Assembly (NCBI GenBank): GCA_022829145.1
Contig: CM040763.1
Span: forward strand, 11,579,141-11,643,140
Direction of reading: 5' to 3'
Source: Albula goreensis
Taxonomy: Eukaryota; Chordata; Actinopteri; Albuliformes; Albulidae
DNA length: 64,000 bases
The position numbers and the translations under genes were made by a program. The notes under the pieces are model-generated. The model made no database searches and had not been told where the DNA came from. It saw nothing but the letters and a program-made list of their open reading frames with translations. The stretch's first letter is position 1. Each line of letters starts with the position of its first letter. Positions 1 through 64,000 of the stretch are shown here, piece after piece.

Positions 1-924
1 GAAAGAACACAAGTGTCTAAAATTATTTCCATTAATATATTATTAATATAAATAAGATAGTGGTACAGTATAATTCCATTATACAATTTTTAGTATAATT
101 TGTGTAGTAAACATGGTGCACATTGATGTATTAATATACATGATATCAAACAATGTGATGCAATATGTCTGAAGAATTTCTTGTATGCATAACTGAGTAA
201 ATAAAAATGTAATGAACCTTTATTCTTAAACATTGAGCTTCACTGAATGTAAATTACAGTGTGCCCACTATATCAATGCACAATGACTGCTCTGTGACTT
301 ATGGCTCATGAATGACACCCACAAAACAGAACAGCCTGTGGCAGTGCCATGTATAGCAGAGAATTTCAATGGGGTGGAAGGTCATGAACACTCCAGCATA
401 ACAGCTGACCCTGTATGCATAGCAACTGTTATTCTCCACATTCAATCATTCAGATCAATCACATTTAATCCAGCATCCATAACAATAGAACTGTCACCAA
501 GTGTTCAGCATTCAGGGTTTATTTTTGAAGGAAAAGGGTTCCTAGATTTTTCTTGGCTCTTTAATCAGAGTCATCCATTTTTCATGAAAGCAAATGTATA
601 TCTCTTTGTTTTACACATCCAACATGGTATAATGGAGCCTCTGGCCATTCAGTCCAAATGTGTGCCTTGGTGGAGAATGTTTTATTTGACAGGTTAATAT
701 CTATCCCCAGACAAATGCAAGATCCTGCAGTATGCATGTTAATGTCCAGAAATAATGTGTTGCTTGAAAAAAGAATCATTACATTGAATCAATGGTAGCA
801 GCTGCTCTGACGTTTGATTGAAATAGCTGATGTTACATGAAAGCTGAAGCTTTTCACTGAGCTAGTTTTCATTGTTTTTAAGTCTTTTAATAGACAGTCA
901 CTAATGACCCTGGGGTTTTTCCAG
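1..924 (+). other. Non-coding sequence upstream of the first tet2 coding exon (probable intron)
   Basis: This AT-rich stretch ends in a clear splice acceptor: a T-rich tract followed by CCAG at 921-924. It is therefore best read as the tail of a 5' intron of tet2, whose promoter and non-coding first exon(s) would lie left of the window. A 129-codon open frame at 308-697 resembles no protein I know and has no recognisable domain, so I treat it as chance. Confidence 0.6.
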
Positions 925-968
925 GACACACGGAGGGCCGCCTTGTAGATGGACTCAACGCTGGCCAG

Positions 969-10891
<9,923 letters not shown>

Positions 10892-13800
10892 CTTTGGTGT
10901 TCAGGTTTATTTTGACAAACACACAATAGCCAGTTTACAACTACAGGCACTATACTATGTGAAACCTCATCGCACCAGTCGACACAGGCTTCAAAAAGCT
11001 CTTCCTTAAAAGGAGTGGTAGACTGACAACAGCAAAAGATGTTTCTATGCAAAGGATTTTATGAGCTAAGAAATACTGTGGTTGAATTGAAAGGTGTAAC
11101 ATCAGTTACGCATAGATGATTGAGCTTTACTAACTGGTGTGACACTAAAGCAGTATTTATTTATTTTTTTTGTTACTGTTGTGAGATACACACTGTACTA
11201 ATCCTCTGGTGCTTCATGTCCTATCCATCAGGATGTATATTACTGGAAACAAAGTTTCAGTTTGGTGGTTTTATTTTTTTTAAATAGATTTATCTAATAT
11301 AAAGATCATATTTAGTATGTGTAATACTCTGACTTCATGGGTTATTTAATTCATGGTGCTAAAATGAAGTGTCTTTAATATAAATTTTCATTTTTAATGC
11401 CTTCATATTCTATGAAAGTTTGTTTATATGTTACTTTTTAAGGCAGAAGAAATTATTTTGAATGGCATTTTACACACTGCAAATGTAGAAACATGGAAAA
11501 AGTTATACACATGAACAAAATGTGTTGGGTTTTGTAACGCATAGTGTGAGTGGTTTCATGCACTTTGTGTACTGAGGGTAAAACATTTTGATAATTCAGA
11601 TCTAACTGCTTTTTTATCCTTAAGGTGGCAGACAAGTGTATTCACATTTATGTACAACATTTTCATCAGCCATTGATGGGTGATTTAAGTGAAATTATAC
11701 CATGCAGTTGAGACTACTGGTTACGAACAGATTTTTTACACTAATGTGTTATGGTGCTTCTAAAGACAACCTAACATTGATCTTTTTTATGTAACGAAAG
11801 ACAGCGCATATTAAGCCATTGTAAAGGCACATTTATAGAGCTGTTATATAAGATAAAAATAACACCTGGCATGTTTGTTGATTAATTATTATTATTATTA
11901 TTATTTTTTTTTGTCAGGTATAGTTTGTCATCTGTGATGGAACTGTATATTATAAAAAAGTTTCAAAGCAGGTCCATCAAAAAAAAAGAGAAAATCTGGG
12001 AATACTTACATGACTGTTGTGATCATAAACAGATTCTCTGCTCTGGGGTGACACATGACATGGGGGTTATCTGTATGTTAATGTAATGTTTTCCAGGCAG
12101 CTGGCTCGCTGTGGTGTCTTTAAACATAAAGTAATCTAATTGTACAATAAAAAAAAAAAAAAAATAAATAAAAAGTAAGATTTGTACAGTAAATTAAATT
12201 TAAATCTTAACACTTAATTTTTATTACTGTAAAGAACTGTTACTTTTCTTTAAGTTTGAGCTGATTTTATTTCAAATGGTGCTACTCAGCCGGCGATAAC
12301 CATGTATAATGTGAGAGTCTTTATGGGCAGCGAAAAGGTTAATGGAAGATGCTCCTACTTCTTATATACCTCAGAACTAGTTTGGCAATAGTACTATGAT
12401 ATAAAACATCATCACTTTCTTATAAATATAACAATAACAAAATCTTTAACAATAACATAAGAAGACGTAAAGCAAAATCCATAATCCATTTATTTTTCAA
12501 GCAATGAAGTATAACTTGAATGTCAAACTTCAATTTTATAATAAAATCAGGGATATGTCAGCTCTTTTACATATTTTTTCATATTTCAGAGTTTTCTGTG
12601 TATGCCAACACCACCTCTGTTGATTTACATGATTTTTTTTTTGCTTCAGGGATTTAGGCTCTATGTTTCAATCCCCCTTCACTACCTGTATATACTTTTT
12701 TAAAATAAACCATAAACTTCACAAAAGACAAAAATTACCTGCAGTTTTTGGTTTTTTAGCCCATGCTTAATCCATTCTTTTTGAGCTTAAAAAAAGAATT
12801 TGAACAAACAGTATGCACTGAATCGGGAAAAGTACAGCATTGACTTAAAAAATCAATGTGTCTGATTTTTACAAAGTCAAAATAAGTAAAAAGGAAAAAA
12901 AAAACAGGAAAAATATGATATAGTAAGTGCACATTGTGTACCTGTGAATAGCAAAAGCAGAATATTTATAATAACCACTAAATGTTTATAATATGCTTTT
13001 TGTTGTGATAATTGATGGGATGGTGGTTATGTGTAGTAATAATAACATCCCATTTTCCCATATGTATGATTAATTTCTGGAAGCACTTCATTTTTTCAGT
13101 TAAAATAGATTTTAAAAAGGCACCTGAAGAGAAATGTAGATTAAATATGTGTTTAAAATAAAAAGATACCACACTCTGTATGTGTATATGCACATACAAA
13201 ATCACATTAGTAGTTCATCAGTATAAATGATTTTGGTTATGTTTTAAAATCCTGCAATTGCTGTGTTTATGTTTCCTAGTTTTCCCAAAATCCATGTGTT
13301 TAATCACAAATAAAAATGAAAATAAACAATGTCTTCTTTATCCTCGTATCCCATCTAAGGATTTTAGCAGGTAGTACACCTAGACTATACTCAAGGAATG
13401 TCCATTGCTAAAGAGAATTTAGCCACCATATGTACCGGTATGTACAGTTTATTGTATGTCACTCCTATAGAAATGATGTAATGCTTTTTTGTAAAGGTTT
13501 GGGGGTTTTGTGCAGTAATGCGATGTAATTTCAGTGTAAAGGGCCCAGCTTCAGTAGCAGGTGATGAAGGAGAAATGAAGATTTTGGGGGATGGGTAATC
13601 AAGCATAGCCATACTTGAAAATGCTTCAGAGTGGTTTGAGTGCAGTCAACATTACTTGAATGACTTTCTGAGCTTGACTTACGCATGGGGGTGCATAGCT
13701 CTTCTGTTAAGCTAGCAGATACATGTTGGCATTTAGCAGTTAGACACTAAAGGTATGACGTTTGTGTTATTCACTGCTTTTGTCTGATTTTAAAGCCTCC

Positions 13801-13980
13801 CTTGTTCCCATAATGTGTGGTGTTCTTCACGAATGGAGGGAAAAACTGAGGATGGTTATAAATACTGTAAGTATTGCAATGTACTGAATGCAGTTTATTT
13901 CAGAGCTGTTTATTATATCATTCCTGATATTGCTGAGATGTGGGTGTTTTTAATAAACTTTATATTTATTTGAAGCAATT
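10892..13980 (+). other. tet2: Probable tet2 3' UTR
   Basis: This AT-rich stretch carries many ATTTA and TTTAT motifs and no open frame resembling a protein. Vertebrate TET2 has a 3' UTR of several kilobases, so I assign the stretch up to the distal poly(A) signal to it. A proximal AATAAA at 12146-12151 sits at the start of an A-run. The length is inferred; there is no transcript evidence here. Confidence 0.55.
13952..13957 (+). promoter_or_regulatory. Candidate distal tet2 polyadenylation signal (AATAAA)
   Basis: An AATAAA hexamer is followed by a T-rich stretch, about 3.06 kb after the tet2 stop. It fits a long 3' UTR, but the same hexamer occurs elsewhere in this AT-rich stretch, so usage is a guess. 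Confidence 0.4.
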
Positions 13981-16900
13981 TGATGTTATACTGTGCATTA
14001 TTTTATCTTCCTATTACTTTGTCTTTTGATCAACACAAACACACTGACATTGACTTATCTGCTAAAGGTAGCTCCAAGAAAACACCATTTTCGGGTAATT
14101 TAGAGTTAAAGAAGGCAAAAAGTCTTTAACATTTTCTTCTAATACATCATTATTTAATATAGAGACTACTGATATTCAATATTATCTGTGGATACTAATT
14201 CATTATTTCACAGCAAGGCTGGCTTATGAAGGGGTCACAGGATCTACTTGGGTAAAGGAAGTTTACCTTTGAAACATGAATAACATAAGCGCTGTCAGCA
14301 CTGACATCCCTAAGCTGTTCCTTAGCCCAATCACTTGGAACTACTTCCACAGATGGAGGGCACTGCTGGTGTTTCCAATGTTGCTTCTTGGAATTGTATT
14401 TAGCCCTCTCAGCTGTAAGTGTGCGTGTTTACTTGCCGTGACTCACTGCCTGTGTCATGTGCAACTCCATTTGAGAAGTCTTCCAAGGTCACAATCTGGC
14501 CAGGGGAGCCTTGAGTCCTACTTGGTCTGAGAGACTACTGGAGAATTCTTACTTGGGATGAATGTGATTATTTCTAATATGAAGTTGTCACGCTTTTTGC
14601 AAATGGATGTCAGTCCCACAATCCCATCTTCAGAGATGAATCTGCATGGGAGAAATATATTTCATGATTAGGTATTCACAGGGTGCTCTTACTCCAAAGA
14701 AATGAGGTCACTCAGGCTGACCTGACAGAATTACACTCGCTACTGCCTATTAGGCTTGGCTGTAGCATCTGAGGTTACACTGCTGGGCTATGCCTGTAAC
14801 ATCTGAAACCTTTCTTTAATATTTAACAAGTGTCAAAGAATACAGGATCTGAGTGATACAGAGTGTTGATGCATGGGATTGTGGGAAGGATAAATGCTTA
14901 AACATGTGTCTGTCCTTGATGGATGGCTGTAATTGAATAGCTCAGTTCTCAACATGGGGGCAGCTGAATGAAAGAAGAAATCTGTGTCTCTTTCTGCCCT
15001 TTTGAACCTATGACTACAAGGATGTCTGTATGCAAAATCACAGGCATCACATATACACCTTAGTTTCAACAAAAACGGACAAAAATGAAGGGGTGGTCAC
15101 ATGTCATGTCCTACCAAAACAGTCTGGGGGGATACACCCCACAGGAGATGGCTGACAGTCCTGTACAGATGCACAGAATCTTTACCTCTTCGGACTGCAT
15201 TTTGGTACACACTGAGGTAATGTTATCCTGTGGTGTTGGCTATGTAGTACTTATGGTTGTGATTTTCTTATTAGGTCTCACTGTGAATGCATTGTTTGTA
15301 CTCAAGGGTTTATTTTTGGTCCAACTAGCATAGCTAACGTGCTGTGTATATGCTAGATGACTGTAATGTAATGTTATGATCGGATGTACAGTTGTGCATG
15401 GAGGAATGGTTCCAGTTGGAGTGCCCCATGTCATTGTGTAAGAGTGAATCTGTTAACTGATTGATGATTGAAAGGTAATAACTAACTACCCTCAGATGAA
15501 CAGCATCCCTCCACACAATTGCTACTTAGCTCTGCTGATGGACTGCAGAGTGAAAATATGGTCTGTAGCATTCAAATACTAGTGTTCACATATACCCGAC
15601 TCTTAAATCATGCTATTGATCTCCCTGGCCTGCATTCAGTGTTCTTATTACCTTAGTTGTTTCCCCATTTAATGTTCAACAAAACACAATCACTGAAACT
15701 ACTTATGTGAACATATATTATGAATACTGGATGCACAACTAGCCCTGTGTAACATCACTGATTCTGTTATGGAAAATAAAACGTAAATTGGATGTCCACA
15801 ATTATTTTTAATGTCTATCAGGTTCTGCCAACACTTTGTGATTGATTTCTTACAAGAAGTAAAACTTGCCAGTAAAATAGTTTTCTTTCTGCTTAATCTA
15901 ATCTGGACAATGACTTGACAATAGTCTCTTACAAGGTTCCACAATTACACCAATTATATATAAAAACACTGTCAGCACACTATGTGATCATCTTATGACT
16001 TCTTTAATATGGAATCTAGCAATTGCATGTTTCTGTGCCAGACATGGTCATATATGCTGCTGCTTTTCTTCTGTTTGTTCAAAGGGTAAGTTGACAAAAA
16101 ATCAATGCAGACACCATTACTATTGACAAAACTTCCATATAAATGTCTCTTCTTTCACACTGTTCCTTTTTATAACCAAATATTTTTTTCCTGCTGGTAC
16201 AATTCAATTACATTTTTCAATGGTCCCACAGCATTCATTTTTGGGGAGTGGCTGCAAGTGCAGAAAATATAAAATGCAATTTCTTCTTAAAAATAGCCAG
16301 CAGAAAATGGCAAATGAAGCACATGGTGGGGACCCTCAGTGAATCTCATCATTTTCATTACATTTGACTATGAGTGGAGCAAGGAAGAACCATGTTGTCA
16401 CCAGGTGTATTGAAATTAAATGGATGATAGATAAAAAACACACAAACAAACATAAAAACAAACTGGACATTTATTGTGACTACAGTATATGAAAACAATA
16501 ATTCATGACTTGCAACTACATTATCATTTTTTAATTGCACCTTAAAATAACAAATCTAATGCATGCTAAAATCACTTTTGTAATAATATATCTCTCTGGT
16601 GCTATGCTGAATCAAACATGTTTGACCTTGAAGCATGGATTCAACCCAGCACAAATGCAACTGAAGTTTACAAAAAAAGAAAAATATATTTTTCTAATTT
16701 GTGAATTCCCTCCTCCTAAATCCTCCTGTGTATCCCTTGAATATGAAAACAAGAAGCCACATTGTATAGTTACAATAATTAGTCATTTTAAAAGTATCAG
16801 ATGAGTGTTTAATACATACTTTGAATATTCATACTTTTAATACCACTGAGTGCTTTACAGTATATCACATAGACAGCAGATAATAGACTCTGTTGGAACA

Positions 16901-17451
16901 GTGACCCAGTGAGCCAGTAATGGAGCTATGCCACATCTAATGAGATCATAATTGCCTCTGGACTAGGAAGGTGAATCGGGAGGTCTTTTATTTGATTTTT
17001 GAACATTTGAAATGCAATTTGTGAGTACAATTCCATAAGGCTACCTTTACAATGTGGACCTATTTGTCATAAGCGCTGATTTTTTCTCCATAAAGTGAAG
17101 CTATTAACATATCAATTTCATGCATAGCTATTGAAAGTAGTAATGGAATATTTTACAATCTCATTGTATTATCTATATGAAGTGTGCACATACCTGCCTT
17201 TTCTGTTCAGGTATTTTGAAGGCAAAAATATATTTTTAGGTAGAAATAATACAGTCATTATATTTTCTGATTGTTCTCTACATTAAAACAATTGGCCAGG
17301 TTTCATAAGCCCAGCACACCTACATTTCATCACACTGCACACTATGACATTACCATGTCAACTTACAATAAAGACATCAAAACAACAGGAGAGTTTTACT
17401 GAGCCCTAGTGGTGGAGGAAGACATCGCATTTGTGTAGGAGGCTTCATTAC
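13981..17451. other. Intergenic, no gene recognised
   Basis: I see only short open frames without family resemblance. I looked on the minus strand for the exon that should follow the J-domain exon (encoding IGNAYAVLSNPEKRKQYD-like sequence) and did not find it. There is no ppa2-like or arhgef38-like sequence, although those genes follow TET2 in tetrapods. Confidence 0.55.
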
Positions 17452-17597
17452 TTTTGAAGGCCTCAGTTGCTCCAGGAGCATGGTTCTTGTCGGGGTGAAA
17501 CTTGAGTGCCAGCTTCCTGTAGGCTTTCTTCAGCTCATCCTCACTGGCCTCTTTACTGACACCAAGCACCTCATAGTAGTCCTTGCACTTCTTAATC
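17452..17597 (-). CDS. Orphan J-domain exon (DNAJB14/DNAJB12-like)
   Basis: The minus strand reads acceptor TTATTTCTGTCCAG, then 146 nt open, then donor GTAATG. It encodes [38 protein letters not shown] and [10 protein letters not shown]. This is the core of a J domain, including the HPD tripeptide that stimulates Hsp70 ATPase. [10 protein letters not shown] and [15 protein letters not shown] are characteristic of the ER-membrane co-chaperones DNAJB12 and DNAJB14. The donor after FK plus one A fits the Lys codon of DNAJB14 (FKKIG) better than DNAJB12 (FKAIG). Without splicing, the frame continues 18 codons and stops. I found no N-terminal exon, following exon, transmembrane exon or DUF1977 part within reach. 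It may be a duplicated gene fragment, an exon of a long gene with distant partners, or an exon captured by another transcript. Confidence 0.75.
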
Positions 17598-18782
17598 CTG
17601 GACAGAAATAAGTAAAGTCATAATGAAGGAGGAAGTCGTTACTTGCAGGGTAAGTATACGGACACATTTTGCTTCTTTACAATCGTGGTTTGCATTTCAC
17701 ACTGATCAGATCTCTGTAGGCTGTCAGATCAGAGAGCTCCCTACAAAGGCTCCCAACTCAGAATATTAAGATGTCTATCCAGCATGAAGGACAACACCCT
17801 TCCTTTATGCTGATATGTCTTTGTTCCTTAAAAGTAACAATTCTGCTATCCTGAATTTATATTAAAAATAGTTCAAATATTTTTTTTCTACTTTTAACCT
17901 ATCTTTATTTACAATTGTAAAAAAAAAAAAAAATTATAAAAATATTACAGCGACGGAAAACCTGCCATAATTTAGCTAAGCTGTTGCCACAGAAATTCTT
18001 GTGAATCAGTGAATGCACCTCTACCTCCCATAATCTAATTCACTTGCATCAACATCAGCTATTTAACATGTCAGTAAATAAGCTTTGAGAAAGTATGAAC
18101 TTCCTAGATGTGGGGAGACAAAAATTATACTGGATGCGCTCAACGAAAACTGGAAGTAAACTATTGATTAAAAGTTGGATCTGAGCTGCTAACGGTATTC
18201 TTTTGTCATTTCTGTAGAGACTGGCAAACCATGATGTGATTCATGTTGGCAGAAACTTTTACCTATCATGAGCTGAATAAAAGCCATTGACTAAACTTGG
18301 CAATACCAGTTTACCTACCCTTATAATGGTAAGGTTTGACAGCTATGTTCTTCCTCTGCCTGGACATGAGGATTGATGTTAGGTTGCCAGCAATGATTGG
18401 CAGTTATACATACAAGTTGACAAGTCCTTCTTGAAGATGTGTTGTGACACTATAAATTATTTGTTAACACTTGAGCTTTTACTTCAAAACCCTCTCAAAG
18501 GTGACCTGTTATATTCAATTGTGAACAGTGCATGGCATGTGTGAGTAAATGTGCACATTGATGGTGATGGAAAAATGTCACTGAGGATAATGCTAACAAT
18601 CTGAATGCAATGCACATAAAAGTGTTTTAATAAGAATACTTAAAACACCTTTTTTTCCTGGGACAAATGATCAGAAGTTCAATTTCATGATCTCATCATT
18701 TTTAATGAAACTGATTAAGCTAGTTTATGATCCAGCATCAGATCTAAAAGACATTACATCCTTTTGTCAACCCTGCAATGCA
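17598..18782 (-). other. Probable ints12 3' UTR and flank
   Basis: This is non-coding sequence between the ints12 stop and the orphan J-domain exon. On the minus strand an AATAAA occurs at 17904-17909 (TTTATT on the plus strand) near T-rich/A-rich tracts. It is a plausible poly(A) signal for ints12, which would end the transcript about 300 nt before the J-domain exon. Confidence 0.45.
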
Positions 18783-19382
18783 TTATTTCTTCAGCTTCTT
18801 CTGTGCGGCTTTCTTCTTCACCATCTGCAGTCGCTTCATGGCGTTGAGCTGGGACTCTTGGGTGGTGGGCGTCTTGCCTCCGGCCGAGGCTTCTGTGGCA
18901 GCCTTCGCACCATTGTTGTTGTTATTATTGTTACCGCCACTTCCGCTGCCGCTGCTGTTGCCGTTTCCTCCGGAGCTCCCATTTCCGCTGGAACTGGGCT
19001 GGCTGCTGGCGGAGACGGACACGCCCACCTTGTTAACGCTGTCACTGCTGGACGAGCGGTTCAAGCCTGGCTTCCCTAGGATCAGGGGTGGCGGGGGCTT
19101 GAGTGGGGGCGGGCTGGGTCCCTCACTGCCAGCACTGCTTCCTGGTGATGCTTTAGTGGCCAGGCCTGCCTTGGCCCCAGCCAGCCCGGAGAGTCCCGGT
19201 GGTTTTGGGATGGATGGGGCTGTGCTGGCTTTACCCCCACTGCCCTGCAGCCCAGAGCCCAGCTTGGCTCCAGTAGGGCCCGTGGTGGCGGTCTTCGCCC
19301 CGAAAGCGGCCCACCCTGTGAGCCCGCTGGAGGAGGGAATGGAGCTGCTGCTGGAGGGGTTTGCTGTCACTGTCGTGGACGC
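18783..19382 (-). CDS. ints12: ints12 last coding exon
   Basis: The 600-nt exon follows CTCTCTTAG. It encodes [14 protein letters not shown], the conserved [31 protein letters not shown], a Ser/Gly/Asn repeat region, and the conserved tail ending KKLKK, with the stop read at 18783-18785. It is GC-rich compared with its surroundings. Confidence 0.95.
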   Translation of the reverse strand, partial: ASTTVTANPSSSSSIPSSSGLTGWAAFGAKTATTGPTGAKLGSGLQGSGGKASTAPSIPKPPGLSGLAGAKAGLATKASPGSSAGSEGPSPPPLKPPPPLILGKPGLNRSSSSDSVNKVGVSVSASSQPSSSGNGSSGGNGNSSGSGSGGNNNNNNNGAKAATEASAGGKTPTTQESQLNAMKRLQMVKKKAAQKKLKK

Positions 19383-22257
19383 CTAAGAGAGACAAAAAGA
19401 GACTACAGAACTGCAGAAAGTTTTCCTTTGTTAAATGAATTTTTATCCTTGCATTTTGCTTGCAAACATCCTGCCTTTCATTTGTGATGTTTAAGTTATC
19501 TTCATCCCTAGGGGAATATTATATGTACATTCCTTTATAGAGCCAGAAACAGTATTGTAAGGCAAATAAAGAAAAAAGCCTGATATTATGAGACAACTTG
19601 ACGAAGCCCTGCAGTTCCATCTGTTTTAGTCCTAGGCAATTTAAGATACCAAATATACACAAAAGTAGCAAGAACAAAAACAACTGATGCACTAACACCT
19701 TCTTAAAACAGTCTTCAGAATCAAATCAAATGGTTTTCCCCTGCCATGTAATTAACACACATTTGAATGTGAGAAAGTGCACACAGAAATAATACAATTG
19801 AATTTGACTTTATGAATAGATCACAGCATGAACAAAAAAACTCCCTTGCCTTGACTTCAGTTCTCTTAAAGGCCTGGAAGGTGCTGGCTGTATCCTGCTT
19901 GGGTCTGACCTCGGACTTCTTGACAAGAGTGTCCTTCACCACAGGGGCTGCGGACACTGCAGATGGAGAAGCTTTCTGTGGAGGCTTCTGCGTCTTCTGA
20001 GCCTGACAGACAGCAAAACAAAGTGATGGACCTAACAAAGGGGTGTCACTTCATAACACAATGGCAGCGCTTCAACTCCTTAACCCATGAAAGCACACTG
20101 ATGGTCCCCACCATGCGCTTCATTTGCCTGGTGCAGCGGGCGCAGTACCACACAAGCCGCGGATCGTTCACATCCTTGTCCGTCACTTGCGGCTTGTGAC
20201 ACTCTTGGTGGTAGAGATTGTGACATTCCTGACACTCCACAAGTTGGTTCCCTGATGTGACTGTCATCTGCCTAAGATGTCAGAAGTGGAGACCATAATA
20301 TTAAAATGGGGCAGAGAGGCATCAAACGGATCGGTAAAACATCCTTCTTGCCCACCCGAGATCCAAATATCTGTGATAAACACATTCATAAAACATCACT
20401 GATCATAATCAAGTGAGATCTTCCAATAGGAACTTTACAGTACAGACCTGCAAACCACACAGGCCAGACCCATCTCCATGGCAAAGTCATCAGCGCTGGT
20501 TTCATCAAAGCTGGAGAGATCAGCCAAGGCCAGGTCCTTACTGGTCTGAACAGTGATGGGAGAAGATCGGTTCTCCTGCTTCTCCAAACGAGGTTTCTTG
20601 GGTGGCTCTGCTCCATCACCTAAGTCTACTTTGACCTTACAGAAAAACAACATCAAAGTTGGGTTTAACAATTACACCTTAATCTAAACATTAGATTTAT
20701 TCTGCTACGCTAAACATGTATAAACATGTATAACAATAATAGGTTGTATAACAATAATCAGCATGCAATATATAGTGATATACATTTTTCATACAATACA
20801 AATTAATAAATAAGCCTGATAACAACACTGAACTATGTCACATTTTAAAATAAAAAAAGATCAACGTTATCCTTACTTTTTTCATATTTTCTTAAAGGAT
20901 CAGACATTTTATCACTCTTAAGCACACATAATTAAGTTTGTAAAATCTTTTGGAGCTTTATGAATGCTGAGACTTGTCTCTTGGTTCTGTCACTGGATAT
21001 GAGGCCATACACAGGGGAAGTCCATCACTAACGCTGAAAGTCCACCAGTTTCAAGCAATTTTTAACTAATTTCAGGGTCATTGTGATCTAAGCATCAGGT
21101 AATAGCTCTACTAAGCTCTGGATTAATATTCATATATTCTCAATTTTCATTCTGATTCAAAATGGCAAAAGGGGCTGCCATACCTTGCCAACAAGATAAC
21201 TTTTCCACAGTACTGGGGTGAAGATGAAAAGCCACAGCCAATCATTTACTTCACCAACTTATCTGATAATGGCAGTTGCAAGGAAAAAGCTTTTTCAAAA
21301 GCCAAAAGCAGCTTCAGACTGTTATGATAATAAATGTTCTATGGAAATACTTTTGGTATGGTGTGGCAGTTTTGGCATTAAAGGGCTGAAGCCCAGGTTG
21401 AGGTGGACATAAGCCCCAGCTTTACTGATGAATGCTTTGATCTGAGGTTGGTTTAGTGATTTAGGCTGCATCCTCTGTTCCTGATACCCTTGTCATGGCA
21501 AAGGAAAATAGACACCATCATATTTAAGAATGTTATTTTAGAAAGTTTTATTGAAGAAAGTGGTCAGAAATGTTGACAAGGAAGACAGAAAGAAAGACAG
21601 ACAGAAAGAAAGAGATTCTCAAAGCCAATGCAGAACCAATGATACTATTTTCTTTTTTTTTGACACTTTAAAAATACAGAATCAACTATAGGTCACTGGA
21701 CATTACAAGTCACATTAAAAAAATACTTAATTTTATTTTCAATAGTTATTTTTATTTTCAAAAGTACTTGACTTGTACCTCATTCTGAAGATTAGCTACC
21801 TTTTCAGAAGGCCTTTTTTTCAGCCTCTTTCTTGTTCTTCTCCAAAGAACTAGATTTCCCATTATTGATGCTTGATGAGGAGGAACTGGAGGAGGGTTTA
21901 GAATCCTGTTTGCTCAAGCTCACTTTTGAGACAGATACACGAGGGACGTCCACCTCCTGTAAAAAGTTAAACAGTTCAGACCTTAGCAAATCAAATGACT
22001 GTTTACAAAAAAACTTAAAGCTTTTGAACTTGTACACTAACACCAGAACGATCAAACGCCCCTTATTAAGCTATATTATCACAAACATCACAACCGAATA
22101 CCTTCTGAGACGTTCTATAAGATGAGTCGCTTCCTCTAGCTAACGATTCATCCAACAGAGCCTTGAGTTTCTCTGCGGAATCTTTGCTTTTTGAGTGAAG
22201 GTACCCCAGACCTTTCAGAAAGATTGGGTCGAGCTCAAGATTTACTGTTGCAGACAT
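18783..22257 (-). CDS. ints12: ints12, Integrator complex subunit 12 (six coding exons, one apparent frame break)
   Basis: INTS12 is a nuclear subunit of Integrator, the complex that cleaves snRNA 3' ends and attenuates paused RNA polymerase II. Six exons predict 470 residues (human 462) if one extra base in exon 2 is discounted. Residues 1-~45 hold the conserved N-terminal helix ([20 protein letters not shown]), the part of the family known to suffice for Integrator function. A basic/Ser-rich linker follows. The PHD finger has all eight zinc ligands: C163, C166, C180, C183, H188, C191, C210 and C213. The C-terminal half is Ser/Gly/Pro/Asn-rich and ends [20 protein letters not shown], then KLKK. 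Introns are GT-AG except the last, which appears to be GC-AG. The 1.16-kb intron at 20636-21799 holds no other gene I can see. In tetrapods this gene is divergent from GSTCD; no gstcd was found here. Confidence 0.95.
19850..20002 (-). CDS. ints12: ints12 coding exon 5 (GC splice donor)
   Basis: The 153-nt exon follows CTGTCAG. It encodes [20 protein letters not shown] and ends [10 protein letters not shown], matching human [10 protein letters not shown]. After the Lys codon the sequence is AAG|GCAAGG, a good GC-AG type donor. The only nearby GT donor, GAA|GTCAAG, is weak and would drop the conserved VK. Confidence 0.9.
20112..20271 (-). CDS. ints12: ints12 coding exon 4 (PHD finger core)
   Basis: The 160-nt exon follows CATCTTAG and ends ATG|GTGGGG. 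It encodes [20 protein letters not shown] and [19 protein letters not shown], supplying C180, C183, H188, C191, C210 and C213 of the C4HC3 finger. It leaves in phase 0. Confidence 0.95.
20448..20635 (-). CDS. ints12: ints12 coding exon 3 (start of PHD finger)
   Basis: The 188-nt exon follows TTCTGTAAG and ends at GTCTGT, leaving in phase 2. It encodes [42 protein letters not shown] and ACVVC, giving the first two zinc ligands, C163 and C166. Confidence 0.95.
21800..21956 (-). CDS. ints12: ints12 coding exon 2, with an apparent one-base insertion
   Basis: The exon lies between acceptor TTTTTACAG and donor GTAGCT. It encodes [20 protein letters not shown], a Ser run and [10 protein letters not shown]. 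At 21814-21820 there are seven T's on the plus strand (seven A's in the sense strand). With seven, the frame hits TGA just before the donor. With six, it reads EAEKRPSEK, which aligns with human EAEKRPADK and enters the next exon in phase 0. The exon is 157 nt as given, 156 without the extra base. Confidence 0.88.
22102..22257 (-). CDS. ints12: ints12 coding exon 1
   Basis: The start codon is the CAT read at 22255-22257 on the plus strand. The protein begins [20 protein letters not shown] and continues [20 protein letters not shown], nearly identical to human. The exon is 156 nt (52 codons), phase 0, with donor GTATTC. Confidence 0.95.
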
Positions 22258-23479
22258 GATTTAAGATAGCAGCTAAAGGCCTCCTATGTTTATCCTAATC
22301 AGCTCTCTAATTTAGTAAGGAGAGCTAGCTCACGCCATAAACATAATAAACAACGTTTTAGCTAGCTAAAATTTTATTAGTAGAAACAAGATAGAAATTT
22401 AGATAGTTATTGTAATTAGCTATCTATAGGTACCAAAAAAACATACATTCTGTCAACTAACGTCACCGAACAAAGAATTATATGGCAGGATATAAACTAT
22501 AGCCTATGTGCATACGTTAGCTAAGCATCACCTAACGACTTATGCAAGACATTTTTCTGTAGCCAGCCATAACTTTTACAGCTACCATTTCTCTATCAAT
22601 TAGAGATGAACTAACTAGATAACCTGCGATTGTATTAATATAGTTGTCACAAGTTTTTTTTATGGTTAACTATGGAAAAGCATTTTGAAACAGCTAGGCT
22701 ATAAGTACTACTCTGCAGCTGTCAAAACACGACATCCACGAAATCCGTATAGTGTCCCACTATAAAATTGTCCGTGGGAAACATGAGCAGCCATTTCTAT
22801 TTCACTATTTCTATTTTAAATTCAAGATTGTAACCGGCGACTACAAACATTTGTTGTTTTGTTTCAGTTATATATGCACTTTCTACGTTTTGTCAGTATC
22901 ATATGGCTATGAGGTTGATCAAATAATATCCCAGTTTTATGAGTGCTATGCATACACTCTAACCAAAATGATGGGAAAACATTGAAGGTTACACAAGGCT
23001 CCAAACGCTGACCTCAGATCAGCCGCTAATCAAGGATTAACCATAGTCCCTACAATGAATACTTGGGCAGCCTCTCTAGGCAGCAATGTCACTTTTCATC
23101 GTGCTATAATATCTGGGACCCAGTGATTTTGTCTGGGAGAAAAAAAAATGTTTTACACTGGCAGAACAGGTACCTACTGACATTCTGCTGAACAGCACAT
23201 ATGTTCATGCAGATGAATGTCTTGAACACAGCACTGCACAACTGGAATCGAAAGGTACACCCCATGCCAGTATAGTAGCATGGATGAATGAGCTACAATG
23301 AGTTGTCACTCAGTTATTAGCCTTGCCAATGTTCCTCCATTACACTTCAAACTCCTGTTACTACTGTGCAGCACAGAATGTAAGTAAAATAAAGACGGAA
23401 CAGAAATGTATCTCTATTAAGCACACAGAATTAAGATATTTATATATGTATGTATGTATGTGTACATATATTTATATAG
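22258..23479. other. ints12 upstream flank; no divergent gene found
   Basis: This AT-rich stretch has several AGCTAGCT-like words and no CpG cluster. It should contain the ints12 promoter. In tetrapods GSTCD starts head-to-head here on the opposite strand, but I see no sequence resembling the GSTCD N-terminus on the plus strand. I cannot place a transcription start. Confidence 0.45.
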
Positions 23480-23601
<122 letters not shown>

Positions 23602-24192
23602 ATAATCTTCCTCAAATCATCCTTTCCCCCAGGGGTTTTCAGAATGGCATGTCATTTAACTGGCTGACAGCCAGAAGACAGTTTTCTATTATCACATCAG
23701 TCTGAAACTTCTGGCCTATCAGTTCTGTCATTCTAAAACCGCATAACTGATTTCAAGACGTCATACCGAACCAAACAGCTTCAGAAATATTAGACCATGG
23801 TTATATTCATTAAACATTTTAATATAGTTTGTATACCTCCTGATAAACTCGAGAGCAGAAGTTTACAGTGTGTACATTGCTCTCAACAAATGTCCTTCAG
23901 TCAGAAATTTTCTGAATTTCACACTGTATAAAAACATCCATCTTCAGAGTATATGACCTTAGTACATTTTACAAGTACCAATGGAAATCACAATAGGTCG
24001 CTTCTAACAAAGTGATGCACAACCAATCTGAGCTGAAGTAATTGTCACTTTGTGACACATTATATGATACAGAGTTTTTTTTTTTTTTCAATATTATCTT
24101 GCATTACAATGGTTGTCTTATTTCCTTTCTTTTGTAGGTTGAATAAAAACAAATATCCATCCTGGACTTTCAAGGGTGATAGATGTCTACTA

Positions 24193-24206
24193 CCACCAGA
24201 GGGCAC
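24193..24206 (+). promoter_or_regulatory. Consensus CTCF-type site
   Basis: CCACCAGAGGGCAC fits the CTCF core consensus CCASYAGRKGGCRS at all 14 positions. It is overlapped by an inverted repeat, ACCAGAG-GGCA-CTCTGGT (24195-24212). Binding is inferred from the motif only. Confidence 0.55.
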
Positions 24207-27200
24207 TCTGGTATCAAGAAAGGGAGCAGAGACAAATTTTCACATTAAACACATTCAACAGTGAAAAACATTTTCTGTGAGGCTAAGTTTAAAATCCTTG
24301 TACGCAGAGCTAAGATACAGTTATTGACAGAATTTGGAGAAATTCAGAACATCAAATTTGCCGCATTACCTGCAACACTGCCTCATTAGCACCTTTGAAT
24401 AATATGCTTCCATAAAAAATGAATACACATTCTCATGACCCAAGGTTCTTTCATGACCTTTCTCCCCACTTTACATTGTGCTTATAGGCACCATATCCAG
24501 CTATTTAAGTGCTCATAAACAAGAAGTAAATAACAATGTTGGAAATTGTTTAATTGTTGGATGAAAGGGAGTGCACTATTTTAATCTTATAGGAAGAACA
24601 TTTTCCCAAAACCCATGGAGTTACAATAACTGATTTTTTTTTTTTTTTTTTTCTAAAATTCATTTTATGTTGTTTCCATTAGCTCTGTCATGGTCTGTCA
24701 TGCATTTGCATTCAGTGGAAGCAGATGACAGGCACCTGCATCAAAGAACAGCCTGATGTGTGAGAGACTAAACAATCTCATGCTAAAGGAGGCTTCAATA
24801 GCGTATTGTCTTGTTTTGGATTCCACTAGCAGATCTGCCTCCTGATGTATTTCTGTGACAAAATACAGGGGCCCTTCATTCATGTTGAGTTTGCAGTTAC
24901 TTGGTTTATTTGCTTTTCAAAACCCTATACTTGTATTCCACCTACACTTGTCTCCATGCTTTGCAGACTTGAATAAAATTGTGATATGTGAATGATGCTG
25001 TCTACATTATGCAATTTATATAATACATTATTACATATTGTGTTAGTCTTACAATACATAGGCTTTCAGTCCAATTTTTCCTTAATTCTGATTCACAATT
25101 AAATGCAACTGTTCTTTCATATATTCACCAACATAGCTGAGTTGAGCATAAAAATTAACTTGCCAAACTGGTCTTGAAGAGGAAAAGTTGTTAGTACAAG
25201 TTAAAGGTAAATGTTGATTGAATCCTGGGCAAATACAGCATATAAGTTTCACTTATACATGACATTAGATTTCTTTTTTCAGTATTGTAAATAATTGAAA
25301 TGCTACACTTTACCTTTCAGTGTCTTTGTGAATTTCTCTACAAAAAAGATGGGACTTCTTTTCTTCAGGACATTTCATCTAAACCCATTTTCTTTGTAAT
25401 CTGACATACCGTCATGCCATTCTGGCATGGGGTTTTGGGGCCTCAGGGTTTGCAGATAAGGTGATTGCATTTCCTTGCAGAGTGTTTTACAAGTGCCCCT
25501 ACTCCTTCATCTCTGCACAGGGAAAGAGGCACATTTCCACAGTGAAGGTGTCTGAGGTCAGCTGAACATTGATGGTTTTTTGTTTCTCTCTCTGACTGGC
25601 ACACCTCCCCTACCTTATTCCAAAGATGTACAGTGTGAACTGGAGTGGAAACAGCAATAGACCATGCCCCAGTTTCTGGTTCAATGAGAGGTCAATAATG
25701 TTTGCATGGTTTTGTGTGTGCATTTATGTATACCATCTTTAAGTCGTGTATGTGATACCTTTCTCCTGCACTGCAGGAAAGTGATGTTTTCCCTCCTGCA
25801 GTGGTTGCACTACACATTTAGTCTTAGCCATCTGGCTGTTAGCCCCACGGTAGAGAGGCTACAGGCAGAGCAAGGAAACTTGAGGAAGGTCCAGGTGGAT
25901 TTTATAGGATTCTGAGACTCTGTGGGACTAGACTGAAAGAACTATTGCTGACACATTTTCATAGCTCTTACTATCCTTTCACAATAAAAAATGAACACCT
26001 TTGAACACTGCTATGACATGTTAGGATGTTACTAACCTGTTGTTCCCATCCTTTCCCCCCATCTACACCAATGATGAAGGCCTTGTACATTTCACTTTGT
26101 CATATAATTGGCCTCAGTCACTGGTAATTTCCTGCTCTGTGCATCGAATGGCTGCCAGTTTCTTCATGCCTTGCATCCTGTCACAATGATTCTGCTTCTG
26201 CTCAAGATATTTTCTGTTTTTTATTAAACTCTCCCCATGTTGTGTTTTCATAAAGTGTTCCCTCAAATGTGAAATGATTAATGTGGAAATAATTATAAAA
26301 TTTGTCAATTGGACAGCCCTCCAATCACATGCATCAATAGACTTTTGAAGATTGTATGATATTAATTTTATGCCCCTCAATGAAATTGATGTCACGGCAT
26401 AAAATTACAACATTTTGTTTGAACCATGATAATGTCACTAATAATTCTTACGCAACTGTGTTCAACACAACGCAGTTTCCGTGTTGGTAAAGGTTCATTG
26501 CTCAATTTGAACATCTTATGCAGTTTAGACTTTGTTCTGAAGTCTTTGTAGAGCATTTGAAATTGATGAACAGCCCAAAGGAAACAAAACCACTGTGCAC
26601 TGTGGACTATACCTTATGTCTATCTCATATTGACTGTCACAATGTGTGTGAGCCTGATGGAATAATTACAACAGTGTTAGCAACAGTTGTCAGTGCTTCA
26701 TAATGCTTTCCTGTTAGGTTAATCTGAGGAAGTGGGTAAGGTACTCATGACTCCAAACACTGAGCTAGTGCTAAACAGGTTGTTCTGAAGGATTGGTGAT
26801 GACTCACGAATGATAAGAGTGAATGAGAATAGTCCATTTCCTTATAATGGCATGTCATTTAGTATCTTTGACGCTCTCATAACATCTCCCATTGGTACAA
26901 ATGGTGATGATGCAGTATTGCCCTCTCGCCCACCCCCCACCCACCAATCAGAAATCAGACATGTAATTACAGTAGATCAGACAGTGCATGAATATTATAA
27001 ACACGTGTCATTATTTGTGAAGAACTCATTCACTCAGTGATGTCTCCATGGTAACTGCAGTGTTCTCTTTCCACTGCCTTCCATGGACCTTGAGCTGAGT
27101 GGGACTTCAAAGGCTGTCCACCTGGAAGTGAGGAAGCCTGCCTCTCCACGTTTTGATCAAGAAGAGAAAATGCACACCTGAGTTGGTGATGTGTGAGGCA

Positions 27201-27764
27201 ATGGGACATACCATACCAAATAAATTAATGTAGTCACACAATCCATAACAAGTATATCAGTAAACTATTTAAGTATTGCCATCATCAGTTTCCTGAAAAC
27301 ACTGCTGGTCTCATATATAACATTTAAAATCAACATTCACAAGTGTTTTTGTGAATGGTTTTGTGGCTATGGAAACCAACTGCACTATTACCTTCGCTTT
27401 ATCATCACTCATTTGACATGGACTCCATTATTCAAAAGAAGGAATGATTTCAGTTATATTCAACAAGGAGGAGAAAGGGAAGGAAAACATCTTCACATCT
27501 CAGAAAGATCCCCCACTCCTCTTGGGGGAGGGGCAAGACCTTTTCACTATGATGTCTCAGAGGGTTATGATAAGGGTGATTGGCCTCAAAAAAGTAGATT
27601 GTAAGTGGAAACCTTATTTAGAATTAATACTTAGTCTTGTCCTTATACATCTTTCAACATTGTTGAAGTAATCAAATGGAACTACTTTAGTGCGGCAAAT
27701 GTTATCTGGGACTCTGTTTTTTGGTATCTTTCCATCTCTGCCTAATAGCAGTCTGAATTTCCCA

Positions 27765-27784
27765 AACTACACTTCCCAGAAGCC
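27765..27784 (+). promoter_or_regulatory. ZNF143/Staf-like site
   Basis: AACTACACTTCCCAGAAGCC resembles the ZNF143 element ACTACAATTCCCAGMATGC, with one substitution and one missing base. Function is not shown. Confidence 0.35.
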
Positions 27785-30700
27785 TATTTCACTTTAAAAT
27801 CTTATCTGGGAATCCTTGCCCTGTGCTGAGATGTGACAGCTGATAAGTTTAAGTCTTAATCCACTGAAGGATGGAGCTCTTGAAACTTTTTGCAACCTAT
27901 GCCATAATAAACTGCTGTAACCTAAAAACCACCAGTGAAACAAGTGGGTTTGTTAGACATTTTTTGCTAATGCAAGTGGTCCACAATGACACATTCCACC
28001 TGCCTCAGTGTTGACTGCATCAACTGAAAAGAGGATACAGTAATCATGTTATAAGGGCTTTGTTATGGCCCTTGAAATCAATCCTATGAATGGTCCCTTG
28101 ACATCTGAAGCTCATGTTTATGAGCCCCTGGTACTACCGACTGTGAGTCATTAGAAGAACACAAGACATAAGAAAACCAATTTGTCCAGGATATAGTGGT
28201 AAAAGGCTGCTCCATCTGTCTGTTGTCTCCCACTCCACCCTCCCCCACTGTGAAAACTGTTAACAAGCCATGTAAACAAAGGGCGCAGAGACAGCTATGC
28301 CTGCTAAGAAAGAGATAGCTTTTCATACTTTGTATTAGTTGAGGAAGCTTTTCAGCCAGACAGAATAACAGCCCATTGTAATCGGGATGCTGTGTTTGCA
28401 GGTAATTGGTGACATAAATTACGTGGTTTGTTTTTGTTGGGGACTCATAGTGTGGATCTAATGGGGAACAGGGAATTATTACTTGATGAAGGTGGTGGGT
28501 GGATTGCAGCAAAGTAGACCCCCCTCAAGACTCGAACGTGTGCTTGTCTGGGGGATTTTGTTCAGTTGTGCAGTGATCAATCTGCATTAAGAATGACCAG
28601 TCTCAGACTAGAAATAGCTTGATCCAGATAGAAATAAGATATAAATCATGGATCACTGATGCTAATGTCATAAGTATTGTCCATTTCGGGTGCTGGATGA
28701 TGGTTTTTTCCCCTGTTTCTTGTTCGTAATTCCTGTTCCATGTGATGCCGTCCATCGTCATAAGCCCTGGATGGAATGACAGAGACATTTCCTGCTGAAG
28801 ATAGACTGATAAATCTCACGTAGACAGTTCCTGACAAAGACAGATAGATGTATCTTCTGTGCATAATGACTGGAGCTTTGGCGTAACAGCTGGCAGATTT
28901 CACTAACAGCAATGCCGCCCAAAAATGCTCAGTCAGCGAGAGGACTTGCTTATTAAGATCACGGAGATAAACTGTGTCATTGAAAACTGTCTTTAAACAA
29001 GATTAAACTGTGTCACCGCATGGTTTAGTGCTCACAGTGATCTGTCAAATCTGTGGAGTGAAGCTGTTGATTCTGGGGGTGAGGAGACTTTTCTGGTTCA
29101 AAATTACATGTCTAAATGTCTTATAGGGGCCAGTGACGACCAGAGATTTGTTTCTTCGGATGACCTGATCCATGTCTGTGTAGGTGCAGAGACTGAATTT
29201 TCTAGCACTGGTGAACTTTGGTACTATGGCTGCCACCAACTGCAAGCAGCTGGCTGTCAGACGCCCAGTGTGTAGCTAGGCGGCTGTAGTGGGCTGTGTA
29301 TGAGAGTACACTCTGTGTAGTCATCACACCATTTATTGTAGAGGATCCCGGGTCTCTTGGGGTTACAGTGGGTTGTGTTTTATTCCTGTCTCCAGCTACT
29401 TAACTCAGCCCATTATGTGCTTTAATTGAAGATTTAGAGATACCAATAAAATCTGCTTGAGAGAAAGCCTCAGGGTTTTTTAATGTCTGATTCACAGATA
29501 ATCACTACTTTATTTTTGTATTTTATTTGTGTCCACTTGCTGCCAATACACTGCATTAGTTCAGGGACAATTGATTCTTTAGCCAATCTTATTAAATTTC
29601 AGCATTCTCACAACCAGGTGGAGGTCATGCATCTGAACACAAAAGGCAGGGCTTGTTTTTTTCAAATGAAAAGCACTTGTTATAAACTAATTATTTATTA
29701 TACTGCTATACATTTTTGCTTATTATTCAAAGCTTTCCAATATGGCTCAGTAGAAATACCTGTTACCTAGTCTGAAAAAAATATTTTACATAATATACAT
29801 ACATCAAATGAAAGACAATTCACAAGTTATATTTACTTCCATCTAAAATGTTTATATACTCGGACAAGAAACAATAACCCATTTTTTCAAAGCTTGATGA
29901 ACAGTATGATTTTATTTATGAATGCCTTGCATGCACTTTGTTGAATTAAAAGTATTTTTAGCAAATACATCAAAAGGAAATTCATCTGATACAAAAGTTC
30001 AATTATAAAGAGCCTGATATAAGTGGACAAGTGAAATATATTCCCCCTCTTTAGCACAATGCTTTCTCAATTATCAAAAAGGAAGGAAAAAAAATATGCT
30101 GAAATCATATCTTTAAAAATAATACTCTGAACTAAGCACTACAGGAGGACAATACTGTGAGGCCTTCTCTGGTGCTACAGTGACCATGTGTTAATTAACA
30201 AGCTAATAGCAGATAAATGGTTCATCAATTGTCAGTGTTTACACATGTTAGCGTTTAAACATCCTTGTACTATATGGGAAACTAATGATTGATATTGGTT
30301 TCCAATAGTTGTTTCCAAAGTTAATCTGTTTCATCCTTTTTAAATGTCTGAAAATGTTTAATAACCTAAATGCCATTTCTAATTACAGGAAATGATATGA
30401 TGAAAGGATTCTGTTGGTGATGCCACTATCATGCAACACTAGAGGCCCCACCTCTGTCTCTCACGTCCCCCCTATTAATGAAATGTTATTCTTCAAACAC
30501 CAATCTAGCTTTTGAATCCTCATAATTCCTACTTACACTTGTCATATACAACCATCAATTTCCTGATTATGCGCTCACAAAGGTATATCCGATACTTATG
30601 CAACCATAAGGGGAAGCAGAATGAAAAGGCTCTTCATAAGCTTTATCTCAAAGAGAGGCTTTTCTCTTCCTCTGTACTCTGAGGCAGCTTATTCATCTGC

Positions 30701-33250
30701 AGGCGACATGGAATGTTGTAAAAAGAACCATAGATCAGAAATGTAATTGGTCAACTGCGATGCAAGTACTTGTCTAGAAATAAAACTATTTCTTGGCTAT
30801 ACATCATACTGGACCAAAAATGTCCAACCACAATCCAGAAATCAAGTTCAATGTTCTTCGAATTTTTCCTCTGCACTATCGAGCCTGATGAACACCTTTG
30901 TGTACTTATCAAAATGCAGATTGCAAATAGAGACCTGCGATGTACTTAACATTTTTTTTAAAGAAAATTTTTGAAAAAGAGGAAAAATCAACAATGAATG
31001 AATGAACGAAATGAAGCTTAGTCATGCTAATTATTAGTTGGCAGGGAAGAACCAGCATCTTTAATAAGGCTTCTGGCAACTGATGTACATTGGGATGTTT
31101 TTCCAAGTCCCTTTCTGCTGTCACTGTGAATAAGATATTTTCAGATGTATTGTATACCATTTACTTCTAAGCCTGATTTTTGTCAGATTTTACAAAGGCG
31201 ACTGCGAGGTCGCATGTAAATTCAGAATTGTTTATCTCAGCCGAGTACCTATGCAACAAAGGGCTGAGCCAGAGATGCACCATGCTGTAGAAATAGAAAT
31301 GTGCTCAGAACCGTAATTAGGCTGTCAGTGCTGGTAGAGGCGCATCGTATTTTTTCAGGCAAACCAAAAGAAATGCGCGAGTCCAATGCAGGGATCGTGT
31401 GAAAATGATCCCAGCTCAGCCTCTTCAGAGACGGCCGATCGTGTCCCACGTCCCGTTTCACCCCTGCACTGTGTCAGTCAGACCAGGAGTCACTCTAAGG
31501 ATAGGCTACTACAGAAAAGCACCCCAGTTAACCCTTTGCTTGAAATAAGTCTGCTCATGGTAGTGAATCTATTGATGAAGTTGCACTCAATCTGTGTCGT
31601 AAACAACCCTAACCCCCAAAAAAAGATAACTTTTCAATATAGGACAAAAGCATGTATAATTTACATTATAATAAATTAATCTGAATCTTCTGTATGAGGG
31701 GCACAACTGGGAGATGACAGGAGATTAAAGTCATTTCTTTCTGAAAGAAAGCAAACCCCCTTTGTATGGCTCTTTCTGAAAGAGCATGCCCCCAATGTCA
31801 TCCCAACTTGTTCACAGTACTCGTTCCCAATGGACTGAAATGATCAAAATTTTAACTAAACATTTAATACAAACCCTACCTTCCCTCTGAAATCAGTCTG
31901 AGCATGAATTTCATGAGTGTGAATGAGAAATGTGTTTTTGACTGGCAGAGAGGCTTGTTTGAGCTATACGTCTCTTTCAGTTTTGCATCTGAGGATCAGG
32001 TACACAGCCTCTTCTGCTGCATTGTGGTCTTTTATCCCTACACATTCTCTTCCTGCATTGTTTTTTTTTCAGTTTTGTTTTGTTCTGCACTGTTAGAAAG
32101 GATTACAATAATCGGTGACAGGAATGCTGGAGGCAGTTTTAACTGCTCATATGTATTTAGTGATATGTTGCTGTGTGTCTCAGTTCGCCGGAGGTTCGCT
32201 GCTCCCTGGGCAGGTCGGGGACAGCCTGTTGTTTGTTCACTTGTCTGCACACCACACACGTTGCACCAACGCACTGCATACCAAGTGTTTTAACTCCCCA
32301 CCAATCTCTCCCCCTCACCTACTCAAGCACTGCGCAAACACTGCTTCTTCACAGCTGGTACTCCAGATGTAACATGAATTTTTTTTTTGATTAGCCCCCC
32401 TGATTTGAATTCTGCTGATGCTGGGAAGGATTCATGCATATATTTATTATATTTATGATCAAAAATACAGAACAAGAATTTTTTTCTCTTCACAGCAAAA
32501 ATCTCCGTTGATCAGTTAAAATCTGATGGTGTTTGTTGGAGCCAGCTAGTAACTAGTTGCATATTGTGAAACTTCCCTGTACTCTATCATTGTTCATTTT
32601 TCAGTGAGCATTTCCCTGTGTTTCAAATAATCTGGCACACAGTAAAATGTTCAGTGAAGAACAGTTTTATGTGAAGATGGTTGGGAAGCACTGGGATATG
32701 AACACCACTGGCATGTCAAAAGTAAGGCCTTTGTGGTTTATAGAACAACTGGAGCAAAACAGGTGTGGAATTAGTTGATTGAGCTAATGGCAGCTCTTTT
32801 AGAATTACAATAAGAAACTGTATGCTAACTTACATGTCCTAAAAGCTGTACTGGTGCTGTGAAGTCTAACTTTGAAGAGAGCTAACATCAAATTTTATAA
32901 ATATACTCAAGACAGAGTCATCTGCTCTGAATATTATTGGAAATAAAGATTTTCACTTCCACCTCACAAGTCCCCCATTGGAGATGTGCATGCCATTGAT
33001 AGTGATGAAAGACTGAGGATTTGGGGGGTGAGAAGAGGAAAAGAGGAGAGTAGAGGAGTTTCAGGAACAAGGGGACATTCCCAGGGCTCTCCTGTTCTCT
33101 GATGGAAAGCCTAAGGACCGCAGAGCTGTCTGCCAATCCCTTTATCTCTCTCGGCAGCCGGAGTTTGGGATACCATGTGCCCTTTAGATTTAAGAATGAA
33201 ATGCGTTCCAAGCAGAGGCAGTGCTTGGGGCGCAGCCAGAGTGTTACTAA

Positions 33251-33395
33251 TCCAGGGGGCATGTAGTGGGAAAGCAGCCGCCATTGGCGGAGCCTGTGTG
33301 CAGGGGCGGGAGCAATTTTGTGATAAAGACTGCAACATCATGGCTCTTTACTCTCCAGCCAGGGTAAAGAGAAAGAAAGAGAAAGGGAAGAAGGT
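33251..33395 (+). promoter_or_regulatory. GC-richer block with CCAAT and GC boxes followed by an ATG and a splice donor
   Basis: A perfect inverted repeat CCGCCATTGGCGG (33278-33290) contains an inverted CCAAT box, and a GC box (GGGGCGGGA, 33303-33311) follows. An ATG with acceptable context opens MALYSPARVKRKKEKGKK and runs to an AAG|GTAAGA donor. This looks like a promoter with a first exon, but I do not recognise the peptide. Confidence 0.3.
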
Positions 33396-33653
33396 AAGAA
33401 AAGATGACAGGTCCTGCGCCTGATGGCCTCTCAGGGAAGGGGCCGCTGGGGATGAGGTTAAAAGCTCTAACAGAGACTGAGTGCATGCAAAGACTTGGGC
33501 TGAGTCTCAGAGGATGACTGTATGGGAGGGGAGCTTGTAGCGCACATTAGTTTGAGTACAGATTCGCACACATTCCCAGACACGCTAGTGTATTTATTAA
33601 TCCTCAAAGTGCAGGGCCCCTCCTCTCATTCATCCTCCCTTTTGTCATTTCAG

Positions 33654-33770
33654 GTACTTCTGTCATGGAGTCCCTGATGAGTACCCTGCACAGATTTCAA
33701 AATACAAGTCAGAGAAGACACTTGTGTTTGTGTACTCATTTTTTCAATACCACTGGTGCAAATATGTTTT
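33654..33770 (+). other. Exon-like open stretch, unidentified
   Basis: A strong pyrimidine tract and TTTCAG precede an open frame reading YFCHGVPDEYPAQISKYKSE and on for about 20 more codons. No strong donor follows; AA|GTCAGA is the nearest plausible one. I do not recognise the protein, and the stretch could be chance or a decayed exon. Confidence 0.25.
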
Positions 33771-36166
33771 TATTTTGTTTAATTAACCTGTAAAACATTC
33801 CGTATACCTTTGGAATCGCACCAGATACTGTAAATACCAGACACATTCCATAAACACCTGTACAGGTGGCAAAATATTTACTGTAAAATACTCCATGAGA
33901 AGAACCATTAAAATTTCATAAAGGCAGTCAAAATAAACTTTGCTATGGGGTACATATTTATTAAAAACACTCATAAACCAGGTATGGGCCTTTATGGAAT
34001 ATGTAAATACTAGTAGAGTGTCATGTTTTGAGTGTTGTGCACTGCAGTTTTTCTTCCATACGGTTTGATCTTTTTGTTTGCAAGGAAAGCTGGAGGGAGA
34101 TGTGAAATGCTATTCAGTGTTTCATTTTGAGTCCTCTCCTGCTTTTTTGCTCTTACTGATTTGTCACCACCTTCCTCTTCTTTTCTTTGATTACACAGAC
34201 TGCATTTCTAAGTTAATTTTTCACTGTTTCAGATTTACTCTGTAACTCAGGGTAGACTCTCTTCATATTTTTGTTTAATGATTGAGTGGTTTTAGCAATG
34301 CAGTCATACAATCAGGAAAACAATACAATGACAAGACCTAGATCTGAAATATCTGCAAAGAAACAAATGATGGAGGAACCAGTGTTGAGTCTGTCTGTAA
34401 TTAAGAATGCTATTCTTATTATACACAGAACAATCAGCCCTGAATATAAAAAAATAAGATACATTGAGCTGATCTCTGCCCATGGTTTCCAAAGCAATGA
34501 CGTTGAAACAGATAAAAAGTGCTTTAAAAACTAAATTCAGAAAGCACAAGGTCAAAGAGAGGAGAGAGGCAGAGAAAGGCAGCGCAGGCTTGGGAGGTAC
34601 AGCGGAAGGTCAGGCTTTTAAAATGATGAGCAAAGGCTTATCAGACGTCCTTTCACTCTTAATTGATCACTATATATAATGCTCCTTAGCTTCATTTACA
34701 ATGCACCATTATTTCTTTGGCACAAGTGGGAGGGTGGGACAGCAGAAGAAGTGAAAAGAAAGAGGCGGTGAGCCAATATGGATGAAAATGTTGGAGTTTC
34801 AAATTGATGTGTGGAGACTGTAATGTCTGCAGGGGGTTCTCCTTAATGGCAGTCTGTCACATGAGACAAATCTCATAGAGTACAGCCAAAATGTGCTGTT
34901 TTGAACAAGACTAGAACTTGTGATAAAGTAAGGTAACCCCTGCTTTGGAGGTTTTGAAATAAATTACAGAACAAAAACAAGTACAAAAAGCCATAGAACA
35001 GTCCATGAGCACTGTGTGTAATTTTCAAACCGGTGACAGCATTTGCTAACCAAAAGACTGTCATAATACAGAGCAGTAGTGTCAAATTCATTGCCACAGA
35101 GGGCGGTATGTTTTTCAGGTTTTCATTCCAGCTAATTATTGCTGCCTTAAATAGTTCAATTATGCATTATGTTGAATACATGTAACTCTGTATCAAAGCC
35201 CAGAATATAAACAGTACTTGTTATTTAACACAAATAATACTAATATTACTGTGTATACTTTGGGCATTTTGTATCAGTATGTTGGTAAACGTGTGTATAT
35301 TTGCTTACAAAAGGATAGAAATGGGCTATTCATGGCATTTATTTTTATCTACATAAATGTCTTTGTGTCAAAGAGAAATGATTGTAAATTATCATAATCA
35401 CAATGAAAATCAAATCTTTGTGCATATAAAATGTGTTCATTCATACGTTTTTATGATTTAGGTTTGATTCATGTGTGATTTTTTTGACTAATTAAAATAG
35501 AAACCAAAAACAAATCTCTAAATATTGAAATCACAGAGGACATTTATGAATTAAGAATGTGAATTCATGAATTTCAGACAAACCTTGCAAGCTTTTGCAG
35601 CAGTCAGTCATAATAGATTTTCATCCATGAAATTTTGGGTCTCAAGATGAGTTCATTGCTTGAACTCGGTTTTGCGCCCAGGTGCAATCAAGCTTTGATT
35701 GTGCTTTGTTCTCTTCCTGCCGAACTGCATAGCATTTGTGACAATTGTAGCATAAGGCTACCCTTGAGAAAAGGTCTAGGACACAATGAAATTGGGCTTT
35801 CAATGTGTGAACATTTCTTTCTCAGGTGAATTCACGGTGCGAAGAATACAGACAGGCACATCATAAGATGTTTTGTGGATGGCTGTGGTGTGTGAATTTT
35901 TATAGTAAAAGAAGATATTTTAAACCCTGTTAAACCGACAAGTCTTTTTATCTTTTAAAGGAGAATAGCATAAGGGTGATTGGACTGAAAATAATTAAAA
36001 TGTATGTCTCTTTATTGTGTGCATTGAGCTATATTGTTCTCACTGCATGATTTTATTTTCTGGTGATTACAGTACTTGTGAAGTTACTGTAAGGCGTACT
36101 CCTCTGAATTAAAAGAAGGTATGCATCCTGATCCAGTCCTTTTTACCAGCTTTTCTCTTTTTTCAG
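33771..36166. other. Intergenic, no gene recognised
   Basis: This is AT-rich non-coding sequence with short open frames only. It contains the possible interspersed repeat listed at 35079. Confidence 0.5.
35079..35165 (+). repeat. Possible fish interspersed repeat (end fragment)
   Basis: The words GTGTCAAATTCATTGCC, TTTTCATTCCAGCTAATTA and AATTATGC resemble a non-autonomous repeat common in fish genomes, whose copies carry a 'caaactc...ttttcattccaaccaatta' pattern. This is recognition by eye of a short, diverged fragment. Confidence 0.3.
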
Positions 36167-36277
36167 CTTCGCAGGGGATCTTTCTGAGTGTTCATTCAGT
36201 GGGTCCAAACGCAGCAGTCCCCTTCTCCTGCACATACACTTAGGAGACTACAAGGTCTTCGAGCAACGTGGCCTCAA
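36167..36277 (+). other. Exon-like open stretch with good splice signals, unidentified
   Basis: The acceptor TTTTCTCTTTTTTCAG and the donor GTATGT flank 111 nt with one open frame that reads FAGDLSECSFSGSKRSSPLL, then LHIHLGDYKVFEQRGL. The length is a multiple of three and the flanking phases are equal, as for a cassette exon. I do not recognise the family. It is not obviously gstcd, ppa2 or arhgef38. Confidence 0.3.
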
Positions 36278-37653
36278 GTATGTACAGTTCAGACAGTGTA
36301 TTAGCCCACTTAATGAACAATGAGGAACAAATGACTGCATCTCTTCATTCACAATCAACCTTTATCTTCAGCCAACAAATGTGTAATATGTACAATTTTC
36401 AAGAAAGTTTCTAAAATTTACATGGCTGCTACCAACTAAGAAAAGTTCTATGCCAAGTACAGATTTCAGCATTTTCTGTTTGACATCTGTGCCTGCCAGC
36501 ACTGCCACAAACATGATGATATGTTTGAAGGGTTTTTTATTTAAGGAGCACAAAATTCTGGTACACAAGAGCCTTGACTCTGGCAATGTTTCAAGTTTAT
36601 TTTAATTTACCATATCTAATAGCATCCGTGCTATTAAAACCACAATCTAGAAAAAGGGAATAGCCTCAAGGTAAATTCATTTATTTTTAAATGAAATGAA
36701 AACATACCAGTGTGATTTCACCAGCACAGTCCTTAACCCTGCATATTAGGATCAACAATTTCCATTATAGAGGTTTAGCAATCCTGCAGTTGAAACTTGA
36801 TGTTCAACATTAGAAAAAAATTTTATTGTACACAAATGGATACTTTGCTGTATTATGGCACTCCTCGAAAATTTGCTGCTGTTCATTCAGTTATTGAAAG
36901 GGAGATTGACTGGCATACTTCTGAGCTCAGTCTCTGAAAGGGTGTGCTATCATGTTGTTTTTTGGCAACAGCTGCAATGGATTTGCTTAAGTGCCTGAAT
37001 TTGTACACATATTGTATCCACACAGCTCTTTCATGGGTGATATATTTTCTGTGGCATGGTGAAGCGTGGTGAATGTATGGTTTTATACAGATGGAAATGT
37101 GCTTGTGTGTTGCAAACACACGTGAAATCCATTGCAAGTTTTACCCCGAGAATTGATGGCAAAGCATTTTCTTTGAATGTGATTTAAGGGGTTTACATTG
37201 TTGTCCAGAGAGGAAGGGGCTTCAGGTTAAATTAACTTCATATTCTCACACTCTTAGTTTTATTCAGGACAATCCATCTACAACCCATGATTCAAAGACA
37301 GGCAGAACTGATGGTAGGAACTTAAAACAAGAATTCACAAGGGCAAAAGAGGCCTAACACAGATGGTTTTAAATCAGGAAAAGTGTCATGTACAGAATCC
37401 ATTCCTAACATACAAATGCAATATAGTGCAGATATTCAGCATAATGCTGTTTTGTTTTACTTTCCCACCACCCTGAAGAGCGCATACAGAGGAAGCCAAC
37501 AGCTGAGAGAATTCAATCAAAATGGCCATATGAGGCATGATGTTTACCTTATGATCGGTCTGAGATTATCCTCAGACCTCGAGTAGGGTGCAGCCGCAGA
37601 GACGCCCAGATGATAAGGACCCCCCGCCCTGGGGGGACAGAGACCGAGAGAAC

Positions 37654-37655
<2 letters not shown>

Positions 37656-37688
<33 letters not shown>
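37656..37688 (+). repeat. (GA)n microsatellite
   Basis: A GA tract of about 16 units follows a G-run (GGGGGG) and purine-rich sequence. Arg/Glu-repeat open frames here are repeat artefacts. Confidence 0.95.
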
Positions 37689-37689
<1 letters not shown>

Positions 37690-37927
37690 ACAGGGTTATC
37701 TCATTCTGTGGTTTACATTTACTCTGGGCATAACTCTTCTGTTTTCCAGCAGCAGAATCTGTATTCTTTAAACTCCTACAATATGTCACTGAAGTTTGTC
37801 TTGGCCTGAAACTCACTGTGCCTATTTGGTGCTCAGAAGCACATGCTGCACACATATCTACAAATGTCTATGTGTACAAACACACCCACACATATGCACA
37901 CCCACAGGAACGTATTCACATATGCAT

Positions 37928-37932
37928 ACACA

Positions 37933-37976
<44 letters not shown>

Positions 37977-38000
37977 TACACGCACACACATGCACACACA
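37928..38000 (+). repeat. (CA)n microsatellite, interrupted
   Basis: CA units are broken by TA, TG and CG variants. The core pure tract is about 37941-37971. Overlapping His/Thr and Cys/Val open frames are repeat artefacts. Confidence 0.95.
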
Positions 38001-41000
38001 GAATGCAGGAATAATTGGCTTTCTTGCCATGAAAGGGGTTAATTTACATGTTTATATCACAGCAAGTTAAACTCTGCACCATGTTTGTCTAGGACATTTT
38101 GGGACTGGATCAAAACATGGGGATTTACTTTGTGTTTACTCAACAGAAGAAGCCTTGAATCTTGGTGGGTGGCCAGTCTAGGAAAATATCCCTCCAGTGT
38201 GTCTCTCATCCTTGGTATGCATGCCTGCAATACTGCGCTACATGACCCCTGTGCTGCTGCAGGAGAAAAGCATAGTTTATGGGCACTGCGGTGGCAAATG
38301 GCCAGGCTTCTTCCTTATCTCCCTCTCTGTAGTGTAGGCTGTCAGGGAGAGGCTTCAGCAGATGGCTTCTTGCCTTTCCGTTGACTTATCACTGTCTATT
38401 ATGTTTTTGTTTGCAGCGCTATTGTTCCTGTAATGCAGAAATATATTGTTACCTTTTGTGGAATGGATACTGCCTCAGTGGTCCCAGAATGTATTTACTG
38501 ATTTCAGTTACATCAGTTACATTCAGTTACATTTTCTTCATCTTAGAGGGGTGCAAACTGATTTTTAAATGGATAGTAAATTCATCTATTTTTAATAATA
38601 TTTTGGAATGTGTTTTGGGAAAATATTTTTTATTGTGAGCCACATTAGAATCTATGCTTGGTGCTCATTCTGTGAAGGCAACAGTCTTTTGTGTGGATGG
38701 GCCGCATAGTCTCGTATCATGACTTGACTGTGCTGATTGTGGCTGGCTTGCCTGTACAGCAGATAATAATTTAACTGTAGCTTTACATAAGGAGCAAAGG
38801 ATTTTAATTAACAAAACATCTCTATCTAATCAATATGGGCTCCAACAGTCAGCCTGCACAAGCTACACATGAAGCGTCCACATCAAACTCAATGGCTGTG
38901 GACGTACCCCAAAGCTGTTCACATCTCACCTGCTGTCCTCCACTTCCCCAACACCAAGCTACACTACCTGGAATTACCTGGATGAGACAGTAAGGAAAAT
39001 GTTAGGAAGGATCACTATAAGTTTCATATATTACAAGAGGCAATGCTGTTTTACCTACATAAAAAAGATGAAAGTCAGTAATGAACATTTCCTCAAGTCT
39101 ACACTGAAAGAGAATGGAATCTTAGCATGACCTACTTGACTAAATAAAGATTAAAAATGAATGAAACACTGATAGGTAATTCTGCTACCAAAGCATTTGA
39201 GGTAAAATAAACAAAGCATTGCTGAAACAGTTTTTTTCATATTTGTATTATGCACATACTTTATTATATAAATGATAATTGGCTCTTTTAAAAAGGTTTG
39301 CATCCATGTAGGGACCTTGAGGACTGTCTAAATAGGATTACTATGGTTATTCAGTAAATATGGATATCCTAGCTCAGCTAATCTTTCATAGCTGGCATAT
39401 TCATATTGGCCATAATAACGGGCAAACATACAGTGTTCTCTGTTTGAGACCAGGGGGAATGACAAAACAACAATGGGATGGAAAGCTGACCAGAATACAT
39501 TAAATAATGCAAATATTGGTTCATTTCTGTCGTCAATACTATTGTTGGTTATGCAAATGAATGATCAGTGTTGAAATATTGTTTTGCCATGCAATATTAA
39601 TTATGTAGGATAGTACGGTAGTGGGTATTATATAATTTAACGAGCTGGGTGAATCATTATTTGGTTTGGAAGCTCTGGAAAACAGATCCCGGGAGACTAC
39701 AACAACCATTTATTAAAACTTCACCCATAACTTTTTCCAAAAGAGGGTCAGGCAAGGCTCGTCTGAAAACCTCAGCAAACAAACTGATAGCAGCTGTACC
39801 TGGTGCAGAATTGTAAAAAAATAAAAAGCTTTCTAAAGCATGTAAATAAATAAAACATTATACTATGGTACTAGACACCCCACATTTTCACAAAATATCT
39901 GCGGGTCCTGACGGACTGCTCTGTTTGCAGTAGGGCAGGTCTGGGGCTCCCCAGCACACATCCCCAGGCACAAGGGCCGCAAAACTGGGGTGATGAAAAT
40001 GTTTTAAGATATTCCTGAGAAACTGATGAAAATTCATCCCTGTAATTCCATTAATAATGTTGAAAGAAGCTTTGATTCTTTTCATTTCCCTTTCTGCCAA
40101 AACTGTTGCACGCTCTTCCTTGTAGTCCTAGATGAATGCTTTTTATATGCTGTGATATGCAATTAACAAGTTTATTTAAGGACAGGAAGTGCCTTTGTGC
40201 CGACAGCATAAAGCAGAAAGTGTTTAAAAACAGGGCCTTTAGCCCGTCCTCTTTATGAATATTTCCTCATATGAATAAGAGAATTCATCACAGTCAAACG
40301 CATTTTCCTCTTATCAAACATTAAAAAACCCTCAACTTTTGATATACTGTAGGTGTTTAGTAATCTCAGCTTCTATGATATTTTTATGTCTATGATTGAT
40401 TGTTAAAAATACAGGTGGTTCAACAGAATGAAAAAAAAGCTTGAAGGAAACAGCATCCCAAATTATGACCATGTATTAATAACAGAAATGTATCTGGTAT
40501 AAACTGTATGAGCCCATGTGCAAAATGAAGCAAGCGAGTCATTTGGCCAGCATGAATCGGATTGCTTTCTACAGCCCTAATGGAGGTTTGAGTCACATGT
40601 CCTTATTTTTCCCTGTCTGTTGAATCAGTGTATGCTTTCTGCTACTATTCTGATGAATCAATGTCCATAATACCTGCAGATAGAATGTGGATAAAAATGT
40701 TTGCACATGATAAATACCTGAGTTGCAACAGCGTTAGTCTATTTTACTGTTTTTGTGGTTAGGGGTGTAGTATTTATTCAGTTTCGTAACATTCACATAA
40801 ATTAGTGGTAGCAACGTGTTGACTGCTTGCCATTGTCCTTCACAGAATCAATTAATCTGTAAATAAACAGTTTTAGCAAAAATTTGCAGGTGACATAAAG
40901 AATCATGTCCTAAAATGACATGATGCTTTATGTAAAAAAACCTTATTATCATTATGGATCTGGTAATTAACTGCCTGGAAATACCTTATGGCAAAGTGCT

Positions 41001-44000
41001 GATCTATGCAGTCACATCTATATCTGTCATTGAGAATTTGGGTCTACAGATCTCTAAAAGTGTCAATTGTTTTAGTTGAGGTCAAAATACTTTATAAGCT
41101 TCATTAATAGTGCTTGGAAATGTATATTTTACACAACCTTGAGTGCTTTAGTAAAAACAGAGGCTGCAGAAAACCCATTTCCCCTGAATGTTCAGGTGCA
41201 TGACGGTGAGAGGAGATGAAAGACTGGTGGCCAACCATAACTGAGGCATAGATTCAAGCCTGAAATGACCATAATGTTTTTGTGCTCAACCATGAATGTG
41301 TTAAGTGCTGTTTTCCACCCCTCTCTTCTCAGGTCCTGTTCTGATCCTGAGGTCGGAGCTCTGAGTTAGACTTCAGTATTTGTTCTCTTCAGATACTTGC
41401 TGCCAAATCAGCCTCTCACAGAGCCCCTCGAGTCTGGGTACAGAGGGGTGGAGATTGCTGTATAATTTTCATCATGATTTATACACTGCAGCCTTCTAGC
41501 TTACTTAATCAGGTTTATTTCTTTTCTAAATTTGGAGTCTGTGGTCAGTCATTCTTTGCCTTTTTTGGTGACAGTCACAAGACTGTTTGATGTGATGAGG
41601 CCCATACAGTATATGATGGAATTGAAATGCATTTGTACATTCACCCATAACAGAAACTGGAAAAAAACATCTGATGAATAAAAGAGAACGGATTGTGGGA
41701 TGCCATAACTGAGACACAAATCCAAACTGAAGATGTCCATTGTGTCTTTTTTGTAGCAAAAAATTCATTCAGGATAACACTAACTTTCATTATAGTTTGG
41801 CTTTTCTAGTACAGCATGTGTTATTCTGAGCTATCAAATGAAATAGGGGAGTAAGATAAAAATTCCACTATTTTTGATTCCTAGCTCAAAGCAGTGCATG
41901 CTGTACCAGAAATGGCAGGTATAATGAACAGAGATATTATCCTGAAAAAAAGAAATTATATAAAAACCTCTATTGATACAGTACAAGATGATAAGTGTGC
42001 ATCACTTCTTAGCAGTTCTTTTGTATGGTTTTCAGGTGTCATCTTCATATATGTATGAGCAATAATGGTGAAAATGAAAGAGAGGAGAATGATGCCATTA
42101 TGAAACTGTTCTTGCGCAATAATAGTTACCTTTGCCTCTCGGGATCTCATCATTATACATATATCAATCCCCTGAAGGTTTATGAAAAGGAAAGCCATGG
42201 ATATTAGTTTCTGATATTCCCCCTGAGGGGATATTACAGCGTGACACGGAGGCCAATTAAACACCCATCAGCAGTCATTTATCATTCCAGAGACCGTGGC
42301 AGCCAGGCACTGCCCGTTCACTGAGCTCAGGGGAAGCAAGAAATATGGTCGGAGTTAATAAGGTGCATCCTTTTCGCACTGTGCATCGCCGCTGTGTCTC
42401 TGGAGATGTGTTTCTGCTGCCGTGGCACTCTCTGCCTCCCTCTCCCTCTCTCTCTCTCTCTCGCTCTCGCTCCCCCGTGTCTAGATCACCCTGACCTGCT
42501 TGGCACCCTGTGTAATGGATTTGCTCTCAGCTGTTGGAAACATGTGATGATTAGATATATCCTGAGCCACGGGGTAGGCCTAACATGGGAGAGGGCCACG
42601 GTGTGCAGCTGTAAGCTGATCTCCATACAGAAAAGGGGGCGGGGGCCAGAGATAGATGGGTGTCTTCTTCACACAAGGAGTCACGTACAAACTGTGCAAC
42701 CACGTAAAGCATGGACACATATATCTAAGACTGGCATGAGATAGATAGTGACCTGAGGTAGCTGCATCCATCTGTTGGGCTTTGTAAATGACATAAGAGG
42801 AAGATAGTAAAACTAAACACTGATTCAAGGAGAAAAACATAATTTGGATAGAAATGGACATTATGAGATGTCATCTGTATTCATTATATAATTTTCAGTG
42901 GAAAATGTTTCATGTTTGAAAAACTGGAATATTAATCCTGTGGAAACTAGAAAGCTTAGGAGCTGATACTAATTAGCATGTGTAATTTGAAACATTTCCA
43001 TATGTCTGGTGGCATATTGCTGTTAGGTGGCAACTCATTGCTCTAGTAGAATAACACCTTTGTAACAGCGATGTTACAAATAATATGAATAACCCACGAT
43101 CATATGTGCAAATTTTCTTTGATGATGCTAATAGACAACATTTTAAGGGGAGTTGTTGCTGTTGTAACATAGCAACTGTGCAGCAGTGGTTATAGGGCAC
43201 ATGAATAACGTCCAATCAGACAGCTTCCCAAACTGCCCTTGTGCCCATGGTACGTGACAGGCTTCTTCTGTTGAGCACTTTGTTCCTCCCACACGCAAAT
43301 AACCAGAACCAGCACTGATCCCAAGCACCTTTATTAAGCTTATTTGTACACAAGTGCTTTCAAGTGTTTAGACATGGTTCTCTTTGTGAAACAATTTGAA
43401 ATGGCTGTTATTCCCTGAACACACTGCTGTATCAGTTTCTCCCACCATGGTTCCAATGGCAGTAGAAGTCTGAAGGAAACCACACAATTACCTCCTGATG
43501 GCTGACCTTGCAGCTCATTGCAAGACAAATAGTTCTGCACTGGGTTAAAAAAAAAAAAACAATTTGTCTGCAATTTGAAATTTTATGTTGACTGTTACAA
43601 AAATGGCACTAAATGCCTCCTGCGTTTACAAAACCGGACAGCCAGAATGCTTTAAAGCATTTTCAGAACGACATATTGATTTTTTTCATTACATCAACAT
43701 GCTGATCCATGTTTAAGCATAAGTACTGACTTAATATTTTCAAAGTTATATTATTTTTCCAGTTAAAATGAGAGCTAGTAATACAATGAAAATGCAGGTG
43801 TTTTCTGATATAAATTGAATACAGTAGTTTTTCCCTTGAAGCAAATTTAACAGATATTTTGTAAATGTGGAATATTCTTAATGTGGATAAATTCTGCTCC
43901 AGGACCAGCACTCACACAGGAAAGCCCCATGTCATTGTGAATCATGTTTAGCACTCTACACCAAAGATATATGTTTGTACTGCCATGAGACCCACGCTTT

Positions 44001-44360
44001 GCTCCACAAACACTGTTATTACACTTAATCAAAACACTTTCAAATCAAAACAAGTCACACAGCAAATTGGGATTATTAGAGATTCAGTGTAGATGTGTAT
44101 CACACACTGCCCTTATAAATGTGGAAATGAATAAATTAAAAGGCAATCATCACAAACACAATTTTAAAATGACATGTTCTTTTTTATGATTAATTCTTGA
44201 TTTTTTTGCTTATTGATTCCAGTTATTGTCATATTCCTCCAGGAGACTGGAGGGTACCATGCACTCTTCCAAAGCATGTACTACCAGGCACTGACTCTTT
44301 TTCCTCTATGGTCCACCAGCTCAGCTAAGTGATCATCGCATGTCAGGAGTACACTAACTC

Positions 44361-44469
44361 CAACCCTAACCCTAACCCCAACCCTAACCCTAACCCTAAC
44401 CCCATCCCTAACCCTAACCCTAACACTAACCCTAACCCCAACCCCAACCATAACCCTATCCCTAACCCT
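44361..44469 (+). repeat. Interstitial telomere-like array, (CCCTAA)n with variants
   Basis: About 18 tandem copies of the vertebrate telomeric hexamer occur in CCCTAA orientation. Variant units include CCCCAA, CACTAA, CCATAA and CCCATC. The array is flanked by unique AT-rich sequence on both sides. Confidence 0.95.
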
Positions 44470-47400
44470 GCTATTAGGACCAATTTTGCATGATGACACA
44501 AGAGAAATCATACTGTCTGGAAATCTTTCAATATTAAATATTGCTCATAGACAAAGTGTGCTGTTATACTTGGTAATGAAGCACCAAGCAGCCTCATGTG
44601 TCACCCTTTGAGATAACGTGTTGTTACATCATGGTTTTTGAATACACAAAGAGCCAGTACGCTGGTCTAAGCCCAGTGAATCAAACCTCTATCAAATGTG
44701 CTGAACTAGGCAGTCTGGTCTGCACCAAAAAAATATTATTCAGGGAAATTTCAATGATGCTTATATGGGAAGCCTGGTGATGAGACAATAAAATGAAAAT
44801 TATAATGAGCTCAGAAGACTAGGGGTGGTGACACCTGCCACAGAGTGACACAATTGTCTGTGATTTTTGGAGGTTATAAGAAGAGCACTCTCCCTAAAGG
44901 GAAAAATCACTGTCAGACTCAAATGTCAACCACATCTTTAGGATATAGAAAAAAAAACATTATATAACCACAGGTGGTGAATTAATGTCAGACTTCCACA
45001 TTTGACTTTTCTAATGTAAATGCATTAAACTTTTCAGAGTTTAAGTAGATATGTACATTAGTACTGTTTGAGGGTTTTATGTTATCTTTCATATTCATCT
45101 GTAAATGTTCAGCTCAATAAAATAAGATAGCAATGCATATTATTGTATGCAAACAGTGTTTTTTTTTGTTTAATGTACCTTTACTCAGTGAACGGTTTAT
45201 GTATCAGGTTTTAATGCTTTTCTTTTTCATATTTTTAAAGCATTTTTTCACAATATATGACTGCTGTGTGCATTTCAGATTATTGTCCAATTATTAATAT
45301 TAAGTCTTCTTTATTATTGTGCATGGCTTAGTTGTTTTTTATTCCAAAGGATCAACATTCTTCTGATCTTTTGGAGTAAAGAACAAACACTGCCATCTTT
45401 ATCTCTGTGCAACACTGTAGCCTCTGTATTCAGAGATTAAACACAACGAGTTTGGCTGGAGCCAATAAATGAATTTATAATTAGTTACAGACTGAGTTAT
45501 TGAAAGTGTATTATGTGTGTTTTAACACAATTAAAAACCTGTATTTGTATGCAGTAACCATGTAAACAAAATAAAAACAACACAGTCAATTTGCTGGAGT
45601 CTTAATAGCAGCCCTGTCAAATTAATGTAGGAACATTTTACATTTGTTAAAAATAGCATTAAGTCACACACACTAATTAGCCAATTAAACAAAGTTAATA
45701 CAAACACTCTTCAAGGTGGATATATTTTCAAGGTGATGGATGTCTTTTGGGAAATCAATGGCCTTGATGTTATACTCATGCTGTTTCTAAGAACATGACA
45801 GATAAAACTTTGCAATTCACATGTCTGCTAAGATGTTCTGCATGGATATCTCATTCTCTGGTTTTTGCTGTTGTAAATTTCTGATCCAAATAGACTTAAG
45901 TTCCCACTGCTGCGACGTTAGATATGGTCTGATTTCCATATCCTTTTTTTCACAGAATCGAACATCTGAATGTCTGCACATTCACAGCACATTTGGCTGG
46001 AAAGAAAAAGGCTCCTGGTTATTTCAATTCATAATGTTTTATATCCCTGTGGTGGTTGCAGTCTGAGATCTTGGGCCATGGAATGGCGTCTATGCCCATG
46101 GAATTGGGTCAGAAAATTATTAAGCTGTTGCTTTGCCATGTGCTCTAAAAGGAACTTACAGAATGACGTACTGCACCTCTTAAAATAAACTACTTCAAAA
46201 AGATAAAACATATTTAATACAATAGATCTAGAACCTGTTATTTTCTGGTTTAGTTTTTGAAGGTGTGAATTCATTGACTTGAATTACAATGATGCCAAGG
46301 ACTTAAATTAAAACTAACTTAAATCTCTCCTACAGGGGAATTACTGATCATTCTGTTTGTGTGAAATCCCCAATAATTTGATTTAAGTGAATATGAATCA
46401 CAATGAGTCCCTTTCCTGTTGTGTGACATCGCCAAGGGTTTTGCCCAAGCCTTTGACATGAGACCAATTTTTTGTTTTGCATCAGTCTTAATTCCTCTGG
46501 GGAAGAGGGAGTTTTGTAATTGCAAAATGCAATGAGCAAATGCAAAAAGGCTTCAACATTATTTGAGAAACAAATATTTGTCTTTTCTGAGATAACGGAA
46601 GAGACTCATAATAGTCTTGAAAACTGGATCAGTTCTTGAGAAATATTCTGGTGGTAGAGTTATGGGAAATGTAAATATATCTTGGAGGACTGGCACTGCA
46701 ATTCCTCTTCACATACTGGCACTCGTCCCCTGGCAACACCAAAGCCCTCACAGCTGGGTGGGCAGATTAGTCTCTCTCAGGGACCAAAAACACTGGCTCT
46801 TTTGAGAAATGGGCATCTAAACTTCATCACAGAATAGGATTTTCAATCCATTTTCCATGCTGCTTTTCTTCACTATGTGCAATGCTTTTAATACCTCTGT
46901 TTTTGTTTGTTCACATGAGGCAACCTCCAAATCTGACTCAGACTTCATCAATGATTGAATGAGCTTTAGAACTAAACAAGAAACATCCTGCTAAATTTTC
47001 TGGCAAGCGGTGAATAAAACTATAACCTTGTAAGCTAGCTAGTGATGGATAGCCACACTTGCTTAGGTAGATTGACAAAAGTTTTTTTTTACTGCTAAAC
47101 ATTATTCATTAAGTTTATTCAGTCACCAATCTTTTAAGTTTAACTGCTCTTAGTTTTCAATTAGCTAATGTTGTTGAATAGCCAATAGCTGTCAGTGTTA
47201 ACTAACTAAATAGAGAGAAACTAGATAGCAAGAAATATTTCTGGGAAAGTTTCATAAATTCTGTTCTTGCAATCCTTTAATGTTGACAAGCAAGTTTCTT
47301 TTGTAAATTTCATCTGCATTGCAGACGACAGACAAGCTGCTGTGTCCATTTATAACAGTTCAGAGGAGCTTCCATCCCATCAGAGAGGTAACATTTATGC

Positions 47401-50400
47401 AACAAGTATGCTTTGAGAATATTGATATAGAACTTAATTTACAAGAGAAAAGATTTTGCAGCCAGTCAGGGCCATGTATATATAATGTGAAATGTGTACA
47501 CACAATCACACAGGGTCTCTAGAGCTTTGTAGTGCTGCTACAAATGTATGAATAAATCATTCAGAGAGGGGTGTTATGGCTTTCCTTCCAGTCTGGATTC
47601 CAAGGCCATTCCAACAAAGATTCAAAAACAGGGACGTCATTGCAGCACAGAACAGAGATTCTTTTTTTCACCCAGGCCCATAACCTGTCTTACGTGAACC
47701 TCTCAAAACCTCTCATGAAGATTTTGGTTTGAAAGGGACTTCAATGGTACCACAAAGCAAACTGCATAGGGCTAATTGATTTAAAATAAGCATATAATCC
47801 ACATGACTTCCCAGGTCTGAAACTTTACATATTGGTGAATTTTCGATTTGATTTTATTAATAATTTTATTGAAATATATTCATATTACTTTTAAGGCAGT
47901 CAAGGATGTTTTTCTGGCTTACCTGCTATGCTAGTTTCTTTCTTGATATCAAGTCCATTTTAAAAGCTCTGAAACATCATTCTTGTCATAAGCCTAGCTT
48001 ATGTATTTGGGAATGGTATGTTGGATGTGTCATAGAACACACATAATATTCGCTATGAATCGCTATACCCTGAATGCATTAAATTCTATGCGCATTTGAA
48101 TTTAAGTAGCTGTACCAGAGTTTTGATAAGGAAGCAAGCAAAGATCAATCACACAGACAATAATGAATAAACAATGATGGATAAACTTATCTGTAATTTA
48201 TTTATGAAGTGCATATTTTACAGATCGCTCTTTTATTGAACACAAACAAAGCCGGTGTTTCTTGTGAAAAAGAATTATCATTCATAGCGCAACCAAGTAT
48301 AGCTACTCAAACATAATCCAGAATTCATCAGTTACATTATCACTTCCATCAACTGAAAACCATGTATGTCAGCACTCATTGCTGTTGACTCAGTTCACAG
48401 AACAGTTATGCACAATTTAAGCTGGCAACAGACGTTCTGCATTTTTTCCATTTGTCATGCCTGAACCAGGCTTGCTAGTTCAGGTATGGCTCCATTTGGT
48501 CCTTTTTTCCTCCACCCAAGCATGAAACAGCTGTCAAACTCTGGACCCATAAACTGCAGGTCGCTGGCCCTGTTAAAAGGCCAAGGAGCAAGTTTAACAA
48601 ACTAAACAGTCAGTCATTGGCAAAGTAGCGAGACAATAAAATGCTAGAGGAGACCAGAATGAATATAAATAGCCATTAAAAGAGTCATCAAGTGCAATGG
48701 AAAATTGTTTGTTCTAAAACATTTTTTACTATTTTGTTTAAATGTGTGTGGTATATTAAATCTTGGCCAGTCCAAAAAAAAAGTTCTTTATCAGATATGC
48801 CTGGAAATGTTTCTAACACAGCTCAGCCCAGCATCATTCTGTCTGAGGCAAAAGGGTATTTCTCTTGTTTGTAAATTCCCCATTAATTTGTCTCAAACAC
48901 ATATTTATAATCGCAGTTTTCATAATCTTAATTTGTCACTGGTTTATTTTATGTATGTGGTGCATAAATAATTTATATCTTGCATCATTTCATATTTATA
49001 ATATGAATGTCAGCATTACAATTTGACTGATAAATGAGTCATAAAGAAAAGTACCATATTTACTCTGTAGATGTGCTCCATTCAGTATCACATAAACACA
49101 TGGTTTCATTTGGTCTGAGAGGAGTAGTAGATCTTAAAAGTGAACCAAAAACCCACGTCTCTTCAGGCACAGTGGATCACACAGCCAGCCCACCCAGTTC
49201 TGTGAGTTTCTTCTTAGCGCTTTTCACCAGGGTGCTCAATCTGTACAGTGGACTATTTCTCTTTTTTCAACTCAGAGCATCTTTGCATCTCCTGCTAAAA
49301 CCTGATATACTAACTAAACTCCTTCAACCTAACTATTCTAATAGACTACTTCTGTAGTTTTTCCAGGATACGGTGTAAGTAAAAGTCTTGCTTTTTATCT
49401 GTGGCTAGTCCTGTGTATATATACCAAATTAGCAGAATACACCTCTCAGGTGAGCTGATCTGGTCAATAGAAGTGCTCTGTTAGCTTTGCAAACGAATCA
49501 ATTTACTAAGCCCTTACTGGCATGTCCTCCTTCACCCATACCTCGTTATTTTAGCCTTTTGTTTGACTGTGGCTTTTAGTCTGACACAGTAAATCTCCAG
49601 TTGGTGCATAGCCTCTCAGATGCTGTAGAGATGATACTATTATTGGACATAACATGTTCTCTCACCTGCAACTTCCCCTCCAGCCTGTTCATTTCCTCCT
49701 CAAGATTATAGAGGTAGAGAGTGCTAGCCTCTAGCAATGCCTTGCACAGCATTTCAGCCTGGTCCTGCTGTGGCTCCTTTCTCCTGACGTTGCCTGTTTA
49801 TAGACCTGCTCCCAGAACTTGATATCTATTTAGGCCAGTGTACAACTACATCTTACCTCCATTTCATCCTTGTTCTGTCATTGCACTTACCTACTCCACT
49901 TTGATGAGCCGCATAATCTTTCTCTGTATCAGGTACAGCCTTGAAAAGGTCCCCTACAGTCTAAATGTTATTTTCCTGTATTTTGTGTTTGTGCATAGAT
50001 GCATTAAATAATCGCTGTTTAAGTCTGATTTTAAGCTTGAGGTCATTGATCAACTTGTGAAAATCCTGGATGTTTTTCAAGAGGTGATGTCACAGCTGGA
50101 TTTCATTTTAACAGACCAATTAGAATCATCTTGTTTGCATATGACTCTTCCATACAGCTATTTTCTGCAGCTGAAGTCTGCAAGCTGTTTGTCTCTATTC
50201 TGATTCAAGCACAAGGGACTCTGTTATAAATTGCATTTCTGTGTAAATACAATTTGTATCTATGACAGCATTTAAATATTAATGTCAATTTCTAATCAAG
50301 ACTGTCAGCTTGGTGAAGTGCCAACTTGTATGCAAATAGAGTACATTAAATTTGTCCCTACTTGTGTTTCTCATATAGAGTTATTACTCTACATTTGATT

Positions 50401-53400
50401 TTAAAGTTTGCATCGAGACACGTATCAGTCTGTAAGCAGCAACACTCACTCAAAGTGGGCTAAACATATTATGTAGACAAAAAAATTTACTGTAATTCCA
50501 GAATACCAGTGTTCCTGATTTCAATCAATGAATGTAATAACCTCACCTCATGGACTGTAACTTTATGGTGACAGCCAAAAGGCTGGTAACTAGTCACTGT
50601 TTCTCAGCTAATTCTGAGACATTTTTGTTGATGGATTAAAAATAACAAAAACTGTAGTACCACATCCTTGAAGCTGTGTTTGTAAGTATCAAACTCAAAT
50701 ATCATTTTGAAGGTGGGAGCCATGCTGGATAATGTAATGCTTAACTTTTTGCTTGGTCTTTCATGAACATGGTTGCACACAGTTTTGAGCCTTTCTCATA
50801 AGGCACTGCATTCTCTCCGAGTTCATGCAGATGCCTTTTCCATCCTCCACTGGCTGGGATTTTGATTGAATTGCCGCTAGCAAATGCATCTTCACAAGCT
50901 TCCAACAAAGTTATTCAAATTCAGCTTTCTCAATGGAACCTAGTTCTGTACCCATGAACTGGTGCAGTCTTACTTGGAGTCTTCCACTGAGAGTCTTTGA
51001 TAGTACTTTGATAGATCTGTATATGAGTTATCAACTCTGTATTACCTCAGGAATCACTCAATTTTCTATTTGTGGTGTCCTGAACGAAGGGTTAGTTCTG
51101 GCTTCTTCAGGGCAGATGAGTCTGTTGTGAAATAAAACAAGATGTGAGTTTCTGTTTCTCCTTCACACTGTAGAATATCTAAGCCTTCCCACCCTGAACT
51201 AACTGGCACAAAGCCAAAACAAGATTCAAGCCAGTCTGTGAGCTTGAATTGCCGCTGCCGATATCAAGGTTGATTGATAGCGATTGGCCATCGGTCAGCC
51301 GAATGGCTTATCCCACTTTCATAGATTGGGGATTTGAAGTGTCTGGTATATCGTATCGTTTTGTCCTCAGAACGTCTGATTCATTCCCCACTTTTATGGT
51401 GGCCAAGCTCTGATGCCCGCTGCGCTGGTGTTTTTAAGAGACCCTTGTGCCTTTAGCAGCAGGGAATTTTCCACTGAAAAAATTAAAATGTGTGAGTTCA
51501 ACACATGCTACAGAAGTTAATAGTAAATTATATCTGGTTTTACAGGTCTTACAATCAGTACAAGTAATTAATTAATGAATTATATGAAATGCATGCTCAA
51601 ACGTATTACTTATACCTATACCTTCAAAAATTCAGCCACCATTTTAAGATACAATTGTATTACTTTTAAATAGGGGGAAGTCAATGATGAACATGTATTC
51701 GTAGTGGAAAAACCCCTGCAAGTCATAGCAAAAATTCCAGACTTGTCAAATGCAAAGAATACGAGTCACAGAGAATATTGCTTTGATATGAGATATTAAG
51801 AAACATGGCACTCCTCCAGCCTCACTGCCTTCACACACCATGCCACCCCTGTGGCAGAAAAGGTCACCATCAAATACACAGCTGAACTAGATCATCCTCA
51901 CAGCTGCTGTTAGTCTGTAGAATGTATGGGGCAGTGGATAGAACTAGACAGTCCATTAAAAATGTACACTTAACTGCTTAACGTACTTTTGGTTTGTGCA
52001 AGACTTTAGGCTAGGTTACACATTCAGATTATTTCCAAATCCCAACTCAAAAGAAACATTTCAAAACAGTTGTGGAACATTGTGGATAGACTCCTGTTTT
52101 GTTGTGAGATAATGTTCAGATGGGCTCATTCCCCAGACAGCAGACAGTCAGAAAACATACTTATTGTTCCAAGTCCTGTCAAAGTCATGGAAAAAAGTTA
52201 AAACAAACTTTGTAGTCACTTCCCTATTTACTTAGAAAAGCAACTTTAACAAAAATTCTGATTGTTAAAAAATATAAGGCAGAGATTAAAGGAAGGGAGA
52301 CATACATGTTCTGAATATAAATATTGAAATTCCAGATTAGTTGAAAATGTCTAACTTTCTCAATAAACTAATGAGATTCTTGGCATCCCCAATAATTTTG
52401 GGGATAACTGTAATAACAAAAATTAATAAAATCTAAGACCGTGCCTGAAATTTTCATCAAACTCGAGAGATGTAAATGTTGAAACTTTTATACTTACTTT
52501 CCAGGATTGCTCTGAAAACCAACAATTGTTCAGTGCATACAAACTTCTTCTCCAGTTTTATATACCATACAATTTTCATGTAACACATTTCTAACACTGG
52601 AAAGCAACGGTCACTGCTCTTGCACCTGGGGTGAGCTAGCAAGCCGATGTTAAAATGGCTAATTATGAGTCAGTCAGAGAGCAGCGGTGAAGTGAGCAGT
52701 GTTGTGAGCAGCATGATTCAGGCAGTACAGTCATACAAACAGGTAAATAAAAATGCTCAGGAGGCAGTCAGCTGCCAAAGCAGCCGCAGAAGTCAATCTT
52801 CTGCGATGACTGTGAGTTTTCAGAATGGGAGGCAAGCATGGCCATCAGTAGAATCTGCCATCCTTCCCTAAATAATTTACCAGTATTGATTGAGCTACCA
52901 GTAAGCAACACCGGCTGTAACCTTAGCTATTTCATTCTGGAGCCAATTTCTGTGGAGTGAACGTGGCTACAATATTTTCACGTATTTGTTGATGTTTGTG
53001 CCCCCACTGGTGGGTAGATGCCACACTGATTTAGACAATTCAGCCTCAAAATGGCCAGTGCCAAAACATATAACAGGAGGCAATCACAAACATTCTTTGG
53101 TTTTACAATTCACATTACAATGACAACTTTTTGGTGCTTTAAGAGCTGCAAAAGACCCAAGGTCAAACGCTGGGCCTCAAACACAACACTGCAATCCTCT
53201 TGGGGCATGCCTGCTCTGGTTAGTGGCTATTATTTTTGCATGAAATATTGTAGTTTTCAAAAATATGTATGGATTCAGTTCTAACCCAGACCATCTGCTT
53301 CCATAACCCCATCTCAAAAGCTGTTATACTATTTATTAAATCCTTCAGCCAGGAACAGTCATTTATCTCTCATATTCAAATGAACATTAACATTGTAACC

Positions 53401-56150
53401 CATACTGCTTTATAATCAGGAAGCACAACTTCTCAGTTTGATACATTGCTGTTTGCTTGGTACAGGTTTCAGTCCCAAAAGGTCTGTCAGTGAGGGCTCA
53501 TTATTGATTAAAAGAAGAACAAATCATTTCACATTAGTTTGAAAATTCAGAATAATAACATAATGATCCAATTCCACTGCCTATATCCTACTGCATACAG
53601 TTATTGACCTCTTCTCACCGACATAGTCAAATTGGAAATTGTGAGCAGAATTTCTGTGGAAGCCATTCCCCTGAAAATGAATAGTTTAGTATCGTTCTTC
53701 TTCAGATTGAACAGCTACGTCTTCAAAGCACTTATGTTCTGTCAATATCTCCAAAAAAAAAAAAAAAACACTGCAATACAAACTGTACATACAGATTCAT
53801 ATACAGAGAAGAGAAAAAAAGACTGCTGATGATAATGACAGAATATTATTGAAAGGTATATTCTTGTGAAGATGTCATTAAAACCTTTTGATGTGGAGCT
53901 GTGAAAAGGGTATTAGGACACAAAAAGCTCATCTGTTTCAGGAAGATTATGTTATCGTTCTCAATTTTCCAATGTGTGTCCTAAATGTTTGATGTTTTAT
54001 TTGTTTATATTAATTAATATCAATGTCACTTCCTGAGTATCCCCCATAAAGCAAAGTAAATGATTTTAAATTGACTTATGCAGTACATTATGCTAAATTC
54101 ATTGGGTCCCTCTAAATGGTGGTTACACCTCTGCTAACAATTAAATAATATTAAATAATCCAATAATAGTATAACACCAATTACCCTGAGTATTAATTCC
54201 TTGTGCAGGTGTGTTCCTTGTGCAGGATGGAAAATGGTTGTTACTGATGCCTCAGGTTATAAAAATGCTGCGGGGCAAAATTTGTCCATCCCCAATTTCT
54301 TCCAAGAAAGGACTTGCATACAAAATTACATCCTAGTCCTGAAGTTAATAGAAGCCATCATCAGTATGCCATTTACCTCGACTCAGTGCCAGCGAGCAAA
54401 ACAGCATTCAACCTCTTGAACCCAGCCACCACTAATGTGTACACTTGTGGATGACTTGCAAATCCCAGCTCAATGTAAACAGGAGCCCAGACTATGTTTT
54501 GCACTGCCTGTTCCTGCTTTATAAACAGCTGTCTTGTGTGTGGCACATTGCGGTGATGGTTGTGAGTTGGTGCTCTGGGCTCAGACAGCTATAGTCTCCC
54601 TAGGGCCTGTCTCCCTCAGGGTGTCTCTGTGCCAGGTTACGCACCAGGCGCCTGTCCATGCTGCAGCTTCGCCCATTTATAACAGCAAAGGGCTTCTGGG
54701 GTGCACCTCTTGACAGGGCCGCAATAAAATGACTGTGAAATGTAATCTTTTTATGGCAGGGTGTAATTTTATTTGATGCAGAGCAGAGCGACTATGAGGC
54801 AAAAAGGAGTGCAGGTACTGGCCCTTTTAAATGTCTGACATATTCCCAGCTTCGACAGAGTATTGTAACTAACAGTGTGGGAGAATAAGTGATAATATTT
54901 AATGTGGAATATGTATTTACAATTACCCCATGTTACTCTGAAAAAGTGCATAATTCCATGAAAGCCAAGACTGAATGTTACATTTTGTTTTACTTATTGA
55001 GTTGTACCTCCATTGTGACAAATATTTTTCATAATAGAACAGTGTACCCTTAGAATGTATGAAATTATCCAAAGAATATTGGAAAATACTTATGAATATG
55101 TTATTGCATAGTGAATTAAGTTTAAAACTTCCCAACTAAATTGTTTGTTTTTGACTTTCCTATAAATCTGGGAGGTTCAAACCTGGTCCTTGAGCACTGG
55201 AACACTTGCTTTGTTCTTGCGGCACTTCAGGGAAAATGGATGGAACCACCTTGCTACTTGGATATGGTTATTGAGACCTCTCAGTCCTAAATAAAATTGA
55301 ATACTGTCATTACACAGAAACTTTAAAAACATCACATTCATTACCATCAACGTCCTGTATCAAGGCTGAACAGAAGCAATTCATTGTATTAAAGATCTTT
55401 TAGTGTGCATTGAAACCCATTTTTCCTGGGTCATAATGAATCAACCTGTCTCACACGATTTTGTTGGAATGAATTACCATAACAATTATAAATAAACAGT
55501 CATTTCTTATAATTTACAGTGCATCTAGCATTAAATTCATTATTATTGCCTATATTTACTGAATTTTGCAAAAATATTTGTCACTGAACTGTGACATACT
55601 GTTGTTCTGTGTGCTTATAGCTATCCCTGAATAGTTGCTGTGATGATGCAGAACTTTTGTTCATAAATTCTCTCCGTAAATACATAACTAAGTGCAATAC
55701 ATAACTATGCCTTCATAACTCACTTCTGTCTGAAGTCTTAGTTCTTCCCTCATGGCCCCTCAGTCTCTGTACTTCAACATAACACTAATATAAATAATAA
55801 TGTTTTTAATAGTATAATAGCACTTTAAATATAACTTTCCAGATTCCATTTTAAAATCTCAGCAAGCAGATTTCAAAGGATTTTGATTATGACTTTGATG
55901 CTTACAGAGCATATATTTTTATTCATATATTGGCAGTATAACACTCTTGTTCACACTTAGACTTAGTACTGCTAATGAGCAGAACTTATTTCTGAACTCA
56001 TTCAAATTTCATAAGTGCTCAGATATGAATAAATATGACTGCAAGGTTTGTATAACTGAAGTATGTCCATGAGGTTCTGGTGTTAGGCTCTTTACTATCA
56101 GGCTCTAATGACAGTGGTCACTGTATTGCTCCCAAATGCATATGGTCAAC
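44470..56150. other. Intergenic, no gene recognised
   Basis: This long AT-rich stretch has no open frame resembling a known protein and no obvious transposon coding sequence. A weak repeat-like fragment around 55.18 kb is listed separately. Confidence 0.5.
55180..55225 (+). repeat. Possible fragment of a fish interspersed repeat
   Basis: GGTTCAAACCTGGTCCTTGA and GCACTGGAACACTT recall the 'ctcaaactcggtcctgg...' start of the repeat suspected at 35.08 kb. The fragment is short and diverged. Confidence 0.22.
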
Positions 56151-56153
56151 AGT

Positions 56154-56289
56154 AAAGCTACTCTTATGGTAACCGTAACAATGTGAACGGCAATGCGGAC
56201 CTGGACAAACCTTATTCATCCAGCACTCCCAGCCTCTACATTGGACAACATTCACAAAGTGTCTGTCATGTAAAAAGGTATCATTTTAC
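56154..56289 (+). other. Coding-like open stretch, unidentified
   Basis: One frame reads YSYGNRNNVNGNADLDKPYS and then SSTPSLYIGQHSQS before a stop. The polar, non-repetitive composition is unusual for this AT-rich stretch and resembles a cytoplasmic or disordered protein tail. Splice signals are poor (possible AAAG| acceptor and CAT|GTAAAA donor). Not recognised. Confidence 0.22.
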
Positions 56290-58000
56290 TTGGATTTAGT
56301 CTTCTTTGTAGATGAAAAGGGGTAGCTCACAGCTCTTTGTACTGCAAACAATTTTATTTGCCACAAAATGAAAGGAAATGTAACTTATATAATTGAAGGA
56401 ACATAATCACATATGTGTGTTTCTGGTTAGGGAGCTAACACATTTTACACACATTCTGTTTTCTTTTGAGTCGTGTGTACCATCTTTCCAATAGGTTACA
56501 ACAATGTGACCTCACCTCAGTGTCATAAGCAATCTTCTCCAGTGACCTGAAGACTGGGCTGGTGTGGGCATGAGTACCACTGGACTGAGGACTGTGGAAT
56601 TTGGAGGTCTATTGTCTTTATTTCTTCTGACTTCCTCAATGCCACCCTGATCCCATTGGCAGATGGACAATTTGTCTGAACATCTTGGGGGCATAAGGGT
56701 AGGGGTCATAATAGGTGGTTCCTCCATGCAGACATATTCCATTGAAAGGCCACGAGTGCTTTCCTCATTCTGTTCTGGGACTGTGGTTTAAATGATCTTA
56801 AACACTTTGCTTTGACAACAAGAAACACTGAATGCAGAGACGTCTCATCTTCTGATCAAACAGTGACTCAGGGACATGACTCACGACTCTCAATTCAGCC
56901 TGTCCCCCATTGAGAATCCGCCATTTGTTGTAGAGGAGCCTTGTGCCCCCATAGCGTGAGGAGACAAAGCTGTGCAGGGTGCTTCTTAGAGGCAAGCCCT
57001 GTTTGGAATTTAGCAATGTCGTTCATCGGTTATCATCAGAATTCTGTGAGTGCGTGCTGTCTATCTCAGTATGAATGAGAGGAGACGCAAGAGCTCTCGC
57101 AAGAGCAGAAACAATGAAAAAGGATAATGCCCTGTTCTCCGCTCCTTTCTCTCAGCTCTGTCCGTGTGAACCTGTCAGAAATGTGGGCGACAGGACTGAG
57201 AAGTACATAGCTGGGGGAAATTAAAGTGCAAGGCCATTAAATGCAACATACATTCATAACAAAGGAAGGAAGTTTTAACACTTTGCCAAGTACTTTTGTG
57301 AAAAAGCAATTTAAATGAAGATGCCCCCTTTTTTAAATCAATTCGGAAATTAATCAACTAGTTGATGGGCTTTCTTTCAAGAAGCTGGATATTCCCCAGT
57401 TCCAAACATATTGTTTGAATCCTTTCATCTGAGTTGCAGAGACCTGATCCCAATTTCAATTTTCAGTTGATTAGAATAACATATCAGTTGTTAGACTTTC
57501 TGATCATCACATTTTTATTTCTTTTTTTGTATTTATGTTACCAGTCCTGTTTGAGAATTGAATGCATACAGACTAATGTGACCAAGATCAAACCATTACT
57601 TTTAGCGCTAAACTTGAAAATGCTCTGTCCTGGAACATTAGAAGCTCTATCCTTTAAAGAGTAATATCATGATAATAAGCATATATTTATTTATTTTTAG
57701 AGAAATGCCAGATTGCTTTGAAAATAGTTTAAAAAGTAAACAACTTGTGTCGTAGGTTTATATTGTTTCAGTATTCAGTTGACTTTTTTCAACTCTTGCA
57801 GATAGTATTTCTGAATAAATATTTAAATGTATATACATAAAGCAATATCAAAAAAATAATTATATTGTTATTTTTAGCACTAAATTATACACATTCTGGG
57901 CTTGGCTGAAGAAGGTCATCATTTCACACTGTCGGTGACCTATCATTGCTCATCTCTGCCAAAGCTGTCCTTTTTTTTCAATCTTTAGGTGTAGATTTAG
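56290..58000. other. Intergenic, no gene recognised
   Basis: This is non-coding sequence upstream of npnt with only short, unconvincing open frames. Confidence 0.5.
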
Positions 58001-58803
58001 ATAGTCAAATCAAAGAAATAACGGGCACAAAAACGACGGCGCATATAACGTACACTCAGTGAACAGATTTAAGATATGGGGAAATAAAACCACTCATTTT
58101 ATACATTAGTTAAACGGGATGTTGCGTTTTAGAAGATCATACAGCAGGTCTTGTTGCTGTCAACGTAATGGTGGGGCGGGTTGCTGTGGAATGCACCTGG
58201 TCGGTCCGAGTGCAATATTTCAAGCTGGAACACTTTCGACACCACAACCTGCTGCGCGGGCAAGTAAAGCCGTGCCTCAGTTTCTAACGACTGACGCTGA
58301 CGCTTGAGCACAGCGGGCGGATTCGCGAAACAATAAACATTCATCTTAATTATTTTATATAGCCACCGGGGAAAGCATATTTCGAAAATCGAAGATCGGC
58401 CGGATATTACCAGGAGCCTAGGGTATCGTCAATTTGTCAAGCAAATGGAAATCCATGCGATTGCTCTTTATATTTTAAAATAACTACTGGGCAGAGAACT
58501 TCTGCGAGGGAGGGGAGGAAGGAAAAAAACTGCGACGACTCCTTAACGCCAGCAGAGAGCACTCGGTTTCTCATATATTAGATTATTCCCAGAGGCAGCG
58601 AACTGTTTCCTCAGCACCTCGGAAACATAGTAAATTATATGTCTCAAGGACACGGAGTCTTGGTTGTGACAAAAAAAAAAAAAAACCTTTGGAGCTCACT
58701 TTCTTTATTACCTCAACACAGCGACTGAAATCTGCAACCTTTCTGTATGACCACATATTTGGATTTTAAGAGACCATCAAGTGCATATAAAATATATCTT
58801 AGC
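58001..58803 (+). promoter_or_regulatory. npnt: Probable npnt promoter and 5' UTR
   Basis: CpG dinucleotides are noticeably more frequent here than in the flanks (around 58,030-58,060, 58,250-58,330, 58,385-58,405 and 58,500-58,550). The stretch leads directly into the signal-peptide exon. A TATAAAA at 58786-58792 lies too close to the ATG to serve as its TATA box. The transcription start cannot be placed. Confidence 0.4.
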
Positions 58804-58874
58804 ATGGAATTATGGACAAAGTTGATGCTGTTCTACAGTTGCTGTTTCGGAGCAAGTGCGGACTTTGACGGCGG
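58804..58874 (+). CDS. npnt: npnt (nephronectin) exon 1, signal peptide; gene continues past the window
   Basis: The ATG opens MELWTKLMLFYSCCFGASAD and then FDG, ending in a GG|GTAAGG donor. A short charged N-terminus, a hydrophobic core (LMLFYSCCF) and a small-residue cleavage region (GASA) make a typical secretion signal. Human nephronectin starts with a signal peptide followed by AEFDGRWPRQ; ADFDG plus a phase-2 donor at the same place fits. The GG start of the split codon gives Gly where human has Arg. Nephronectin is a secreted matrix protein with EGF-like repeats and a MAM domain that binds integrin alpha8-beta1, important in kidney development and, in zebrafish, heart valve formation. 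Position downstream of ints12 on the plus strand agrees with vertebrate gene order. Only the signal peptide is in view, so the assignment rests on this exon and synteny. Confidence 0.7.
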
Positions 58875-61800
58875 GTAAGGAATATATGGCGTCTCTCGGG
58901 TGGTACGGGACCAGTGCTGTGCAATGTCTAATTTTCTAAAGTGTAGCGTATCAACAGTAAGTAAAAAGAAATGTGTTGCCATTATTTATAGTCGGCTTAT
59001 AGTCAATAAGTTTCCAAGTGTTTTGCACGTATGTCGACAACTGTTATTAAATGTTTATTTGACCTGGTTCGAGAAATCGAAAGCACGTGTCCTCTGTTTG
59101 GAGAAAACATACATTTACAATATAGACACACCAAAGAAACTGACATTTATGAAAAAACAAAAAAAAAAAAACATCAACCTTGCTTTTACTTTAAAACAAA
59201 GTCACGCAATTCATAATTCTGTTATGTGCACTCGTATCTCAATCAAAGCACTTGAAGTGTTAAATTCATGTTTTAAAAATATACTAAAAGATCCAAGTAT
59301 GCTAATCGAATTTATAAAAAAGAAAAAAACTGGAACGACACATACACCAACATAAAATGGTAGCCTATGTGTAGAACGATACAACGGGCATCGTTCAAAA
59401 AGGTGAATTTTTTCGCAGGTGCAGAAACGTGAGTGGCAGTCTTCGCGTTGCCAGGTAGCTCAAATCCACCAACAATCTAGAGAAACCATTCGAAGTAGCC
59501 TCTGTGCCACGGCAAAATAGCTGTAGTGTTTTGAGGTTTTGAGTTAGTGTTTAGTGCTCCTTTCAATTATTGTCGACATAGTTAAGAGTGATGAGATACT
59601 ACACCGCAAGCTCTGGCTAAAATATCTGCTTGCATTGCTGAAATGTGTTATTACTGATACTGGATCAAATACGTGACTTTCTTGAGGTGCACTGCACTAA
59701 TCGTAAGCAAATCATAATCGTTTGTGACACATGGCTGAAATGGCTTAACATTACAGTTCTATTAAATGAAAAATTATACCATTTGCATTTCGCTTAAAAC
59801 CACGAAATAAAGAAACGTTGCTCTTTTTCTTGTACAACTTTACCGTTTGACGCTTAACAGTTCGCATAGGGTGTAGACAAGAAAACTGATCTTCTCGTGC
59901 ATTCTGGTGCTAAACGAGACACAATATACCATGTGAAGCTGGATAAGACGTTTTAGACAAAGAACCCACTAAAGAATTATGGTAGATCATCATAATAAAA
60001 ATAACATGAACGATTTATCGCATAGCTTAATGCAAGGTGCAAGGTTTCTCAATTGGGAGGGAGTCTCAGGGTTGATCAATAAAGGGAAAATAAACATATT
60101 CATTTATATTTCTGCATTTCATTAATTCCACTTTTACATTTTTCACATTTAGATAACATGCTTAGTTTATATGACTTTGGTAACACAATCATAATCATTG
60201 AAATATATTACATATTTGCACATTATGAAATACATGCCAGATAACTGATAACAATTGTAAGTGACATCACTTTTCAGGACTAGTCATACATCCTTGTATG
60301 TTAAATATCCACTGCATCACAGCCTTCATAAGGTGCTGAGTTGAGTCACCTGTGCAAGGAAGTGTGGATACTTAGCCAGAGGGAGGTCAGTTTAGTGGGA
60401 CATGAGATGAGAACGGTCAAAAAGCATTGCCAGAGAACATATGTGTTTGTGGCATTGGATGTGGCACAAAGAGTCTCAGAGTAGTAGTGAGGTTCAAGCC
60501 TCAGTTTCTATGTTCCAACCTTGTTGATTGTAAGTGAAAATGCAAAACTGAGCACAGATCAGCTCTCCCACTCTGAGACGCTGAGATAGGTGTTAGGAGG
60601 TCATCACCATTATAAACATGAATGATCGATTCGTTCTCAGTTCAAAGAAAAATCCCGATATGCTACTAGTCCTTTCTTATGTAAGATATAGCATGGTGCA
60701 TTTGTACTAATCATGTATTTCATTTTATGGTATATAACTTTTTTGTTATGAAATTCTAGTCAAGACCAGGAGCAGAAACTAATGTTCATCCGCTGTAATG
60801 ATTTTGTCTGCAGCCTGTTAATATTAAGGTTATTTATGTGAGATGATTGTTAATAGATATGGTTATTTGAACAGCAGAGTCTTAAATTATGTCTTCATTG
60901 TGTGTATCTGATTATGTATTATAGTTTATTCATGCTGATCATTGTACTGTTTAGTTGCCAACAAGGCTCTTTTGGAGCTCAGTTTTCTTCTATAGAAAAT
61001 CAGATGCAAATTTTTTCTTTTTACATCAATCTGAGCTGCAAAGTAGTTTTTTCATGACTAACAGTGTTGGTCACGTAAATATGAGAAGTCACTTGGTCAT
61101 TTCATATGCGTTTAGCAAGTCAGCAACAGTGCTGGTGCACATAGGATGAACCTGTCTGATACAGTCAGTACTCCTTACAGTATGTGAGGTCCAATAGTCA
61201 ATGTACAGCAAACTTGGGTTTCAGGGTCATAACTCCATTAACAAAAACAAAATATCTGCATATGTTATTTTAAGGTTAGAAAGATAAGAACTTTGTCCAG
61301 CAGAACCACTTTATTCACTACAGTTTATACCATGGGTGCTGTTATTTGTAGTGTACAGGCTGTGTGGGGGTGTGGTTTGTGGGAACAATGAGCAGGGCTG
61401 GGTGGGGGTGGGGAAATGTGAGGCTCAGTCATGCAGTTTTTTGCTTCATCACAGAACACTGTAAAGATGAAAATCTTCATTAGCACTGCTTCTTTAGGTA
61501 AAATTTCAGGTAAATAATAACACCAGACATTTATATAATATGGAAAGTCTTAGTATATGTGCACAGCTGCACATGCACATCTGTAGCCCTACTTGAGAAA
61601 TGTAGTGTTAATTAAAAGAGCCCAGTTTTCATTCCATAGTCCTTAACCTTGTTTATTTGACAAAATCTTTTGAAAATGCAATAGTCCATTGTAAAGATAT
61701 CAAATAATATTATTTAATATTTGAACAGTTTGTGCCAGATACTGATTTGAGGCAACCTGATTAGGCCACACTGGCCTAACTGAGGTAGTGCCGCACAGAG

Positions 61801-64000
61801 ACCATGCTTTGTGTTGCCAAAACAACTTGTTGTGACAGTCTCGTTGTCAGAGTAAATGGAGCAGTCGCTTGTCATTGCTCAGCCTATGGTGTGTGTCTCA
61901 TTTGGCATTCATCGCGATTTTGACGCCTGAGCTGGTGCTTTTTCAGAGGTTACTGTCTGCTTCGTTGGAGCGTGACGAATTCCTCCCGTCCTTTATGAGG
62001 CGCACTCAAGAGTTCATTTGCATCCCTCATTTTTGATGCGGCTGGATCCTGCAACAGGCTTGCCGCAAAATCACTGCTGGCAAGTGAGTTATCATCAGCC
62101 TCTCTTTTGGGAAGCGTGCTGTATACCGACAGACATACATCTGCTGTTTTTAAGGGGGAGGGCAGGTGGATGCAAAGTGGATGCAAAAATTCATGTGGGT
62201 GTAAATAATTTCTGCTTCATATTAACAAATGGAATACTTCATTTGTAAAGACTTTGCCTGTGCAACTTTCCAAATGTCATATGCCGCATATTGCAAAAGA
62301 GATACTCTGACATTTTGGCAGTTTAGCCCTTCTGTCCGCTTACCAATGGCAGAGCAATCCAGGTGTGCCATTTTAATTTCTGTGGCTACGGTACAAAGAT
62401 ATTTCTGGAAGCAATTCACCAAACTGTACTTGTCTTTCGCGTAGTTATTGGATGAATGGATGTCCATGGATAGGTCTGGCATGCTCTACCTATTTCCAAT
62501 TTGAAGTGAGGAAAATACAACTTGCACCTAAAATGAGATGGGTTTTTGAGTGAAATAATATGATTACTGTTATTTTAGAACTTTTAGTGACGATGAATAC
62601 ATTGCATTCTTCCATTTGGCACGTCAATATTAGCTGCAAAGTGATATTAGCCTGTCAAGTTGAAAATCACCAGTCTCCTGATTCTTGTTTTCTTCCCATC
62701 AGACCTACCCTTGACATGTGCTCACATGAGAAGCGGGAGCGTTTCTCATTTTTTATTGGAGCAAGATAGAGTTTCTGGACCTTTCCATAGACTTCCAGTT
62801 TTTTGTGCTTATGCTAAGATATTGTCATAAGGCATGAAAAGAAAATGAAACAGTACTGTAATCAGATTCAAGGTGAATCCATTTTTATTCAGTCAGTTTG
62901 GGACATTCATTGAGATTCAACCCATAAGGTCAGAACTCCTCATTGAATATCATAGGCATTTCTCAATTCACAAATTAAATTTCAGTTCATTCCATTAATC
63001 AGTTGAATTGAAATAGGACTGAGCCCAACTGTAGGTTCATTCATTATTTATTAATGGGGAGCCCCTGCCACTGGAGAAATTAGTTTTAATAGGTGAGCTG
63101 TTTGCTGGTGCAGGTAGAGAGAGGCAGTTTGGATGCTTTCTAGAGCCCACGTTTTTGCCCTGTACCCTGCCATTTATATGACCTGCATATTGTTATACAT
63201 TGTTTGGCCTGTCTGGCTAGACAAAGTGCAAACAGTTTCAAAATGTCACTGTTAGTTAGAGGTTCTCAGTTATTTGTACAAGAATAAACAGATAAATAAT
63301 AACGCCAGCATTGCATCTCATGTGCCAGACAATGGAAAATAACAGTACTAAAACCTAAATCATAAATCTAATACATGTTCAGGAGACATTTTAGTTGAAG
63401 TCTTAACACTAGAGGGCTTTTGTAAAGTCTGATGATCTGTTCTCCAGTGCAAGATCCAGATAATCATAATCATTTTAAGCTTTTTTTTACTTTTCTGAAA
63501 CATAACCTTAAATGGGCTTTGCAGATTATTGTAGGAACATGTGCAGCCTGTTTTGCTTTTACTGGAAGTTAATCTTTGCCTCTAAGTCTGCCAAGAATCT
63601 GCTTTCGCAAAGGGCAGTTTGTCAGCGTTTTAAAACAATGAGTCCACGTTAGACACAGAAAGATTGTGTTTTGATAAGCTGTGACTTGTCACTAAGAAAT
63701 TTCTTAGGCTGGATAGAGGAAAATATTTGTATATATAAAACTTGTAAATCTCATTTTGTTTTTCTGTTGTTTAACATGACATGAAATTATCCACCCTGTA
63801 CCATTCTGTTTTTCTTGTCATCCTTCATTCCACCACTTGTATGAGAATTCACATCACAGACCCAAAGCTCCCAGCCATCACATTTGTTCTTTTCTAATCT
63901 GATCCACATTTACTGCTCCTTTCTTTGTGACCTTCAGGGAGTTCACTGCTGAGCTGAAGAATTTTAATTCTTTTCTGTATGCATCACCTGTGTCAATTCC
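58875..64000 (+). other. npnt: npnt intron 1 (partial), no second exon seen
   Basis: I looked for exon 2, which should encode IVSSIGLCRYGGRIDCCWGW-like sequence, and did not find it up to the window end. The intron is therefore at least 5.1 kb. It is AT-rich, with no recognisable nested gene; the 151-codon open frame at 58,900-59,355 has no known resemblance. Confidence 0.55.

Follow-up and report, generated by a model that had tools for sequence, protein, structure and literature searches.

A lone copy of dnajb14 exon 3 between tet2 and ints12 in Albula goreensis, probably an old partial duplication refreshed by gene conversion

A J-domain exon between two convergent genes

The window analyzed here, the whole 64,000-nucleotide stretch at C23:11579141-11643140, carries the ends of two convergent genes, which we take to be tet2 and ints12, and between them a single exon of a third. 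The names of both genes, and the choice of dnajb14 rather than dnajb12 for the third, follow from comparison with human sequences. The features of this region, in window coordinates, are as follows.

9395..10891, plus strand: open reading frame with the last coding exon of tet2; Tet_JBP domain (PF12851), 50.1 bits
17446..17451, minus strand: 5' splice site gtaatg, the same sequence as in dnajb14
17452..17597, minus strand: stray copy of dnajb14 exon 3, 146 nt, entered in phase 2 and left in phase 1, the same phases as in dnajb14
17598..17608, minus strand: 3' splice site and pyrimidine tract (tttctgtccag), the same sequence as in dnajb14
17904..17909, minus strand: AATAAA between the ints12 stop and the stray exon, a possible ints12 poly(A) signal by consensus only
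18783..19382, minus strand: open reading frame with the last coding exon of ints12 (gene named by comparison with human INTS12)

The tet2 stop at 10891 lies 6.6 kb from the stray exon in convergent orientation, and the ints12 stop at 18783 lies 1.2 kb upstream of it on the same strand. This setting between tet2 (plus strand) and ints12 (minus strand), as given in a preliminary description of the locus, is borne out by the open reading frames and by Pfam profile matches that place a Tet_JBP domain in the tet2 exons and a PHD domain in the ints12 exons. Eleven AATAAA motifs occur on the plus strand between the end of tet2 (10891) and the stray exon. On the minus strand, the stretch between the ints12 stop and the stray exon holds two further possible poly(A) signals, ATTAAA at 18706 and at 18631, and these, together with the one at 17909, may end ints12 ahead of the stray exon.

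Several other observations concern the surroundings. The last ints12 intron (window 19380-19860, minus strand) has an apparent GC donor (AAG followed by gcaagg) and a standard AG acceptor, its boundary being judged by comparison with human INTS12. A long TTTC/GAAA microsatellite at about 23417-23616 is open in several frames, and simple repeats at 8608-8710 (GT-type) and 37854-38000 both match, in opposite orientation, one repeat beside a J-domain exon on C10. A search of window positions 10000-24000 against Rfam found no known structured RNA at curated scores.

The stray exon spans exactly 146 nt, from 17597 down to 17452 on the minus strand, where its boundaries read tttctgtccag before GATTAAG and TTCAAAA before gtaatg. 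One of its three frames is free of stops and gives a 48-aa translation. The Pfam DnaJ profile (PF00226) matches this exon over positions 1-44 of 63, including the HPD motif, at 68.3 bits (cut-off 27.8), and the top match of the translation among solved chains is the J domain of DNAJB12 (2ctp). These matches, and the identity to dnajb14 exon 3 described below, place it among DNAJB12/14 J-domain exons. The preliminary description, which had reported a 146-nt J-domain exon with splice sites, an HPD motif, and no stops, was thus right in both its coordinates and its characterization.

That description had also claimed that the exons such a gene needs on either side are lacking, and this held in a tblastn search of the window and the 10 kb to either side with a human DNAJB14 protein, which gave, besides the stray exon, just two matches, at E values of 1.2 and 2.1, and no other dnajb14 exon. 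Nucleotide comparisons for relics of exon 4 (window 16000-17216) and exon 2 (17697-18782) did not rise above random. That the exon belongs in the ordinary way to a gene extending past the window, which had been named beforehand as an outcome that would overturn the claim of isolation, is rejected within 10 kb of either side by the same tblastn search. Of what makes up a functional dnajb14 gene, namely eight ordered exons, a start, and the DUF1977 part, we found exon 3 alone in the window and the 10 kb flanking it on each side.

The intact dnajb14 gene and its relatives in the genome

Across the genome (932 Mb in 208 contigs), whose gene content and chromosome number point to a teleost, we identified 66 J-domain matches. 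A genome-wide DNA search with the stray exon and its edges returned seven places. Besides the query itself these are C23:11969042-11969297, which matches at 99% in the same orientation as the stray exon, a place on C18 with 89%, and four others that are shorter or weaker and fall on J-domain matches. A separate J-domain-like match at C19:16709645-16709794 contains an internal TAG and may represent a decayed copy or the edge of an exon.

The 99% match falls within a complete gene that runs from C23:11973828 to 11965692, has the same orientation as the stray exon, and lies 372 kb from it on C23. Its eight exons are separated by seven introns, all seven with GT-AG boundaries, and its 381-aa reading frame is open and encodes a DnaJ and a DUF1977 domain. 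We named this gene dnajb14 because a human DNAJB14 protein matches all eight of its exons in order by tblastn. The preliminary description had suggested aligning the stray exon to the full-length dnajb14 gene of the same genome, and the alignment finds it identical to exon 3 (C23:11969109-11969254) at 146 of 146 nt. The stray exon, occurring unchanged in a complete gene, is therefore far beyond chance. This gene is also the sole other near-identical copy that we found in the genome. The window thus shares exon 3 and its splice sites with dnajb14, but has only one of the eight exons, no start, and no DUF1977 domain. In mammalian cells, DNAJB14 is described as sitting in the ER membrane, its HSC70-binding J domain facing the cytosol (PMC11981610).

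The 89% match belongs to a second dnajb14 gene, located on C18 at 11452-11461 kb, where tblastn detected seven of the eight exons (1-4 and 6-8) and did not detect exon 5. This gene would appear to be the genome-duplication partner of the one on C23.

A near-identical core and its diverged flanks

The similarity between the stray locus and dnajb14 extends beyond the exon into both adjacent introns, and it changes in character along the way.

17216..17384, minus strand: probable diverged stretch corresponding to dnajb14 intron 3; 113 of 164 ungapped columns identical, 41 gapped columns
17385..17644, minus strand: near-identical core in common with dnajb14, consisting of the exon, 47 bp of intron 2, and 67 bp of intron 3; presumed conversion tract
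17645..17696, minus strand: diverged homologous stretch corresponding to dnajb14 intron 2; 36 of 53 columns identical

Within the core, 258 of 260 positions are identical to dnajb14. The two differences, at 17403 and 17638, are the only ones, and all 234 positions between them agree. The 5' edge of the core is sharp, with five consecutive mismatches straight after 17644.

Beyond this edge, positions 17645-17696 align to dnajb14 with a score of 35, whereas none of 2949 random segments from the gene region scored above 6, and none of 1000 segments of other sequence scored as well. Diverged homology on the 5' side is, on these alignment scores, firm. On the 3' side, positions 17216-17384 align to intron 3 of the gene in the right order and with similar spacing, and the strength of the signal depends on the length compared. 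At 60 bp there is none (1579 of up to 3000 random segments are as good). Random segments as good number 26 of 2000 at 80 bp, 1 of 2000 at 120 bp, 0 of 2000 at both 150 and 200 bp, 9 of 2000 at 300 bp, and 60 of 3000 at 500 bp; two further tests gave 0 of 1000 and 7 of 277. Diverged homology is accordingly graded as probable here. The limits used for the 1000-segment tests, and for the clustering test below, were set after the alignment had been seen. Because gapped alignments of unrelated segments average 63% identity on the 3' side and 59% on the 5' side, the 69% identity of the flanks is not telling by itself, and it is the score that is. Past 17696 and below 17216, no homology rose above random.

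Differences between the two copies are strongly clustered when the core is compared with the 5' flank (P = 9e-13, with sites treated as independent). The simple distance is 0.40 for the flanks and 0.008 for the core, which would make the core about 50 times younger than the flanks, with a range of 14 to 430 when only the count of two differences is considered; the flank distance is rough and probably too low, since gapped alignment raises identity. The dnajb14 gene on C18 shows no similarity in the 300 bp on each side of exon 3 (490 and 353 of 500 random segments as good), indicating that the intron near this exon is not generally constrained.

Origin, possible function, and significance of the copy

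The 47 bp and 67 bp of intron carried along on the two sides of the exon mark the copy as a DNA-mediated partial duplicate. A retrocopy is rejected, as intron parts are kept and there is neither an A/T tail nor a repeat at the edge; the best direct repeat found when 17345-17391 is compared with 17641-17760 measures 7 bp and lies away from the edges. In a genome-wide search in which very common words were skipped, a 2.2-kb query around the exon matched seven places, namely itself, dnajb14, and five J-domain exons, and the dnajb14 gene segment additionally gave two weak matches in intron 2, at least about 585 bp outside the stretch that the two loci share. We likewise reject a repeat-family or transposon-cargo origin of the flanks, for which nothing was found in 229 kb of sequence or genome-wide. 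The preliminary suggestion of a local segmental copy stands insofar as this is an isolated copy of a dnajb14 exon whose donor lies on the same chromosome. The recent age attributed to that copy does not fit homologous flanking intron whose identity is down to about 69% or below, firmly so on the 5' side and with weaker evidence on the 3' side.

We propose, as the probable history of the locus, an old partial duplication of roughly 480 bp whose exon-centered core was later homogenized with dnajb14 by interlocus gene conversion. A DNA-based duplication would have placed exon 3 of dnajb14, with parts of introns 2 and 3, between the convergent tet2 and ints12 genes in the same orientation as its donor. 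The copied intron would then have drifted to its present divergence, and the 260 bp centered on the exon would recently have been overwritten, probably by conversion between the two copies, which would account for the perfect look of the exon and its splice sites. An old duplication with a later overwrite of the core explains both the diverged 5' edge and the near-identical core. A wholly old copy is disfavored because the intron parts within the core are near-identical and such intron is not conserved in the C18 gene.

Sharp-edged identity within a longer diverged homology, as expected of an interlocus conversion tract, is what we found, firmly on the 5' side and more weakly and in a length-dependent manner on the 3' side. 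We infer conversion, its age, and its direction from one pair of sequences, and two sequences do not by themselves reveal direction. The length of the core falls between the tract averages reported elsewhere, on the order of 10 to 100 bp by likelihood analysis (PMC3924818) and 6.26 kbp for events in human segmental duplications (PMC10172114). Efficient recombination is described as requiring about 200 bp of uninterrupted identity in yeast (PMC3924818), more than 200 bp in mouse, and 337-456 bp in human (PMC3966225), and because of this requirement the core must have been kept similar until the last event. This counts against our proposal in two ways: the core is shorter than the human range, and the need for similarity asks for repeated conversion or some constraint. 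Conversion may have been recurring. Among 164 duplicated teleost genes, the median share of post-duplication codon substitutions attributed to conversion was between 7% and 8% (PMC10503786).

Copying of some 260 bp in one recent event, for instance by template switching in repair, would account for a core with two differences and for the sharp lower edge at 17385, next to which 60 bp are without similarity; the resemblance of the flanks would then be chance or a by-product. We regard this as unlikely because the 5' edge is 30% diverged, its 52 bp beyond 17644 scoring far above every random segment, and the 3' flank, too, beats all 2000 random segments at 150 and 200 bp. An assembly or polishing artefact might be suspected from a core about as long as a short-read fragment. 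However, neither the window nor the 26 kb around dnajb14 contains an N, the flanks at both places have no near copies in the genome apart from J-domain exons, and a mis-join is not expected to yield diverged homology at its edge. The assembly mis-join that had been named as a refuting case is unlikely on these grounds, and we consider an artefact of any such kind very improbable.

It is also conceivable that some readthrough or unannotated transcript includes the exon, as a cassette or as its terminal exon, and that selection and conversion together maintain the exon sequence. The splice sites of the exon are complete and identical to those of dnajb14, and it lies downstream of ints12 on the ints12 strand. 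Yet no partner dnajb14 exons were found in the window or the 10 kb on each side, the exon alone encodes only part of the J domain, and its adjacent introns are near-identical as well, which coding selection leaves unexplained. Moreover, the last ints12 intron reads as phase 0, so that the stray exon would continue the frame from the last ints12 donor as GAT TAA and stop at its second codon. An in-frame ints12 fusion from that donor is therefore rejected, and we found no evidence supporting the use of the exon in ints12 readthrough, as the preliminary description had envisaged; readthrough carrying it as untranslated sequence is possible. With no partner exons and no in-frame path from the last ints12 donor, we found no route from the stray exon to protein, and use of the exon seems to us quite improbable.

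Judging from the sequence, the stray exon is most likely a non-functional relic. We would give very little weight to the reading in which repeated conversion has kept the lone exon matched to its parent exon for as long as the duplication has existed, on account of some function. Candidate roles in that reading would be an alternative exon of another transcript, a bank for re-copying dnajb14 exon 3, or, within an antisense tet2 readthrough, a long perfect match to dnajb14 RNA.

Partial duplication refreshed by conversion is an already known kind of event. Like the partial gene duplicates described in PMC3449122, the stray exon is a DNA-mediated copy of part of a gene placed elsewhere and open to conversion by its parent, but unlike those described there it consists of one internal exon without a recruited reading frame and is putatively non-functional. 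With the cases of conversion between paralogs described in PMC3924818, PMC3966225, PMC10172114, and PMC10503786, it has in common a near-identical, sharp-edged tract between diverged stretches and the location of both copies on one chromosome; it differs from the cases described there in that a lone exon takes the place of one of the two genes and in resting on one pair. Among the titles and abstract openings listed for open-access papers on dnajb14 and zebrafish, we found no description of a stray dnajb14 exon.

The locus cautions against taking the perfect preservation of a lone exon as a sign of recent origin or of function, since conversion with the parent gene can renew its sequence. Anyone annotating genes, mapping reads, or calling variants at dnajb14 exon 3 in Albula goreensis can also be led astray by copies of this kind. 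If the stray exon were expressed, it would offer a small test case for the interplay of conversion and function.
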